The notes under the pieces: model-generated
Database searches by the model: none
The model's input: only the letters and a program-made list of their open reading frames with translations
Told to the model about the DNA's origin: nothing
Program-made: the position numbers and the translations under genes
Shown here: piece by piece, positions 1 to 64,000 of the stretch
Layout of the letters: each line of letters starts with the position of its first letter
How positions within the stretch are numbered: the first letter of the stretch is position 1
NCBI GenBank assembly: GCA_027486405.1
Contig: JAIXPD010000014.1
Span: forward strand, 1 to 64,000
Source: Azospirillum sp.
GTDB lineage: Bacteria; Pseudomonadota; Alphaproteobacteria; Azospirillales; Azospirillaceae
DNA length: 64,000 bases
Direction: 5' to 3'

Positions 1-1
1 A

Positions 2-106
2 GCTCCAAAGATCGCAATTACCGCCGTTATGCGAAAGCTCGTTATCTTTGCCAATGCCCTCTTGAGCAAAGGCCGAAAGTGGGACGAAAAATCCGCTTGT
101 CCATAA
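2..106 (+). pseudogene. IS110-family transposase, C-terminal end (cut by the window edge)
   Basis: An open frame runs in from the left edge and stops at the TAA at 104-106. Its last residues include AVMRKLVIFANALL followed by a KGRKWDEK-type tail, which is the conserved C-terminus of IS110-family transposases (DEDD enzymes acting through circular intermediates). Only about 34 residues are visible, so whether the full gene is intact cannot be said. GC content is lower here than in the genes to the right, as expected for an insertion element. Family assignment rests on motif recognition only. Confidence 0.7.
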
Positions 107-648
107 CGGATACTCTATGACTTTGTTTATCGAGCATCTTCACGCGTCAAATCGATCCCGATTTAACGCGATCTGCTCTAACGGCATTGGTATCACATAG
201 CTGAACAGCCCCTCGCTGTGTTCGTCCGATCCCCGCATCGTCCCCTCACCGGCCGCTTCCTCTGCGACCGGAGAGAATCACGACCGCCAAGCCGGGCATA
301 GCCTTTTCCACAGCCTGCCAAAGAGTGGCAAAGCGCATTATGATCCTTTTTTAGAGAGAGCGTGTGCGACCAAGTGCTTAAAGTTGCAATTTTTGCAGAT
401 CGTCAACCCGGTTCTGCCACCGGATGGATCGTTTGGAAACAGTGGGGCCAATGGGCTTGAGCAATTCCGCGCCCGAAACACGCTCAATCCCGACCAAAAC
501 GGGCCTTTGAAACGCTATTTTCAAGCTTCAGCGGAGGCAACGGCGCTGGATCAGTCCAGTCCGTTTTTCTGCGTCCTGTCAAATCGGAATCGATTTTGCG
601 TGCAAATCGGCTCGCCAAATCACGTTATGGAGTGTTCCCCTGTCTTGA
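107..648. other. Intergenic, lower-GC stretch between the IS110 end and the LacI gene
   Basis: No convincing gene is seen in these 540 bases. The part next to the transposase stop is probably the non-coding tail of the insertion element. A 102-codon open frame covers 384-692, but it has no recognisable domain, no good ribosome site, and overlaps the end of the LacI gene on the other strand. The element's right boundary could not be placed by eye. Confidence 0.5.
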
Positions 649-1645
649 TCACACCGACTGGCGGCGGATCAGCGGGCAGGGCAGGCGGATGACGGCGTTC
701 GGTGCGACCGACCCCGCCGGGGCCAGCAGGCATTCCACCGCCTTGCGCCCAAGGTCGTAGTGGGGAAGCTGCATGGTGGTCAGGCCGGGGCGCAGCAGGC
801 CGGCCAATTCGTGGTTGTCGTAACCGATGATCGCCAGATCGCCGGGGATCGACAGGCCCAGCTCCTTCACCGCCTCGTAACAGCCCATCGCCACCCAATC
901 GTTGACGCAGAACAGCGCCGTCGGCGGTTCGTCCAGCGTCATCAGGGCCTTGGTGGAGCGGTAGCCGCCCTCGGGGAACCAGCAATCGGCGCGGACCAGG
1001 GCGGGGTCAAAGGCGATGCCCGCCTCGTCCAGGGCGCGGCGATGGCCGGTCAACCGCTCCCGCCCGGCATCGACTTCGGGCACGCCATAGAGCATGCCGA
1101 TGCGGCGGTGCCCGGCGTCGATCAGGGTTCGGGTGGCGGTGTAGCCGCCCAACTCCTCGTCGGCCAGGATCGCCGGAAAGCGGCTTTGCCGGTCGTAGGC
1201 GTTGACCAGGATCGTCGGAATCTGCATCAGCGCGTCGGGCAGATCGACTCCGCACATCGACATGGCGGCGTAGATCACCCCATCGACCTGCCGGTCGCAC
1301 AGCATGTCCACGGCGGCCCGCGTGATGGCGGCGTCGCCCCCGGTGTTGACGATCAGCAGAACCTTGTCGTTGGCCCAACTCAACTCCTGCGCCCCGGCGA
1401 TGCTGCGCCCGGCGTAGCCGGAGGAGGCGATCACGTCGGTGATGAAACCGATGGTGTGGGTTTGCGAGGAGCTGAGCGCGCGCGCTGGGGTTGGGCCGGT
1501 AGCCCAGCTTGCGGACGGCCTGCACCACCCGTTCCTTGGTCGCTTCCGGGATGGCGCTGGCGTTGTTGTTGAGCACCAGCGACACCGTGGTCGGGGACAC
1601 CCCGGCCTCTTCGGCGACACTGCGGATGGTGGGGCGGCGGGCCAT
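649..1645 (-). pseudogene. LacI/GalR-family transcriptional regulator, frameshifted
   Basis: The N-terminal frame starts at ATG 1645 and encodes a typical LacI DNA-binding domain: MARRPTIRSVAEEAGVSPTT, then a hinge reading RPNPSARA. The sugar-binding core continues in another frame from about 1474 to the stop at 649 (QTHTIGFITDV, then an ordinary periplasmic-binding-protein-like fold ending LIRRQSV). The frames meet inside a run of five GC units at 1476-1485. One extra GC unit would give RPNPSARALSSSQTHTIGF, the expected family sequence, so the gene appears to have lost one dinucleotide (or gained one base). The product as read would be a DNA-binding domain without the effector domain. It may be a true mutation, a slippage switch or a sequencing error. 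A remnant of a sugar transporter ATPase lies just upstream, fitting a former sugar-uptake regulator. Confidence 0.8.
1476..1485. repeat. GC-dinucleotide run at the frameshift point
   Basis: Five GC units lie exactly where the reading frame of the LacI-type gene changes. A sixth unit restores a family-like hinge sequence. Dinucleotide runs are prone to slippage both in replication and in sequencing. Confidence 0.8.
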
Positions 1646-1751
1646 GATCGTCCAAACCGGATGCGGAAATCCGGCGACCCTATACCGCCGGTCTCCGCTC
1701 TGGAAAGGAAAGGCTGTTGGCCGCTCCCGTGGCGGACGTTCGCGGTCTCCC

Positions 1752-2027
1752 TCAGACCGGCAGCGCCACGCCGACACCGTCGAAGACGTGCAGGGCGGCG
1801 GGGTCGAAGCGGGCGTCGAACCGGTCGCCGACCTGGAAACGCCGCCCGCCGGGAATGGCCATCGTCAGGCCGTTGGCACCGGGGGCCGAGGCGTAGAGGA
1901 AGCGGCGGTCGCCGTGATATTCGATGTCCTGGATTTCCACCGGCCTGTTGCGGGGCGATCCGGTGGCGCGGCGTGCCTTGTCGTCGAGGGCGACTATACG
2001 CTTGGTAAAAGGATTTATTAAATCACT
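1752..2027 (-). pseudogene. C-terminal remnant of a carbohydrate ABC transporter ATPase (TOBE domain)
   Basis: The frame is open from 2027 down to the stop at 1752. From about 1940 it reads VEIQDIEYHGDRRFLYAS, later VGDRFDARFDPAALHVFDG. This is the TOBE (substrate/regulatory) domain that ends UgpC/MalK/MsmK-type ATPases. The nucleotide-binding domain that should precede it is missing: an in-frame TAA sits at 2028-2030 and the 25 or so residues before VEIQ do not look like the family. It is therefore a truncated relic. With the broken LacI gene and the IS110 end it suggests that a sugar uptake operon was deleted here. Confidence 0.6.
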
Positions 2028-2092
2028 TTATGTGTCCCTCCAACAATTCCCGGTCCTGTTCGAGTCCACCCGGCCCGGCCGGGCGGCGGTCG

Positions 2093-2575
2093 TCAGTCCG
2101 GCAGATGGCCCAGTGGCAGCGCCGTGCGGTAGCGCACCTGCTTCAGCGCGAAGCTGGAGCGGATTCCGGCCAGACCGGGGATGCGGGTGAGGTGGTCTTT
2201 CAGGAAGCGTTCGTAGCTCGCCAAATCGGGCACGACGACGCGCAGCAGGTAATCGGCGTCGCCGGACATCAGATAGCATTCCAGCACCTCCGGCCGTTCC
2301 ATCACGGCGGCCTCGAAGGCGTCGAGCCGCTCCTCCACCTGCCGGTCCAGACGCACACTGACAAAGATGTTGACCGCCAGATCGACGGTGGTGGGATCGA
2401 CCAGCGCGACGTAACGGTTGATGACGCCCGCCTCCTCCAGCGCCTTCACCCGGCGCAGGCAGGGCGAGGGCGACAGGCCGACCCGTTCGGCCAGTTCGTT
2501 GTTGGGTTGGCGGCCGTCCTCCTGCAACAGGGCCAGGATCTTGCGGTCGATGCGGTCGAGCTTGAGGTGGGGCAT
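2093..2575 (-). CDS. Lrp/AsnC-family transcriptional regulator
   Basis: A 160-residue protein with the standard layout: N-terminal winged helix ([20 protein letters not shown], then [20 protein letters not shown]) and a C-terminal RAM/AsnC ligand-binding domain ([20 protein letters not shown]). The ATG at 2575 ([10 protein letters not shown]) gives the usual family length; an upstream start at 2605 adds only 10 unconserved residues. It is divergent from the E1 dehydrogenase gene with about 130 bp between. Lrp-type regulators normally control a neighbouring amino-acid or oxoacid gene in response to an amino acid. In Pseudomonas putida the Lrp-type MdeR sits beside mdeAB, and MdeB resembles the neighbour here, so control of the E1 gene is likely. 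The ligand is unknown. Confidence 0.9.
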
Positions 2576-2662
2576 GGGATGCCAATTTTTTGATTGAAAC
2601 AGCATCCAATGCTAAAACATCCAGGCTTGGCGCGCCACTTCGCACACATCTGCCGAACCACA

Positions 2663-2692
2663 AATGATAGGCTTTGCCAATCATAAGCCTTT
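2663..2692. promoter_or_regulatory. Imperfect direct repeat in the Lrp/E1 divergent promoter region
   Basis: AATGATAGGCTTT (2663-2675) and AATCATAAGCCTTT (2679-2692) are imperfect direct copies 16 bases apart, just upstream of the E1 start. Their position suits binding by the divergent Lrp-type regulator, but Lrp sites are loose and this is only a candidate. Confidence 0.35.
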
Positions 2693-2709
2693 TTGTGGAG
2701 CGCACCGCC

Positions 2710-5148
2710 ATGGCCACCGCCACGACGACCCAATCCCCCTATTCCGCCGCCGATCTGGCCTGTCTGCGGGAGTTGGAGCGCAAGGTTCTGTGGCTTGCGT
2801 CCTGGACCATCCACAACGCCAACCACATCCGCCCGAATCAGGATGGCTTGAAGATCGGCGGGCATCAGGCGTCCTCCGCCTCGTTGGCGGCGATCATGGC
2901 GGCGCTGTATTTTTCGGTGCTGCGGCCGGAGGACCGGGTGGCGGTGAAGCCGCACGCCAGCCCCAATTTCCACGCCATCCAGTATCTGTTGGGCAACCAG
3001 ACCCGCGAGAAGCTGGAAAATTTCCGGGGCTACAAGGGCGCGCAATCCTACCCGTCGCGGACCAAGGACGTGGATGATGTGGATTTCTCCACCGGGTCGG
3101 TCGGGCTGGGGGTGGCGCAAACCCTGTTCGCCTCGCTGACGCAGGATTATCTGAAGGCGAAGGCCCTCGCCCCCGGTCTGCCGGAGGGCCGCATGGTGTC
3201 GCTGGTCGGCGACGCCGAGATGGACGAGGGCAACATCTTCGAAGCGCTGCTGGAAGGCTGGAAACACGGGCTGCGCAACACCTGGTGGATCGTTGATTAC
3301 AACCGCCAGAGCCTGGACGCGGTGATTCGCGAAGGGCTGTGGGAGCGGTTGGAAAACATCTTCCGCGCCTTTGGCTGGGATGTGGTGATCCTGAAATACG
3401 GGTCGCTGATGCAGGCGGCGTTCCAGGAGCCGGGCGGGGAGCGGCTGCACGACTGGATCGACCATTGCCCGAACCAGCTCTATTCCGCCCTGACCTATCA
3501 GGGTGGGGCGGCGTGGCGGCGGCGGTTGATGGACGATCTGGGCGATCAGGGGCCGGTGACGGCCTTGATCGAACGCCGCAGCGACGCGGAATTGGCGCAG
3601 CTGATGGGCAATCTGGGCGGGCATGACCTGCCGTCGCTGCTCGACGCCTTCCACGCCGCCCGCAGCCACGACCGCCCGGTCTGCTTCATCGCCTACACCA
3701 TCAAGGGGGCGGGGCTGCCGCTGGCCGGGCACAAGGACAACCATTCCGGCCTGCTGACGCGCGAGCAGATGGACGGCTTCCGCGCCGCCTGCAACGTCCG
3801 CCCCGGCCAGGAGTGGGAACCGTTCGAGGGGCTGAGCCTGCCGCCCGCCACCCTGACCGCGTTTCTGGCGCGCGTGCCGTTTGCGCAGAAGGGGCGGCGG
3901 CGCTACCGCGCGGCGGCGGTCCCGGTTCCGGCCACCCTGCCGGTCCCGTCGCAAAAGAGCCTGTCCACCCAGGCCGCCTTCGGCCTGATCCTGAACGAGC
4001 TGGGGCGCGACCGGTCGGACCTGGCCGACCGCATCGTCACCACCGCCCCCGACGTCACGGTGTCCACCAATCTGGGCGCGTGGGTGAACCGGCGCGGCCT
4101 GTTCGCCAAACGCGACATGGCCGACCTGTTCAAGAAAGAGCGCATCCCCTCGACCTATTCCTGGGAGTTTTCGCCCAAGGGCCAGCACATGGAACTCGGC
4201 ATCGCCGAATCCAACCTGTTCATCCTGCTGTCGGCGCTGGGCCTGTCGCATTCCCTGTTCGGCGAACGGCTGCTGCCCATCGGCACGGTCTATGACCCCT
4301 TCATCATGCGCGGGGCCGACCAACTGAACTACGCCTGTTACCAGGACGCGCGGTTCCTGCTGGTCGCCACCCCGTCGGGGGTGACGCTGGCCCCGGAGGG
4401 CGGGGCGCACCAATCCATCGCCACGCCGCTGGTGGGGATGGCGCAGGACGGCTTGGCCTATTTCGAACCGGCCTTTGCCGACGAGCTGGCGGTGGTGATG
4501 CGCTGGGCCTTCGATTACATGCAGCGCGAAGGCAGCAAGGACGGGGCCGAGCCGGACGAACGCAATTGGCTGCGCGACGAAACCGGCGGGGCCGTCTATC
4601 TCCGCCTGTCCTCGCGCGTGTTGGAGCAGCCGACGCGGGCAATGGACGACACGCTGGCCCGCGACATCGTCGATGGCGGTTACTGGCTGCGCCGTCCGGG
4701 GCCGAACGCGCAGATCGTCATCGCCTGCACCGGGGCGATCACGCCCGAGGCGATCGAGGCGGTCGGGCTGCTGGGCGAGGACCGGCGCGACATCGGCCTG
4801 TTGGCCGTCACCTCCGCCGACCGCCTGCACGCCGGGTGGAGTGCGGCCCAACGGGCGCGCGAGCGCGGGTTGAGCCACGCCCGCGCCCACATTGAACGGT
4901 TGCTGGACGGCGTGCCGCCCCATTGCGGGCTGGTCACGGTGGTGGACGCCCATCCGGCGACGCTGGGTTGGTTGGGGTCGGTCGGCGGGCACCGCACGCG
5001 GGCGCTTGGAGTCGAGCATTTCGGCCAGACCGGGACGCTGGCCGATCTCTACCGCCATTTCGGCATCGACGCCCAGGCCATCGCCCGTTCGGCGGAAACC
5101 CTGGCCCCGGGCCGTCCGGTGCGGCATCTGCGGGCTGTGACCGGCTGA
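2710..5148 (+). CDS. 2-oxoacid (pyruvate-type) dehydrogenase E1, AceE/MdeB-like
   Basis: An 812-residue thiamine-diphosphate enzyme of the homodimeric E1 type, somewhat shorter than E. coli AceE (887). The N-terminal transketolase-like half carries NANHIRPN and GGHQASSAS and the diphosphate/Mg motif GDAEMDEGN (Gly167-Asp168) followed by VDYNRQSLD. The pyrimidine-binding half carries GQHMELGIAESNLFILLSALG and ends in a transketolase C-terminal domain. It should decarboxylate a 2-oxoacid and pass the acyl group to a lipoyl E2, but no E2 or E3 gene is nearby. A solitary E1 of this type next to an Lrp-type gene recalls mdeB (2-oxobutyrate from methionine breakdown); mdeA is absent, so substrate is open. 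ATG 2710 is chosen because alignment begins soon after it; an upstream in-frame codon at 2674 adds 12 unconserved residues. Confidence 0.85.
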   Translation: MATATTTQSPYSAADLACLRELERKVLWLASWTIHNANHIRPNQDGLKIGGHQASSASLAAIMAALYFSVLRPEDRVAVKPHASPNFHAIQYLLGNQTREKLENFRGYKGAQSYPSRTKDVDDVDFSTGSVGLGVAQTLFASLTQDYLKAKALAPGLPEGRMVSLVGDAEMDEGNIFEALLEGWKHGLRNTWWIVDYNRQSLDAVIREGLWERLENIFRAFGWDVVILKYGSLMQAAFQEPGGERLHDWIDHCPNQLYSALTYQGGAAWRRRLMDDLGDQGPVTALIERRSDAELAQLMGNLGGHDLPSLLDAFHAARSHDRPVCFIAYTIKGAGLPLAGHKDNHSGLLTREQMDGFRAACNVRPGQEWEPFEGLSLPPATLTAFLARVPFAQKGRRRYRAAAVPVPATLPVPSQKSLSTQAAFGLILNELGRDRSDLADRIVTTAPDVTVSTNLGAWVNRRGLFAKRDMADLFKKERIPSTYSWEFSPKGQHMELGIAESNLFILLSALGLSHSLFGERLLPIGTVYDPFIMRGADQLNYACYQDARFLLVATPSGVTLAPEGGAHQSIATPLVGMAQDGLAYFEPAFADELAVVMRWAFDYMQREGSKDGAEPDERNWLRDETGGAVYLRLSSRVLEQPTRAMDDTLARDIVDGGYWLRRPGPNAQIVIACTGAITPEAIEAVGLLGEDRRDIGLLAVTSADRLHAGWSAAQRARERGLSHARAHIERLLDGVPPHCGLVTVVDAHPATLGWLGSVGGHRTRALGVEHFGQTGTLADLYRHFGIDAQAIARSAETLAPGRPVRHLRAVTG

Positions 5149-5163
5149 TTTTGGCGCGGACCT

Positions 5164-5200
5164 GACCGATGGGGCAAGCTTCCGCTTCACCCCGCCGGTC
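5164..5200 (+). terminator. Possible hairpin terminator after the E1 gene
   Basis: GACCG-AT-GGGG pairs with CCCC-GC-CGGTC across a 15-base loop, with a two-base internal mismatch, and is followed by AAAAA rather than a T run. It lies between the E1 stop and the receiver gene. Weak candidate. Confidence 0.3.
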
Positions 5201-5241
5201 AAAAATGCGACCATGCCCGGACCTGTCGCCTGAGATGCTTG

Positions 5242-5667
5242 ATGAGCCAGAGCCGGAACGCCCTTGTCGTCGATGACCAGCCGGTCAACCGTCTCTTGGC
5301 CAGCCGCATGCTGGACAAGCTGGGATGGACCGTGGCCCAGGCCGACAGCGGCCCCGCCGCCCTGGATTGGCTGGCCGCCAACCGCGCCGACCTCATCATG
5401 CTGGACATCAGCATGCCGATGATGTCCGGCAAGGAGGTGTGCCAGCGGGTCCGCGCCGAAGCCGGGTTGGGCGGGCAGGGCATCCGCATCGTCGCCTACA
5501 CCGCCCATGGCCAGCCGGAGGAGCGGGCGGAATTCCTGTCCATCGGCTTTGACGCCGTTCTGGTCAAGCCGATCAGCCGCGACAGCGTGGAAAAGATCTT
5601 GTCCGCCTTGGCGTTGCCCGTTGCCGTGCCTGCGGGCGTGTCGGCGACCGGGGCGGGGGTGGCGTGA
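5242..5667 (+). CDS. Stand-alone receiver-domain protein (CheY-like)
   Basis: About 141 residues, essentially one receiver domain: [19 protein letters not shown] with the acidic pair, phospho-acceptor Asp in [15 protein letters not shown], Thr in YTAHG and Lys in LVKPIS. No output domain is present, so it acts by phosphotransfer or protein contact. ATG 5242 is preferred over the TTG just before it. Its stop overlaps the GTG start of the hybrid kinase (GTGA at 5664-5667), so the two are translationally coupled and probably form one phosphorelay. Confidence 0.9.
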
Positions 5668-8600
5668 GCGCTGCGGTGCTCGATCGCGGCCAGTTTCGCG
5701 CCTTCGACAGCCTCGACACCCCGGTGTGGGTGTTCGATCTGGAGCATCCCGGCATCTGGGACGCCAACACCGCCGCCTTGCGCCTGTGGGGGGCGGTGGA
5801 TCGGGCGGAGCTGCTGGCGCGCGATTTTTCCGGCATGTCGGCGTCCACCATCACCCGGCTGAACGGCTACGCCGCCGCCTTTCGTGAGGGGCGGACGGTT
5901 CAGGAGCATTGGACCTTCTACCCAAAGGACGGGCCGGTGTCGGCGCGCTGCGTCTGCCGGGGCGTGCGCATCGACGATGGGCGGCTGGCGATGCAGGTCG
6001 AAGCCCATTGGCTGCCGGGCGACAGCATCGATCAGCAATCCTCCCGCATGGTGGAGGCGCTGCGCCACACCAGCCTTTTGGTGTCGCTCTACCGGATGGA
6101 CGGCACGCCGATCCTGCGCAACCCGGCGGCGATCCGCGCCTATGGCGACCCGCAACGGCCCGAGAGCGCAATCGGCCGGGGCGAACCGACCGGGGCCGAC
6201 GACACCGACGCCGTCATCGCGGCGGTCGCCAGCGGCGACAACCCCGGTTTCAGTGGCGAGGCGCTGGCCCGCACGCTGGAGGGACCGCGCCGCCACGCCA
6301 TCGACATCCGCCGCACCCATGATCCCGTCACCGGCGCGCCGATCCTGCTGGTGTCCGAACGCGACATCACCGACCGGTGGGGGGCCGAACAGGAACTCGC
6401 CCGGCTGTACGAGGAGCAGCACCGCATTTTGGTGTCGGTCCCGGACGGCATTTGCCGCCTGAACCGGCACGGCGTGGTGACGATGATGAATCCCGCCGCC
6501 GCCGCCCTGCTGGACACGACGGTGGAGGACGCGCGCGGCGAGCTGTTCATGAGCCTGGTCGGGTTGGCCGGGAATTCGGGGGCGGCCCCCGCGTTGCCTG
6601 GCCCGTCGAGCGGCGAATACCGTTTCCACACCCGCGCCGGGCGGGTCATTCCCGTTCATTGCGTGACGGCACCGTTGGCCGAGGGGGGCAGCGGCACCGT
6701 CCTGTGCTTCCACGACCTGTCCGACCGGCTGGCGAACGAACAGGCCCTGCGGCTGGCCAAGGAGCGGGCGGAGGCGGGCGAACGGGCCAAGATGGAATTC
6801 CTGGCGACGATGAGCCACGAAATCCGCACCCCGATGAACGGCGTTCTGGGCATGGCCAGCCTGCTGCTCGACACCGGCTTGACCGACGAGCAGCTCTATT
6901 TCACCCGCACCATCCGGGAATCCGCCGAAGCGCTGCTGACCATCATCAACGACATCCTCGATTTTTCGAAGCTGGAGGCAGGCAAGCTCGATCTGGAGGA
7001 CACCGATTTCGACGTGGCCGCCCTGGTGGACAGCGTCATCGACATCCTCAGCCCGCGCGTGGAGGCCAAGGGGCTGGCCTTTGGCGCGCAGATCGCGCCG
7101 TCGGTCCCGCTGCTGGTGCGCGGCGATCCGGGGCGGCTGCGGCAAATCCTGGTCAATCTCGTCGGCAACGCCGTCAAATTCACCGCCAAGGGCCGGGTCT
7201 GCCTGTCGGTGGAGCGGCTGGACGATGGAAACGCGGCGGTGGCCCGCTTGTGCGTGTCCGTGCGCGACACCGGCATCGGCATCGCGCCCGAGGCGCAGGC
7301 CCGGTTGTTCTCCATGTTCTCGCAGGTGGACGCGTCGATGGCGCGGCGCTACGGCGGCAGCGGGCTGGGGTTGGCGATCTGCAAGCGGTTGACCGCGATC
7401 ATGGGTGGGGAGATCGGCGTCACCAGCGCGGTCGGCGACGGCAGCCTGTTTTGGGTCGAGATCCCCTTTGCCACCGACCCGCAGGCGGCCCCGCGCGCGC
7501 CCCTGCCCGCCAACACCCGCGTGCTGGTGGTCGATGATCTCGGCATCAACGGCGAAAGCGTGCGGCGGCAATTGGCCCCCTGGGGGGTGGACACGCTGGT
7601 CCGCTCCACCCCGGACGAGGCGATGGAGGTGTTGGCGGCCGAGCGGGCGCAGGGGCGTCCCATCCGCACGGTGATCCTGGACCGGTCGCGCGCGGAAAAC
7701 AGCGGGTTGGCGGTGATCCACGCGCTGCGCGCCCGGTTTCCGGCGTCGGACCTGTCGATCTTGCTGATTCCCGCCATCGGTTTTGCCCTGCGCCGCGACC
7801 AGATCGCCGCCGCCGGGGTGGATGGCGTGCTGGTCAAGCCGGTGCGGCAAAGCCGGTTGCTGGCGCATCTGGCCGGTTTGGCCGACGGCCCGCGCGCGCC
7901 ATCCGCCCCGGTCGCGGTCAAGAGCACGCCCGCAGCCTCGGCGCGTATGCGGCTGCTGCTGGCCGAGGACAACCCGGTCAACCAGCAGGTCGCCGTTCTG
8001 CTGCTGCGCAAGCAGGGCCACAGCATCGACGTGGCGGGCAACGGGCGCGAGGCGGTGGAGGCCGTGCGCAACACGCCGATCCCCTATGATCTGGTGCTGA
8101 TGGACGTGCAGATGCCGGAAATGGACGGGTTGGAGGCCACCGCCGCCATCCGCGCCCTGCCCGGCGAGCGGCGTGACACCATCATCGTCGCCATGACCGC
8201 CAACGCCATGCAGGGCGATTCCGACATCTGCCTGAAGGCGGGGATGAACGATTACATCGCCAAGCCGGTGACGCCGGAAAAGCTGTCCACCGTGCTGGCG
8301 GCCTGGAGCGCGCGGGTGGGCACGCCGATGATCCTGACCCCGGCCCCGGAAACGACGGACAGCGTCAGCCCGCTGCTGGACGAGGCGGTGCGCGCCGATC
8401 TGCGCGCGGCGCTGGATGATGGCGGGCTGCGCGCGCTGGAGCGGGTGTTCCTGGATCACACCCCGGGCCAGATGCGCGCCATTGTCGCCACCCGCGATCC
8501 GGGGCAACTGGTCGCCTTGGCGCACAGCGTCAAGGGCAGCGCTGCCAATCTGGGGTTGGCCGCGCTGCGCGACGCCGCGCTGGCGCTGGAACGCGCGGCG

Positions 8601-8705
8601 CGCGAGATCGCGCCGACGGACGAGTTGGAACGGCGGGTGGCCGTGCTGGACGCCCAATTCGCCCGCACCGTCCGCGCGCTGGAAGCGGCGGTTCGGCGCG
8701 GGTGA
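5664..8705 (+). CDS. Hybrid sensor histidine kinase (PAS-HisKA-HATPase-REC-REC-Hpt)
   Basis: A 1013-residue cytoplasmic hybrid kinase without membrane segments. N-terminal PAS-like sensor domains fill about residues 1-365. The phospho-acceptor helix [11 protein letters not shown] has His385, followed by an ATPase domain ([26 protein letters not shown]). A first receiver ([14 protein letters not shown]) looks divergent. The second ([21 protein letters not shown], Asp814) is canonical. A C-terminal Hpt domain ([13 protein letters not shown], His954) completes an internal phosphorelay. The GTG start overlaps the receiver gene's stop, so the separate receiver is the obvious phospho-partner. The signal is unknown; a soluble PAS sensor suggests a cytoplasmic or redox cue. 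No DNA-binding output gene is adjacent. Confidence 0.92.
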
Positions 8706-8864
8706 GGCGCATGATGCGCGGCAACCGGTTCGCACGAGCGGTCCCGGCCCGTCTGTGGTAAGCACGATGGGCGCGGACCAGGGACCGCCGTTCATCCGGG
8801 GTTCATCCCGGTTGCGGCAGGGTCCGCCGTGTCATCGGATCCGGGGTTGCGTGGGCGCGTCATC

Positions 8865-10271
8865 ATGTCGAACGAAAAGGAATCGGTCGCTCTGGTCTCC
8901 ATGGTGGCGAGTGCCGGCCTGACGGTGGGGAAACTCACCGTGGGTGCGGCCACCGGCAGCCTGGGCATCCTGTCCGAGGGCATCCACAGCTTGCTCGATT
9001 TCGCCGCCACGGCGCTGACCTACGCCGCCGTGCGGGTCAGCGACGCCCCACCGGACGAACGCCACCCCTATGGCCATGGCAAGATCGAAAGCGTCGCCGC
9101 GCTGGCCGAAACCGCGCTGCTGTTCCTGACCAGCGCCTGGATCCTGTTCGAGGCGGTCGACCGCCTGTTCGCCGATCATGTGGAGGTGGAGGCGACCTGG
9201 TGGGGGGTCGGCATCATCCTGATTTCCATCGTGGTGGACACGCTGCGCGCGCGCGAACTGGCGCGGGTGGCGCGGGAAACCAACAGCCCGGCGTTGGAAG
9301 CCGACGCGCTGCATTTCTCCTCCGACATCCTCAGCTCCAGCGTCGTTCTGGTCGGGCTGGGGCTGGTGTGGCTGGGCTTTCCCAAGGGCGACCCGCTGGC
9401 CGCCATCGGCGTGGCGCTGTTCGTCTGTCTGGCGGGCTACCGGCTGGGACGGCGCACCATCGACACGCTGATCGACGCCGCCCCGGTGGGGGTGGCCGAC
9501 CGGGTGTCGGCGCTGGTGTCGTCGATCCCCGGCGTGGCGGCGGTGCGCGGCCTGCGCGTGCGTCCGGGCGGCAGCACGCTGTTCGTCGATTTCGACATCG
9601 CCATCAGCCGCCTGCTGCCGCCGGGCCGCGTCGCCAGCCTGATCGCCAAGGCCAAGACCGCCATCCGCGCCGAAATGCCGGAGGCGGAGGTTCGCATCGG
9701 CACCCAACCGCTGGCGCTGGACGACGAAACCATCCTGGAACGGGTCAGCGCGGTGGCCGGGCATCACGGCCAGGCGGTCCACCACGTCACCGTCCAGCGG
9801 GTGGGGGAGGGGCTGTCCGTCGCCTATGACCTGGAGGTGGACGGCGATTGGCCGCTGAACCGCGCGCACGGCGTCGCCACCGCGCTGGAAGGGGCGATCC
9901 GCACCGAATTGGGCGACAGCGTGGAGGTGGAAACCCACATCGAGCCGCGCAGCGGCCACCCGGTGAGCAGCCGCGCGGTCGATCCCGGGACCGTCGCCGC
10001 GCTGCAAGCGGCCCTGTCCTCGGCCATCGCCGCCCACACCGGCCTGTTGGACATCCATTCCCTGCGCGTGCGCGAGGCCGACGGGCGGCTCTATGTCGTC
10101 TTCCACTGCCACGCCGATCCGAGCATGCCGGTGTTCCAGGCCCATGAGGCGATCGACCGGGTGGAGCGGCAAATCCGCGCCGATTGGCCCTCGATCCTGC
10201 GCATCGTCGGCCATATCGAGCCGGCGCATGGGGAACCGGGCCACGATGATCCGGGGCCGCTGGCGGGCTGA
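8865..10271 (+). CDS. Cation diffusion facilitator (CDF) family metal efflux protein
   Basis: 468 residues from ATG 8865 (MSNEKESVAL); a GTG at 8829 would add 12 residues. The N-terminal half has the CDF membrane domain with metal-site motifs SEGIHSLLDF and, in a later helix, EADALHFSSDILSS, plus HPYGHGKIES between helices. Such proteins exchange Zn, Fe, Mn, Co or Cd for protons at the inner membrane. The family normally ends in one cytoplasmic domain of about 80 residues. Here about 260 residues follow the membrane part and appear to contain three successive copies of that domain (near 205-290, 290-370 and 385-460), each with a VxxVRxL-like or VHHVTVQR-like strand. The gene is convergent with the sensor kinase gene, three bases away. 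The transported metal cannot be read from the sequence. Confidence 0.88.
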   Translation: MSNEKESVALVSMVASAGLTVGKLTVGAATGSLGILSEGIHSLLDFAATALTYAAVRVSDAPPDERHPYGHGKIESVAALAETALLFLTSAWILFEAVDRLFADHVEVEATWWGVGIILISIVVDTLRARELARVARETNSPALEADALHFSSDILSSSVVLVGLGLVWLGFPKGDPLAAIGVALFVCLAGYRLGRRTIDTLIDAAPVGVADRVSALVSSIPGVAAVRGLRVRPGGSTLFVDFDIAISRLLPPGRVASLIAKAKTAIRAEMPEAEVRIGTQPLALDDETILERVSAVAGHHGQAVHHVTVQRVGEGLSVAYDLEVDGDWPLNRAHGVATALEGAIRTELGDSVEVETHIEPRSGHPVSSRAVDPGTVAALQAALSSAIAAHTGLLDIHSLRVREADGRLYVVFHCHADPSMPVFQAHEAIDRVERQIRADWPSILRIVGHIEPAHGEPGHDDPGPLAG

Positions 10272-10274
10272 CCG

Positions 10275-11753
10275 TTACCCCGTCGGCCCCATCTCAACCG
10301 CGCGCGGCAGGCGCAGGCGGGCGCGCAGGCCGCCCAGCGGGGAGTCCAGCAACTCCAGATCGCCGCCGTACAGCCGGGCGAGGTCGCGGGTCACGGCCAG
10401 CCCCAACCCGGTTCCCGGCACCCGTTCGTCCAGCCGCACGCCGGGCATCAGCACCGCCGCGCGCCGGTCGGCGGGCAGGCCGGGGCCGTCGTCGTCCACC
10501 GTCACGACCAACCACTCCGGCGACGGGCTGTCCGGCGGATTGGGTTCCGGTCCGTCGCTGGCCGGGCGGGCGGCGATCACCACGGTGGACCGCGCCCAGA
10601 CGCAGGCGTTGTCCACCAGATTGCCCAGCGTTTCGTCCAGATCCTCGCGCTCCCCGGCAAAGCGCAGGTCGGGCGGGGCGTCGGCGGTGATGGCCAGGGC
10701 GCGGGCGGCGTGCAGCTTGCTCATCACGCGGGCCAAGGCCGCCGCGCTGTCGATCACCGGCGTGCTCAGCCCCGGCATCCCGCGCGAGGCGGCGGCGCGG
10801 GCGCGGGCCATGTGGTGATCGATGTGGCGGCGCATCTGGGCGATCCGCGCCACCATCGCCGCGCCGCGTTCAGCCCGCGTGGCGGCGTCCGGGCTGTCGA
10901 GCGCCTGGGCCTCGTTCGCCAGCAACGCGAGGTTGGTTTTCAACGCGTGGGCCAGATTGCCCGCCTGGAGCCGCCCGCGCGCCACGCTGTCTTCGGCGTG
11001 GGCCAACAGGGCGTTGAGATCGTCCACCAACGGCATGATTTCGCCGGGCATCGCCTCGGTGAAGCGCTTTTCCCGCCCGGCGCGCACGGCGTTCAGGCCC
11101 CGGCGCAGCCGCGACAACGGGCGCAAGCCGATCTGGACCTGAAACACCGCCGCCGCGATCAGGGCCAGGGCCAGCACCCCCAGCGACAGGGCCAAGGTCT
11201 GGTTGAAGCGGGTCATCAGCCGCCCCAACTCCGCCCGGTCGGCGGCGACGGCGATGCGGATCGGCGCGTCGGGCCGTTCGGGCAGCGCCACCGTGCGTTC
11301 CATCACCGCCAGGATCTGCCCCGCCGGGCCGGTGACGACGTGCTGGTGCAGGGTGCGTTCCTCCACCCGGTCGGGCGGCAAGGCCAGCACCGTGTCCCAG
11401 AGGGAGCGCGAACTCAGCACCGGTTCCCCGGCGGCACCGACCTGCCAATACAGGCCTGACAGCGGGCGGCGGAAACGCGGGTCGCTCAAGGGCTGGCGCA
11501 GCGCCGGGTGGCCCTGGGCGTCCAATTCCAGCGCGGCGGCCAACTGTTCAAGATGGTTGAGCAGCTCATCCTGGAAGCGTTGGCGCAAGCGGTCGAAGAA
11601 CAGGTTCGACAACCCGAAACCGGCGATGGTCAGCGCCAGCGTGACCCACACGGCCGCCCCGGCCAGCAGGCGGACGCGCAAGGATTGCGGCCATCCGCCG
11701 GGCCGGAACCAGCGGTGCCAGGGGCGCTGGAGGGGGCGCGGGGGACCGCTCAC
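10275..11753 (-). CDS. PhoQ-like sensor histidine kinase
   Basis: A 492-residue membrane kinase starting at a GTG (11753) that overlaps the stop of the response regulator, so the pair is coupled. Two membrane helices (about residues 25-50 and 180-203) flank a periplasmic sensor domain of about 130 residues; a HAMP-like linker (LRPLSRLRRGLNAVRAG) follows. The dimerisation helix reads GNLAHALKTNLALL, the PhoQ-type H-box where the usual HExxTP is replaced by HALKT. The ATPase has LGNLVDNACVWA, DDDGPGL and GTGLGLAV. With the adjacent PepSY protein, and by analogy to PhoQ/BasS-type sensors, it probably senses a cation or an envelope condition. The signal is inference. Confidence 0.92.
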   Translation of the reverse strand: MSGPPRPLQRPWHRWFRPGGWPQSLRVRLLAGAAVWVTLALTIAGFGLSNLFFDRLRQRFQDELLNHLEQLAAALELDAQGHPALRQPLSDPRFRRPLSGLYWQVGAAGEPVLSSRSLWDTVLALPPDRVEERTLHQHVVTGPAGQILAVMERTVALPERPDAPIRIAVAADRAELGRLMTRFNQTLALSLGVLALALIAAAVFQVQIGLRPLSRLRRGLNAVRAGREKRFTEAMPGEIMPLVDDLNALLAHAEDSVARGRLQAGNLAHALKTNLALLANEAQALDSPDAATRAERGAAMVARIAQMRRHIDHHMARARAAASRGMPGLSTPVIDSAAALARVMSKLHAARALAITADAPPDLRFAGEREDLDETLGNLVDNACVWARSTVVIAARPASDGPEPNPPDSPSPEWLVVTVDDDGPGLPADRRAAVLMPGVRLDERVPGTGLGLAVTRDLARLYGGDLELLDSPLGGLRARLRLPRAVEMGPTG

Positions 11754-12409
11754 GGTTCCTCCAATCGATAGCCGAGGCCGCGCACGGTCTTGATGAGGTC
11801 GGCCCCGATCTTGCGGCGCAGACGGCCGACGAACACCTCCACCGTGTTGGAATCGCGGTCGAAATCCTGGGCGTAGACATGTTCGATCAGATCGCTGCGC
11901 GAGACGACCTGCCCCTTGCGGTGCATCAGATAGGACAACACGCGGTATTCGAAGGCGGTCAGCTCCACCGGCGCGCCATCGACCGTGACCCGGCCGCTGC
12001 GGGTGTCGAGCCGCAGCGGGCCGCAAGCCAGATCGGCGGCGGCGTGGCCCTTGGCCCGGCGGATCAGCGCGCGGATGCGGGCCAGAAGCTCTTCCATGTT
12101 GAAGGGTTTGGCGAGGTAATCGTCGGCCCCGGCGTCGATGCCCTGCACCTTTTCGTGCCAGGAGCCGCGCGCGGTCAGGATCAGCACCGGGGCCGTCACC
12201 CCGCCGTCGCGCCAGCGCCGCAACACCGACAGCCCGTCGATCGTCGGCAGGCCCAGATCCAGGATGATGGCGTCGTAGGGTTCGGTTTCGCCCAGAAACT
12301 GCCCTTCTTCCCCATCGGCTGCGTGATCGACGGCGTAGCCCTCGCCCCCCAGCCGTTGGGCCAGTTGGCGGGCCAACTCCGCCGTGTCCTCCACGATCAG
12401 CACGCGCAT
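11750..12409 (-). CDS. OmpR/PhoP-family response regulator
   Basis: 219 residues: receiver (RVLIVEDTAELARQL, phospho-acceptor in IILDLGLPTIDG, LTARGSWHEKV, LAKPFNMEEL) and a C-terminal winged helix of the OmpR type (LTAFEYRVLSYLMH, NTVEVFVGRLRRKIG, VRGLGYRLE). It is transcribed after the PepSY gene with a three-base gap and overlaps the kinase start by four bases. Paired direct repeats of TGAAC spaced 11 bases apart in the upstream intergenic region are likely its binding sites. Confidence 0.95.
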   Translation of the reverse strand: MRVLIVEDTAELARQLAQRLGGEGYAVDHAADGEEGQFLGETEPYDAIILDLGLPTIDGLSVLRRWRDGGVTAPVLILTARGSWHEKVQGIDAGADDYLAKPFNMEELLARIRALIRRAKGHAAADLACGPLRLDTRSGRVTVDGAPVELTAFEYRVLSYLMHRKGQVVSRSDLIEHVYAQDFDRDSNTVEVFVGRLRRKIGADLIKTVRGLGYRLEEP

Positions 12410-12412
12410 CGC

Positions 12413-12748
12413 TCACCTCGGTCCATCGGGATGGTGACGGCGGCCCTTGACGTGGACCAGCGCGCCGGTGGCGGCGTCATACTCCACCTTCAGGATGCGG
12501 CCATCCGCCGCCATCAGCTTCAATTCATAGCGCAGGCCGTTGCGCTCCTCCTCCAATTCCACGTCCAGCACCTCGCCGCCGAACTGCTCCTTGGCCTGGG
12601 CGACGATGCGCTCCAGCGGCAGGGCGCGCCCGTCGCGCACCGCCGCGCGGGCGCGGCTGTGGTCGTCCCCATCGGCGGCGGCGGGGTGAAGGCCGGACAC
12701 CAGCGCCATCAGGGCAAGCGCGGCCAACCAGGGGCGGGGGTGGGGCAT
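12413..12748 (-). CDS. PepSY-domain exported protein
   Basis: 111 residues with a cleavable signal peptide (hydrophobic PWLAALALMALVSGLHPAAA) and one PepSY domain: RALPLERIVAQAKEQFGGEVLDVE, then YELKLMAADGRILKVEYDAATGAL. PepSY proteins are periplasmic modulators found beside PhoPQ-type two-component systems. This gene leads the operon ahead of the regulator and kinase, so it may feed back on the sensor. It ends in a His-rich GRRHHPDGPR tail, which could bind metal. Confidence 0.9.
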   Translation of the reverse strand: MPHPRPWLAALALMALVSGLHPAAADGDDHSRARAAVRDGRALPLERIVAQAKEQFGGEVLDVELEEERNGLRYELKLMAADGRILKVEYDAATGALVHVKGRRHHPDGPR

Positions 12749-12802
12749 GGGCGGGATCTCAAACGGGGTGTCTGGCCTGGTGGGCAGTGTGGGATCGACA
12801 GC

Positions 12803-12871
12803 CTGAACCCGGGCTGAACGGATGGGAAGAGGGGATGTCCCACAATGAACCGCCGGTGAACGCCGCGTTCA
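12803..12871. promoter_or_regulatory. Two pairs of TGAAC direct repeats with 11-bp period: likely response-regulator operator
   Basis: CTGAAC occurs at 12803-12808 and 12814-12819, and TGAAC again at 12846-12850 and 12857-12861; each pair is exactly 11 bases apart, one DNA turn. An inverted GTTCA follows at 12867-12871. Tandem half-sites at 11 bases are the usual binding geometry of OmpR/PhoB-family dimers (for example the PmrA box). The sites lie between the leftward PepSY-regulator-kinase operon and the rightward His/Asp-tailed gene, so control of both directions is the natural reading. Confidence 0.6.
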
Positions 12872-12958
12872 GGCGCGCCTCAGACCGGATCCGGCAGGGT
12901 GGGTTCCATCGGGCGGGGAGCCGCCCGCCCACACATCCTTCCACCACGGAGGTCCCCC

Positions 12959-13426
12959 ATGCGTTCCGTTCGTCTGTTCACCGCCACCACCCTGCTGCCC
13001 ACCACCCTGCTGGCTGCCGCGCTGCTGTCTGCGGTCGCCTTTCCGGTTCTGGCGGACGACGGCCATCCCAAAGCCCCGCAACCCAGCGCCCCGCGCCCCA
13101 TCGCCGACGTGGTGTCGGCGGGCGGCGGCACCGTCAGCGGGGCGGTGCAGGCGGTGGGGCCGTCGGGCTTCACCGTCAGCGACGGGCGCGACAGCCTGAT
13201 CGTGGCGGCGCGCGGCCTGCCGATGGACGGCTTGCGGGTCGGCGCGCCGATCACGGTGGCCGGGCGCATGCACCACGGGACCTTCCGCCCGGTCGAAATC
13301 ATCCGCGAGGACGGGACCAGCGTCAGCCGCAACGATCGTCACGAGCGCCATGAGGGCGGGCGGGACCACCGCCGCCACGAGGATGGCCATGACGATGGCC
13401 ACGACGATGGCCATGACAATGATTGA
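12959..13426 (+). CDS. Exported OB-fold-like protein with His/Asp-rich tail
   Basis: 155 residues from ATG 12959, which follows an ACGGAGG ribosome site. A signal peptide ends near PVLADDGHP. The middle (VSGAVQAVGPSGFTVSDGRD, then GLRVGAPITVAGRM) resembles a small beta-barrel of the stress-protein OB-fold type. The C-terminal 35 residues are very polar, rich in His, Asp, Arg and Glu, ending in copies of GHDD. Such tails commonly bind divalent metals. It is divergent from the PepSY/two-component operon and shares its presumed operator, so it is probably a target of that system. The exact function is not known. Confidence 0.75.
   Translation: MRSVRLFTATTLLPTTLLAAALLSAVAFPVLADDGHPKAPQPSAPRPIADVVSAGGGTVSGAVQAVGPSGFTVSDGRDSLIVAARGLPMDGLRVGAPITVAGRMHHGTFRPVEIIREDGTSVSRNDRHERHEGGRDHRRHEDGHDDGHDDGHDND
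13382..13417 (+). repeat. Three tandem 12-bp repeats encoding the GHDD tail
   Basis: The unit GATGGCCATGAC is present at 13382-13393, 13394-13405 (one change) and 13406-13417, at the extreme 3' end of the His/Asp-tailed gene. Copy changes would lengthen or shorten the acidic/His tail by four residues without changing frame. Confidence 0.9.
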
Positions 13427-13435
13427 TCCCAAACC

Positions 13436-14869
13436 CTACAAAGCCGGGGAGCGGGCCGGGGCGGGCAGCGCCAGCGGGGTTTGCAAACAGGCCTGGTCCC
13501 GGCCCAGATGCTTGGCCTGATACAGCGCCTCGTCGGCGCGCCGCAGCAGGCTGTCCACCGTGTCGCCGGGCCGCAGGCTGGCCACGCCGCCGCTGACGCT
13601 GTGCGGCCAGCCGGTGGCAAAGGCGTGGCCGCGCACCGCCTCGCACAACCGGTGGGCGACGATCAAGGCCGATTCCGCGTCGGTTTCCGGGCAGAGGATG
13701 AGAAACTCCTCGCCACCCCAGCGGCCGACCACATCGATGCTGCGGGTGCTGGACCGCGCGATGGCGGCGAACTCCCGCAGCATCCGGTCCCCCGCCAGAT
13801 GACCGAGCCGGTCGTTGACCCGCTTGAAATGGTCCAGATCGCACATGATGACCGACAGCGGCCGTTTGTGCCGGTTCGACCGGTCGATTTCCTTGGCGAA
13901 ACGGTCGTTCAGGCTGGCGCGGTTGGCCAGACCGGTCAGGCTGTCGGTCTGCGAGGCCACCGCCAGCTTGCGGTTCAGCCGGTACAGCGTGGCGATCCAG
14001 AACAGGCTGGTCAGCAGCACCAGGGTGAAGGCGAAAACGATCTTCTGGATCAGGTCGTAATCCAGCCCGGTTTGCACGGTGATGGCGACGTGCCGGTTGG
14101 CGATCAACGCCCGTTCCTGCGGCGTGATGGTGGCGATGGCCTGGTTGAGACGGTCGCGCAGCTCTGGCGCGCCCTTCAGCACGCCGATGCGCAGCAGATT
14201 GTCATAACCGGGGATCTGACCGGCGATTTTGAGGTTGAACCAACCTTCCGTCTTGATGGTGTGAACCGACACCGTCAGCGACCGGATGGTCAGATCGGCC
14301 TTGCGCCGCGACAGCAGGGCAAAGGCGTCGGCCTCGCTGTCGGTCAGCAGGATGCGCAGGTTGGGAAAATCACGCCGCACCCGCTCTTCGATCGAGGTGC
14401 CCTTGGGCAGGACCAGGGTTTCATTGGACAGCCCGGCCAGATCGGCGACGAAGGGGTGTTCTTCGTGGGTGATGATGACGTTGGGGTCGGTGAACAGCGG
14501 TTCGGTGAACAGCAGCCACGCGTCGCGCTTGGGCGTCTGGTTCAGGAAATTCAGCAGGGTGCAGGCCCCGGCCTTGGATTGGCCGATGCTCTCTTCCCAA
14601 TCCTTGGTCGGCACCAGCGCCAGGGGCACGCCCGCGCGCGACGCGGCCAGCCGCAGCAGGTCGCCGCCGATGCCCACATGCTGCCCTTGCGGGGTCAGGC
14701 TGTCGTAAGGCGGCCAATCGGGATCCACGCAATAGGACACCGCCCCTGTGGCGCTGTCGGCGCGCGGTCCCACCGGCCCTGACTCTTGGCTCAGCCCCGG
14801 CGTGGCGCGCAGCAGCAGGAGCGCGCACAACGCGGCGGCAGCGATCTTGCGTGGAAAGAGCAACGGCAT
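13436..14869 (-). CDS. Membrane diguanylate cyclase with periplasmic solute-binding sensor domain
   Basis: 477 residues from ATG 14869 (MPLLFPRKIAA), which starts a proper signal sequence; an upstream in-frame start at 14968 is less likely. Residues of about 40-270 form a type-3 periplasmic-binding (amino-acid-receptor-like) domain: SYCVDPDWPPYDSL, then LLTDSEADAFALLSRRKADL. A membrane helix follows (IVFAFTLVLLTSLFWIATLY), then a GGDEF domain with the active motif RWGGEEFLIL and the substrate segment DLDHFKRVNDRLGHLAGD. It should make cyclic-di-GMP in response to a periplasmic ligand. No RxxD inhibitory site is obvious just before the active motif. It is convergent with the His/Asp-tailed gene. 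Confidence 0.92.
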   Translation of the reverse strand: MPLLFPRKIAAAALCALLLLRATPGLSQESGPVGPRADSATGAVSYCVDPDWPPYDSLTPQGQHVGIGGDLLRLAASRAGVPLALVPTKDWEESIGQSKAGACTLLNFLNQTPKRDAWLLFTEPLFTDPNVIITHEEHPFVADLAGLSNETLVLPKGTSIEERVRRDFPNLRILLTDSEADAFALLSRRKADLTIRSLTVSVHTIKTEGWFNLKIAGQIPGYDNLLRIGVLKGAPELRDRLNQAIATITPQERALIANRHVAITVQTGLDYDLIQKIVFAFTLVLLTSLFWIATLYRLNRKLAVASQTDSLTGLANRASLNDRFAKEIDRSNRHKRPLSVIMCDLDHFKRVNDRLGHLAGDRMLREFAAIARSSTRSIDVVGRWGGEEFLILCPETDAESALIVAHRLCEAVRGHAFATGWPHSVSGGVASLRPGDTVDSLLRRADEALYQAKHLGRDQACLQTPLALPAPARSPAL

Positions 14870-15022
14870 GACCCACCACGAATGCGATTCCACTGGGCGA
14901 GCATACCCCAGTGTGCCGCCATGATAGCCCGACGATGGTGCGGCGCGCCATTGGTGGAACCGCAACAAGTTGCGACACGCGGTCGCCGAGGAAAAGGCGG
15001 CCGCGCGGCAACTTGCAGTGGA

Positions 15023-15613
15023 TCAGATCAGCTCGACCCGCTGGGCCACCGGGGCGTCGTCCGACCCGACCGCCAGATAACGGACGTCTTCGCCGTCGGC
15101 GACGATCTCCAGGCCGGACAGGCGCAGGGTGGCGCGGTCGAAAAACACGTCGGCCCCATCCTCCCACGGCTCGATCAGGCCCGATTGGCTGTCGAGGTTG
15201 TACCAGCGGACGGTTCCATAGGCCATCACCGCCGGACCCGACGGTTCGGCGGCGCGCTCGCGCCGTTCGCGCGGCGGCTTGGGCGGGCGGGGCTGTTGGG
15301 CGGCGGCGGGGGCCGCCTCGCCACTGTCGGGAGCGGCCCCGCGCTGCGGGCGGGCCGGGCGGGTGCGCGGCGGCGGCGGGTTTTCCGGCGGCGTCACCGA
15401 ATGGATGGCGACCACCTGCGGCCCCTTGGCCCCTTGGGCCATGTCGCAGACCAGAACCGTGCCTTCCACCGGGTTGGGAAGAGAGGCGGCGGCCAGGACG
15501 GAGGCGTGCAGGAACGCCTCACCCGTGCCGTCGGCCAAACGCACGAAACCAAACCCCTTTTCCGGCTTGAACCATTTCACCGTCGCGGTGACGTTCTTCG
15601 ACTCGTCGCTCAA
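15023..15613 (-). CDS. Two-domain cold-shock protein
   Basis: 196 residues with two cold-shock domains joined by a Pro/Arg/Ala-rich linker. The first (VTATVKWFKPEKGFGFVRLADG, near residues 8-75) keeps both RNA-binding motifs KGFGFV and AFLHASVL. The second (about 130-195; GTVRWYNLDSQSGLIEP, ADVFFDRATL) is divergent. The TTG at 15613 (LSDESKNV) is taken as start: it follows GGGAAGAG at good spacing, and the residues before it are unconserved. Single-stranded nucleic-acid chaperone role expected; double-domain forms are common in alphaproteobacteria. Confidence 0.85.
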   Translation of the reverse strand: MSDESKNVTATVKWFKPEKGFGFVRLADGTGEAFLHASVLAAASLPNPVEGTVLVCDMAQGAKGPQVVAIHSVTPPENPPPPRTRPARPQRGAAPDSGEAAPAAAQQPRPPKPPRERRERAAEPSGPAVMAYGTVRWYNLDSQSGLIEPWEDGADVFFDRATLRLSGLEIVADGEDVRYLAVGSDDAPVAQRVELI

Positions 15614-15807
15614 TGCTCTTCCCTTTCGCGTCCCGAAGGCCGGGGCGGGCGGCGGCTGAGGCCCGAACCTGGGCAAAACACCGCGCGTCGCGACCGCAGA
15701 ACAGTCCCGGCTGCGCGCACCCTATCATAAATCGGGTGGAAAAAGGCCAGCACGGCTTGCGGTTTTGCCGCCGGACGGCACGAATTTCCGCACCACGCCT
15801 GGGGCGA

Positions 15808-16689
15808 TCAGCTCCCGGCGGTCCAGGGGTGGCGTTTGGCGAGCGCGATGAAGGCGCGCAGGGCCGGGGAATGGCGGCGGCCCGCCACCGTCACCAACCG
15901 GATGTCGCGGGCGATTTCCGGTTCCACAATCACGCGTGTGGCGATCCCCGGCAGAATCGGCAGATACTCCGGCATCACCGCGCAGCCCATCCCGGCCAGA
16001 ATCAGGGCCTGCACCCAATCCTCGCGCTCCGTGGCGTAGCAGACGCGGACATCCACCGTGTCGGGCAGGCCCAGGGCCGAGAAATGATCGGGGTATTCGC
16101 AATTGATGCGGGAGAGGTAATCCTCGCCCTGCAAGGCGCTGTAGGGCACGCGGTCCATCGCCTCGAACCGGTGGCCGGGGGCAAAGGCGACGCTGTAGCG
16201 CTCCCGGTACAGGAAATCATGGTCGCAGCGGTCGGGCAGATCGGGCAGGCCGACGAAGGCGACGTCCAATTCCCCTTCCATCAGCAGCCGCACCACCTCG
16301 CGGCCCGGCGCGTCCTTCAGCGTCACCTCGACGGTCGGCAACTCGTGGTGCACGCGCTTGAGGAACTCCACCATCCGCCCCGGCCCGATGGTGCACATCA
16401 GCCCGACGCGCAGCGGCGTGTGGTCCAGCTTGCGCCAGCATTCGGCCTGGTGGCGCGCCATCTCGCTGGCGTTGAACACCGCCTCCAGATGCGGGCGCAT
16501 CAGGCGGCCCAGATCGGTCAGATGGGTCAGGCCGCGTTCCCGCCGGAACAGCGGGCCGCCCAACTCGTCCTCCAACCGCTTGATCGCCTTGGTCAGCGAG
16601 GGCTGCGTCACCCCGCAGGCGTCGGCGGCGCGTGTGAAGTTCAAGGTCTGGCACAGGGCCATGAAATACTGAACCTGATGGATTTCCAT
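15808..16689 (-). CDS. LysR-family transcriptional regulator
   Basis: 293 residues: N-terminal winged helix (YFMALCQTLNFTRAADACGVTQPSLTKAIKRLEDELGG) and a standard LysR effector domain. No catabolic gene is divergent from it. It lies downstream of the chemoreceptor/bufferin operon on the same strand, separated by 168 bases. The target is unknown. Confidence 0.92.
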   Translation of the reverse strand: MEIHQVQYFMALCQTLNFTRAADACGVTQPSLTKAIKRLEDELGGPLFRRERGLTHLTDLGRLMRPHLEAVFNASEMARHQAECWRKLDHTPLRVGLMCTIGPGRMVEFLKRVHHELPTVEVTLKDAPGREVVRLLMEGELDVAFVGLPDLPDRCDHDFLYRERYSVAFAPGHRFEAMDRVPYSALQGEDYLSRINCEYPDHFSALGLPDTVDVRVCYATEREDWVQALILAGMGCAVMPEYLPILPGIATRVIVEPEIARDIRLVTVAGRRHSPALRAFIALAKRHPWTAGS

Positions 16690-16857
16690 GCCGCCGCCCC
16701 GCCGTCCACCCTTCGGACGGGCACCGCAAAGATGCCGCCCGTCACGCTTGTACGCAAGCCGGTGGGGGGACGGTACGGGAAATCACACGCTTCACGGATT
16801 CGTGACCGGGGACGACGCAGGTGGCGGGGGCGGGTGGCGGGGGGCTTGGCGGGTGGA

Positions 16858-18516
16858 TCACACCGATTTTGCCGTGGTCAGGAACCCTTCGACCGCGCCC
16901 TTCAGGCCGTGGCTGTCGCGCGACAGCGCTTCGGCGGCGGTGAAGACACGGCGGGCCAGCGTGTCGGTGGCCTCCACCGCGCGGGCGATGACGGAGATGT
17001 TGCGCGACGCTTCGTCGCTGCCCGACGCGGCGGCGCGCACGCTGTCGCTGATCTGTCCGGCGGTGCGGCCCTGCTCCTCCACCGTCGCGGCGACGTCGCG
17101 CACGTTGGTGTCGATGTCGTGGATGATCGCCGTCACCTGCTGGATGGTGGCGACGGCGCGGTCGGTTTCGCTGCGCACGGCGGCGATCTGGCCGGTGATC
17201 TCCTCCGTCGCCAGGGCGGTCTGGTCGGCCAGCGCCTTCACCTCGGCGGCGACGACGGCGAAGCCCTTGCCCGCCTCGCCCGCGCGCGCGGCCTCGATGG
17301 AGGCGTTGAGCGCCAGCAGACGGGTTTCCTTGGCGATCTTTTCAATCAGCTTCACCACCGCGCCGATGCGGGCGGAGGTTTCCGACAGGCCGCGCACGGT
17401 GCGGTCGGTGTCGCGGGCCTGATCGCTGGCGCGGGTGGTGATGCGCGCGGTTTCGCCGACCCGGTCCAGCATGCGGTCGATCTGGCGGGCCAGATCCTCC
17501 ACCGCCCCGGCGACGGTCCCGACGTTGGCCGACGCCTGCCCGGCCCCGTCCGCCACCACCGCGCAGCGCTGGGCGGTGTCGGCCGCCGTGCCGCGCAGGT
17601 CCGCCGCCACCCCCTGCACGTCGGCCAGCGCGCCTTCCACGCTGCGCAGCATGGTGGTTCCCTGCTGGTCGAACACCGCCATCGCCTCTTCCAACCGGCG
17701 TTGGCGGGTCAGGCGTTCGCTCTGCGCCTGTCCGGCGCGTTGCTCCTCGCGCAGGCGGTCGATTTCGGCCAGCTTTTCCTTGAAGATCTTCACCGCGCGG
17801 GCCATCGCGCCGATCTCGTCCCGTTTGGTGGTGTGGGGAATGTCGCCCGCCGTGTCGCCGTCGGCCAGCCGCAGCATCGCCGCTTCGATCCCGCGCACCG
17901 GGCCGACGACGCTGCGGATCACCAGCAGCATGGCGGGCAGCAGCACCGCCAGCACGGCACCCGCCACCAGCATGGTGAGCAGGACCAAGCGCTGGTTGGC
18001 CTGCCGGATCGCCTCGTCCGCCGCCACCAGCCGTTCGGAGGTGGTTTGGTAGAGCGTCTGGAACAGGGCGTTCACCGGCTCCGACGCCGCTTTCAGCCCG
18101 CCGACCAACTCCACCAGCGTCATGCGGTTGCCGGATTCCAGGCCGCTGGTCTGGGTTTGGACGTAATCGGTGAAGGCCTTGAAATGGCGTTCGAACTCCG
18201 CCTGCTTGCCGTTGCGCCGCGCCGGATCCCCGGCGGTGGAGCCGATGAAGTCCAGATTGGCGCGGACCACGGTGAAATGGCCCTTCAGCGCGTCGGCGTC
18301 GGTGATCGACCAGGCCTCCAGCAGGCTGGCGTGGGTCTGCTGCACGCCGAACCAGGCGTCGGTCAGGGTGTCGCGGTCGCCGCGCAGCTCCACACTGGCC
18401 TCCACCGCGCGTTCAACGGCCCCATTGGCGATGAAACCGGCGGCGAGCACGGCGGCGAAGCCCAGCGCGGCCACCACCGGCAAAAGCCACAGACGGGCGC
18501 GGATCGACAGGGTCAT
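16858..18516 (-). CDS. Methyl-accepting chemotaxis protein coupled to the bufferin operon
   Basis: 552 residues. Membrane helices at about 8-30 and 178-201 enclose a helical periplasmic sensor of about 145 residues with three histidines (62, 80, 111) and no cysteine. HAMP follows, then the signalling hairpin with the conserved tip region ([35 protein letters not shown]). No CheR/CheB pentapeptide tether is seen at the C-terminus. Its ATG overlaps the stop of the DoxX gene (ATGA, 18513-18516), so it appears to be the fifth gene of the bufA-B-C-doxX operon. This coupling suggests that it senses the metal or the redox state that the operon handles; that is inference. Confidence 0.93.
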
Positions 18517-18971
18517 GGACGGAACCTTTCGCGGGAATCGTCGCAGCGGCGGCGGATCAGGTGATCGAGGGAGAGTTGACCCGGCCCGCGCAGCAGCACA
18601 TAGACCAGGGCGGAGGCCCAGAGCAGATGATCGGGCCAGCTTCCCGGATAGACGAAGATCTGGATGGTCAGCGTCATCCCCAGCAGCGCCCCGGCGCTGA
18701 GGCGGGAGGCCAGACCGATGACCAGCAGGGCCGGGAACAGATGCTCCGACACCGTCGCCAGCACGGCGGCCAGATCGGGCGGCAGCAGCGGCACCCGGTA
18801 TTCGTCGCGGAACAGGTCAAAGGTGCTTTCGTTGATGGAAAAGCCCGTGACCTTGGTCTGGCCCGACCGCCAGAAGATGGCGGCCACACCCCAGCGGCAC
18901 AGCGCGCCGTGCAGCCAATCGGGCGAGCGGTTCAGCCAACGGAGGAGGGTGAGAACATTGTGGCGCATCAT
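18513..18971 (-). CDS. DoxX-family membrane protein of the bufferin operon
   Basis: 152 residues with about four membrane helices ([46 protein letters not shown] and others), the DoxX layout. DoxX proteins are small quinone- or thiol-linked membrane proteins. In Cupriavidus gig (gold-induced) and related operons a DoxX gene follows the DUF2282-DUF692-DUF2063 trio, exactly as here. It overlaps the DUF2063 gene by four bases and the chemoreceptor by four. Confidence 0.88.
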
Positions 18972-19744
18972 GGCAAACGGTATCCCCCAAAGGCGCGGGC
19001 GGTGAGCAGCGCGGCCAATTCGCTGGCAAGGTCGAAATCCGGGTCGGTGGCCAGCGCGCTGTCCCAGGCGGCGGCCAAGCTTTGCTGCGCGGCCAGCGCC
19101 ATCAGGAAGGAGAAGGCCCCGCGCGAGAGCGGATGAAACACCACCGCCATCTCGGGCCGATGGACCAGCAGATGCACTGGCCCGCTGTCGAGCCGGATCT
19201 CCTCGTCCGGGGCAGCGTCCTGGTTGCTGCGCCAGATCGCGTCCACCGGATAGGCCGAGGCCAGCAGCCGTTGCGAGGGCAGGGGCGACAGGCGCAACTC
19301 ACCCAGCCGTTCGGGGTCGAGGGTGGCGAGGATCTGCGGGAGCAGCGGTTCCCCATCGGCGGCGTGGTACGCGTGGGTCCAGGCGCATTCCAACCGGGCC
19401 ACGTCGCTGAGATAGGGCAACTCGCGCACCGGGGCGTAGCCGGTGAGAAAGGCGGGAAACTCCGCGCCGATGGTCAGCAGGCTGGCCCGGCGCGGCGGGT
19501 GGGCGCGCAGGAAATCCTGCGCCATCCGGTCAAAAAACAGCTCCCCCACCAACCGCCGCACCACCGGAAAGGCGTCGCCCAGCGCGCCCGCCAGACCCAG
19601 CATGGTGGTGTTGCGGTGGATCGACAGGCGATCGGCCATCGGCGGGCCGCCGCAATCGGTCAAGGCCCCGGCCAGCGCGCCGCGCCCGTCGGCGTCAAAG
19701 GCGAAATCGCGCATCCGCGTCTGGAACTCACGCACCGACCGCAT
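18968..19744 (-). CDS. bufC: DUF2063 partner protein of the MNIO enzyme (BufC-like)
   Basis: 258 residues of the DUF2063/HvfC family: N-terminal helical domain (REFQTRMRDFAFD, DRLSIHRNTTMLGLAGALGDAFPVVRRLVGELFF, DFLRAHPP) and a C-terminal part with ECAWTHAYHA. Members partner with DUF692 oxidases (as MbnC does with MbnB) and help recognise the precursor peptide. The gene overlaps the upstream DUF692 gene by 17 bases and the downstream DoxX gene by four, as in a tight operon. Confidence 0.85.
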   Translation of the reverse strand: MRSVREFQTRMRDFAFDADGRGALAGALTDCGGPPMADRLSIHRNTTMLGLAGALGDAFPVVRRLVGELFFDRMAQDFLRAHPPRRASLLTIGAEFPAFLTGYAPVRELPYLSDVARLECAWTHAYHAADGEPLLPQILATLDPERLGELRLSPLPSQRLLASAYPVDAIWRSNQDAAPDEEIRLDSGPVHLLVHRPEMAVVFHPLSRGAFSFLMALAAQQSLAAAWDSALATDPDFDLASELAALLTARAFGGYRLP

Positions 19745-20696
19745 CGCGCACCTCCGGTGATGTGGGCGTTGCCAAGGCTTCTTTTGTTTCGGTGATGGCG
19801 GTTTCGGCGGTGGCCGCTTCGGCGTCGGCGCGCGCGGCCTCGTCGCACAGCACGTCCAGCGGCGGGATGTCGCTGTCCCATTCGATCAGGGTCGGGCGCG
19901 CGCCGATGCGGGCCACCGCCGCGCGGTAGAGCGCCCACACCTCCGGGATCACGCGCGATCCGTGATCGTCGATGCGCAGGCTGGTTCCGTCGGGGAACTG
20001 GCGGTGGTGATGCCCGGCGAGGTGATACTCGCCCACCGCCCCCGCCGGGAGGGTGTCGAGATAGGCCAGCGGGTCGGTCCCGATGTTGTGGGCGCAGACG
20101 AACAGGTTGTTGACGTCCAGCAGGATGCCGCAGCCGGTGCGCCGGGTCAGTTCGGCCAGAAACTCGGCCTCCGGGATCGGGCTGTCGGCGTAGCGGATGT
20201 AGGCCGACGGGTTTTCGATCAGGATCGGGCGGCGCAACCGTTCCTGCACCCGGTCGATGCGGGCGGCGACGTGGGCCAGCGTGGCGGGGGTGTAGGGGAT
20301 CGGCAGCAGATCGTTCAGGTGGACGCCGTCGCTCTGGCTCCAGGCCAGATGCTCCGACACCAGCGCCGGGCGGCTGCGCTCCACCACGCGGGCCAGCGCC
20401 TCAAGATGATCCTCGTCCAGCGGCGTTGCCCCGCCCAGCGACAGGCCGACGCCATGGACCGACACGGGGTAATGCTCGCGCAGCGCCGCCAACCAGCGGT
20501 GCGGCGGGCCGCCCGCGCCCATGTAATTCTCGGCGTGGATTTCCAGGAAGGCGACCGGGGGGCGGCTGTCCAGCAGCAACGCCGCGTGCCGCGCCTTCAG
20601 CCCGATCCCGGCCAGGGCGGGCGGCGGGGCGGGGTGATCGGCGGCGCGGTCCGTGGGGCGGACCAGCGCCGTGGCATGGGCGGTGCGGAAGGGCAT
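19728..20696 (-). CDS. bufB: DUF692 multinuclear non-haem iron oxidase (MNIO), BufB-like
   Basis: 322 residues with the TIM-barrel MNIO signature: LEIHAENYMG, SVHGVGLSLGG, LVSEHLAWS, LIENPSAYI, LLDVNNLFVCAHN, EYHLAGHHH and IEWDSDIPPLD supply the His/Asp/Glu/Asn iron ligands. MNIO enzymes modify cysteines of short peptides (MbnB for methanobactin; BufB for bufferins, reported to form thiooxazoles). It follows the precursor gene by 25 bases with a GGGGGA ribosome site, and overlaps the DUF2063 gene. The substrate is therefore almost certainly the DUF2282 peptide encoded just before it. The C-terminus carries an Ala/Thr/Glu-rich extension. Confidence 0.92.
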   Translation of the reverse strand: MPFRTAHATALVRPTDRAADHPAPPPALAGIGLKARHAALLLDSRPPVAFLEIHAENYMGAGGPPHRWLAALREHYPVSVHGVGLSLGGATPLDEDHLEALARVVERSRPALVSEHLAWSQSDGVHLNDLLPIPYTPATLAHVAARIDRVQERLRRPILIENPSAYIRYADSPIPEAEFLAELTRRTGCGILLDVNNLFVCAHNIGTDPLAYLDTLPAGAVGEYHLAGHHHRQFPDGTSLRIDDHGSRVIPEVWALYRAAVARIGARPTLIEWDSDIPPLDVLCDEAARADAEAATAETAITETKEALATPTSPEVRDAVGA

Positions 20697-20721
20697 GAGG
20701 ATCGTCCCCCGGTCGTGACGA

Positions 20722-21003
20722 TCAGCCCGCCTTCGGGGTCACGCTGGCACCCACCAGCTTGCCGCAGGTCCCCTTGGGAACCAGCAGGAAGGCGTGGCCG
20801 TCGCCGTCCTTCTTGGAGGTGCCGGCGCAGGACGAGGTCGGGGTCTGGCAATCGTTCATCCCGGCCTTGGCGATGCCATAGCATTTTTCCTTTTCGTCGG
20901 CGGCCTGCGCGGTCCCGACGCTCGCCCCGGCCAGCGCGGCGGTGATGGCGGTGGCGGCGATCAGGCTGGCGAGCGTGGTCTTGCTGGCGGTCTTGGCGGT
21001 CAT
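20722..21003 (-). CDS. bufA: DUF2282 bufferin precursor peptide (BufA1-like)
   Basis: 93 residues. A long signal peptide (about 34 residues, ending VGTAQAA) precedes the core [17 protein letters not shown], then SSCAG and [10 protein letters not shown]. Four cysteines are spaced as in DUF2282 peptides. Bufferins are exported copper-binding RiPPs whose cysteines are modified by the DUF692/DUF2063 pair; both enzymes are encoded directly downstream. AGAGGA precedes the ATG. The product is expected to be exported and to bind Cu in the periplasm. Copper as the inducer or target here is inferred from the family. Confidence 0.92.
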
Positions 21004-21076
21004 GGCGGCGTTCCTCTTTGGGATGTTGCGATGACCGAACTGTCGCAGATCAAACGGCTCCTGTGAAATGCCGGGG

Positions 21077-21095
21077 GGCTATCAATTCCATAGCC
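21077..21095. promoter_or_regulatory. Inverted repeat upstream of bufA
   Basis: GGCTAT and ATAGCC flank a 7-base centre at 21077-21095, about 75 bases before the bufA start codon. Such a dyad in the promoter region is a candidate operator; the regulator is not identified. The upstream LysR gene (21148-22044) is one possibility. Confidence 0.4.
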
Positions 21096-21147
21096 GCCGG
21101 GAATGACGATCACGATCCGATCACGGACGCGTGATTGCTTCGCCACC

Positions 21148-22044
21148 TCAATCCGCCTCCTCGGCAAAGGCACCGATCAGGAAATCGAGAAAGGCGCGCA
21201 GCTTGGGCGCAACGTGCTGGCGCGAGGGGTAGATGGCGTGCAGCGTGGTTTCCACCGTCTGCCAATCGGTCAGCACCGCGTGCAGACGGCCCTGCGCCAA
21301 ATCCTCGGCCACATAGGGCAGGGGGATCAGGCTGATGCCCAAACCCGCGCGCAGCGCGTCGCGCACAGCCAGACTGGATGACACCGAATATTGCCCGCGC
21401 ACGGCGACGCGCTCCACCCGGCCGTCCTTGCGGAACTCCCAGACATCCGCATGGCCGGACAGGCTGAAACGGACGGCGTGCATCCCCGTCAGGTCGGCGG
21501 GCGTGCGCGGCACGCCATGAGCGGCGAAGTAAGATGGGGCACCGCACAGGGCGTGGCGCATCACCGCCAGTTTGCGGGCGATCAGGCTGGAATCATCCAG
21601 GTGATCGGTGCCGCGAATGGCCAGATCGAAGCCTTCGCGCACGATGTCCACCCGGCGGTCATCCAGGTGCAGATCCAACGTCAGGCCGGGATGGGCGGCA
21701 AGAAAGCCGGGTATGACGCTGGAAAGCCGGGTCAACGTCACCGTCATCGGCGCACTGACGCGCAGGGTCCCGGTGGGGGCGGTTTTCACCGGGCACAGCG
21801 CCCGGTCGGCGTCGTTCAGCGCGTCCAGGCCGCGTGTCACATGCTCCAGATAAACGCGCCCCTCGTCGGTCAGGGCCATGCGGCGGGTGGTGCGGTGGAC
21901 CAGACGAACACCGACATGCGCCTCCAACTCCGCGATGTTCTTGCTGACGGCGGGCGGCGACAAGCCCAACCGCCGCCCGGCGGCGGCAAAGCTGTTCAGT
22001 TCCGCCACATGACGGAACACCTGCAAGGCGGTGAGACGGTCCAT
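21148..22044 (-). CDS. LysR-family regulator, divergent from nitroreductase
   Basis: 298 residues from ATG 22044 (MDRLTALQVFRHVAEL); an upstream start at 22086 adds 14 unconserved residues. Winged helix (SFAAAGRRLGLSPPAVSKNIAELEAHVGVRLVHRTTRRMALTDEG) and a LysR effector domain of the CrgA/TsaR type. Divergent from the nitroreductase-EamA pair with 117 bp between, so it probably controls them. It is also upstream of bufA on the same strand, 144 bp away. Confidence 0.93.
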   Translation of the reverse strand: MDRLTALQVFRHVAELNSFAAAGRRLGLSPPAVSKNIAELEAHVGVRLVHRTTRRMALTDEGRVYLEHVTRGLDALNDADRALCPVKTAPTGTLRVSAPMTVTLTRLSSVIPGFLAAHPGLTLDLHLDDRRVDIVREGFDLAIRGTDHLDDSSLIARKLAVMRHALCGAPSYFAAHGVPRTPADLTGMHAVRFSLSGHADVWEFRKDGRVERVAVRGQYSVSSSLAVRDALRAGLGISLIPLPYVAEDLAQGRLHAVLTDWQTVETTLHAIYPSRQHVAPKLRAFLDFLIGAFAEEAD

Positions 22045-22055
22045 CGCATCATTCA

Positions 22056-22067
22056 CTTTTGGAAAAG
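22056..22067. promoter_or_regulatory. Palindrome CTTTTGGAAAAG in the LysR/nitroreductase intergenic region
   Basis: An AT-rich near-palindrome (CTTTT-GG-AAAAG) lies 12 bases upstream of the LysR start, in the divergent promoter region. It is a plausible but unproven autoregulatory site. Confidence 0.3.
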
Positions 22068-22161
22068 AATATCTTGCAAGCATCACACATTATCGCCCCT
22101 TGGTGCATAGGCTATTTCCATGGGCATCGCGTTGTCCCTCTGACCCATTGGAATCCAACCC

Positions 22162-22821
22162 ATGCATTCCCCATCCGTTGCCCCGCCTGCCGTTACCCCG
22201 TCCGTCATTGTCGGTTCGGCGATTGCGTTGATTGAAGAGCGTGCGTCCACCAACCGGTTCGATCCCACGCGCGGGGTGACGGAGGCGGAAATCACCGACC
22301 TGATCCGGTTGGCCACCCGCGCCCCGACCGCCTACAACCTGCAAAACTGGCGCTTCATCGCCGTGCGGTCGGCGGAACGGAAAGCGGTCTTGCGGGCGTT
22401 GGCCTACGATCAGGCCAAAGTGACCGAGGCCGCCGTCACCATCATCGTCTGCGGCCAGCGGCCCGACGCTGACCGTCTGCCCGACCGCCTGCGCACGTTC
22501 GTGGACAGCGGCCACATGCCGGTGGCGATGGCCGATGCCTGGACCCGCAGCGCGCGGGCGCAATACGCCGATCCGCAAACCGCTCGTGACGAGGCTGTGC
22601 GCTCCGCAAGTCTGGGGGCGGCGACGCTGATGCACGCTGCGGCCGCGCTGGGGCTGGCGTCGGGGCCGATGGTCGGCTTTGATGCCGCCGGGGTGGCGCG
22701 CGCCTTTGATTTGACCGAGGATGAGGTCCCGGTGATGCTGCTGGCCGTCGGCCACGCCGCGCCCGGCAATTGGCCGCAGAAACCCCGCCGCCCCGTAACC
22801 GAACTGTTGACCATCGCATGA
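22162..22821 (+). CDS. Nitroreductase-family protein
   Basis: 219 residues. The FMN-binding start RASTNRFDPTRGVTEAEITDLIRLATRAPTAYNLQNWRFIAV is typical of the family, with LGAATLMHAAAALGLASGPMVGFD near the end. Expected NAD(P)H-dependent flavoenzyme acting on nitro-compounds or quinones. The stop overlaps the EamA start (ATGA, 22818-22821), and the divergent LysR gene is its likely regulator. Confidence 0.9.
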   Translation: MHSPSVAPPAVTPSVIVGSAIALIEERASTNRFDPTRGVTEAEITDLIRLATRAPTAYNLQNWRFIAVRSAERKAVLRALAYDQAKVTEAAVTIIVCGQRPDADRLPDRLRTFVDSGHMPVAMADAWTRSARAQYADPQTARDEAVRSASLGAATLMHAAAALGLASGPMVGFDAAGVARAFDLTEDEVPVMLLAVGHAAPGNWPQKPRRPVTELLTIA

Positions 22822-23702
22822 AAACGCCCGCGTCCGATCTGGCCCTCACGGCGGTTGCTCCCGCCATTTGGGGCAGCACCTACATCGTCACCACCGAAGC
22901 CCTGGCGGGTTTCCCACCGTTGACGGTGGCGATGCTGCGCGCCTTGCCCGCCGGTCTTTTGTTGCTGCTGATCGTCCGCCGCCTGCCGACGGGCATCTGG
23001 TGGTTGCGGGTTATGGCGCTGGGGGCGTTCAATTTTTCCATCTTCTGGACCATGCTGTTCGTGTCGGCCTATCGCCTGCCCGGCGGGGTGGCGGCGACGG
23101 TGGGGGCGGTCCAGCCTCTGATCGTCGTGTTTCTTGCCGCCTTTCTGCTGGGCAACCCGATCCGTCCGCTGTCGGTGCTGGCCGCCCTGGTCGGGTTGGG
23201 CGGGGTGGCCCTGCTGGTGCTGACGCCGAACGCGGCGTTGGACCCGGTGGGCGTGGCGGCGGGTCTAGCCGGGGCGCTGTCGATGGCCTGCGGCACGGTG
23301 CTGACGCGCAAATGGCAACCGCCGGTGTCGCTGCTGACCGTCACCGCGTGGCAATTGACCGCCGGGGGGCTGTTGCTGGTCCCGGTGGTTCTGCTGGTCG
23401 GTCCGCAGCCGCCAATGCCGACCGCAGCGAATCTGCTGGGGCTGGGTTGGCTCGGCCTGATCGGTGCAGCGTTGACCTATATGCTGTGGTTCCGGGGCGT
23501 AGCCCGGTTGGAATCGGCGGCGGTCGCCTCGCTGGGTTTCCTCAGCCCGGTGACGGCGGTGCTGCTGGGTTGGCTTTGCCTTGACCAGAACCTGACCCCG
23601 GTGCAGATCGCCGGGGTGGCCCTGGTCATCGCCAGCGTCGCGGCGGGGCAACGGGCGAATCGCCCGCCTGCTACGCACCCCACCATTCAGCCTCGCGCGT
23701 AG
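22818..23702 (+). CDS. EamA/DMT-family exporter
   Basis: 294 residues with ten predicted membrane helices in two EamA repeats (APAIWGSTYIVTTEAL; LLGLGWLGLIGAALTYMLWFRGVARLESAAVASLGFLSPVTAVLLGWL). ATG 22818 is coupled to the nitroreductase stop. Family members export amino acids or metabolites; the substrate is unknown. It ends a few bases past the rhaK stop on the other strand (16-base overlap). Confidence 0.92.
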   Translation: MKTPASDLALTAVAPAIWGSTYIVTTEALAGFPPLTVAMLRALPAGLLLLLIVRRLPTGIWWLRVMALGAFNFSIFWTMLFVSAYRLPGGVAATVGAVQPLIVVFLAAFLLGNPIRPLSVLAALVGLGGVALLVLTPNAALDPVGVAAGLAGALSMACGTVLTRKWQPPVSLLTVTAWQLTAGGLLLVPVVLLVGPQPPMPTAANLLGLGWLGLIGAALTYMLWFRGVARLESAAVASLGFLSPVTAVLLGWLCLDQNLTPVQIAGVALVIASVAAGQRANRPPATHPTIQPRA

Positions 23703-25099
23703 GCCGCCAAGCGGGTGGCGAAGGCGGGATCCGGGGATTCCGTGTGGTGGTCCGGTGCGGGGGCCGCCGGGGCGGTGGGGGGCAGGGCCAGCCGTGCCGC
23801 TCCGGCGCTGGTTCCGGTGGCGCTGGGGGAGGCGGCGACCGGGCGGCCCGTGCGCGCGGCCAGGGCGCGCAGGAACAGGCGGTTGCGAGCGAACGGCCCC
23901 TCGACGATGGTCGGGCCGTCGGCGCGCAAACCGTCGAGCATCGCCGCCGTGGTCAGGGCGCAGCGCAGGCTGGCCGCCGCCGCGCGTTCGCCCGGCGTCA
24001 GGCTGGCCGGGTCGTGGCTCCAGCGGTCGGGCGCGCCGTCGGGGGTGTGGACGGTGATGGCGTCGGCCAACACCCGGTCCAGCTCGGCGTCGCTGGGCGC
24101 GGTGGGGTCGCGGTTGGTCAGCCGGTCGTACACCCGCCCGCCCATGAAGCGGGCGGAGGGAACCGGGCGGCCCAGCGCGTCCACATTCGCCAACGTGTCA
24201 CGGGCCAACGTGTCACGGGCCAGCATGTCGCGCGCCGGATCCAGCCCGGCCAGCGACCCGCCGACCGCCAGCGCGATGATCCAGGTGCCGGTCGACACCA
24301 CCGACAGCGGGGCCGGGCGGGCCAGAATGTGCGGCAGCAGCGAGGCGTTGGAATCGTGGATGCCGCAATGGACCGGGATCGGCCCCAGCCCGACCCGCGC
24401 GGCGATCTCCGGCCGCAGCGGCCCCAGCGCGTCGAAGGCGGAGCGCAGCGGCGGGAACAGGCCGCGCCAGCCCGCGCGGTCCACCAGACCGGACAAGCCG
24501 CCGTTGGCCGGTTCCCACAGATCGGTGTGGCAGCCGAGCGAGGTCGCCTCGCTCGCCGCCACGCCGCTCAACCGCCACGCCCAATATTGCGGGTAGGTCA
24601 GGATGTGGCGGGTGTTGGCGAAGGCGTCGGGGAAGCGGCGCTGCAACCAGAACACTTGCCGGCCCAGATTCAAACCGCCGGGCAGCGGCGGCGATCCGCT
24701 GTCGGCGAAGGCCGGGCGCAGCCGGTCATAGTCCGGCGTGGTTTCGTCCGGCAGCGGGCTTTCGTAATCCAGGATCGGCAGGACGAGGCCGTCCCCATCC
24801 CCATCCCCATCCCCATCCCCATTCCCATCCACCAGGGCGGCGGCGGCCCCGTGGGTGGTGATCGACAGCGCGTCCACCCGGCCCTGCGCGGCGGCACGGG
24901 CCAGCCAATCCAGCAGAAAGGCCCACAGCCCGGCGGCGTCGGCGTGGGGATAGGGGCCGTCGGTCAACACCCGGTTGGGCTGGCTGGCGACGACGCGGTC
25001 GGTGCGCGCCGCCAGATCATGCACCACCAGCTTGGCGTTGGTCTTGCCGATGTCGAAGACGGCGATGAAGCGGGGGGCGATAAGAGGGGGGGCGGTCAT
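23687..25099 (-). CDS. rhaK: L-rhamnulokinase-type FGGY carbohydrate kinase (RhaK)
   Basis: 470 residues of the FGGY kinase fold: FIAVFDIGKTNAKLVVHD at the N-terminal phosphate loop, YPQYWAWRLSGVAASEATSLGCHTDLW, CGIHDSNASLLPH, VSTGTWIIALAVGG and a final EGPFARNRLFLRAL. Should phosphorylate L-rhamnulose to the 1-phosphate. Last gene of the leftward rha operon, 18 bases after rhaU. In Rhizobium leguminosarum RhaK is also needed for rhamnose transport. Two in-frame repeats lie inside it: a (Gly-Asp)n run near residues 90-103 and a pentapeptide repeat RDTLA near 290. Confidence 0.9.
   Translation of the reverse strand: MTAPPLIAPRFIAVFDIGKTNAKLVVHDLAARTDRVVASQPNRVLTDGPYPHADAAGLWAFLLDWLARAAAQGRVDALSITTHGAAAALVDGNGDGDGDGDGDGLVLPILDYESPLPDETTPDYDRLRPAFADSGSPPLPGGLNLGRQVFWLQRRFPDAFANTRHILTYPQYWAWRLSGVAASEATSLGCHTDLWEPANGGLSGLVDRAGWRGLFPPLRSAFDALGPLRPEIAARVGLGPIPVHCGIHDSNASLLPHILARPAPLSVVSTGTWIIALAVGGSLAGLDPARDMLARDTLARDTLANVDALGRPVPSARFMGGRVYDRLTNRDPTAPSDAELDRVLADAITVHTPDGAPDRWSHDPASLTPGERAAAASLRCALTTAAMLDGLRADGPTIVEGPFARNRLFLRALAARTGRPVAASPSATGTSAGAARLALPPTAPAAPAPDHHTESPDPAFATRLAAYARG
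24191..24235 (-). repeat. Three tandem 15-bp units inside rhaK
   Basis: CAACGTGTCACGGGC at 24191-24205 and 24206-24220 is followed by a degenerate third copy at 24221-24235. On the coding strand this gives RDMLA-RDTLA-RDTLA. The unit is a multiple of three, so copy number can change without loss of frame. Confidence 0.9.
24793..24828 (-). repeat. Hexanucleotide microsatellite in rhaK encoding (Gly-Asp)n
   Basis: Five perfect CCCCAT units (24793-24822) plus a sixth with one change (24823-24828). On the coding strand they read GATGGG/GGGGAT and encode alternating Gly and Asp. The frame is preserved for any copy number. Confidence 0.95.
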
Positions 25100-25117
25100 G
25101 CGGAGGGCGGTCCTGCC

Positions 25118-25489
25118 TCAGGCCAGATGGAACAGGGTGGGCAGCGGCGTGACCACCGGCGCGTTGTCGGGCTGCACCGCCATCAGGTCGGCCATCATCG
25201 CCCACCAGCGTTGCATCACCGGGTGGGCGGGCAGCGCGTCCATCCCATGGTCGCGCCGCCGCCACAGCACGGCGAACAGATGGTGGGTGTCGGGGTCGAG
25301 GTGGATCGAGTAATCGCTGACCCCGGCCTGTTTCAACAGCGTCACCAGTTCGGGAAAGATGCGGTCGTGGCGGGCCTGGTATTCGGCCGCCATCCCCGGT
25401 TTCAGCACCATGCGGAAGGCGATCTTCTCGTGCGTGTCGGCGTTGGGGATGGTGGGGCTGGGGATTGTGGGGTTGGTCGGGGTGATCAT
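25118..25489 (-). CDS. rhaU: L-rhamnose mutarotase (RhaU)
   Basis: 123 residues; the core [45 protein letters not shown], then [13 protein letters not shown] and [12 protein letters not shown], is typical RhaU/RhaM. The enzyme interconverts the anomers of L-rhamnose. ATG 25489 overlaps the rhaQ stop (ATGA). The first 18 or so residues ([14 protein letters not shown]) are low-complexity and absent from most family members. Confidence 0.92.
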
Positions 25490-26592
25490 GGCGTGGATCT
25501 CCGCATCCGGTTGGACAGCTTGCGGGCCAGAACGGGCAGGGCGATGACGGCGATCAGCATGACGCCGACGACGATCGACATGATGATGCCCGACACGTTG
25601 AGCAGCCCCAGGCCAAAGGTGAGCAGCCCCATGACCAGCGCGGCCAGCACCACGCCGGGGATGGTCCCGACGCCGCCGGTGATCGCCACGCCGCCCAGCA
25701 CCACCATGGTGACGATCTCCAGTTCCCACCCGGTGGCGATGGACGGGCGGGTCGATCCCAGGCGGCTGGTCAGCATGACCGACGCCACCCCGGCGGCCAG
25801 ACCGGTCGCGGCGAACAGCCAGAATTTGATCCGCCGCACCTTCAGGCCGGAAAAGGCGGCGGCGGTCGGGTTGTGGCCGATGGCCCGCACCGCGCGGCCC
25901 AGGCTGGTGCGGTGCAGCAGGAACCCGGCCAGCAGCGCCAGCCCCAGGAACACGGTGACTTCAAACGACAGCCATTCCCAGACATAACCCTGGCCGAAAT
26001 AGGCGAACCCCTCCGGGTAGCGGGTGTAGGCCCCATCGCCAAGGATGCCATAGGCCAGCCCGCGAAACAGGCTCATCGTGCCGATGGTGGCGACGATGGA
26101 GGGCAGCTCCAACCCGGTGACGAGCAGGCCGTTGACCGCACCACAGGCCAGCCCGGTGAGCAGACCGACCCCGACCACCACCGGCATCGGCTGCCCGGCG
26201 GCGGCGGTCGCCCCCATCAGGGTGGAGGACAGCGCGATGATCCCGGCGACCGAAATGTCGATCTCCCCGGCCAGGATGACGAAGGCGAGCGCCAGGGCGA
26301 CGATGGCCTTTTCGGTGAAATTGAAGGTGGCGTCCGACAGGTTCCACACGTCGAGGAAATAGGGCGAGGCGAAGCTGTTGGCGGTGAAGATCGCGGCGGC
26401 CAGCAGCAGCAGCAGCGCTTCCCAGCTTTTCAACAGCGCCGTCAGCGGCGCGTCGGTGCGGTCGGGAATCCGGCGGATGGGCGGGGTAGGGCTGGGCGCG
26501 CGGCCCAGTTCGGCCCGGTCTTGCCCGCCTCGGTTTTGCCCGGCCCGGTCTTGACCGGTGCTGAAAGGGACGTTGGGTGTCAGCATGGTCAT
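25486..26592 (-). CDS. rhaQ: L-rhamnose ABC transporter permease (RhaQ)
   Basis: 368 residues of the BPD_transp_2 (ribose/rhamnose) permease family with about ten membrane helices ([21 protein letters not shown], then [26 protein letters not shown]). ATG 26592 overlaps the rhaP stop. The N-terminal 45 residues are cytoplasmic and unusually rich in Gln, Arg, Gly and Pro with near-repeats of [16 protein letters not shown]. Forms the channel with RhaP. Confidence 0.93.
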
Positions 26593-27593
26593 GCTCCGGC
26601 CTCCTGTCCGGCGGTGGCGCGGTGGCGGAGGATGATGCGGCCCTTGCGGCGCTCGGCCCGCGTGTTGAGAAGGACGGCGGCGATGATGATCGCCCCGGAA
26701 ATGCTCATCTGCCAAAAGGGGGAAACGCCGACGACCGGCAGCGCGTTCTTGATGACGCCGAGAAACAGCGCCCCCAGAACCGCCCCCGCCACCGACCCCA
26801 CCCCGCCGCTGATCGACACGCCGCCGATCACGCAGGCGGCGATCACGTCCAGTTCGAACCCGGCGGCGATGTCGACATAGGCGACGGCAAAGCGCGACAC
26901 CCACAGATAGCCGCACAGACCGGCGAGCAGACCCGACACGCAGAAGGCCCGGAACACGGTGCGGCCCGCGTCGATCCCGGCATAGACCGCCGCCACCGGG
27001 TTGCCTCCGACGGCGTACAGCGCCCGGCCCACCGGGCTGCGGGCAAAGCCGAGCGCGGCCAAACCGATCACCGCCACCGCCAGCCACGCCAGCATCGGCA
27101 GACCCAGCAGCGTTGCGCGCGGCAGCGCCAGATAGGCGGGCGACATTTGAAAGGTGTTCACCCACTCGCCCCCCGACAGCACAAAGGCGCTGCCCCGGAA
27201 GATGGTGAGCGTCCCCAGCGTGACGACGATGGACGGCAAGCCGACCTTCCACACCAGCAGCCCGTTCACCGCCCCCAGCGCCATCCCCATGGCGGCGGAG
27301 GCCAGCACCAGCAGCGGGACCGGAATCTCCGGGTGGGCGGCGTTCAGCATCGCCCCGGCCATGCCGGTCAGCGCCAGATTGGCGGCGACCGACAGATCGA
27401 TGGAGCGGGTGAGGATCACCGCCGTCTGGCCGATGGCCAGGATGATGAGGATGGCGGTGTCGGTGAAGACCGACGCCAGATTGCCGGGGGTGACGAAGCC
27501 CGGCGCCCGCAGGGCGATCAGGCCCAACAGCGCGGTTCCGGCGACCGACAGCAGCGCCTCGCGCGATTTCAGCAGCCTGTTCAGGAGGGTCAT
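26589..27593 (-). CDS. rhaP: L-rhamnose ABC transporter permease (RhaP)
   Basis: 334 residues, same family as RhaQ, starting MTLLNRLLKSREALL at ATG 27593, which overlaps the rhaT stop by four bases. The family segment ILAIGQTAVILTRSIDLSV and the loop CVIGGVSISGGVGSVAGAVLGAL are present. About ten membrane helices. Confidence 0.93.
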   Translation of the reverse strand: MTLLNRLLKSREALLSVAGTALLGLIALRAPGFVTPGNLASVFTDTAILIILAIGQTAVILTRSIDLSVAANLALTGMAGAMLNAAHPEIPVPLLVLASAAMGMALGAVNGLLVWKVGLPSIVVTLGTLTIFRGSAFVLSGGEWVNTFQMSPAYLALPRATLLGLPMLAWLAVAVIGLAALGFARSPVGRALYAVGGNPVAAVYAGIDAGRTVFRAFCVSGLLAGLCGYLWVSRFAVAYVDIAAGFELDVIAACVIGGVSISGGVGSVAGAVLGALFLGVIKNALPVVGVSPFWQMSISGAIIIAAVLLNTRAERRKGRIILRHRATAGQEAGA

Positions 27594-29155
27594 GCCGCAA
27601 GCTCCGGGTGGGTATCGGTGTTGCCGGTGGCGGCGCGCACCAGCGTTTCGGCGGTCAGCCCGGCGCGGTCGTACAGGTGGATCGGGCGGCCCTCGCGCAT
27701 CACCAGAACCCGGTCGCTCATGCCCAGAATCTCCGGCAGTTCCGACGAGATCATGATGACGGCCAGACCCTGCGCCGCCAGTTCGCTGATGAAGCCGTGG
27801 ACGGCGGCCTTGGACCCGATGTCGATGCCCTTGGACGGCTCGTCCAGGATGATGATGTCCGGCCGGGTCGCCAGCCATTTGCTGATGACGATCTTTTGCT
27901 GGTTGCCGCCCGACAGGGTCCCGACCGGTTGCGACAGCGACGCCGCGCGCAGGTCGAGCCGTTCGGCGTAGCAGCGGGCCAGGGCGAATTCACGCGCGCG
28001 GCTGATCACGCCGTGGCGGCTGACCTCCGCCAGGGTGGCGAGCGTCATGTTGTCCACGATGGGCATCGCCAGCACGGCCCCATGCCGCCCCCGCTCCTCC
28101 GGGACATAGACCAGACCGGCGCGGATGGCGTCGCCGGGGCTGCGGATCACGGTGTCGCGCCCCTTGATCCGCAACCGGCCGCGCGATGGGCGGGTGATGC
28201 CGAACAGGGATTGGCAGAACTCCGACCGGCCGGCCCCGACCAACCCGTAGAGGCCCAGAATCTCGCCGCGTCGCAGGTGGAAGGACACGCCGTCGAACTC
28301 GGTGGGGTGGGCGTAATCCTCCACCTCCAACACCAACTCGCCGGGCGTGACCGCCAGCTTGGGAAAGGTCTGTTCGACCGGGCGGCCCACCATCAGGCGG
28401 ACGATCTCCGCCTGGTCGGTGTCGGCCAGCGATCCGGCCCCCACCGACCGGCCGTCGCGGAACACCGCGTAATCGTCGGCGATGCGGAAGACCTCTTCGA
28501 ATTTGTGGCTGATGAACAGAATGGCGCGGCCCTGCGCCTTCAGCCGCGCGACGATGGCGAACAGCTCGTCGGCTTCCTTCTGCGACAGGGCGGCGGTGGG
28601 TTCGTCCATGATGATGACGCGGGCCTCCACCGACAGGGCGCGGGCGACCGCCACCAGATGGCGTTGGCCGATGGACAGATCCTTCAGCCGCGTGTGGGGG
28701 CCGAACGGCGCGTCGAGCGTGCGCAGCAGCGCCCCGGCGCGCGCCATCATCGCCTTGCGGTCGATCAGGCCAAAGCGCGTGGTCGGCGCGTGACCGGCGA
28801 AGATGTTCTCCGCCACGCTCAACTCGTCGAACAGGACGGTTTCCTGGTGGATGGCGGTGATCCCGGCGGATTCGGCCATGGCGGGGGCGGTGAAGACCAC
28901 CGGCGCGCCGTCGATCCGGATGTCGCCGCCGTCGGGGCGGTAAATGCCGGTCATGGTCTTGACCAGCGTCGATTTGCCCGCCCCGTTTTCGCCGATCAGC
29001 GCGGTGACGCGCCCGGCGCGCAGGGTCAGGTTGACATCGGACAGGGCGCGGACGCCGGGAAACAGCTTGGTGATGCCGCGCATCTCCAACAGGGGGGCAT
29101 CCTGGGCGGAATCGTCCGGGAGGCGCGCGGGCGGAACAGGCGTGGACATGGTCAT
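27590..29155 (-). CDS. rhaT: L-rhamnose ABC transporter ATPase, two ATPase domains (RhaT)
   Basis: 521 residues, a sugar-type double ATPase. First domain: Walker A GENGAGKST, LSIGQRHLVAVARAL, Walker B VIIMDEPTAAL. Second domain: degenerate P-loop (GLVGAGRSEF), signature LSGGNQQKIVISKWL and IIILDEPSKGID. Powers rhamnose uptake with RhaP, RhaQ and RhaS. Confidence 0.94.
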   Translation of the reverse strand: MTMSTPVPPARLPDDSAQDAPLLEMRGITKLFPGVRALSDVNLTLRAGRVTALIGENGAGKSTLVKTMTGIYRPDGGDIRIDGAPVVFTAPAMAESAGITAIHQETVLFDELSVAENIFAGHAPTTRFGLIDRKAMMARAGALLRTLDAPFGPHTRLKDLSIGQRHLVAVARALSVEARVIIMDEPTAALSQKEADELFAIVARLKAQGRAILFISHKFEEVFRIADDYAVFRDGRSVGAGSLADTDQAEIVRLMVGRPVEQTFPKLAVTPGELVLEVEDYAHPTEFDGVSFHLRRGEILGLYGLVGAGRSEFCQSLFGITRPSRGRLRIKGRDTVIRSPGDAIRAGLVYVPEERGRHGAVLAMPIVDNMTLATLAEVSRHGVISRAREFALARCYAERLDLRAASLSQPVGTLSGGNQQKIVISKWLATRPDIIILDEPSKGIDIGSKAAVHGFISELAAQGLAVIMISSELPEILGMSDRVLVMREGRPIHLYDRAGLTAETLVRAATGNTDTHPELAA

Positions 29156-29290
29156 GGGAACGCCTTCCGGTCGGGTGGGCGGGACAGGCGGAGCGCTGCG
29201 GAAACGCGCGCGCGGGGGTGCGCGTGGCGGAAAAGGGCGGGCCGCCCGGTTCTCTGGGACGCCCGCCGCTCCCCGCGCCGCACCGCCCGA

Positions 29291-30292
29291 TCAAAAGATC
29301 TTGGCGAACTGGTCGATGTTGGAGGCGTCGTAGGTGAACGGCTCGCTCATCGCCGCTTCGGCGTTGTCGCCGACGGTGATGTCGCCCATGCGCCCGGCCT
29401 TCAGCTTGGTCCCCGGCGCGACGCTGGCGGCTTTGCTTTTCACCAGATCATAGGCGAGCAGGGTGGCGGTGTAGCCGAGATCGATGGGGTTCCAGATGGC
29501 GAAGGACTTGCTGGCCCCCGATTTGATGGCTCCGGCCATTTCCGACGGCAGACCAAGGCCGGTCACATGGACCTGACCGATCTTGCCCGCGTCCTTCACC
29601 GCCTGGGCGGCGGCGACGATGCCGACGGAGGTCGGGGCGATGATCGTCTTCACCTCCGGGTGCGCCTTCAGCAACGCCTGGGTTTCGCGATAGCTCTTGT
29701 CCGACAGGTCATCGCCGTAGACGGTGGTGACGATCGTCATGCCGGGGAATGTCGGCAACGCCTTCTTCATCTCCTCGATCCAGATGTTCTGGTTGGTCGA
29801 GGTGGCGGTGGCCGACAGGATGGCGACGTTGCCCTTGCCGTCCGGCAGGGTGGCGGCGGCCAGCTTCAGGTTGGTGGCCCCGATCAGCGCGTTGGACGAC
29901 GGGTTCAGGTGCAGCATGCGGCCCTTGGCCGACACCCCCGAATCCCATGAAATCACCTTGATGCCGCGCTGCATCGCCTTGCTGAGCGCGGGAACCAGCG
30001 CGTCGGGGTCGTTGGCGGACACGGCGATGGCGTCCACCTTTTGCGAGATCAAGGAGTTGATGACCTCAATCTGCCCTTCGGCGGTGGTGGAGGTCGGGCC
30101 GGTGTAGATGATCTCGACGTTGCCGACCTCCTTGGCGGCGTCCTCGGCCCCCCGGCGGGCGGCTTCGAAAAAGCCGTTGCCCAACGATTTGACCACCAGC
30201 GCGATGCGGATCTTGTCCTGCGCGGCGGCGGGAGTGGCGACCAGACCGACGGCCAGCGCCACCGGCAGAACCATGGACTTCCAGAACGACAT
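29291..30292 (-). CDS. rhaS: Periplasmic rhamnose-binding protein (RhaS)
   Basis: 333 residues with a signal peptide (LPVALAVGLVATPAAAQ) and the Peripla_BP_4 sugar-binding fold (KIRIALVVKSLGNGFFEAARRGAEDAAKEV; VSANDPDALVPALSKAMQRGIKVISWDSGV). A strong GGGAGGAAAC ribosome site precedes it. It is separated from rhaT by 135 bases, a usual place for RNA processing in binding-protein operons. Confidence 0.93.
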   Translation of the reverse strand: MSFWKSMVLPVALAVGLVATPAAAQDKIRIALVVKSLGNGFFEAARRGAEDAAKEVGNVEIIYTGPTSTTAEGQIEVINSLISQKVDAIAVSANDPDALVPALSKAMQRGIKVISWDSGVSAKGRMLHLNPSSNALIGATNLKLAAATLPDGKGNVAILSATATSTNQNIWIEEMKKALPTFPGMTIVTTVYGDDLSDKSYRETQALLKAHPEVKTIIAPTSVGIVAAAQAVKDAGKIGQVHVTGLGLPSEMAGAIKSGASKSFAIWNPIDLGYTATLLAYDLVKSKAASVAPGTKLKAGRMGDITVGDNAEAAMSEPFTYDASNIDQFAKIF

Positions 30293-30378
30293 TTTTGGTT
30301 TCCTCCCAGGCGTGTGTTTGTTGGGTCATCCCGTCTTGTCGCGGGCCTGATTCCGCAAAAGGCGGTGGTGGGGGGCGG

Positions 30379-31185
30379 TCAGGCGACCTCGGGCGACGCC
30401 TCCCGTCCCTTGGCGGCGGCGGCGACGATCAGACGGACGCCAGCGGCTTCGATCATGCGGGCGGCGGCGTCGCTGATGCCGTCGTCGGTGACGATGGTGT
30501 GCGCGCGCTCCAGCGGCACGACGATCATGGCGGAGCGGGCGTCGAACTTTGAGGAATCGACCAGGATCACCAGCTCGTCGGCCTGGCGCATCAGGCGCTG
30601 TTCGGACTGGATGATCAGCGGATCGCCTTCACCCACGCCATAAGCCGACACGCTTTGCGCACCCATGAACATGCGCCGTGCGCGGAAATGAGCGATTCCG
30701 TCGTTTTCGAACGGGCTGAGGATCAGGCCCTGCTCACGGTAAACAGCACCGGCGGGCAGCAGCACGGTGCATTTGGAATGCTTGATGAGATGCTCGGCGA
30801 TCATGAAGGAGTTGGTCATCACCTGCATCGGACGGTCGGTCATGTGATGGACCATCTGAAAGGTGGTGGTTCCGCCATTGATGATGATGGCGTCGCCGGG
30901 TTCGCACAGATCCACCGCCGCGCGGGCGATCAGCCGTTTTTCCTGCTGATTCAAGCCTTCCGCCACCCGGAATGGACGTCCGGCGATGCTGCCATAGGGG
31001 GATGGCGACAGCGCCTCCGCCCCGCCGCGCACCTTGCGCAGCTTCTTTTGCAACGCCAGCGCGGCGATGTCGCGGCGGATGGTGGCGTCGGACGCGCCGG
31101 TCAGCTCCGCCAGATCGGCGACGGACGCGACCGACCGACTTTGCACCAATCCCACGATGATCCGATGGCGTTCGCTTTCGAGCAT
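30379..31185 (-). CDS. rhaR: DeoR-family regulator of rhamnose genes (RhaR)
   Basis: 268 residues from ATG 31185 (MLESERHRIIVGLVQ). DeoR winged helix (VASVADLAELTGASDATIRRDIAALALQKKLRKVRGGAEAL) and a DeoRC sensor domain (INGGTTTFQMVHHM; VILVDSSKFDARSAMIVVPLER) that binds phosphorylated sugars. In rhizobia RhaR is the repressor of the same gene order. It is first in the leftward unit and faces rhaDI across a 192-bp divergent region with a perfect palindrome. Confidence 0.92.
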   Translation of the reverse strand: MLESERHRIIVGLVQSRSVASVADLAELTGASDATIRRDIAALALQKKLRKVRGGAEALSPSPYGSIAGRPFRVAEGLNQQEKRLIARAAVDLCEPGDAIIINGGTTTFQMVHHMTDRPMQVMTNSFMIAEHLIKHSKCTVLLPAGAVYREQGLILSPFENDGIAHFRARRMFMGAQSVSAYGVGEGDPLIIQSEQRLMRQADELVILVDSSKFDARSAMIVVPLERAHTIVTDDGISDAAARMIEAAGVRLIVAAAAKGREASPEVA

Positions 31186-31278
31186 GCGATCCTCCCTTGC
31201 ACAAACTGTTGCCCCAACCAACGACCTGTGTCAATCATTTCCAATCAAAATTTTCCATATTACGATCTGTAGTGATTG

Positions 31279-31296
31279 AACATGATCGATCATGTT
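31279..31296. promoter_or_regulatory. Perfect 18-bp palindrome in the rhaR/rhaD divergent region
   Basis: AACATGATCGATCATGTT is a perfect palindrome located between the divergent rhaR and rhaD starts, in a locally AT-rich stretch. A shared operator for RhaR, or for a global regulator, is the simplest reading. Promoter hexamers could not be assigned with confidence around it. Confidence 0.65.
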
Positions 31297-31377
31297 GACT
31301 TTTGACGAAACCAACGACCATGGTGTGCCATCAGCGGCGGCTCTGGACCGCCGGGCAACGCCTGGGGAGGAGAGGAC

Positions 31378-33480
31378 ATGCAGGATCTGAGCGGCGCGCA
31401 GCGCCTGGACAATCGGTGGAACGACACGGTCGCCGACGCGATGGACGAACCGGGGCGGCTGCTCTATCGTTCCAACCTTCTGGGGTCGGACAAGCGCATC
31501 ACCAACTACGGCGGCGGCAACACCTCCGGCAAGATCGACATGGCCGATCCCTTGACCGGGGAAACGGTGACGGTCCTGTGGGTGAAGGGGTCGGGCGGCG
31601 ACGTCGGCACGATGGCGCTCGACGGTTTTTCCACCCTGTATCTCGACAAGCTCAACCGGCTGCGCGCGCTGTACAAGGGCGAGGCGCACGAGGATGAGAT
31701 GGTCGGCTATCTGCCCCATTGCACCTTCAACCTGAACCCGCGCGCCGCGTCCATCGACACGCCGCTGCACGCCTATCTGCCCTTCCGCCACGTCGATCAC
31801 ATGCACCCCGACGCGGTGATCGCCATCGCCGCGACCGAAAACAGCCGCGCCCTGACCGAAGCGGTCTATGGCGGTGAGATCGGCTGGTTGCCCTGGCGGC
31901 GTCCGGGTTTCCAACTGGGGCTGGATCTGGCGGCCTTCGCGGCGGCCAACCCGACCGCCAAGGGCGTGGTGCTGGAAGGCCACGGCCTGTTCACCTGGGG
32001 CGACAGCTCCAAGGAGTGCTACGAAACCACCTTGCGCGTCATCAACCGCGCCATCGCCTGGTTCGACGGCGAAACGGCGGGCAAGGCCGCCTTTGGCGGG
32101 GCGGCGGTGGCGTCGCTGGATCCGGCGGCCCGCCGCGCGGTCGCGGCCCGGCTGATGCCTGAGATTCGCGGCCTGATCGGCACCGACGAGAAAAAGGTCG
32201 GCCATTTCGACGACGGCGACGCGGTGCTGGAATTCGTCAATTCCCGCGATCTGCCCGCCCTGGCGGCGCTGGGCACCTCCTGCCCCGACCATTTCCTGCG
32301 CACCAAGATCCGCCCGCTGGTGCTGGGTTTCGACCCGGCGGCCGACAATCTGGATGCGGTGATCGACGGGTTGCCGGATGCGGTCGAAGCCTACCGCCAC
32401 GATTACGCGGGCTATTACGAGCGCTGCCGCCGCCCCGACTCGCCCGCCATGCGCGACCCCAACGCCATCGTCTATCTGGTTCCGGGCGTGGGCATGCTGA
32501 CCTTCGCCCGCGACAAGGCGACGGCGCGCATCGCCGGTGAATTCTACGTCAACGCCATCAACGTGATGCGCGGGGCGTCCTCCGTCAGCCGCTATTGCGG
32601 TCTGCCGGAGCAGGAGGCCTTCGACATCGAATATTGGCTGTTGGAGGAAGCCAAGCTGCAACGGATGCCCAAGCCCAAGGCGCTGGCCGGGCGGGTGGCG
32701 CTGGTCACGGGGGCGGCGGGCGGCATCGGCCGGTCCACCGCCGAACGGCTGCTGCGCGACGGGGCCTGCGTCGTGCTGGCCGACATCGACGTCGAGGCGC
32801 TGGCGGCGATCAAGGCGGCGCTGGCGCGCGGTTTCGGGGCCGATCAAGTGCGCGCGGTGACGCTGGACGTGACCGACGAGGCCGCCGTGCGCGATGGTTT
32901 CGCCGCCGCGTGCGTCGAGTTTGGCGGGTTGGACATTCTGGTGTCCAACGCGGGCATCGCGTCCTCCGCCCCGATCGAGGCGACGGAGCTGTCGCTGTGG
33001 ACCCGCAACATGGACATCCTCGCCACCGGCTATTTCCTGGTGGCGCGCGAGGGCTTCCGCCTGTTCCGCCGCCAGGGTCTGGGCGGATCGGTGGTGTTCG
33101 TGGCGTCCAAGAACGGTCTGGCCGCGTCGCCCAACGCGGCGGCCTATTGCACGGCCAAGGCGGCGGAAATCCATCTCGCCCGCTGTCTGGCGCTGGAAGG
33201 CGCGCCCATCGGCGTGCGCGTCAACGTCGTCAACCCCGACGCGGTGCTGCGCGGCTCCAAGATCTGGACCGGCGAATGGCGCGAGCAGCGCGCGGCGTCG
33301 TCCAACCTGTCGGTCGATCAGCTTGAGGAGCATTACCGCAACCGGTCCCTGTTGAAGCGGTCGGTCTACCCGGAAGACGTGGCCGAGGCCATCGGTTTCC
33401 TCGCGTCGGACAGCGCGGCCAAATCGACGGGCAACATCCTGAACGTCGACGCGGGCAACGCCCAGTCCTTCACGCGCTGA
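31378..33480 (+). CDS. rhaD: Bifunctional rhamnulose-1-phosphate aldolase / short-chain dehydrogenase (RhaD)
   Basis: 700 residues. The N-terminal class II aldolase domain (about 1-420) has GGGNTSGKID, HVDHMHPDAVIAIA and EGHGLFTWGDS with its metal-binding histidines. The C-terminal short-chain dehydrogenase (about 435-700) has VALVTGAAGGIGRST, SNAGIASSAP and the YCTAK catalytic Tyr/Lys. Splits rhamnulose-1-phosphate to dihydroxyacetone phosphate and L-lactaldehyde; the second half presumably handles the aldehyde. GGAGAGG precedes the ATG. First gene of the rightward unit with rhaI. Confidence 0.94.
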   Translation: MQDLSGAQRLDNRWNDTVADAMDEPGRLLYRSNLLGSDKRITNYGGGNTSGKIDMADPLTGETVTVLWVKGSGGDVGTMALDGFSTLYLDKLNRLRALYKGEAHEDEMVGYLPHCTFNLNPRAASIDTPLHAYLPFRHVDHMHPDAVIAIAATENSRALTEAVYGGEIGWLPWRRPGFQLGLDLAAFAAANPTAKGVVLEGHGLFTWGDSSKECYETTLRVINRAIAWFDGETAGKAAFGGAAVASLDPAARRAVAARLMPEIRGLIGTDEKKVGHFDDGDAVLEFVNSRDLPALAALGTSCPDHFLRTKIRPLVLGFDPAADNLDAVIDGLPDAVEAYRHDYAGYYERCRRPDSPAMRDPNAIVYLVPGVGMLTFARDKATARIAGEFYVNAINVMRGASSVSRYCGLPEQEAFDIEYWLLEEAKLQRMPKPKALAGRVALVTGAAGGIGRSTAERLLRDGACVVLADIDVEALAAIKAALARGFGADQVRAVTLDVTDEAAVRDGFAAACVEFGGLDILVSNAGIASSAPIEATELSLWTRNMDILATGYFLVAREGFRLFRRQGLGGSVVFVASKNGLAASPNAAAYCTAKAAEIHLARCLALEGAPIGVRVNVVNPDAVLRGSKIWTGEWREQRAASSNLSVDQLEEHYRNRSLLKRSVYPEDVAEAIGFLASDSAAKSTGNILNVDAGNAQSFTR

Positions 33481-33526
33481 CCCGCGCCCGCCATCGTTTG
33501 GCCAGCATTGTTTGGGGAGGACAACC

Positions 33527-34825
33527 ATGACCGCATTGCCGATCGACGTGACCGTGATCGAACGGTCGAACGAGACCCTGGCGGCCGCACAGGCCGCCGA
33601 TTACGCCACGCTGGGGGACAGGCTGGCCCGGCGCGGTGTGGACATCGACGCGCTGACCGCCAAGGCGGCGGCCTTCTTCGTCGCCGTCCCGTCCTGGGGT
33701 GTGGGCACCGGCGGGACCCGCTTTGCCCGCTTTCCCGGCGTGGGCGAACCGCGCGGCATCTTTGAAAAGCTGGACGATTGCGCGGTGATCCACCTGTTGG
33801 GCCGGGCCACGCCGCGCGTGTCGCTGCACATCCCGTGGGACGCGGCGGATCCGGCGGAGCTGAAGGCCAAGGCCGACAGTCTGGGGCTGGGGTTCGACGC
33901 CATGAACTCCAACACCTTCCAGGACCACCCGAAGGATCCGCGTCAACCGCTGTCCTACAAACACGGCTCGCTCTCGCACACCGACCGGGCGGTGCGGGAT
34001 CAGGCGGTGGAACACAACCTCGCCACCATCGAACTGGGCCGGGCCATCGGCTCCACCGCGCTGACGGTGTGGGTGGGCGACGGCTCCAACTTCGCCGGTC
34101 AAGCCGATCTGGGCCGCGCCTTCGACCGCTATCTGGACTCGATGAAGCGGATCGCGGCGGCTCTGCCGGACGATTGGCGGGTGTTTTCCGAGCACAAGAT
34201 GTACGAGCCGGCCTTCTACTCCACCGTCGTGCAGGATTGGGGAACCAGCCTGATGACGGCGCAGGAGCTGGGGGCGAAGGCCTTCTGTCTGGTCGATCTG
34301 GGCCACCACGCGCCCAACGTCAACATCGAGCAGATCGTCGCCCGCCTGATCCGGGCCGGGAAGCTGGGCGGGTTCCATTTCAACGATTCCCGCTATGGCG
34401 ATGACGACCTCGACACCGGATCCATCGACCCGTTCCGTCTGTTCCTGGTGTTCAACGAGCTGGTGGAGGCCGGGGAGCGGCTGGACGCGCTGCGCCCGGC
34501 CCACATGATCGACCAGTCGCACAACGTCACCGACCCGATTGAAAGCCTGATCCGCTCGGCCAACGAAATCCGCCGCGCCTATGTCCAGGCGCTGTTGGTG
34601 GACCGCGTGGCCCTGGCGGGCTTCCAGGAGGAGAACGACGCGCTGATGGCCTCGGAAACGCTCAAACAGGCGTTCCGCACCGACGTGGAACCGATCCTGG
34701 CCAAGGCCCGGCAGGATGCGGGCGGGGCCATCGACCCGATCCGCGCCTACCGCGACAGCGGCTATCGCCGGATGGTCGGGGCCAAGCGCCCGGCCGCCGT
34801 CGGCGGGGGCGGCGGCATCGTCTGA
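33527..34825 (+). CDS. rhaI: L-rhamnose isomerase, rhizobial type (RhaI)
   Basis: 432 residues from ATG 33527 with GGGGAGG six bases upstream. Xylose-isomerase-like TIM barrel: VSLHIPWD, GFDAMNSNTFQDHPKD, WVGDGSNFAGQ, FSEHKMYEP, LVDLGHHAPNVNIEQIV and FHFNDSRYGDDDLDTG carry the metal and substrate residues. Converts L-rhamnose to L-rhamnulose. It follows rhaD by 46 bases. The C-terminus ends in a Gly-rich tail. Confidence 0.93.
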   Translation: MTALPIDVTVIERSNETLAAAQAADYATLGDRLARRGVDIDALTAKAAAFFVAVPSWGVGTGGTRFARFPGVGEPRGIFEKLDDCAVIHLLGRATPRVSLHIPWDAADPAELKAKADSLGLGFDAMNSNTFQDHPKDPRQPLSYKHGSLSHTDRAVRDQAVEHNLATIELGRAIGSTALTVWVGDGSNFAGQADLGRAFDRYLDSMKRIAAALPDDWRVFSEHKMYEPAFYSTVVQDWGTSLMTAQELGAKAFCLVDLGHHAPNVNIEQIVARLIRAGKLGGFHFNDSRYGDDDLDTGSIDPFRLFLVFNELVEAGERLDALRPAHMIDQSHNVTDPIESLIRSANEIRRAYVQALLVDRVALAGFQEENDALMASETLKQAFRTDVEPILAKARQDAGGAIDPIRAYRDSGYRRMVGAKRPAAVGGGGGIV

Positions 34826-34853
34826 CGGCAAAGGCGCGGCAAAGAACGTCGAT

Positions 34854-34883
34854 CGCCGCATGCCCTGTCCGGGGCGTGCGGCG
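34854..34883. terminator. Bidirectional hairpin between rhaI and a convergent LysR gene
   Basis: CGCCGCATGCCC pairs with GGGGCGTGCGGCG (one T-G type mismatch) around a short loop, in the 105 bp between two convergent genes. A short T run follows a few bases later on the plus strand. Likely transcription end for both genes. Confidence 0.55.
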
Positions 34884-34931
34884 ACCGGCGTTTCTGCGTC
34901 TTGCCCGATGGGATCCCATGAGATCGCGGGA

Positions 34932-35870
34932 TCACAGCGTTGCGGCGACCCGCGCCACCTGATCGCGCAACCACCCGTGCGAAGGGGAGGCGGCGTGACG
35001 CCGGTGCCAGACCATGGAAATGTCAAAAGCATGATAGGGAAAAGGCAACGGGCTGATCGACAACCCCAATGGCGGCGCGCACAGAGCCGCCACCTTCCCT
35101 GGCAGAGTTGAAATCATGGCGGACTGGGTCAGCATGGTCGGGATCGCCATGAATTGGGTGGTGGACGCCGCCACCCGACGCCGCATCCCCCGCGCGTGCA
35201 GCTCATCATCGACAAAGCTGGTGAATCCACCGCGTATCGATGGCATCAGGTGGGGAAACCGGGTGTAATCATCCAGACTGATGGGTGGGACCAGCGGAAT
35301 CCGACGGCCATCGAACACGCAGACCAGTTGTTCCAGATACAGCGTCTTGCAATCATGCCAGCGCCGCACGCCGGGATAGTGACCGATGCCCATGTCGACG
35401 GTCCCATTGTCGATGGCGTCCAGCGAGGAATCCGGGTCCATGGTCAGGATGGCGATGGAGATCTGATGCTGGCTGGCTTGCTCCAACACACCGGCCAACA
35501 GCACCGCCTGCACCGAATCATGGGCGGCGATGGAAAAGCTTCGCTCCTCGTCCCCCGGAACAAAGCCATCCTCCACCGACAAGGCTTGCGCCGCCGCGAT
35601 CAAAACATCGCGCAAGGGTTGCGCCATGCGCAGCGCGCGCGGGGTGGGTTCCATCTGGTTGCCGGTGCGCACGAACAACGGATCCCCAACCAAGGCCCGC
35701 AGCCGGTTGAGCGCGTGGCTGACCGCCGATTGACTGACGCCCAGCCGTTCCGCCGCCCGTGACACGTTGCGGGTTTCCAGAAGCGCGTCGAACATCTTGA
35801 TGAGGTTCAGATCAAGCTGTTGGCTATGAATGGTGGTCATGACGTTATGACTCGCATCAGCCTTGCTCAT
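34932..35870 (-). CDS. LysR-family regulator (NodD/LeuO-like layout)
   Basis: 312 residues. Winged helix LNLIKMFDALLETRNVSRAAERLGVSQSAVSHALNRLRALVGDPLFVR, then an effector domain of the PBP2_LTTR nodulation/PnbR type. Divergent from the small membrane protein gene, with about 270 bp between, so it may regulate it. Target and ligand unknown. Confidence 0.93.
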   Translation of the reverse strand: MSKADASHNVMTTIHSQQLDLNLIKMFDALLETRNVSRAAERLGVSQSAVSHALNRLRALVGDPLFVRTGNQMEPTPRALRMAQPLRDVLIAAAQALSVEDGFVPGDEERSFSIAAHDSVQAVLLAGVLEQASQHQISIAILTMDPDSSLDAIDNGTVDMGIGHYPGVRRWHDCKTLYLEQLVCVFDGRRIPLVPPISLDDYTRFPHLMPSIRGGFTSFVDDELHARGMRRRVAASTTQFMAIPTMLTQSAMISTLPGKVAALCAPPLGLSISPLPFPYHAFDISMVWHRRHAASPSHGWLRDQVARVAATL

Positions 35871-36144
35871 GATGATCGGGTCCGCCTACCATCGTTTCAG
35901 CGGCGTGAGGAAATTGCAAAGGGAAACACCGGAACCGCCAAGGCGCGCCGCGCCTGATTTGGATGTTCCCCCCCTGCGATGTCCATCCGTTCGGGAACCG
36001 TGTCGGTCTTTCTTTTTGAAAGGCCACAGCCATCGGTCCGAGCACACGTTCAATGAATGTCTGTGCCGTCAAAAATCCAGGTCAGGAGATGAGAGATCTC
36101 TTGTGGCCCACGCCCGAACTTTGCCTTGTGACAGAGGGGATTTC

Positions 36145-36819
36145 ATGCTGAACACTCTTATCTCCACCATCCCCGCCGCTCATCTTGTCACCGAAGACAT
36201 CATTCTTGCCATGCGTGTTGGGTTGCGGGTGGTGCACCTCGTTGGTCTGGTGTTGGGGCTTGGGGCGGCCACCCTGCTGGATTTGATGCTGTTTCGGCGC
36301 CGATCCGATCCGTTGACCAAGGAGATGATCGAGACGGTGGAGCTGTTTTCGAACGTCGTCCTGTGTGGGTTGCTTCTTCTTTGGCTGACCGGCATCGGCT
36401 TTCTGATTCATTACGCGCAGTTTGATCCGCAACGTCTCTACAATCCCAAAGTGTGGTCAAAGATTGTGATCGTGGCGGTTCTGTCGATCAACGGCCTGTT
36501 CATTCACACCGTTGTGCTGCCGCACATGCGCGCCAGCGTCGGGCATCCCAATCTGTCGCTTTTGTCGGCGGGCCGCCGCCGTCTGTTTTGCGCTGTCGGG
36601 GCCGTGTCGGCGGTGTCCTGGTACACGCCGATGCTGTTGGGTGCCGTCCCACAGCTCAACTTCACGGTGCCGATGACGACCATTTTGTCGGTCTATGCCT
36701 TGGCTGTGGGGTTTGGCACGGTGGTGGCCATCGCCCTGATGGGGCCGCCCACCGTCCAGGAGGATGACGCTTCCCGACACGGCGCGCCTGGTCTTGACCT
36801 TCAACGCCCGTGCCTGTGA
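36145..36819 (+). CDS. Small integral membrane protein of unknown function
   Basis: 224 residues from ATG 36145 with AGAGGGGAT before it. Five or six hydrophobic helices (VGLRVVHLVGLVLGLGAATLL, VVLCGLLLLWLTGIGFLIHYAQF, IVIVAVLSINGLFIHTVVLPHM, TTILSVYALAVGFGTVVAIALMG). Histidines inside helices (RVVHLVG, LFIHTVVLPHM) are placed as in small haem- or quinone-binding membrane proteins, but that is only a suggestion. Not recognised as a named family. Divergent from a LysR gene. Confidence 0.75.
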   Translation: MLNTLISTIPAAHLVTEDIILAMRVGLRVVHLVGLVLGLGAATLLDLMLFRRRSDPLTKEMIETVELFSNVVLCGLLLLWLTGIGFLIHYAQFDPQRLYNPKVWSKIVIVAVLSINGLFIHTVVLPHMRASVGHPNLSLLSAGRRRLFCAVGAVSAVSWYTPMLLGAVPQLNFTVPMTTILSVYALAVGFGTVVAIALMGPPTVQEDDASRHGAPGLDLQRPCL

Positions 36820-36913
36820 TTGCGATTGTCAGGATTGGCGGTCGATTGGGTTGTCGGAGGCCCCCCGTCTGGTGTTACCTGCGTCGCTTGCCCCGCAGTC
36901 TTGAGGACGTGCC

Positions 36914-37381
36914 ATGACCCCCGACCAACACGCCGCCCGCCGTGCCGACATCGAAGCGGAGGAGCAGCGGTTGACCTTCGACCGCTTCGACTTCGCCCAG
37001 GCCTGGGCGATCGGGCAGGCGCTGGTTGCCGCCGCTCCCGCCCCGGTTTCCATCCGCATCGTGGTGGCGGGCCGTGTGCTGTTCGCCGCCGCGCTGGACG
37101 GCACCTGCGCCAGCAACGACGTGTGGCTCGACCTGAAATTCGCCGCGTTGGAGCATTTTGGCCGCAGCAGCCTGTGGGTGCACCATGACCAACGCGCGCG
37201 CGGGCGGACGCTGGCAGCCAACCCCAGCGTCCAGCGCCCGATGGCCGACCATGGCGGCGTGTTCCCCATCCGCATCGGCGCGCAGACCGTGGGCGGGATC
37301 GGCGTGTCCGGTCTGCCGCACGAGGCCGATCACGCCCTGATCGTCGGGGTGCTCGACCAGTTGGCCCAGGCGGCGGGCTGA
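36914..37381 (+). CDS. UPF0303 / haem-degrading-domain family protein
   Basis: 155 residues, single domain of the UPF0303 (DUF336/GlcG-like) fold: DFAQAWAIGQALVAAAPAPVSIRI, then LDLKFAALEHFGRSSLW, DHGGVFPIRIGAQTVGGIGVSGLPHEADHALIV. Length and pattern match the family. Function is not established. It stands alone between a small membrane protein and a convergent chemoreceptor. Confidence 0.85.
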   Translation: MTPDQHAARRADIEAEEQRLTFDRFDFAQAWAIGQALVAAAPAPVSIRIVVAGRVLFAAALDGTCASNDVWLDLKFAALEHFGRSSLWVHHDQRARGRTLAANPSVQRPMADHGGVFPIRIGAQTVGGIGVSGLPHEADHALIVGVLDQLAQAAG

Positions 37382-37401
37382 CCGCCGGGCCGCCGGACCG
37401 A

Positions 37402-38964
37402 TCAGGCGCTGAGGCGATCCACGAACTGATCGACGCGGCTTTGCACCTGGCGGAAGCGGTCCTCCAGGCTGCGGATGCCCGCGTGCAACCGGTTGGCGGC
37501 GTCGCCGTTGCGTTGGGCGGAAACGGACACCCCCTGCACGCTTTCGCGCAGCCGTTCGGTTCCACGCGCCGCCTGCTGAACCGCCTGACTGATTTCGGTG
37601 GTGGCCGCGTTTTGCTGCTCCACCGAGTCCGCGATGGCGGCGCTGATGCCGCTGAGGTCGATGATGACCTTGGAAATCTCACCGATCTCGGCCGCCGCAC
37701 CGCCGGTTGAGCTTTGGATCGCGCCGATCAGGGCGGCGATCTCCTCGGTGGCCTTGGCGGTCTGACCGGCCAGATTCTTGACCTCGGTCGCCACGACGGC
37801 GAAGCCCTTGCCCGCTTCGCCCGCGCGCGCCGCCTCGATGGTCGCGTTCAGGGCCAGCAGATTGGTCTGTCCGGCGATGGAGGAAATCAGCGTCACCACA
37901 TCGCCGACCCGGTTGGAATCCTCCACCAGACGGCGCATCCGTTCCACCGTGCCGTTCACCCGCTGGTTGGCGTTTTCCGACACCCCATGCGACGATTGGG
38001 CCTGCCCGGCGATCTCGCGGATGGAGGCGGCCAACTGCTCGACCGCTGCGGCCACCGTCTGGACGCTGGCCGTCACCTCCTCGGCGGCCTGGGCCGCCGC
38101 GTGGCTCAGATCGACGTTGCTGCCCGCGCTGTCGGCCACCTCGCCCACCGACCGGCTCATCTCCTCGGCGGTTCCGTTGACCGCCGTCAGCAGATGGCCG
38201 ACATCGGCGTCGAAGGTGACGGCGACCGAGGCCAGGGCGGCTTGGCGTTGGCGTTCCGCCTCGTCGCGCATCCGGATCTGTTCGGCTTCCAGATGGGCTT
38301 TGGCGAGGGCATTCTCGCGGAAGGTCTCGACGGCGGCCCCCATGCGCCCGACCTCGTCCTCGCGGTTCAGGGCCGGGACCTGCACGGCGGTGTCACCGGC
38401 GGCGAGCGCGGTCATCACCCGGGTCATCCGTGAAATCGGGTGGGTGATGCCGCGCATCACCAGAACCAGGATGCCGCAGACCACCAGCAAGGCGAGGAAG
38501 CAGACCCCGGCGATGGCGAGTGTGGTCTCTTCGATGGCGCGGGTGATGCGCTGGGTCGACAGGCGAACCTCGATCGCTCCCAACTCGTCTTTCTTGCCCC
38601 CCTCCACGCGCAGAACCGGCACGCGACGGGTGATGATCTCCTCCCCCGCTGCGGCGGCACGGCCGTGCGTGGCGAAGGGGCGGTTGTCTTTCGTCAGGAT
38701 GGCGCTGCCGATGCAATCGGGATCCGCCGCCAGGGCGGACAGGATCGCGTTGGCGGCGGCGGTGTCCATCCCCCACAGCGCTTCCGCCGTCACACCGACC
38801 AGAACCGACGTCATCATGTCCGCCCGTTCGGAAAGCGCGGCGCGGGCGGCGCTCATGTTCATGTACGCGATCCCGGCCATGGCGGTGATGGCGATGCCGA
38901 CCAACAGCACCGCGATGGGCACGATGGATCGGACCATCAGGCTGCGGCGGTACAGACCCATCAT
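37402..38964 (-). CDS. Methyl-accepting chemotaxis protein (second)
   Basis: 520 residues from ATG 38964 ([21 protein letters not shown]); an in-frame start farther upstream would read through a repeat region and is rejected. Membrane helices near 11-33 and 145-170 flank a periplasmic sensor that resembles a short single-Cache-like or double-helix domain ([24 protein letters not shown]). HAMP ([22 protein letters not shown]), then signalling domain with [40 protein letters not shown]. No pentapeptide tether. Ligand unknown. Confidence 0.94.
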
Positions 38965-39740
38965 CGTGCTGCTCCTTCTGTTGTCTCCGCGCGCCGGTCG
39001 GCGTGGCGCGGAGGGCGCTTGAAACGCAAAATCACGGGTTTGAAACCCATGGGGGGTTTGAAACCCATGGGTGGCAATCCGAGGCGTGGACAGTACCAAC
39101 GCCCGAACGTGGCAAACACCATGGGCCTGTTGCGGATCGATGGCCGTTTTGTGACGGGGGCAGCGCCCGCCAACCGGGGAACATGCCTGTTGTTTGCGCA
39201 GCGCCGACCCCGCCGGAGTCGGTGTGTGGCCCGGCCACGGCGCCGTGACGCCAGCACCGGATCGGATGGCCGGGGCCGGGTTTCGGTGCCATGGCGGACG
39301 GGTGGATCAACCGACTGTTGCGTTCCTCGTCGTTCCGCCGCGTTCACCCCCGTTTTCCCCCCGCCCAAACGGTCACGCGTCGGTCGGCCGACGGCGGGGC
39401 GGGTGCCGCACCGCACACCGACGGCCACCGGAACTCGTGTTGGCCGTGGATCGGGATTGATCCTTGCGGATCAAGGGTCTGGACCGGCGTTGGCCGGGAG
39501 TTGCCCAAGTTCCGTGCAGCCGCCCGCCCGTTGCCTGTTTTGCGCGCGCGATGGCGTTGCCGTTCCGAACCGGCCCGAGGGCGGGAAAGGCTGTCCCAGG
39601 CGTCAAAATTTGTCTCTCTGGACAGGTTTTCCAACGTCTGAAACAATGCTGATCATTCGGACTGTTCAGCCATCCCACCAATCTGGCCCGCCTTTTGCTG
39701 CTGGATCGGGTGAGAGACGCCAACGCGAGGACGCCGCCCC
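38965..39740. other. Long divergent intergenic region between chemoreceptor and ABC importer
   Basis: 776 bases with no credible gene: open frames here are short, overlap on both strands and show no domain. It contains two perfect 18-bp tandem repeats near the chemoreceptor (annotated separately). The 250 bases before the ABC importer become more AT-containing and presumably hold its promoter. No TPP or FMN riboswitch core was recognised by eye. Confidence 0.6.
39036..39071. repeat. Two perfect tandem 18-bp repeats, each with an inverted repeat
   Basis: GGGTTTGAAACCCATGGG occurs at 39036-39053 and again at 39054-39071. Each copy contains GGGTTT-G-AAACCC. A related half-like site CGCTTGAAACGC lies at 39017-39028. 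The block is about 70 bases upstream of the chemoreceptor start, so a multi-copy operator is likely. Confidence 0.85.
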
Positions 39741-40613
39741 GTGCCAGCCGCCCCATCCCCCTCCCTGCCCCCCTCCCTGCCCCCCTCCCTGACCGCCGTT
39801 CCACCCCCAGCGCCGTTCGCCGAACCGGGGCGGACCATCGTCGACGTCCGCAACCTGACCCTGACCTATCAGGCCGCCGATCATCCGGTGTACGCGCTAA
39901 GCGACGTCAGCCTGTCGATTGCCCAGGGTGATTTCATCTCGCTGATCGGTCCCAGCGGCTGCGGCAAGACCACGCTGATGCGCGTCATCGCCGATCTGGA
40001 ACAGCCCACCAGCGGAACCGTGCTGGTCAACGGGATGACACCGGAACAGGCGCGGCTGAAGCGGGCCTATGGCTATGTCTTCCAGGCTCCGGCGCTCTAC
40101 CCGTGGCGCACGGTGGAACGCAACGTCACCCTGCCGCTGGAGATCATGGGGACCCCGCGCGCCGAACGCCAGACCCGCGCCCGCGAGCAGTTGGAGCGCG
40201 TCGGACTGGCCGGGTTCGAGCGCAAATTTCCCTGGCAACTCTCCGGCGGCATGCAGCAACGGGTGTCCATCGCCCGCGCGCTGGCCTTCAACCCCGATTT
40301 GCTGCTGATGGACGAACCGTTCGGCGCGCTGGACGAGATCACCCGCGACCATCTGAATCTGCAACTGACCCAATTGTGGCGGCGCACCCGCAAGACCTGC
40401 GTCTTCGTCACCCATTCCATCGCGGAAGCGGTGTTCCTGTCCACCCGCATTGTGGTGATGAGTCCGCGCCCTGGCCGCATCCTCGACGTCATCGACTGCG
40501 CGCGCGAGCTGCCGCCCGAACGCACGCTCGACATCCGTGAATCGCCGGAGTTCCAGCGCATCGCCCACCGCGTCCGCGAAGGGCTGATGGAGGGGCATTC
40601 CTATGACGACTGA
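39741..40613 (+). CDS. ABC transporter ATPase of nitrate/taurine/thiamine-precursor type
   Basis: 290 residues from a GTG start (39741) with GAGGA upstream; no ATG precedes the conserved region. Walker A GPSGCGKTT, signature LSGGMQQRVSIARAL, Walker B LLLMDEPFGALDE and the switch His in FVTHSIAEAVF. The first 30 residues are Pro/Ser-rich and come from a 12-bp tandem repeat. Overlaps the first permease gene by 11 bases. Powers the importer below. Confidence 0.92.
   Translation: MPAAPSPSLPPSLPPSLTAVPPPAPFAEPGRTIVDVRNLTLTYQAADHPVYALSDVSLSIAQGDFISLIGPSGCGKTTLMRVIADLEQPTSGTVLVNGMTPEQARLKRAYGYVFQAPALYPWRTVERNVTLPLEIMGTPRAERQTRAREQLERVGLAGFERKFPWQLSGGMQQRVSIARALAFNPDLLLMDEPFGALDEITRDHLNLQLTQLWRRTRKTCVFVTHSIAEAVFLSTRIVVMSPRPGRILDVIDCARELPPERTLDIRESPEFQRIAHRVREGLMEGHSYDD
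39759..39794 (+). repeat. Three tandem 12-bp units at the 5' end of the ATPase gene
   Basis: CCCTCCCTGCCC is repeated at 39759-39770 and 39771-39782, with a third copy at 39783-39794 carrying one change. It encodes repeated SLPP. In-frame copy changes would only alter the disordered N-terminus. Confidence 0.9.
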
Positions 40614-41475
40614 CCGGATCCTGCCCGTGGCGGCGATGTCGCTGGCCATTCTGGTGCTGTGGTACGGCGGGGCGCTGTGGCTGAACGGCCCGCAGGCGGT
40701 GGAGGCGTTGAACCGGCTGGGCGACGGTTGGGGAACCGCCGATGTCGTCCGCCAAGCCTTCGCCATGAAGCGCCCGATCCTGCCCACCCCCGATCAGGTG
40801 GCGGTGGAGCTGTTCCAATCCCTGACCGGTACGCCCGTCACCCACATCCGCAACCTGCTGTACCACACCGGCGTCACCGCCGGATCGGCGTTGACCGGCT
40901 TTGCCATGGGCGTGGTTTTGGGCGTGGTGCTGGCCGTCGGCATCGTTCAGGTGCGGACGCTGGAAGCCAGCCTGCTGCCCTGGGTCATCGCCTCGCAAAC
41001 CGTGCCGATCCTGGCGATTGCCCCGATGATCGTCGTCATCCTGGGCAACATGGGCTTCACCGGCCTGCTGCCCAAGGCGATCATCAGCATGTATCTGTGC
41101 TTCTTCCCGATCACCATCGGCATGGTCAAGGGGCTGCGCTCCGCCGATCCGCTGGCGCTCGATCTGATGCGCACCTACAGCGCGGGGACCGGTCAAACCT
41201 TTCGTCTGCTGCGTTTGCCCTCCTCGTTGCCCTTTCTGTTCGCCAGCCTGAAGGTGGCGGTTGCCGCCAGCGTCGTTGGCGCGATTGTGGGCGAGTTGCC
41301 GACCGGCGGCCAGGCCGGATTGGGCGCGCGGCTGCTGTCGGGATCCTATTACGGCCAGACCGTGCAGATCTGGAGCGCGCTGGTGATGGCGGCCCTGCTG
41401 GGGGTGGCGCTGGTGGCGGCGGTTGGCGTGGCCGAACGGGCGCTGGTGCGCTCCGGCCCGGGAGGTGGACGATGA
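40603..41475 (+). CDS. ABC transporter permease 1 (NMT1/THI5-type importer)
   Basis: 290 residues of the BPD_transp_1 family with about six membrane helices and the EAA-like loop (MVKGLRSADPLALDLMRTYSAGTGQTFRLLRLPSSLPFLFASLKVA). Starts 11 bases before the ATPase stop and overlaps the second permease start by four. Expected to pair with permease 2. Confidence 0.92.
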   Translation: MTTDRILPVAAMSLAILVLWYGGALWLNGPQAVEALNRLGDGWGTADVVRQAFAMKRPILPTPDQVAVELFQSLTGTPVTHIRNLLYHTGVTAGSALTGFAMGVVLGVVLAVGIVQVRTLEASLLPWVIASQTVPILAIAPMIVVILGNMGFTGLLPKAIISMYLCFFPITIGMVKGLRSADPLALDLMRTYSAGTGQTFRLLRLPSSLPFLFASLKVAVAASVVGAIVGELPTGGQAGLGARLLSGSYYGQTVQIWSALVMAALLGVALVAAVGVAERALVRSGPGGGR

Positions 41476-42587
41476 CCGGCGTGCCCTTTCACCAACCGCG
41501 CCCCGTGATGGCCCCCGGGCCGCTGGTGGCGCTGCTCGCCCCGCTGCTGCCGCTGGGCGGCGTGGCCGGGCACAGCGTGGGTTTTGTGGACAGCCCGGTG
41601 GCCTTGGCCGGTCTGGCCCTGCTGGTGGGAGCGCTGCTGCTGCGCCGGTTGGCCGTGGGCGCGCTGTCGGAAGCGGCGATCCTGCTGATCGGCGTCGCGG
41701 CGGGCTATGGCGCGACGCTGCGGTTGCTGGCGGACGGTGTGGTGCCGGAAGCCGGAGCGTGGCTGCTTCTGCTGGGCGCGACGCTGCTGTTGGGCCGGGT
41801 GCTGCGCCTGCTGGCGGAGGTGAGCGGCCCGGCCCGCCACGCCTGCCCGGCGCTGTTCGGGCTGGCCATCCTGCTGCTGTGGGAAATTCTGACCCGTGGC
41901 CTTCAGATTCCCGCCATCCTGCTGCCGCCGCCCAGCGCCATCGCCGCCGCCTTTGCCACCAACGCCGCCGATCTGTGGGACGATTTCCGTCAAACCGTGC
42001 TGATTTCGGTGCTGCGCGGCTATCTGCTGGGGTGTGGGGCGGGATTCGCCGTGGCGATTCTCGCCGACCGGGTGCCATTCCTGGCGCGCGGCCTGCTGCC
42101 GCTGGGCAATCTGGCCAGCGCCATCCCGGTGGTGGGCATCGCCCCCATCATGGTGATGTGGTTCGGGTTCGATTGGCAATCGAAGGCGGCGGTCATCGTC
42201 GTCATGACCTTTTTCCCCATGCTCATCAACACGTTGGCCGGTCTGGCCAGCGCCGAGCGCATCCAGTTGGACCTGATGCGCTCCTACGCCGCAGGCTATT
42301 GGCGCAGCCTGTTGCTGTTGCGGTTGCCCTGCGCCTTGCCCTTCCTGTTCAACGGGTTGAAGATCAACTCGACCTTGGCCCTGATCGGGGCCATCGTGGC
42401 GGAGTTCTTCGGCACCCCGGTGGTTGGGATGGGTTTCCGCATCTCGACCCAGGTGGCGCGGATGAATCTGGATGTGGTGTGGGCGTCGATCACCGTCGCG
42501 GCCCTCACCGGATCCCTGCTCTACGGCGCGCTCGCCCTGGCGGAGCGCCGTGTCACCGCCTGGCACCCCTCGTTCCGCAAGCGTTGA
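41472..42587 (+). CDS. ABC transporter permease 2 (NMT1/THI5-type importer)
   Basis: 371 residues from ATG 41472, coupled to permease 1 by ATGA. The N-terminal 120 residues add about four extra hydrophobic helices; the C-terminal 230 residues are a normal BPD_transp_1 permease (AIPVVGIAPIMVMWFGFDWQSKAAVIVVMTFFPMLINTLAGL, then LMRSYAAGYWRSLLLLRLPCALPFLFNGLKI). Two different permeases rather than a homodimer are typical for pyrimidine/thiamine-precursor importers of some alphaproteobacteria. Confidence 0.9.
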   Translation: MTGVPFHQPRPVMAPGPLVALLAPLLPLGGVAGHSVGFVDSPVALAGLALLVGALLLRRLAVGALSEAAILLIGVAAGYGATLRLLADGVVPEAGAWLLLLGATLLLGRVLRLLAEVSGPARHACPALFGLAILLLWEILTRGLQIPAILLPPPSAIAAAFATNAADLWDDFRQTVLISVLRGYLLGCGAGFAVAILADRVPFLARGLLPLGNLASAIPVVGIAPIMVMWFGFDWQSKAAVIVVMTFFPMLINTLAGLASAERIQLDLMRSYAAGYWRSLLLLRLPCALPFLFNGLKINSTLALIGAIVAEFFGTPVVGMGFRISTQVARMNLDVVWASITVAALTGSLLYGALALAERRVTAWHPSFRKR

Positions 42588-42677
42588 TCCGTTTCGCCTG
42601 CTCTGTTTTCACCCGCTCTGTTTTCGTCGAACACCGTCCGCTCACGCCAACTCACCAACAGCCGAGGACCATTCGCG

Positions 42678-43685
42678 ATGAAGACCCTTGCTTCCGCCCT
42701 TCTGCTCGCCGCCACCGCGCTGACCGGTTTCTCCGCTGCGGCCTCGGCCGCCGACAAACTGACCCTGCAACTGAAATGGGTCACGCAGGCCCAGTTCGCC
42801 GGCTATTACGTCGCGGCGGAAAAGGGCTTTTACAAGGACGCCGGGCTGGACGTGACGATCAAGGCGGGCGGCCCCGACATCAACCCGACGCAGGTCATCG
42901 CCGCCGGGGGGGCGGATGTGATCGTCGATTGGATGCCGTCGGCCCTGGCCACCCGTGAAAAGGGCGTGCCGCTGGTCAACATCGCCCAGTTCTACCAGAC
43001 CTCCGGCATGATGCTGACCTGTCGCAAGGACGCCAAGATCAGCGATCCGAAGGATTTCAAGGGCAACACGTTGGGCGTCTGGTTCTCCGGCAACGAGTAT
43101 CCGTTCCTGTCCTGGATGAGCAAGCTGGGCCTGTCCACCTCCGGTTCCTCGCCGGATGTGAAGGTTCTGAAGCAGGGCTTCAACGTCGATCCGCTGTTGC
43201 AGAAGCAGGCGGCCTGCATTTCGACGATGACCTACAACGAATATTGGCAGTTGATCGAAGCCGGAATGAAGCCGGAAGACCTCGTTGTTTTCAAATACCA
43301 GGACCAGGGCGTGGCGACGCTGGAAGACGGCCTGTACACCACCGACAAGCAGCTGTCCGACCCGAAGATGGTTGAAAAGCTGGCGAAGTTCGTGAAGGCG
43401 TCGGCCAAGGGCTGGGAATACGCCGCCAAGAATCAGGCCGAGGCCGTCACCATCGTGCTGAACGCCGACACGACCGGCGCGCAGACCAAGGAGCACCAGA
43501 CGACGATGATGCAGGAGGTCGCCAAGCTGATCGCGGGCGGCAAGAAGGGGACCGGCTACCTCGACCCGGCGGATTTCGACCGCACCGTCTCGATCCTGAT
43601 GTCGGGCGCGTCGGCCCCGGTCATCACCAAGAAGCCGGAAGGGGCCTTCAGCCACGTCGTGTTTGACGCAGCGGCCAAGCTGTAA
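42678..43685 (+). CDS. ABC transporter substrate-binding protein, NMT1/THI5-like
   Basis: 335 residues with a signal peptide (ALLLAATALTGFSAAASA). The mature start KLTLQLKWVTQAQFAGYYVAAEKGFYKDAGLDV is the NMT1 (ThiY) pattern; ISTMTYNEYWQLIEAG is also family-like. ThiY-type proteins bind pyrimidine thiamine precursors, others bind riboflavin or sulfonates, so the ligand is uncertain. Follows permease 2 by 90 bases. Confidence 0.9.
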   Translation: MKTLASALLLAATALTGFSAAASAADKLTLQLKWVTQAQFAGYYVAAEKGFYKDAGLDVTIKAGGPDINPTQVIAAGGADVIVDWMPSALATREKGVPLVNIAQFYQTSGMMLTCRKDAKISDPKDFKGNTLGVWFSGNEYPFLSWMSKLGLSTSGSSPDVKVLKQGFNVDPLLQKQAACISTMTYNEYWQLIEAGMKPEDLVVFKYQDQGVATLEDGLYTTDKQLSDPKMVEKLAKFVKASAKGWEYAAKNQAEAVTIVLNADTTGAQTKEHQTTMMQEVAKLIAGGKKGTGYLDPADFDRTVSILMSGASAPVITKKPEGAFSHVVFDAAAKL

Positions 43686-43691
43686 ACGGCC

Positions 43692-43725
43692 ATGGCCCCG
43701 CCGCGTTTCCGCGCGGCGGGGCCAT
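43692..43725. terminator. Strong hairpin terminator after the ABC importer
   Basis: A perfect 14-bp stem (ATGGCCCCGCCGCG with its complement) around a 6-base loop, between two convergent genes. Few T residues follow, so it may act bidirectionally. Confidence 0.75.
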
Positions 43726-43740
43726 CGTCTTGCATCATTG

Positions 43741-44373
43741 TTACTCGAAGACGGCTTCGCGCGGCTCCAAGTCGCCGTAGGCCATCTTCAAAAAGGCGTC
43801 GATGGTCAGATCGGCGTCGAGCAGCGCGCCGTGGTGGGAAAAACGGTCGCTGCGGTCGAGCCACAGCCGGTCGCACAGCGCGTCCAGCGAACCGGAAGCC
43901 CCGGGGAACCGCTCGTGCGACATCTCCTTGGTGCAGATGAAACGCTGTTCGGGGAAAAGCTGCTCGCCCCAGCCGATGCGGCCACCCCGGGCGAATTCGT
44001 AATTCAGATAATCCATCTCGTTTTCATAAGCGTGAGCGACCATCAGGTCGTCGCCGATGAACGCGATCAACTCGTCGGCGATCTGGGGAAAACGCGGGGC
44101 CGTCTTCAGATCGTTGGGGCGGATGTTGTGGACCTTGATCGAATCGGGGTGGATCGGCGCGTCGGGGTTGACGCGGCTTTCCCAGGTCCGCCCCTTCACC
44201 CAAGCGGCCCCGTCGCGCACCACCTCGATGCAGCCGATTTCAATGACGACGCCGGGCTGGCGCATCCCCTTCGGGGCCTTGCGGATGTCTTCCAGACGGG
44301 GAATGCGGCGTCCGGTCGTTTCGATGTCGATGGCGACCAGCCGGTTGCGGTCTTCCCACGGGTGCGCGGCCAT
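43741..44373 (-). CDS. DEDDh 3'-5' exonuclease (DnaQ-like)
   Basis: 210 residues from ATG 44373, which follows GAGGA. Exonuclease motifs: Exo I LVAIDIETTG (Asp, Glu), Exo II HAYENEMDYLNYE (Asp), Exo III HHGALLDADLTIDAF (His and Asp). Resembles the proofreading epsilon subunit domain but shorter and without the polymerase-binding tail; probably a house-cleaning nuclease. Longer upstream starts would add unconserved basic residues. Confidence 0.88.
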   Translation of the reverse strand: MAAHPWEDRNRLVAIDIETTGRRIPRLEDIRKAPKGMRQPGVVIEIGCIEVVRDGAAWVKGRTWESRVNPDAPIHPDSIKVHNIRPNDLKTAPRFPQIADELIAFIGDDLMVAHAYENEMDYLNYEFARGGRIGWGEQLFPEQRFICTKEMSHERFPGASGSLDALCDRLWLDRSDRFSHHGALLDADLTIDAFLKMAYGDLEPREAVFE

Positions 44374-44556
44374 GGTGGCGTGTTCCTCGCGTGTGTGATG
44401 GTTCGGAAACGGAAAGAGCGGCATCGGACCACGCTTCTTTCCGGTTGTCGAGCCTTTGACCCGCCCGACCGGTGTTTCACGCACCCGGTTCAGATCGGGC
44501 GCGCGCCCAACCGCTCGCGCCAATGGGCCACGCGTGCATGATCCGGTGCGGTCGCC

Positions 44557-44822
44557 TCAGATCCGCTGAACGACCACCTTGCCTTTTGCCCGGCCTGTGG
44601 CGAGGTGGGCGAGAGCCTCTTTCGCCTGATTGAACGGAAAGATCCGGTCGATCACCGGGCGAACGCTCCCTCAGTCAATGATTTTGCCAATCTCGGCCAA
44701 CTGTTCCCCATCGCGTGCACCCGGACCAAAAGATCGTTCGGGCCAAGCGCCGGGCGCGGAATATCGGCGTGTTCGGGCTGGCTGGATTTGCCATAGCGCT
44801 TGAAGACGAGGGCTTGCATCAT
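44557..44822 (-). pseudogene. Internally deleted zinc-type alcohol dehydrogenase/quinone oxidoreductase
   Basis: From 44822 the frame reads MMQALVFKRYGKSSQP, then DIPRPALGPNDLLVRVHA, the start of an MDR-type NADPH oxidoreductase. It jumps at once to the C-terminal end of such an enzyme: QLAEIGKIID, a stop codon, then VRPVIDRIFPFNQAKEAL and GRAKGKVVVQ in another frame, ending at 44557. About two thirds of the gene, including the Rossmann fold, is missing. Clearly a deletion relic. Confidence 0.75.
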
Positions 44823-45034
44823 CGTTTGCCTTAAATGGGGGAAAGGTCGGCCAAAGGCCAAACAGCCAGTTTTCCGCCCTGCGTCTGGTCCGAAAACGGG
44901 CTGCGCCCGCGCTCAGTTCGCCACGCGATAGCGTTCGGCGGCGTGCTCCTGGCGCATGTTCGGCAGCATGGCTTGGCGCGCGACTTGATCGGCGCTCCAC
45001 TGCTCCACATCGGGCAGCGGCAGCCCGCGCCGCG

Positions 45035-45213
45035 ATGACGGCCGGGCTGCGCGCGCAAATCGAGCGGGTGACGAACGCGCTCCCCGATGGTGATCCGGCG
45101 TCGGGACGGTGATCCTGGCCCGCGCCATCGACGACACCGCGCTGTCGGACGAGATTCTGGAGCAGACACGGGCCTGGATCGAAGAGTCGATGGACTCCGC
45201 GTCGGGCGGATGA
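45035..45213 (+). pseudogene. TetR-family regulator remnant (C-terminal part, internally deleted)
   Basis: MTAGLRAQIERVTNALPDGD begins at 45035; after a frame change, VILARAIDDTALSDEILEQT runs to the stop at 45211-45213. Both pieces match the C-terminal ligand domain of TetR regulators, and the DNA-binding part is absent. TetR genes commonly sit beside MDR oxidoreductases, so this and the neighbouring fragment were probably one former locus. Confidence 0.55.
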
Positions 45214-45225
45214 CGGCTGAGCGCC

Positions 45226-46374
45226 TCAGCCCCACCAACGGGTCAGGTGGTTGTCCCAGCGGAAGGCCGGGCTGCGGCGTTCGGACAGTGGGGCGTCGGT
45301 GGTTGCGGTGATGCGTTCCATCACGCCCAGGCCACTGGTCAGGGCGAAACCACCGTCGCAGGGGGCCAGACCGCAGCCGTCGGGCAGGGGGACCGCCTTG
45401 ATCCAGGCTCCGGTCGTGGCGTCCCACAGGCCGACCAGACCGCCCTTGGGGGAACTGGCGGCGACCAGACGGCCGTCGGACGCGACGCTGCCGATGTAGC
45501 CGTCCAACCGGGTCAGCGCATCCTCCGGCGCGTCGAACAGGCGGACAGCACCGCCGCCGGGCCGGTGCGCGCCGACCAACGGCTGAAGCAAGCCGATAGG
45601 CCGTTCGTCCTGCACACCGAACGCCACGCCGCCATCGGCCAGCGCGGCGATGTGGCGGATGCCGAGATTGGCGTGCTCCTCCGGCAAGCGGACCTGATCG
45701 AGCAGCCTGCCGCTCGCCGCCTCGACATAGGTCAAGGAGGAGTCCATGGCGTCGAGGTTGAGTTTCGCCCGCCCGGTGTCGGGGTGGGTGATGACGCCGC
45801 CGTTGGCCACCGCCAGAACCGCCCCGCCGTCCAGCGCCAACAGCTCATGCGGGCCAAGCCCGTGGGTGGGCAGCGCGCCAAGACGGCGGTAGCCGTCGGT
45901 CGCGTCGTAGACGCCGATGGCCCCGGTTTCGTTCGGAACGTCGTCTTCCGCCACATAGAGCAGACGGCCATCCGCCGTGAAGGCCCCATGGCCGGTGAAA
46001 CGCCGGTCCTCCGGGGCCGCCACCACGCCACCGGGCGTGCCGTCGCACAACGACAGGGGCAGGAACCAGCGGCCCGGACGGCGGGCGAAGACCACGGCCT
46101 CGCTCTGGCTCGTCCCATCCGACGCAGGGCGGGGGACCACGCCATGGGCGCGGCCCGGCGTGGCGGTGGTGAAGCGCACCGCGCCATCGGCGTCGAACGC
46201 CGCCACGCCAAAGGCCGGAGCCGCCCCGGCGGTGGCGTAGGCGTTGAGGAACAGGGTCCGGCCCGCCGGGCTGGCCACAGCGCCGGTCGCGGCGACCAGC
46301 GGTTCCGCCCAGGCCACGACGCCCAGCGCGCCCAACAGGCGCAGGGCGGTGCGGCGACTGGTCGTTGCGTGCAT
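45226..46374 (-). CDS. DUF1513 exported beta-propeller-like protein
   Basis: 382 residues from ATG 46374. A twin-arginine signal (TSRRTALRLLGALGVVAWAEP) implies export of a folded protein. The rest is a DUF1513 domain with propeller-like repeats (GHGAFTADGRLLYVAEDD, HGLGPHELLALDGGAVLAVANGG, DGYIGSVASDGRLVAASSPKGG). Last gene of the iron-type operon; DUF1513 genes regularly follow imelysin genes. Role unknown. Confidence 0.85.
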   Translation of the reverse strand: MHATTSRRTALRLLGALGVVAWAEPLVAATGAVASPAGRTLFLNAYATAGAAPAFGVAAFDADGAVRFTTATPGRAHGVVPRPASDGTSQSEAVVFARRPGRWFLPLSLCDGTPGGVVAAPEDRRFTGHGAFTADGRLLYVAEDDVPNETGAIGVYDATDGYRRLGALPTHGLGPHELLALDGGAVLAVANGGVITHPDTGRAKLNLDAMDSSLTYVEAASGRLLDQVRLPEEHANLGIRHIAALADGGVAFGVQDERPIGLLQPLVGAHRPGGGAVRLFDAPEDALTRLDGYIGSVASDGRLVAASSPKGGLVGLWDATTGAWIKAVPLPDGCGLAPCDGGFALTSGLGVMERITATTDAPLSERRSPAFRWDNHLTRWWG

Positions 46375-46409
46375 GACCGCCCCGTTCCTCATCACCGGGT
46401 TCCGCACGA

Positions 46410-47522
46410 TCAATCCCCGTCCAGCTCGTTGAAACCGATGGTGATGTCGAGCAGCGGGGCCATGGTCCCCAGCATTTCCACCCGCGCGGCCTTGATGAGA
46501 CGCAGGGCGTGGTCGACCGCCTTGCGCCGGGCGGGATCGGTGACGGCGGCGTTGAGCGGCCCCGGCACGGCGCTGATCGCGCTGATGGCGGCGGCAAAGC
46601 TTTCATCGATGGCCTGCTTGGCGGTCTTGCCATCCTCGCTGGCGGGCAGCAGGGACGCAAAGCCCGGCCCGCCATTCTCGCCCAGCAGCAGGGCGCGCAG
46701 CCCGTCGAGATTGAGCGCGATGTTGCGCAGGGCCTGGCCGCTGCGCAGCGCCTCCACCGTGGTCGGTTTGGCATCCGCCACGCTGGCCCCCAGCGGGCCG
46801 GTCAGCTTCTGATCGACCACCACCTGCATCGCCGTCAGGGCGGCGGCGAACAGGGTGTTGACCGCCTCGGTCGGCGTCGGCCCCAGCGCCGTGGCCTCTC
46901 CCTTCGCCAACGGGGCTTCCAGCGCCTGCCAGCCGTCGCGGGCGTCCGCCGCGATCCCCGCCAGATTGCGGGCGGCGGCGATGGCCAACTGGCCCTGGAA
47001 GCGTTTGGCGTCGTCGCCGGTGAAGGCGTCCGCCGTCACGCCCTCGTCAAACAGCAGCCGTTCCAGCAGGGTCAGGCCCTGCACCGCCGCGCTCTGGCGG
47101 GCGAGCGCGCCGGGTTGCAACAGCTTGGCGTCGCGGTCGCGCAGAATCTGGCCGATCTGGCGCTGCACCACCCCGGCCCGTTCCGGCCAGAAGGAAAAGC
47201 GGTCGGAGCGCAATTCCAGGGTCAGCGGGCCGGAGCGCAGATGCTGCACGGCGGCCCAGGCGTCCGTCACCCCGCGATGGGCCGCGCGGGCCTCCTCCAA
47301 CCCGGCGGCGCTGGGGGCGGCGGCGAAGCGCTCCAGTATTTCGACCAAGCGGGTGGTTGCGGTGGCCAGCGCCGCGCAGCGGGGCAGGGCGTGGCTGCGC
47401 GCCATCCCGGCGAGAAAGGCGCTGTCACGATCCGCCACCCGTTCGGCCAAGGCCAGACGCGGCGGCACCAGCAGCGCGAGGGCGGAGGCGGACAGCAGAC
47501 CAAGCATTATGCGGCGTCGCAT
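46410..47522 (-). CDS. Imelysin-family exported protein (second)
   Basis: 370 residues, signal peptide after MRRRIMLGLLSASALALLVPPRLALA. Imelysin/peptidase M75 fold: helical bundle with DAWAAVQHLRSGPLTLELRSDRFSFWPER, then LEALRSGQALRNIALNLDGLRALL. ATG 47522 with AAGGA nine bases before is preferred over an ATG nine bases upstream. Imelysins are Fur-regulated proteins tied to iron uptake (EfeO and IrpA relatives). The canonical GxHxxE-type pair seen in the first imelysin is replaced here. Confidence 0.82.
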   Translation of the reverse strand: MRRRIMLGLLSASALALLVPPRLALAERVADRDSAFLAGMARSHALPRCAALATATTRLVEILERFAAAPSAAGLEEARAAHRGVTDAWAAVQHLRSGPLTLELRSDRFSFWPERAGVVQRQIGQILRDRDAKLLQPGALARQSAAVQGLTLLERLLFDEGVTADAFTGDDAKRFQGQLAIAAARNLAGIAADARDGWQALEAPLAKGEATALGPTPTEAVNTLFAAALTAMQVVVDQKLTGPLGASVADAKPTTVEALRSGQALRNIALNLDGLRALLLGENGGPGFASLLPASEDGKTAKQAIDESFAAAISAISAVPGPLNAAVTDPARRKAVDHALRLIKAARVEMLGTMAPLLDITIGFNELDGD

Positions 47523-47607
47523 AAATCCCATTCCTTGCAAGCGTGGTGGCCCGGGCGGGCAGCGCGGCAGGAACCGGGCGGGCCGCCCGCCGCACGGGGT
47601 GGAAGTT

Positions 47608-48879
47608 TTACAAACCCAGAACGTAGCGCACCAGACGTTTCCGCGCGTCGCGCGGCAAGTCCATGTAATTCCGGCGGGCGCTCTCAGCCTCGCCACCGTG
47701 CCATAGAATGGCCTCGGCGACGCTGCGGGCGCGGCCATCGTGCAGCAGGGTCAAACGGCCATCCTGCGCGGCCAGCCGGTTCAGCCCCCACAGCGGCGTC
47801 GTGCGCCAATCACGCCCGCGCGCCTCGAAGGCGGGAACGCCGTCGGCCAGCCCATCGCCCATGTCGTGCAGCAACAGGTCGCTGTGCGGAAAGATGGTCC
47901 GTTCCGACAGGGCCGGGCGGGCCGGGTCGGCGGCGGTGGTGTAGGATGGGCGGTGGCAGGACGCGCAACCGACCGACGCGAACAACGCGGCCCCGTCGGC
48001 GTCCTTGGGCGGCTCCAACCCGCCATCGGGCGGCAGATCGCGCAGATAGCCGTCGATCAGACCGATGACGCTGCTGGGGATCTCCAACCCCTCGAACTGT
48101 TTGGAATCGCCGTGCGGACCGGCGCGGCAGGCGGTTTGCGCCGCCGTGCAATCGCCCCAGGGGTCGCGAAAGGCCGGGGTGGACATGCCGATGTCCAGGC
48201 TGAAGGCTTCGGAATTCTGGCGGTCCAGCGTGGGATTCGCAGCCTTCCAGCCGAACCGCCCGACGCGCGTCGCCCCGTCCACCGCCACGCGGTTGGGCCG
48301 TCCGGCGACCGTGCCGCCGCTGGCGCGTTGCCGCTCCGCCTCGGCCTCGATCGCGGCGTCGGGAATGGCGTCGAGCAGCCCCATGCCGTGCACGCGCGGG
48401 GCCAGACGCGGCGACAGGACGGTTTCCGCCGCCAACGGCCCATAACCCAGATCGGCCACGCCGTAGCTGGGGCGGCGCAGCGTCACCCGCTCGCCATCGG
48501 GGAAGCGCACCGGCTCGTCGCGGTAGCGGACGGTCGGGCGGCCTTCGGCGCGGTGGCCGGGGATGGCGTTGGTCTGAAGCTGGCGCCCATAGACCGGGTC
48601 GTCGTTCATCTTCAGGGCAAAGCCGACGCCTTGATCGCCCGCCACCGCCGGATCGGGTGGACGCCCGCCGCCACCCTTGGGGTGGCAGGCGGCGCAGCCG
48701 CGCGCGTTGTAGAGCGGCCCCAAACCATCGGCGGCCTGGGTGGCGGTGGGGGCGGCCACCCACATGCGGCGGAACAGCCCCTCGCCGATCCGGGTGTCCA
48801 GCCCATCGGCCAGAACCGGAGCCGCCAGGGGCAGCACCACCAACGCGGCCAGCAATGGCCGGACAATGGACTTACGCAA
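47608..48879 (-). CDS. Di-haem oxidoreductase (DUF1111-type cytochrome)
   Basis: 423 residues with a signal peptide (PLLAALVVLPLAAPVLA) and two c-type haem sites, CAACH (about residue 61) and CASCH (about residue 308). Similar to di-haem peroxidase/thiol oxidoreductase proteins. Overlaps the multicopper oxidase gene by eight bases. A likely electron acceptor or donor for the oxidase in the periplasm; specific reaction unknown. Confidence 0.88.
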   Translation of the reverse strand: MRKSIVRPLLAALVVLPLAAPVLADGLDTRIGEGLFRRMWVAAPTATQAADGLGPLYNARGCAACHPKGGGGRPPDPAVAGDQGVGFALKMNDDPVYGRQLQTNAIPGHRAEGRPTVRYRDEPVRFPDGERVTLRRPSYGVADLGYGPLAAETVLSPRLAPRVHGMGLLDAIPDAAIEAEAERQRASGGTVAGRPNRVAVDGATRVGRFGWKAANPTLDRQNSEAFSLDIGMSTPAFRDPWGDCTAAQTACRAGPHGDSKQFEGLEIPSSVIGLIDGYLRDLPPDGGLEPPKDADGAALFASVGCASCHRPSYTTAADPARPALSERTIFPHSDLLLHDMGDGLADGVPAFEARGRDWRTTPLWGLNRLAAQDGRLTLLHDGRARSVAEAILWHGGEAESARRNYMDLPRDARKRLVRYVLGL

Positions 48880-50356
48880 CGCGGATGTACCCCATCATGC
48901 CGGTGTCCTGATGTTCGATGATGTGGCAGTGGAACATCCAGTCACCGGGGTTGTCGGCCTTGATCGCCACCCGCAACCGCTCCTTCGGTTCCAACAGGAC
49001 CGTGTCGGCGTGGTGCGGCGTGACCTTGCGCAGATCCGACGACAGCACCGAAAAGGTGTAGCCGTGGATGTGGATCGGGTGCAGGTGCGGCGTCAGATTC
49101 GCCAGCTCGAACACATAGCTGCGCCCGCGCTCCAGCGTGGTGATCGGCGGCGGCAAACGCTCGTGCCCGCCCTCCGGCCAGCTTTTCTGGTTGATCGCCC
49201 AAAAGGTCTTGTTCGACAGGCAGAGCGAGTCGGCAAAGGGCAGGGTGGCGAGCAGCGCGTCGTCGAACAGTTGGGCCACGGCGGTGGCGGAAAAGGCCAT
49301 CGGCACGACCGTGGCGTTCTTCACGTCCGGCATCGGCAGGTCGGCGGCGGGCAGCGCGCGCGGGGCAAAACGCTTGTTCGGCAGGGCGGTGCCGACGGCG
49401 CGGAACTGGGCCAACGGCTTGGGCTGGGCGGCGTAGACGTTGGTCAGGCGCAGGGTCTTGCCGGGATCCTTGGGCGCGCGGAACACCACGTCGAGCCGCA
49501 TCGCCGGTCCCATCGGCCAACCATCCAGCGGGCGCGGCGGCAGCGGGTTGCCGTCCACCGCGATGATCCAGGCCCCGCCGCCCGCCTCCGCCCCTTCCAC
49601 CCGCAGATCGATCACGCGGGTGCTGTCGACGTTGTAGAGCCGGGCGCGGATGTCGCCGTTGGCGGGCACGTCGATCACTGGCTCGATCAGGCCGTTGACG
49701 GTGGAGACGGTGCCGAAGGTCCCGGCGCGCGAGGCCCCCCGGTCGTTGGTGAAGGTGCCGAACGCCCCGTTGGGGTCGAGCTGCCAATCCTTGACCATGC
49801 AGACCAGATCGGCGTCGAACCGGGGTCCGCCCTCCTCCTCCACGATCAGGGCACCGGCCAGACCGCGCCCCAGCAGCTCCACCGTGTTGCAATGGGGGTG
49901 GAAGAAGAAGGAGCCGGAATCGGGCGGGGTGAATTCATAGACATGGCGTTCGCCAGGCTTGGTCGGCGGTTGGGTGAGAAAGGGAACGCCGTCTTCGGCG
50001 TTGGGCAGGCGGATGCCGTGCCAGTGGATGGAGGTGTGTTCGTCCAACCCGTTGACCAGGGTGGCGCGCAGCCGCTGCCCCTTGCGCAGCCGGATCACCG
50101 GGCCGGGAAACCGTTCGGCGTAGGTGATGAGCGGGGAGGGGGCCGCCGGTTCGGGCAGAATGCGTTGCATCCGCTGCTTGGCGACCAATTCGACCGCGAC
50201 CAGATCGCCCGGCACCGTGGCGGAAGCCGAAGCCGCCAGCCCGCGCGGCCACAGCGCCGAGGCCGCAAGCGCCGCGCCCCCGACGCCCACTCCGGTTCGC
50301 AGCCCGGAACGCAGCAGGGCGCGGCGAGACATGGACGAGGCAAGGCGGTGCGGCAT
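48872..50356 (-). CDS. Multicopper oxidase (laccase/ferroxidase type)
   Basis: 494 residues from ATG 50356. Twin-arginine signal (SRRALLRSGLRTG). All four copper motifs are present: HWHG, FFHPH, HPIHIHGYTF and HCHIIEHQDTGMM; Met in the last suggests a type-1 axial Met ligand. Inside an imelysin operon with a Fur-like promoter site, oxidation of Fe(II) is the natural hypothesis, but laccase or cuprous oxidase activity cannot be excluded. Confidence 0.92.
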   Translation of the reverse strand: MPHRLASSMSRRALLRSGLRTGVGVGGAALAASALWPRGLAASASATVPGDLVAVELVAKQRMQRILPEPAAPSPLITYAERFPGPVIRLRKGQRLRATLVNGLDEHTSIHWHGIRLPNAEDGVPFLTQPPTKPGERHVYEFTPPDSGSFFFHPHCNTVELLGRGLAGALIVEEEGGPRFDADLVCMVKDWQLDPNGAFGTFTNDRGASRAGTFGTVSTVNGLIEPVIDVPANGDIRARLYNVDSTRVIDLRVEGAEAGGGAWIIAVDGNPLPPRPLDGWPMGPAMRLDVVFRAPKDPGKTLRLTNVYAAQPKPLAQFRAVGTALPNKRFAPRALPAADLPMPDVKNATVVPMAFSATAVAQLFDDALLATLPFADSLCLSNKTFWAINQKSWPEGGHERLPPPITTLERGRSYVFELANLTPHLHPIHIHGYTFSVLSSDLRKVTPHHADTVLLEPKERLRVAIKADNPGDWMFHCHIIEHQDTGMMGYIRVA

Positions 50357-50565
50357 GGGGAGCATCCTGATGACGACGACCGAACAAGGGCGACCCGACG
50401 ACAACGGCAACGGGGGCGCGTTGTGATGCGCCCCCTTGTCACCGATCCGGTCTTGGTCAACACAACCTGAAAAACCGGCCCCGGTCCCACCCGCCACGAA
50501 GTGGCCCGGAAGGGAAGGAGAGGGCGTTCCGCCGCAACGCGCGGAACCGGAGCCGGGCCGTTGGC

Positions 50566-51846
50566 TTACTTGCTCACGGCGGAGGGGTTGTCCAGGCTGT
50601 TCGATCCCTTGAGTTCAACCGACACGCCCAGCGCGGCCACGGCCCCTTCCAGGGCCTTTTTCTGATCGACCAGACGGTCCACCGCCGTCGAAATCAGGGC
50701 GTTGCCTTCGGCGTTGTCGGCCCCGATCATCTGGTCATAGGCCATCTTGCCGCTGTCGGCGGTGTCCTTGATCGCTTGCATCGCCTTGCTGGTGGCGGCC
50801 AGCGCGGCCTTGACCTTGGCGTCGGCGTCGGCCGACTTGGCGACGACGAGCTGGGACAGCGACGGGCCGGAGATCGTCTTGCCATCGGTGCGGGTGTAGG
50901 CACCGGTGTAGACGTTCACCATCCCGACCTGATCGTAGAAATGGGAGTTGTGGGTGTTGTCGGAGAAGCAATCATGCTCCTCTTCCGGGTCGTGCAGCAT
51001 GAGGCCGAGCTTCATGCGCTCGCCCGCCAATTCGCCGTAGCTGAGCGAGCCAAGGCCGGTCAACATGCGGGCCACGCCCTCGTCGTCCTTGGCCTTGGCG
51101 ATGGAGACGCGGGCCTTGCCCTTGGCCCCCCAGGCCTCCGCCATCTCGGCCAGATCATCGACCAGCATCTGGGTGGCGACGGTCAGATACTGGACGCGGC
51201 GGTCGCAATGGTTGTGGGTGCAGGCCTTGCCCTTGGCGAAATCGCTGGCCGGACGCTCGCCCGCCCCCGGACCGGTCCCGTGCAGATCCTGGCCCCACAG
51301 CAGGAATTCCACGGCGTGATAGCCGATGGCGACGTTCGCCTCGACCTTGCCGGCCCCGTGCAGCTTGTCGGCCAGCAGGCCCTTGGTGATGCGGCTGGCG
51401 TTGATGGTCTTGCCGCCCGCCGTGATCTTCGGGTTGGCGATGACGTTGGCGGTGGCGAACGGGTTGGCGTCGCCGCCGCCGTAGGACGAATCGACGTAGT
51501 CGATCAGACCCTCGTCGAGCGGCCAGGCGTTGACCTTGCCCTCCCACTCATCGACGATCGGGTTGCCGAAACGGAAGGCCTCGGTCTGCATGTAAGGAAC
51601 GCGGGCGGCCTTCCACGCCTCGCGGGCCTTGGCCAGCGTCGCGTCGCTGGGGTTGGCCACCAGCGCGTCCACCGCCTTTTTCAGCGTCTTCGCCCCGCTC
51701 AGCGCGTCGGAATAGGCGGCCTGGGCGATGTCGGCGTAATTCTTCGCCACGTCCTTGTAGGCGGGCTTGGCCTGATCCGCCAGGGCGGCGAACGGCATCA
51801 AGGCAACGACAGCGACGGCGGCGAGGCCGACAACGCGCTTCGACAT
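50566..51846 (-). CDS. irpA: Imelysin-family iron-regulated protein (IrpA-like)
   Basis: 426 residues with a signal peptide (VVGLAAVAVVALMPFAALA). Imelysin (peptidase M75) family: YMQTEAFRFGNPIVDEWEGKVNAWPLDEGLIDYVD, the GYHAVEFLLWGQD motif (family GxHxxE) and HDPEEEHDCFSDNTHNSHFYDQVGMVNVY. First gene of the leftward five-gene operon, behind a promoter with a Fur-like box. Probably binds iron in the periplasm or at the outer membrane. Symbol used by analogy. Confidence 0.9.
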   Translation of the reverse strand: MSKRVVGLAAVAVVALMPFAALADQAKPAYKDVAKNYADIAQAAYSDALSGAKTLKKAVDALVANPSDATLAKAREAWKAARVPYMQTEAFRFGNPIVDEWEGKVNAWPLDEGLIDYVDSSYGGGDANPFATANVIANPKITAGGKTINASRITKGLLADKLHGAGKVEANVAIGYHAVEFLLWGQDLHGTGPGAGERPASDFAKGKACTHNHCDRRVQYLTVATQMLVDDLAEMAEAWGAKGKARVSIAKAKDDEGVARMLTGLGSLSYGELAGERMKLGLMLHDPEEEHDCFSDNTHNSHFYDQVGMVNVYTGAYTRTDGKTISGPSLSQLVVAKSADADAKVKAALAATSKAMQAIKDTADSGKMAYDQMIGADNAEGNALISTAVDRLVDQKKALEGAVAALGVSVELKGSNSLDNPSAVSK

Positions 51847-51930
51847 GGAAATCTCCTTGGAGCGACAGCAAACTGCGGTGGCAAGACGGTTTTGGTGGCG
51901 GCGGCGCGCAAGTGCGACTGAGTTGCAGGA

Positions 51931-51959
51931 ATAACGCCGCGAATCATTCTCACTGTCAA
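51931..51959 (-). promoter_or_regulatory. Promoter with overlapping Fur-like box ahead of the imelysin operon
   Basis: On the minus strand TTGACA (51959-51954) is followed 17 bases later by CGTTAT (51936-51931), a passable -35/-10 pair. The spacer reads GTGAGAATGATTC, a good match to a Fur half-box (GAGAATGATT). Repressor binding here would block the promoter, consistent with iron-regulated expression. Confidence 0.6.
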
Positions 51960-52127
51960 GCTCAATCCGCCAAAGCGGCGCGACCGAACGCCGCAACAGG
52001 GCAAAGCGCCGAGTGGGGCGCCGGGTGGGGCGCCGGACAGGACGCCCGTCCAAACGGCATAGGGCGCGGCTTGACGGCGGCCAATGATCTGGTTTCTGCT
52101 GCACCGATCCTGTGGAGGAAACGCGTT

Positions 52128-53552
52128 ATGATGCCGTGGGTTGGCCGCCTGTTGCTGCTGGTTGGGATGCTGATTCCCCACAACGCGCCCGCCGTTGTCA
52201 TCCTGGACAGCGCGTGGCGGGAGCAGGGCGGCCGTCCGGACCGTGAAACCGCCGGGTTCGGCGCGCACATCCGGTTGGCGCAGGAACCGCAATTCCGCGC
52301 CGTGCTGTCGATCTCGCTGGACGGCGAATCCAGTTGGGGCGATGGCTCCGGCACCTGGATCGGCAACGATGAGCGCTACGCCTACATCCTGACCTCCGCC
52401 CACAATTTCGATGAGGCGGAGGTGACGGAGGCGCGCTTTCGCACCGACGATGGCACGGTGCTGCGGGCCGACCGCCTGTGGGTCCACCCCGATTACAATT
52501 CGGAGGATGATTGGAGCGGGCGCGACGCCGCCATCGTCCGCCTGACCCGTCCGATCACCCATCTCGGCCCGCAGCCGATCCTGTATGGCGGACGGGGCGA
52601 AAAGGGGCAGGTCATCACCTTTGTCGGCTATGGCACGCGCGGCATCGGATCGGTGGGGGAGGACGAGCAGCGCTTCAACACCGGCTTGGACAAGGCCGCC
52701 GCCCAGGGCTTCGTCGATGAGGTGGAGCCGCTGCGCCGCCCGACGGAGGACCAGGACGCGGGCAACTCGCTGGCGATCTTCCTGCCGCGCGAGGATGGCC
52801 GGATCGAAAACCCGCTGGGCAGCGACTACCGCAGCCGTCCGGTGTCACGGCTGGTCGGGCTGCTGGGCAGCGGCGACAGCGGCGGATCGGCCTGGATGAA
52901 GGACGGCGACCGCTGGGTGATCGTCGGCATCAACACGGCGGGCGACGGCAAGGCCGGGTATGGCGATTCCTCCTGGTTCGTCCGCGTCAACGGAATCCGC
53001 CCCTGGATCCGCAAGACGTTCCCGGGCGTTGCCTTCTCCGACGAGGCACCGCGACCGGCGGCGGTCGCAGCGGCGGTTCCAACCGATCCGCTTCCCGTTC
53101 CCACCATGGCCGCTCCCGCCCTGGTCGCCGCTGCTCCACCCGTCACGCCCAACCGGATGGGGGTGCGGCCGACCGGAAGCGGGGCGGACGCCACGGCGGG
53201 TCTGTGCGCACCGCGCGCCCGTGTCTTCGTCTGGTCCGACGACGCGTGGTACGCCGGTCGCGCCCGTGGCCCGGCCCGGGATGGAAGCTGCCGCGTGCGG
53301 TTGGAGGACGCCGACGAGGATGACGACGATGAGATGGTCGATGCCGAGGATTTGACCGCCTGGAGCGCCCAGGGGCCGGGCCGCGCCGTGTCCGCCTGTC
53401 AGGTCGGCCTGACCGTGGTGGCGGAGGACAACGGCGTGTGGTTCCCCGGCCAGATCAAGCGCGCCAAGGGCAACGCCTGCGTCATCGCCTACGACGACGA
53501 GGATTTCGACGACGAAACCGTGCCGTTGGACCAGATCCGCCACCTGCCATGA
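52128..53552 (+). CDS. Secreted trypsin-like serine protease with two Tudor-like domains
   Basis: 474 residues from ATG 52128 (TGGAGGAAAC upstream). Signal peptide (GRLLLLVGMLIPHNAPAV). A chymotrypsin-fold protease domain (about 20-300) has the triad in LTSAHNF, GRDAAIVRL and GSGDSGGSAW. A Pro/Ala linker (about 310-355) leads to two similar C-terminal units: VFVWSDDAWYAGRARGP followed by an acidic strand, and TVVAEDNGVWFPGQIKRA followed by another, each resembling a Tudor/agenet barrel. This domain combination is unusual in an exported bacterial protein. Substrate unknown; the acidic ends could bind cations or a basic surface. Confidence 0.8.
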   Translation: MMPWVGRLLLLVGMLIPHNAPAVVILDSAWREQGGRPDRETAGFGAHIRLAQEPQFRAVLSISLDGESSWGDGSGTWIGNDERYAYILTSAHNFDEAEVTEARFRTDDGTVLRADRLWVHPDYNSEDDWSGRDAAIVRLTRPITHLGPQPILYGGRGEKGQVITFVGYGTRGIGSVGEDEQRFNTGLDKAAAQGFVDEVEPLRRPTEDQDAGNSLAIFLPREDGRIENPLGSDYRSRPVSRLVGLLGSGDSGGSAWMKDGDRWVIVGINTAGDGKAGYGDSSWFVRVNGIRPWIRKTFPGVAFSDEAPRPAAVAAAVPTDPLPVPTMAAPALVAAAPPVTPNRMGVRPTGSGADATAGLCAPRARVFVWSDDAWYAGRARGPARDGSCRVRLEDADEDDDDEMVDAEDLTAWSAQGPGRAVSACQVGLTVVAEDNGVWFPGQIKRAKGNACVIAYDDEDFDDETVPLDQIRHLP

Positions 53553-53633
53553 TGGGGAGACGCGCCGCCGGGTTCGACCCCGGCCACCGGGCCGTGCTAC
53601 ACCAGGGGCCGATGATCGACCGAAAGCCCGACC

Positions 53634-55736
53634 ATGCCCAGCCGCGTCCACGCCTCCGTTTGCCCGCATGATTGCCCATCCACCTGCGCGCTGGAGGTGG
53701 AGATCCACGATGATCCGTCCCATGCGGGTGGTCGCCGGGTGGGGCGGGTGCGCGGGGCGGCCGATCACAGCTACACCGCCGGGGTCATCTGCGCCAAGGT
53801 CGCCCGCTACGCCGAACGCATCCACCACCCCGACCGGCTGACCCAGCCGCTGCGCCGGGTGGGGGCCAAGGGATCGGGCGACTTCGCCCCCATCAGTTGG
53901 GACGAGGCGCTGGACATCGTGGCGGAACGCTTCACCGCCGCCGAACAGCGGTACGGGTCGGAAAGCGTCTGGCCCTATTTCTACGCCGGAACCATGGGGC
54001 TGGTGCAGCGCGACGGCATCAACCGGCTGCGCCACGCGAAACGCTATTCGGGCTTTTTCTCCACCATCTGCACCAACCCGGCCTGGTCGGGCTTCCTGGC
54101 CGGGGCCGGGCGGCTGGCCGGGGTGGACCCGCGCGAGATGGCGCGCTCCGACCTGATCGTCATCTGGGGGACCAACCCGGTTTCGACCCAGGTCAACGTC
54201 ATGACCCACGCCACCCGCGCCCGCAAGGAACGGGGGGCGAAGATCGCCGTCGTCGATGTCTACCGCACCCCGTCGATGGAGCAGGCCGACATTCCCCTGC
54301 TGATCCGGCCGGGAACCGACGGTGCCCTGGCCTGCGCGGTGCTGCATGTGCTGTTCCGCGACGGGCTGGCCGACCGCGCCTATCTGGCCAGCCACGCCGC
54401 CGACGCGCAGGGGTTGGAATCCCATCTGGCCGACCGCAACCCGGCCTCGGCGGAGGCCATCACCGGCCTGCCCGCCGCCGAGATCGAAGCCTTCGCCCGG
54501 CTGGTCGGGCAAACGCCGCGCGCCTTCTTCCGGCTGGGCTACGGCTTCACCCGCTCGCGCAACGGGGCGGTGAACATGCACGCCGCCTCCTGCATCCCCG
54601 TGGTCAGCGGCGCGTGGCAGCATGAGGGCGGCGGGGCCTTTCACACCAACGGCGCGATCTATCACTGGAACAAGACGCTGATCGAGGGGCTGGATCTGCG
54701 CGATCCGTCGGTGCGGATGCTCGACCAGTCGCGCATCGGCCCGATCCTGGACGGCGATGCCGACGCGCTGGCGGGCGGTCCGCCGGTGACGGCCCTGCTG
54801 ATCCAGAACACCAACCCGATGGCCATCGCGCCCGACCAGACCCGCGTCCGGCGCGGCTTCGCCCGCGACGACCTGTTCGTCTGCGTCCACGAACAGGTCA
54901 TGACCGACACGGCGCGGATGGCCGACATCGTGCTGCCCGCCACCATGTTTCTGGAACACGACGACCTCTATCAGTCCGGCGGCAACCAGCACATCCTGTT
55001 CGGCCCGAAACTGCTCGATCCGCCGGGGCAATGCCGCTCCAACCACGCCGTCATCACGGCGCTGGCCCAACGGCTGGGGGTGGACCAGCATCCCGGCTTC
55101 GCCATGACCGCGCGCGAGTTGATCGACGCCACGCTGGATGCGTCGGGCTGGGGGCGGTTGGAGGCGTTGGAGCAGGCCCGCTTCATCGACGCGCAGCCCG
55201 ATTTCCGCACCGCCCATTGCCTGGACGGCTTCCACTGGCCCGACGGGCGATTCCGGCTGAAGCCCGATTGGACCGGGCTGACCTACCCCGCGCCCTCGCA
55301 GTTCGGCCCGGTCGCCGACATGCCCGCCTACCCCGACCATTGGGCGGTGATCGAGGCGGCGGACGACGACCACCCCTTCCGTCTGGTCACGGCCCCGGCC
55401 CGGACCTTCCTGAACAGCAGCTTCACCGAAACGCCGGGATCGCAGGCGCGCGAGCGGCGACCCAGCCTGATGATCCACCCCGAGGATGCGGCGGGGCAGG
55501 GGTTGGCCGAAGGCGACCGGGTGGAGGTGGCGAACCGGCGCGGGGCCGTGATCCTGCACGTCCGCCTGTTCGACGGGCTGCGGCGCGGCGTGGTCATTGC
55601 TGAATCGATCTGGCCGAACGGTGCCCACCAGGGCGGGCGGGGCATCAACAGCCTGACCGGGGCCGACCCCGTCGCCCCCTTCGGCGGGGCCGCCGTCCAC
55701 GACAGCCACGTCCGCCTGCGCCCGTGCCCGGCGTAA
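53634..55736 (+). CDS. Molybdopterin oxidoreductase with N-terminal [4Fe-4S] cluster
   Basis: 700 residues of the bis-MGD family. The N-terminal cluster motif CPHDCPSTC with a later GVICAKVARY cysteine, then the Moco domains (SDLIVIWGTNPVSTQ, HEGGGAFHTNGAIY, LIQNTNPMAIAPDQ, ADIVLPATMFLEHDD) and a C-terminal dinucleotide-binding domain (TETPGSQARERRPSLMIHPEDA). No Tat signal is seen, so it is probably cytoplasmic. No dedicated electron-transfer subunit is adjacent. Substrate unknown. Confidence 0.9.
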   Translation: MPSRVHASVCPHDCPSTCALEVEIHDDPSHAGGRRVGRVRGAADHSYTAGVICAKVARYAERIHHPDRLTQPLRRVGAKGSGDFAPISWDEALDIVAERFTAAEQRYGSESVWPYFYAGTMGLVQRDGINRLRHAKRYSGFFSTICTNPAWSGFLAGAGRLAGVDPREMARSDLIVIWGTNPVSTQVNVMTHATRARKERGAKIAVVDVYRTPSMEQADIPLLIRPGTDGALACAVLHVLFRDGLADRAYLASHAADAQGLESHLADRNPASAEAITGLPAAEIEAFARLVGQTPRAFFRLGYGFTRSRNGAVNMHAASCIPVVSGAWQHEGGGAFHTNGAIYHWNKTLIEGLDLRDPSVRMLDQSRIGPILDGDADALAGGPPVTALLIQNTNPMAIAPDQTRVRRGFARDDLFVCVHEQVMTDTARMADIVLPATMFLEHDDLYQSGGNQHILFGPKLLDPPGQCRSNHAVITALAQRLGVDQHPGFAMTARELIDATLDASGWGRLEALEQARFIDAQPDFRTAHCLDGFHWPDGRFRLKPDWTGLTYPAPSQFGPVADMPAYPDHWAVIEAADDDHPFRLVTAPARTFLNSSFTETPGSQARERRPSLMIHPEDAAGQGLAEGDRVEVANRRGAVILHVRLFDGLRRGVVIAESIWPNGAHQGGRGINSLTGADPVAPFGGAAVHDSHVRLRPCPA

Positions 55737-55761
55737 CCCCTTTGCCAACGGAGGCCCTGCG

Positions 55762-56295
55762 ATGACCGAGACCGACCCCACCACCACACCTCCCGCCACC
55801 ACGACCATGGGCATTCTGGAACGCCGCCGCATCGAGGCGGAGATCCTGAAACCGGTCTATGAGGAGATGGCCGCCCGGCTGGGCGAGACGATGGCGCAGG
55901 AGATTTTGGGGGCGGCGGTCGCCAAGGCGGCCATCGCGGCGGCGGCGGCCTTTGCCGCGCAGGAATCCAACGGGACCAGCCTGAACAGCTTCGCCGACCT
56001 GCAACATCTCTGGACCAAGGACGACGCCCTGCGCATCGAGGTGACGCGGCGCGACGACACCCATTTCGATTACACCGTCCATCGCTGCCGCTACGCCGAG
56101 ATGTACCGGTCGATGGGGCTGGGATCGGTCGGCCATCTGCTGTCCTGCAACCGCGACGCCGTGTTCTGCACCGGCTATGACCCGCGCATCACCATGACGC
56201 GGACCAAGACGCTGATGCAGGGCGATGAGTGCTGCGATTTCCGCTACCGCTTCGATCCGGCGGCGGACGCGGGAGGTGATGCGTCCTCGACATGA
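55762..56295 (+). CDS. L-2-amino-thiazoline-4-carboxylic acid hydrolase family protein
   Basis: 177 residues. The C-terminal half has the family pattern: VHRCRYAEMYRSMGLGSVGHLLSCNRDAVFCTGYDPRITMTRTKTLMQGDECCDFRY, with conserved Cys, Arg and Gly-Asp. Founding members open the ATC ring in cysteine formation, but most relatives are uncharacterised. Follows the molybdoenzyme by 25 bases with ACGGAGG upstream, so the two are probably co-transcribed. Ends about 60 bp before the IS30-family element. Confidence 0.85.
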   Translation: MTETDPTTTPPATTTMGILERRRIEAEILKPVYEEMAARLGETMAQEILGAAVAKAAIAAAAAFAAQESNGTSLNSFADLQHLWTKDDALRIEVTRRDDTHFDYTVHRCRYAEMYRSMGLGSVGHLLSCNRDAVFCTGYDPRITMTRTKTLMQGDECCDFRYRFDPAADAGGDASST

Positions 56296-56404
56296 GTTTA
56301 CTTTCCATAATACATATTCTGAATTTTTTCTGCGCGCAGGGGTAGGTTCTATCCTGAAGTGCAACTCTTGTTTTAGAACAAGGGCTTAAACTTTGGGGGC
56401 GGTC

Positions 56405-57478
56405 ATGGGACAGCATTATTCGCAGATCAGTTTTGCGGAGCGGCGGCGGATTCAGGATCTGCGGGACGTGAAGGTTCCGGTCTCGGCCATCGCCAAGGAG
56501 TTGGGACGGCATCGCTCGACCATCCACCGAGAAATCCGGCGCAACTTCTACCATGACCCGTTTCGCGACCGCTGGGGCAAGGAGTACAAAGGCTACTACT
56601 GCACGAGCGCCCAGAAATACGCACAGGATCGGCGGGCGCGACGGCGCTTGAAGCTGACGCTGAACCCACGCTTGCGCGACCATGTCATCGCCAAGCTGGG
56701 CGAAGGCTGGTCGCCCCAGCAGATTGCCGGAAGGCTCAGACATGATGCCCTGCCCCTGGGAACCGTCTCGCATGAAACCATCTACCGTTTCATCTACGGT
56801 CCTGATGGTCGTGAACTGAACCTGTATGCGTTTCTGGCTGTGGCCCGGCGTCGGCGGCGGCAGCGCTTGGGCCGCAAGCCGCGCAGCAACCCGATCCCGC
56901 CGGAGCGCTGGATCGCCAACCGCCCGGCGGAGATCGCGACACGGCAAGATTTCGGCCATTGGGAATGCGATCTGGTGATTTTCGCCCGTCAGTTCGGCAA
57001 GGCCAACGTGACATCCTTGCAGGAACGGCAAAGTCGCTTTCATATCCTGCTCAGCAATGAGGATCGCCGTTCTGTGCCTGTCATCGGGCAGATCGCCCAG
57101 GCTCTCGCTCCTTTTCCCTGCCCTGCCCGCAAGACCATCACCTTCGATCGGGGAACGGAGTTCTTCGCTTATAAGGCTTTGGCGATGGACAGTTATTTCT
57201 GCGATCCCCACAGTCCATGGCAAAAGGGAGGGGTCGAGAACGCCAATGCCCGTGTGCGCCGACACTTGCCGCTCGCCAGTTCGGAAATCGAACGCACACC
57301 CGCAGCGCTGACCGCCCTCGCCCGCCGTCTGAACGACACGCCTCGGCGGTGCCTGGGCTATCGCACGCCCGCTGAGGTCTTCGCGGCCAATCTGGCTTCC
57401 CTCGCCACTTCGGCCCAGGTCGGAAATCCTGAACATCCTTTCCCCCGACCGCTCGTCCCGGTGGGTCCACAGGCTTGA
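56405..57478 (+). CDS. IS30-family transposase
   Basis: 357 residues from ATG 56405 (MGQHYSQISFAERRRI). N-terminal helix-turn-helix (VPVSAIAKELGRHRSTIHREIRRN), second HTH region (EGWSPQQIAGRL), and an integrase catalytic core with the DDE residues in HWECDLVIF, ITFDRGTEF and GGVENANARVRRHLP. The length and motifs suggest an active enzyme. Its last codons form the left arm of a long inverted repeat. Confidence 0.93.
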   Translation: MGQHYSQISFAERRRIQDLRDVKVPVSAIAKELGRHRSTIHREIRRNFYHDPFRDRWGKEYKGYYCTSAQKYAQDRRARRRLKLTLNPRLRDHVIAKLGEGWSPQQIAGRLRHDALPLGTVSHETIYRFIYGPDGRELNLYAFLAVARRRRRQRLGRKPRSNPIPPERWIANRPAEIATRQDFGHWECDLVIFARQFGKANVTSLQERQSRFHILLSNEDRRSVPVIGQIAQALAPFPCPARKTITFDRGTEFFAYKALAMDSYFCDPHSPWQKGGVENANARVRRHLPLASSEIERTPAALTALARRLNDTPRRCLGYRTPAEVFAANLASLATSAQVGNPEHPFPRPLVPVGPQA

Positions 57479-57533
57479 TCCGCCTTGGCTATGGGGAGCC
57501 GTCGGATCAAGCCTGTGGACTACCGGGACGACC
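57451..57533. repeat. Long near-perfect inverted repeat at the transposase 3' end
   Basis: The left arm (57451-57482) and right arm (57503-57533) are complementary over about 30 bases, including an unbroken 18-base core (GTCCACAGGCTTGATCCG and its complement), with a 20-base loop. The left arm codes for the last residues of the transposase. It is far longer than a usual terminator. Confidence 0.9.
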
Positions 57534-57603
57534 TCACGCAAACACAAAAAGGATTATAGTCATACAAACTCACCGGACGTCGCACTTCAACTTGAATCTG
57601 CGA

Positions 57604-57637
57604 GGAAGGGGGCAGGCCAGTCTGCCAACCCCCTTCC
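57604..57637 (-). terminator. Hairpin between the IS element and the DMT gene
   Basis: GGAAGGGGG pairs with CCCCCTTCC around a 16-base loop, 12 bases past the DMT stop. Probable terminator for the leftward DMT gene; no T run follows. Confidence 0.5.
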
Positions 57638-57648
57638 CGTGTCACTGT

Positions 57649-58572
57649 TCAGGACGGCGACCGCCGCGCGGCGGATCGGGCGGCGCGCCAGTCGGCCAAC
57701 GGGATCACCATGGCGGAGGCGGCGATCACCAGCGCGCCGATCAGACTGAGCGGGTTCGGCAACAGGCCGAAGATCAGCGCGTCGAACGCCAGCGCCCACA
57801 CCAGCGCGGTGTAATCGAACGGGGCCTGGGTGGACACCGACGCCCGCGCCATCCCTTCGATCATGGTGATGTGGGCCAACCCGCCCGCAATCCCCGCCGC
57901 GAACAGGGCGGCCAGCGTGGGCCAACTGGTTTCGCTCCAGCCGAACGGCCAGCTTGCCAAGCCCCCCAACGCGCAGAGGGCGGCGAAGTAAAAGGCGATG
58001 GTTCCCGGCGCGTCGGTCGCCGTCAGCGCCTTGATCTGCACCCGCCCGGCGGCGGTGCACACCGACATCGCCAGACCGGCGGCCACCCCGATGAGGGTGT
58101 TGTGGTCCAGCGTCGGCCCTTCGAAAGCCGGGGCGAGCATCAGGCCGACCCCGCCGAACCCGGCCAGCGCCGCCCCGATCACCAGCGCGCCCGGCCGCTC
58201 GCGCAAGGCGACCATCGCCACCGGCACGGCCAGCAGCGGGGCGAGAAAGCCCAGCGCCGTCGCCAGCGCCAAGGGCAGATAGGCGAGCGAGACAAAGGAC
58301 AGCACCATCGCCACCCCACCGAACAGGTTGCGCTTGATGTGGCCCATCGGCTGCTTGGTTCTCAGGGCCTGCGGAAACTGCCCGCGCCAGATCAGGTACA
58401 GGATGATCGGCGGCAGGGCGAGCGCGCAGCGGTAAAAGACGATCTGCCCGATGGGCACATCCACCGTCGCCATCCGGATGAACAGCGACATCACGACGAA
58501 CAATCCGGCGGAGGCGAGCCGGAAGGCGGCTCCGCTGCCGCCCTCCGACGGTTCCGCTGTGGGGACCGGCAT
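57649..58572 (-). CDS. DMT-family (EamA/RhaT-like) transporter
   Basis: 307 residues with ten predicted membrane helices in two EamA units (LASAGLFVVMSLFIRMAT; FLAPLLAVPVAMVALRERPGALVIGAALAGFGGVGLML; PFDYTALVWALAFDALIFG). Metabolite exporter of unknown substrate. Lies 97 bases after the GNAT gene on the same strand and may be co-transcribed with it. Confidence 0.92.
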   Translation of the reverse strand: MPVPTAEPSEGGSGAAFRLASAGLFVVMSLFIRMATVDVPIGQIVFYRCALALPPIILYLIWRGQFPQALRTKQPMGHIKRNLFGGVAMVLSFVSLAYLPLALATALGFLAPLLAVPVAMVALRERPGALVIGAALAGFGGVGLMLAPAFEGPTLDHNTLIGVAAGLAMSVCTAAGRVQIKALTATDAPGTIAFYFAALCALGGLASWPFGWSETSWPTLAALFAAGIAGGLAHITMIEGMARASVSTQAPFDYTALVWALAFDALIFGLLPNPLSLIGALVIAASAMVIPLADWRAARSAARRSPS

Positions 58573-58669
58573 GATCGGCGCTTCCTTGTCTGATGAGACT
58601 GAATGTGGTGAACAGCGTGTGGTGAGACGGATGATGGCGGTGGCGTGGTGAAGCCCCGGAAACGCTCCA

Positions 58670-59590
58670 TCACCCCAACGCTTGCGTCGCCAGGGCGAAG
58701 GTGACGGGACGGTCCGGACCGCGCGTGTCCGGATTGGTCAGGGGGGCCGCGCCCAGCGACATGGTCAGCACGGTGTCGTGGATGCGCAGGCCCGACCGGG
58801 CGAGGAACAGCGGGAACACCCCCTCGTCCAGATGGGTGTCCAGGCGCAGGAACGCGCCGTCATGCGTGTCGACATGCGGGTTGACGACGGCAACCGCGTC
58901 CTCGTCCACCCCGGCGACCACGGGGCCGACGACATGCCCGCGCCCGAAGGGGCGGCACAGGGAAAAGGCGACCAGCGCGCCATCCCGCTCCACACCATAG
59001 CCGACCGACTGGGCGAACAGCCGCGCGATCAGCCCGGTGCGCGCGGTGCCGAAGGCGCGCGCGTCGAGCGCCGTCACCGCCGCAAGATCCGTGGCGTCCA
59101 AACGGCGGACCGGCGGCGCGTCGGGGAGCGCGGTTTCCGACCGCCGCGCCTCGCCCTGGCATTGGAACACAGTGCGGTTGGGCTGGAAGCCAAGCGAGCG
59201 GTACAGCGCCAGCGCCGCGCGGGTGGCGCTGAGGCGGTAATTGCGCCCGGCCGACGCGGCCAGCACCCGTTTCATCAGCCATTCCCCCACCCCCAGCGCT
59301 TGCAGCCGGGGCGAGGTGATGACCATGCCGATGGTGGCGAAATCGTCGCCATGGGGGAACCACATGGCCGATCCCAGCACCCGGTCGATCTCGTCCAAGG
59401 CGACATAGCCGTGCCCGACCTCGCGGGTGAACTGCCAATCCTCCGCCCGGTGCGGCCAGCCGACCGAAATCGACAGCGCTTGCAGATGATCCAGCCCAAT
59501 GTCGGCGATGTCGGCGATCCGCACGTCGTAGGCGTCCACCGTCCGCGACTCCGGCAACGCCCCGTCGCCCGCCAAGCTGTGTTCGCTCAC
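58670..59590 (-). CDS. GNAT-family N-acetyltransferase with C-terminal acceptor-type domain
   Basis: 306 residues. N-terminal GNAT fold (IGMVITSPRLQALGVGEWLMKRVLAASAGRNYRLSATRAALALYRSLGFQPN) with a slightly varied acetyl-CoA loop. A second domain (about 165-306: DLAAVTALDARAFGTARTGLIARLFAQS, ending LTMSLGAAP) matches the YitH/Acetyltransf_18 C-terminal layout. Divergent from the catabolic operon on the right with 287 bp between, so it may belong to the same pathway. Acyl acceptor unknown. Confidence 0.88.
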   Translation of the reverse strand: MSEHSLAGDGALPESRTVDAYDVRIADIADIGLDHLQALSISVGWPHRAEDWQFTREVGHGYVALDEIDRVLGSAMWFPHGDDFATIGMVITSPRLQALGVGEWLMKRVLAASAGRNYRLSATRAALALYRSLGFQPNRTVFQCQGEARRSETALPDAPPVRRLDATDLAAVTALDARAFGTARTGLIARLFAQSVGYGVERDGALVAFSLCRPFGRGHVVGPVVAGVDEDAVAVVNPHVDTHDGAFLRLDTHLDEGVFPLFLARSGLRIHDTVLTMSLGAAPLTNPDTRGPDRPVTFALATQALG

Positions 59591-59877
59591 CGCGTCCTCC
59601 TGCCCTTACGTTCGGTGGCCGCGCGTTCGCGGACCATCAACCGCCCCAAAGCCGTTCCCGATGGTACCGGCGCATCAACCGCACAAATCACCGCAGAACA
59701 CCGGGCCGACACAACAATCGTCCAAATCACCGGTGCATTCAGCATGGAATCAGGTGGTCGGCCGCTAAGATCATGAGGCGGAGGGGCCAAGCGTGCCCCG
59801 GTCCCGCTTCGCACCACCGCAGCCGCATGAACATGTCCGACGCCCGCCACGCGGCGCGGCAGGAGGGGAAAACCGTC

Positions 59878-61002
59878 ATGACCGTGATCGACATCCTGAA
59901 GGATCTGATCGCCGTTCCCTCCGTCGTCGGCACCCCCAACGCCGCCATCGTCGAAACGATCCGCGCGATCCTGGACGCCGCCGGCGCGCGCGTGCGGGTG
60001 CTGCCGGGGCCGGAGGGCGACCGTTTCAACCTGTTCGCCACCATCGGCCCGGCAATGGTTCCGGGCTACGTCCTGTCCGGCCATATGGATGTGGTCCCCG
60101 CCACCGAACCCGAATGGAGCAGCGACCCGTTTCAGATGCGCGCCGACAGCGAGTGTTTTTACGGGCGCGGCACCTCGGACATGAAGGGGTTCATCGCGGC
60201 GGCGCTGGCCGCCCTGCCCGCGATCACCGCCGCCCCGCTCGCCCGCCCGATCCATTTCGCCTTCACCTATGATGAAGAGGCCGGGTGCCAGGGCGCGCCG
60301 CATCTTCTGCCGCACCTGCCCAGCGCCTGCGCCCCGCCGATGGGCGTCATCGTCGGCGAGCCAAGCGGCCTGCGCGCCATCCGCGCCCACAAGGGCAAGG
60401 CGGCGGCCCGCCTGACCATCCGGGGCCGGGCGGGCCATTCCTCCCGCCCCGACCAGGGGTTGAACGCCATCCACGCCATGACCGACGCGCTGACCGCCGC
60501 CGTCACCCAGGCCGAACGGCTGACCCATGGCCCGATGGATTCGGTGTTCGAACCGCCCTACTCCTCCTTGCAGGTCGGCACGCTTCAGGGCGGCCGGGCG
60601 GTCAACATCATCCCCGACCTTTGCACCGCCGAGTTCGAGGCCCGCGCCATCGCCGGGGTCCACCCGTCCACCCTGCTGGAACCGGTGCGACAGGCCGCCG
60701 AACGGCTGGAGGCGCAGGGATTCGCCGTCGATTGGACGGAAACCAGCTCCTACCCCGCGTTGTCCCTGCCCGCCCGCTCCCCGCTCGCCCAGTTGCTGGA
60801 GGAGTTGACGGGTCAGGAACCCTTGGCCGCCGTCAGCTATGGGACCGAGGCCGGGCTGTACCAGACCGCCGGAATGGACGCGATCATCTGCGGCCCCGGC
60901 GACATTTCCCGCGCGCACCGTCCCAACGAACACATCCGCCTTGATGAGTTGCAAGCCTGCCAATCGATGATCGAGGCGCTGGCGGCCCGTTGCCGCCTCT
61001 GA
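59878..61002 (+). CDS. M20-family deacylase, acetylornithine deacetylase-like (ArgE-type)
   Basis: 374 residues from ATG 59878, preceded by AGGAGGGG at nine bases; earlier starts are unconserved. Metal ligands in [30 protein letters not shown] and GEPSGLRAI; dimerisation loop [16 protein letters not shown]; final His in RAHRPNEHI. Removes an N-acyl group from an amino acid. The genes around it are catabolic, not arginine-biosynthetic, so the substrate is probably another N-acyl compound. Confidence 0.9.
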
Positions 61003-61057
61003 CGCCCGCAAAGCCACCCGAAACGCCTTCCTGCCCCCCTCCTGTCAAGGACCGCGC

Positions 61058-61981
61058 ATGACCTTCCTGTTCCATTCGGACGCCGCGCGCGGCGCGATCT
61101 TCGCCCAGGCTTTCGCCCGCGAACTGCCCGAGATCCCCTTTTCCATGGACCCGGCCAGCGTCGATCCCGACGCGGTGCGCTACCTCATCACCTGGACGAT
61201 CCCGGACAACCTTGCCCGTTACCGCCATCTGGAGATGGTTTTTTCCATCGGGGCGGGGGTGGATCAATTCACCATGGCCGCCCTGCCCGACCATGTGAAG
61301 GTCGTCCGCATGGTGGAGGACGGCATCGTCCGCATGATGCAGGAATACGCCACCATGGCCGTGCTGTCGCTGCACCGCCAGATCCCGGCCTACCGCGCGC
61401 AGCAGGCGAACGGCGTCTGGCACCCCCTGCCACAGCCGCAGGCGACCCAGCGCCGGGTCGGCGTGCTGGGGCTGGGCGTGCTGGGTCAGGCGGTGTTGGA
61501 GCGGCTGAAGCCCTTCGGCTTTCCGTTGGCGGGCTGGAGCCGCTCGCCGCGTCAACTGGACGGCGTGACCTGCCACCATGGTGCCGACGGGCTGGACACG
61601 CTGCTGGCCGAGACGGACATCCTGGTCGTGCTGCTGCCCTTGACGTCCGAGACGCGCGGCTTTCTCGACGCGTCGCTGCTGGCCAAGCTGCCCAAGGGGG
61701 CCGCACTGGTCCACACCGGGCGCGGGCCGCAGTTGGACCACGCGGCGCTTTTGGACGCGCTCGACAGCGGCCACCTCTCCGGCGCGGTGATCGACGTGAC
61801 CGACCCGGAACCGCTGCCGTCCGATCACCCCTTCTGGTCGCACCCCGCCATCTTGCTGACCCCGCACATCGCCAGCGTCACCCAGCCCGACAGCGCCGCC
61901 CAGGCGGTCATCGCCAATCTGCGCCGCCACCGCGCCGGGCTGGACCCGGTCGGGCTGGTGGACCGGCGGCGCGGCTACTGA
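61058..61981 (+). CDS. Glyoxylate/hydroxypyruvate reductase A-type 2-hydroxyacid dehydrogenase
   Basis: 307 residues of the GhrA subfamily. Early motif [10 protein letters not shown], cofactor loop [17 protein letters not shown], catalytic region [36 protein letters not shown] and [12 protein letters not shown] (His). Reduces a 2-oxoacid with NAD(P)H, or runs in reverse. Second gene of the operon, 55 bases after the deacylase. Confidence 0.92.
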
Positions 61982-62054
61982 CGCCACCCGTCCCCGCTTT
62001 TCTCCTTCCCGTGCTTTCCACGCGGCCCCGCCGCTTCTGACCAAAGGCCATTCC

Positions 62055-62408
62055 ATGTCGCTGCTCAAGACCATCGATCCGAACCCGACCTTCGCCCCGC
62101 GCGAATCCGGCCCGTTGCCGGAACGGCTGATCGCCGGATCGCCCGCCTTCAAGACCTGGGCGCAGGACGCCGACAAGAACGACACCATCCTGACCGGCGT
62201 GTGGGAAGCCACCCCGGGCGAAACCCGCTCGATCAAGGGAACGACCTTCGAATTCTGCCACATCCTGGCGGGCGTCGTTGAAATCACCCCCGACGGCGGG
62301 GAGCCGGTGGTCTACCGCGCGGGCGACAGCTTCGTCATGAAGCCGGGCTTCGTCGGCGTGTGGAAGACCATCGAGACCGTTCGCAAAATCTACGTCACCA
62401 TCACCTGA
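62055..62408 (+). CDS. Cupin-domain protein
   Basis: 117 residues, one small barrel: TILTGVWEATPGETRSIKGTTFEFCHILAGVVEITPDGGEPVVYRAGDSFVMKPGF. The usual two-His cupin metal set is reduced to Glu and His in EFCHIL, so metal binding is uncertain; DUF861-like cupins of this kind are common in catabolic operons. Third gene of the operon. Confidence 0.88.
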   Translation: MSLLKTIDPNPTFAPRESGPLPERLIAGSPAFKTWAQDADKNDTILTGVWEATPGETRSIKGTTFEFCHILAGVVEITPDGGEPVVYRAGDSFVMKPGFVGVWKTIETVRKIYVTIT

Positions 62409-62417
62409 GGGCGCGCC

Positions 62418-63884
62418 ATGAGCCTGACCTTTGACCCGGATCGCCTGCCGCTGCCGATTGGCCATTGGATCGGCGACCGCCTGATTCCAGCGTCGGGCGA
62501 TGGGCTGCGCATGCACCGCCCATCCGATGGTCGGGCTTACGCCGACTGCCCGGTGGCCTCCGCCGATCGGGTGGACGAGGCGGTGGCCACCGCGCAGGCC
62601 GCCTTGAAAAGCAGCAATTGGGGCAATGTGCGCCCGCGCGAGCGCACCAACATCCTGCACCGCTGGGCCGCCCTGATCGAGGCGGAGGCCGAAACCCTGG
62701 CGAAGGTGGAGGCGCTGTCCTCCACCCGCCCGGTCGGCCAGCTCGTCGCCGGGGATGTCGCGGTGACGGCGGAACAGATCCGCTTCTTCGCCGAATTCGC
62801 CGACAAGGAGGGCGGCGACCTCGCCCCCACCGACGACGGCAGCCTCGGCCTGGTGATGACGGAGCCGTATGGCGTCGTCGGCGCGATCACGCCGTGGAAT
62901 TTCCCGCTGTCGATGGCGGGCTGGAAGCTTGGCCCGGCGCTGGCGGCGGGCAACGCCGTGGTGCTGAAGCCGTCGGAAATGACGCCCTTCTCCACCGTTC
63001 TGCTGGCGCAACTGGCGGTGAAGGCCGGTTTGCCCGCCGGCCTGATCAACATCGTCTTGGGCGACGGCCCGACCACCGGGGCGGCCATCACCCGCCATCC
63101 CGGAATCGCCAAGGTCAGCTTCACCGGATCGACGGCGGCGGGATCGGCGATCATGGCCGACATCGCCCGCAGCGGCGTCAAACCGATGACGCTGGAACTG
63201 GGCGGCAAAAGCCCGCAAATCGTCTTCGCCGACGCCGATCTCGACAAGGCCGCCGCCGCCATCGCCACCAGCGTGCTGTCCAACGCCGGGCAAGCCTGCG
63301 TCGCCGGGTCGCGCCTGCTGGTGGAACGGTCGGTGGCCGACGCGCTGCTGGACCGGATTGTGGGCCACATGCGCGCCGTCCGCCCCGGCCCGACCTGGAA
63401 CGCGGAGACGCGCTATTCCCCGATCATCTCCGAACGGCAGCGCGACCGCATCCACACCATCGTCTCAGCCTCGCTCACCGGATCGGTGGACTGCCGGACC
63501 GGCGGCGGGCCGATGGAGGGCGATGGCTATTTCTACGCGCCCACGCTGCTCGACGGCGTCGATCAGACCTCCCCCGCCGTGATGGAGGAGATTTTCGGCC
63601 CGGTCCTGACCGTGCAGCGCTTCGACACGGAGGAGGAGGCGATGGTGCTCGCCGACCATCCCACCTACGGGCTGGCCGCCGGTCTCTACACCCGCGACCT
63701 GTCGCGCGCGCTGCGCCTGACCCGGCGGCTTCCGGCCGGGACGGTCTGGGTCAACCGCTATGGCCGCTCCCGCGATCACATCCTGCCGACCGGCGGCTAC
63801 AAACGCTCCGGCATCGGCAAGGATCTGGGGCGCGAGGCCTATCTCGCCAACCGCCGCAGCAAAAGCGTGCTGATCGGCCTGTAA
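62418..63884 (+). CDS. NAD(P)-dependent aldehyde dehydrogenase
   Basis: 488 residues. Family motifs: PWNFPLSMAGWKLGPALAAGNAVVLKPSE, catalytic Glu in LELGGKSPQIVF, catalytic Cys in NAGQACVAGSRLLV, and GPVLTVQRFDTEEEA near the end. Oxidises an aldehyde to an acid. Starts ten bases after the cupin gene. Confidence 0.93.
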   Translation: MSLTFDPDRLPLPIGHWIGDRLIPASGDGLRMHRPSDGRAYADCPVASADRVDEAVATAQAALKSSNWGNVRPRERTNILHRWAALIEAEAETLAKVEALSSTRPVGQLVAGDVAVTAEQIRFFAEFADKEGGDLAPTDDGSLGLVMTEPYGVVGAITPWNFPLSMAGWKLGPALAAGNAVVLKPSEMTPFSTVLLAQLAVKAGLPAGLINIVLGDGPTTGAAITRHPGIAKVSFTGSTAAGSAIMADIARSGVKPMTLELGGKSPQIVFADADLDKAAAAIATSVLSNAGQACVAGSRLLVERSVADALLDRIVGHMRAVRPGPTWNAETRYSPIISERQRDRIHTIVSASLTGSVDCRTGGGPMEGDGYFYAPTLLDGVDQTSPAVMEEIFGPVLTVQRFDTEEEAMVLADHPTYGLAAGLYTRDLSRALRLTRRLPAGTVWVNRYGRSRDHILPTGGYKRSGIGKDLGREAYLANRRSKSVLIGL

Positions 63885-63894
63885 GGGACGTCTG

Positions 63895-64000
63895 ATGAAA
63901 ACCCATTCCATTGCGATCATCAAGGGCGACGGCATCGGGCACGCGGTGATCGATTCCGCGTGGGAGGTGTTGCAGACCGTGGCCAAGGGATCCGGCTTCG
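63895..64000 (+). CDS. Isocitrate/isopropylmalate dehydrogenase-family protein, 5' end
   Basis: Only the first 35 codons lie in the window: MKTHSIAIIKGDGIGHAVID matches the start of the decarboxylating beta-hydroxyacid dehydrogenase family (tartrate/isopropylmalate dehydrogenase type). It follows the aldehyde dehydrogenase by ten bases and continues the operon to the right. Confidence 0.85.
   Translation, partial: MKTHSIAIIKGDGIGHAVIDSAWEVLQTVAKGSGF

Follow-up and report, generated by a model that had tools for sequence, protein, structure and literature searches.

A chemoreceptor gene overlapping the end of a bufferin operon in Azospirillum

The stretch of Azospirillum DNA analyzed here, 64,000 nucleotides long and referred to as the window, carries at 16858-21003 of its minus strand the gene order bufA-bufB-bufC-doxX-mcp. 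We think it rather probable, if far from certain, that this arrangement represents a five-gene bufferin operon ending in a dedicated, translationally coupled chemoreceptor that would report a condition tied to the bufferin. The features on which the analysis draws are the following:

20722-21003, minus strand: bufA, Buf1-type (DUF2282) bufferin precursor, 93 amino acids (Pfam DUF2282, 3e-22)
19728-20696, minus strand: bufB, MNIO bufferin maturase, 322 amino acids (Pfam MbnB_TglH_ChrH PF05114, 1e-104; NCBIfam NF050167)
18968-19744, minus strand: bufC, DUF2063 partner protein, 258 amino acids (Pfam PF09836, 2e-21)
18513-18971, minus strand: doxX, DoxX-family membrane protein, 152 amino acids (Pfam PF07681, 4e-15)
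16858-18516, minus strand: mcp, type I chemoreceptor (methyl-accepting chemotaxis protein, MCP), 552 amino acids (Pfam MCPsignal, 9e-32, and HAMP, 4e-10)
18513-18516, minus strand: ATGA in which the stop of doxX and the start of mcp overlap, as read in the sequence
17303-17328, minus strand: codons for the receptor tip, unusual in reading ETRLLALNA where 43 of 43 further MCPs in the comparison have QTNLLALNA
21077-21095, no strand assigned: palindrome GGCTAT-N7-ATAGCC, candidate operator upstream of bufA and the sole exact copy in the window's genome
21148-22086, minus strand: LysR-type regulator (Pfam) upstream of bufA and outside the counted unit, retained in A. griseum but without a match in the stretch from A. 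cavernae

That the first four genes constitute a bufferin operon, as a sequence-only reading had proposed from their DUF2282-DUF692-DUF2063-DoxX order, is borne out by the Pfam families and by the score of BufB against the NCBIfam model MNIO_BufB (NF050167; 373.7 bits, above the cutoff of 310). As in Buf1 operons, a DUF2282 precursor with four cysteines and a BufB-family MNIO are followed by DUF2063 and DoxX proteins. The N-terminus of BufA appears signal-like when read by eye, and the nearest NCBIfam models for bufA, bufC and doxX are BufA2, HvfC and HvfX, each scoring under its cutoff. The genes are tightly packed, with 25 bases between bufA and bufB, an overlap of 17 bases between bufB and bufC, and an ATGA overlap of 4 bases between bufC and doxX (18968-18971). 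The same kind of overlap, at 18516-18513, joins doxX to the MCP as fifth gene, in agreement with the earlier reading. Its description of the two as 'fused by translation' holds insofar as the genes overlap, but the proteins are separate and 'fused' is too strong a word. Because of the gene overlaps, co-expression of mcp with the bufferin genes is very likely. Judged by its sequence context the receptor gene is part of the bufferin operon, and the conserved unit ends with mcp. A sigma-70 scan of both strands from 16600 to 21200 gave no mcp promoter inside doxX, a result that says little in such genomes, and no terminator-like site downstream of mcp emerged in the scan of the same interval.

The same five genes are present in A. 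griseum and A. cavernae, and the sensor of this receptor, termed type I, was found in 3 of 45 genomes of the genus, always within the bufferin operon. A scan of 84,980 species, of a kind that picks up close relatives only, returned just A. griseum (97%) and A. cavernae (94%), and the search of plasmids for the type I sensor gave no match. The surroundings of the operon are far less constant. When 14 genes of the window were compared with a 19.9 kb stretch of A. cavernae (G036), just the five operon genes were found. A. griseum keeps the LysR gene and its next two upstream neighbors, which by eye resemble nitroreductase and EamA genes, and the genes downstream of mcp in the window were not found at its locus. 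Amino acid identity to A. cavernae over the aligned parts is 91.5% for the receptor, 88.5% for DoxX, 83.3% for BufC, 83.4% for BufB and 90.1% for BufA; the corresponding dN values, obtained with an experimental Biopython routine that issued numerical warnings, are 0.036 for the sensor, 0.116 for BufB, 0.091 for BufC, 0.062 for DoxX and 0.035 for BufA. All three type I species retain the palindrome GGCTAT-N7-ATAGCC ahead of bufA, with an altered middle in A. cavernae. It occurs at one place each in G000 and G031 and at two in G036, one of these at bufA. As six further genomes of the genus hold one site apiece, single chance occurrences are to be expected, and the case for this candidate as a putative operator lies in its conservation and not in the match itself.

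Beyond these three species, matches to BufB delineate 24 strong bufferin loci in 22 of the 45 Azospirillum genomes, three weak matches having been set aside. A receptor follows doxX directly at 16 of these loci, 3 with type I and 13 with a further sensor, type II, and the remaining 8 have no receptor at this position. (The operon of G025 is split across contigs C32 and C25 and was counted as one type II locus; the receptor of G011 contains a run of N that was left unchanged.) The overlap of 4 bases between doxX and the receptor is found at 16 of 16 junctions, i.e. in the window, in both other type I loci and in all 13 type II loci, where the receptor starts with ATG or GTG. Absence of the linkage from all relatives, named in the sequence-only reading as grounds for abandoning the idea, is thus not what the survey found, since it recurs in A. 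griseum, in A. cavernae and in further Azospirillum loci. In the BufB tree the type II loci group as a single clade (SH-aLRT 96), and 13 of 13 retain the receptor. The bufferins of both types are similar in their core, with a CYG motif and four cysteines.

The type II sensor is a predicted helical bundle, and a second, more distant match to it lies just downstream in 12 of the 13 genomes, none being listed for G064. One of these downstream proteins and two homologues from G342 and G349 were assigned a HAMP-PAS-GGDEF-EAL architecture by Pfam, with HAMP and PAS partly below the cutoff. In the RefSeq annotation of the A. oryzae plasmid NZ_CP054618.1, the arrangement appears as a series of DUF2282, DUF692, DNA-binding and DoxX proteins, an MCP with the 4-base overlap, and an EAL protein, and Azospirillum sp. 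B510 also carries a type II sensor. On the same A. oryzae plasmid, a peroxiredoxin-like gene is located immediately upstream of the operon.

A tree of 148 BufB sequences placed these loci in a wider context, with matches of 250 bits or less omitted and the duplicate region L178 dropped; the loci from beyond the genus were taken from match lists, mostly from the top ranks, and are a partial sample. Three rows of the tree are type I, 13 type II, one type III, one a remnant and one X-only, and 129 were counted as 'none', meaning that nothing comparable, receptor or related protein, lies in the fetched flank; 7 of the 129 have fewer than 3500 bases downstream and may hide a few. A second bufferin locus of G031 (L043), where a weak MCP match precedes bufA instead of following doxX, was included among the 'none' rows. 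The type III receptor belongs to G186, from another alphaproteobacterial family. It has a longer sensor and an ATG 13 bases past the doxX stop, and an in-frame TTG overlaps that stop; G267, from the same genus, showed no receptor in the fetched flank. In the family of Azospirillum itself, G341 retains the buf genes followed by a 94-amino-acid receptor remnant after doxX and then by a protein of GGDEF/EAL type, assigned by likeness. G342 has a GGDEF/EAL protein after bufC, with neither doxX nor receptor found, and in G349 the pair of receptor and GGDEF/EAL protein lies on a different contig from the bufferin locus. None of 23 fetched loci from other classes of the phylum has a receptor after doxX. 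Bufferins therefore work without a receptor, since 8 of 24 loci in Azospirillum and 129 of 148 overall lack one.

The number of independent placements has to be considered with some care. A profile comparison of the type I and type II sensors yielded no match, its score of 13.0 lying below the 14.6 to 26.1 of the best 12 among 31 control sensors, and an earlier run of this comparison likewise found none. A match between the two receptors with an E value of 4e-10 was rejected as a sign of sensor kinship, as it covers the second membrane helix and HAMP, which both receptors have in common, and not the sensor, and an alignment by eye around a shared histidine was dropped after the profile comparison had come up empty. 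The MCP tree separates types I and II, and the corresponding test (14 rows, with the G349 row left outside the constrained group) does not reject a single clade (p-AU 0.069). Nor is one clade of type I and type II rejected for BufB (p-AU 0.192), where in the free, midpoint-rooted tree their common node spans 128 of 148 rows and the type I and type III sequences share a weak clade of 12 rows (SH-aLRT 52). A common origin of the two receptors is unsupported by the sensors, which show no profile match, though the tree tests do not reject one clade, and separate recruitment appears to be the better reading of these comparisons.

MCPs are abundant in these bacteria, so that a single adjacency is weak evidence. 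The window's genome has 89 places with MCP matches, some of which are pieces of one gene, and with about 5,000 genes (an estimate, not a count) an MCP would be expected behind roughly 1% of them. For 148 loci the chance expectation is thus about 1.5, against three placements, and MCPs may be less numerous beyond the genus. The case for linkage is made by retention, namely in three species with changed surroundings and in 13 of 13 type II loci, by the uniform overlap of 4 bases at these junctions and by a sensor that turned up at no other place.

The mcp product is intact, with a first membrane helix, a sensor at about residues 30-176, a second membrane helix, HAMP and the signaling domain along its 552 residues. 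Its identity as an MCP follows from the MCPsignal and HAMP domains behind the sensor; the membrane position was taken from hydrophobicity by eye, and the model has long N-terminal helices. Residues 1-202 contain two hydrophobic segments of membrane type and no cysteine. AlphaFold2, run with three sequences, predicts a four-helix sensor (helices 5-69, 74-101, 105-128 and 134-218) with mean pLDDT per block of 89-96 across residues 41-160 and lower values outside. The top match of Foldseek in the PDB is the ligand domain of Tsr (2d4u; E 5e-3, identity 14%), and the ligand-binding domain of Vc1313 (8bsa) aligns with a TM score to target of 0.74-0.76 at 9% identity. Note that no match reached an E value of 0.001 and that unrelated helical membrane proteins score alike, making this a weak fold match. 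The TarH family (PF02203) aligned to the sensor with 9e-4 and 19.6 bits, under the Pfam gathering threshold of 25.2, and the sensor was not assigned to it. The window receptor would share its predicted sensor fold with the four-helix receptors of Tar/Tsr type, but differs from them in its operon context, in an ETR instead of a QTN tip and in its low identity to Tsr and Vc1313. The histidines at 62, 80 and 111 of the sensor, from which the sequence-only reading had argued for a metal site, are present as described, but the argument does not stand. Position 111 is an asparagine in A. cavernae, leaving two of three histidines invariant among the three species, and the sensor has no cysteine. We rejected the histidine site as an argument for copper on account of this exchange, and copper binding by the three residues is at best weakly suggested by the sequence.

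QTN is the usual sequence at the hairpin tip of MCPs, where these positions are important and a change may bear on contact with CheA/CheW, but it does not define the family. All three type I receptors have ETR in its place, and all 43 other MCPs compared have QTN; these comprise 29 paralogues from G036 and G022, chosen as best matches to the window receptor and not at random, one from G000, 11 type II receptors, the type III receptor and that of G349. Types II and III accordingly have the ordinary tip. A pattern search of the window's genome returned 60 QTN tips and a single ETR tip, that of the window receptor, and the exact ETR pattern, with CGN arginine codons, occurs in 8 of the 45 genus genomes, once each. 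Five of these are MCPs outside type I, both of the two tested by Pfam having a PilZ domain and one also a protoglobin domain. Kinship of type I with the PilZ proteins was considered as an origin of the tip and rejected, as the tree keeps the groups apart. As a sequence feature, the ETR tip lowers the claim of standard coupling and leaves the identity as an MCP untouched.

Described bufferin operons (bufABC-doxX or gig, such as Caulobacter CC3254-CC3257 and the gig operons of Cupriavidus and Legionella), as far as the accessible portions of the reports go, have the same DUF2282-DUF692-DUF2063-DoxX order as the window, which adds a receptor gene after doxX. No described case with a dedicated chemoreceptor came up in the literature searched, mostly outside subscription journals, and no paper was found there that joins Azospirillum with DUF2282. 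A bufferin operon with a receptor gene is thus a variant that we did not find described in the searchable literature. From the available parts of the respective papers, the same four buf genes of Caulobacter are listed as sigF-dependent under chromium (PMC3511200), and these genes also appear in a table of the copper response (PMC8224329). A survey of MNIO clusters names sigma factors and NrsF as additional genes, with other conserved genes in 'extremely low proportions', and the words 'chemotaxis' and 'methyl-accepting' do not occur in the accessible main text (PMC12452194); a further article, in its accessible part, mentions bufferins and chemotaxis apart and in passing (PMC12509749). A copper chemoreceptor is described for the alphaproteobacterium Caulobacter, in which bufferin-type operons occur as well, and the abstract on this protein, McpR, makes no mention of a bufferin operon (PMC10579534). 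According to the accessible part of that paper McpR is cytoplasmic and uses Cys75 and His99, whereas the sensor of the window receptor is predicted to be periplasmic and contains no cysteine; the receptor thus lacks the features of a McpR-type protein, i.e. a cytoplasmic sensor with Cys and His ligands. The CsoR-CheA pair of Pseudomonas putida also links copper resistance to chemotaxis, but there, as given in the part available, a copper-binding repressor was found by screening for partners of CheA, while in the window a receptor lies inside a metallophore operon (PMC11978298).

The receptor could have landed behind doxX by accident and been kept merely through co-expression, its ligand, for instance an amino acid or aromatic acid, having nothing to do with metals. 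The high density of MCPs in the genome would allow for this, as would a predicted generic four-helix bundle with the amino acid receptors Tsr and Vc1313 among its best matches, 8 of 24 loci in the genus have no receptor, and the remnant in G341 shows that loss is possible. Set against this, two sensors without detectable similarity are joined to doxX at one and the same position, in each case by an overlap of 4 bases, a third receptor is found in another family, the type II clade keeps its receptor in 13 of 13 loci, and the 45 genus genomes and the scan of 84,980 species showed the type I sensor solely in this operon. On balance we regard an accidental neighbor as unlikely. We give less credence still to a receptor that bypasses the main array, with ETR as the mark of a separate signaling array or of an alternative cellular function. 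The consistency of the tip in the type I proteins (3 of 3, against QTN in 43 of 43 others) and the PilZ domains in 2 of 2 tested among the ETR proteins from five other genomes of the genus would fit such a role, but types II and III are linked to the operon with a QTN tip, so that the linkage does not need ETR. Least probable in our view is that the matured bufferin or its copper complex, i.e. the RiPP itself, is the signal sensed in the periplasm. Both share operon and compartment and are linked by translational coupling, and different sensors for each bufferin clade would fit co-evolution with the peptide, yet no peptide site is evident in the sequence, and the bufferin cores are alike in both types when the sensors are not.

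Most likely, then, the receptor is expressed together with the bufferin and reports on the condition in the periplasm with which the bufferin system deals, and we infer that it likely reads something tied to the job of the operon. Candidate ligands may include copper, a copper-bufferin complex, an organic molecule, or a redox or sulfur compound with a connection to DoxX, copper being one option among several; redox or sulfur chemistry enters because doxX is the gene coupled directly to mcp. A rise in periplasmic copper, or in another stress that induces the operon, would lead to production of a thiooxazole bufferin, with BufA matured by BufB and BufC, and the same message would supply a receptor for insertion into the chemosensory array. 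Its periplasmic four-helix domain would report a small molecule or a state linked to that condition, so that swimming could be adjusted while the bufferin buffers the metal. With type II, c-di-GMP would probably be adjusted as well, through the neighboring GGDEF/EAL protein. More broadly, we consider it possible rather than probable that chemoreceptors with unrelated sensors, along with c-di-GMP enzymes, were taken up more than once by the bufferin systems of Azospirillum and of one or more further lineages. They would serve there as an output module by which the copper peptide or its condition is read in the periplasm and passed on to motility, and would form a sensory arm of RiPP-based metal handling bound to the operon of the peptide.

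Bufferins are widespread, and just part of what triggers their response has been established. A receptor carried along within the operon offers a direct handle on this question, as identifying its ligand would show to what the bufferin system responds. The type II receptor and the GGDEF/EAL protein with the same type of sensor provide an internal control, as both should answer the same ligand, and with Azospirillum species in culture such a test is feasible. Should copper or the peptide prove to be the ligand, a single message would govern both the detoxification of the metal and the escape from it, and the pairing of a copper-peptide operon with differing receptors in related species suggests such a link between metal defense and motility.

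The signalling tip of the type I receptor, the kind encoded at the end of the window's bufferin operon, departs from the usual QTN, which was found in 43 of 43 other MCPs compared.

17303-17328, signalling tip of the type I receptor, ETR in place of QTN

The same ETR tip occurs in five further Azospirillum genomes, in one other MCP apiece, and both of these MCPs that were tested (2/2) contain a PilZ domain. About 1.9 kb past the receptor gene lies a gene for a protein (13436-14968) that, judged by eye, is GGDEF-like and has a solute-binding-like N-terminus; nothing seen ties it to the operon.

At the other end of the operon, a palindrome precedes bufA.

21077-21095, GGCTAT-N7-ATAGCC palindrome upstream of bufA

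It is conserved across three species and has a single exact copy in the window's genome; its internal T-N11-A spacing is like that of LysR boxes.

In another genus of the same family (L068, L069, L070, L071 and L074), two mutually facing bufferin operons occur some 9-15 kb from one another, and in one operon of each such pair no match to doxX was found.

Two features concern type II, the second receptor kind found after doxX in Azospirillum.

L185:3213-5819, GGDEF/EAL protein adjoining the type II receptor
L077:3663-3947, 94-aa receptor remnant after doxX

The GGDEF/EAL protein and its adjoining receptor have the same sensor type, as is also the case in other type II loci; the window's genome encodes a protein with a type II-like sensor away from the operon (G000:C95:105044-105691). 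The remnant consists of the N-terminus of a type II sensor adjoining a piece of the signalling hairpin.
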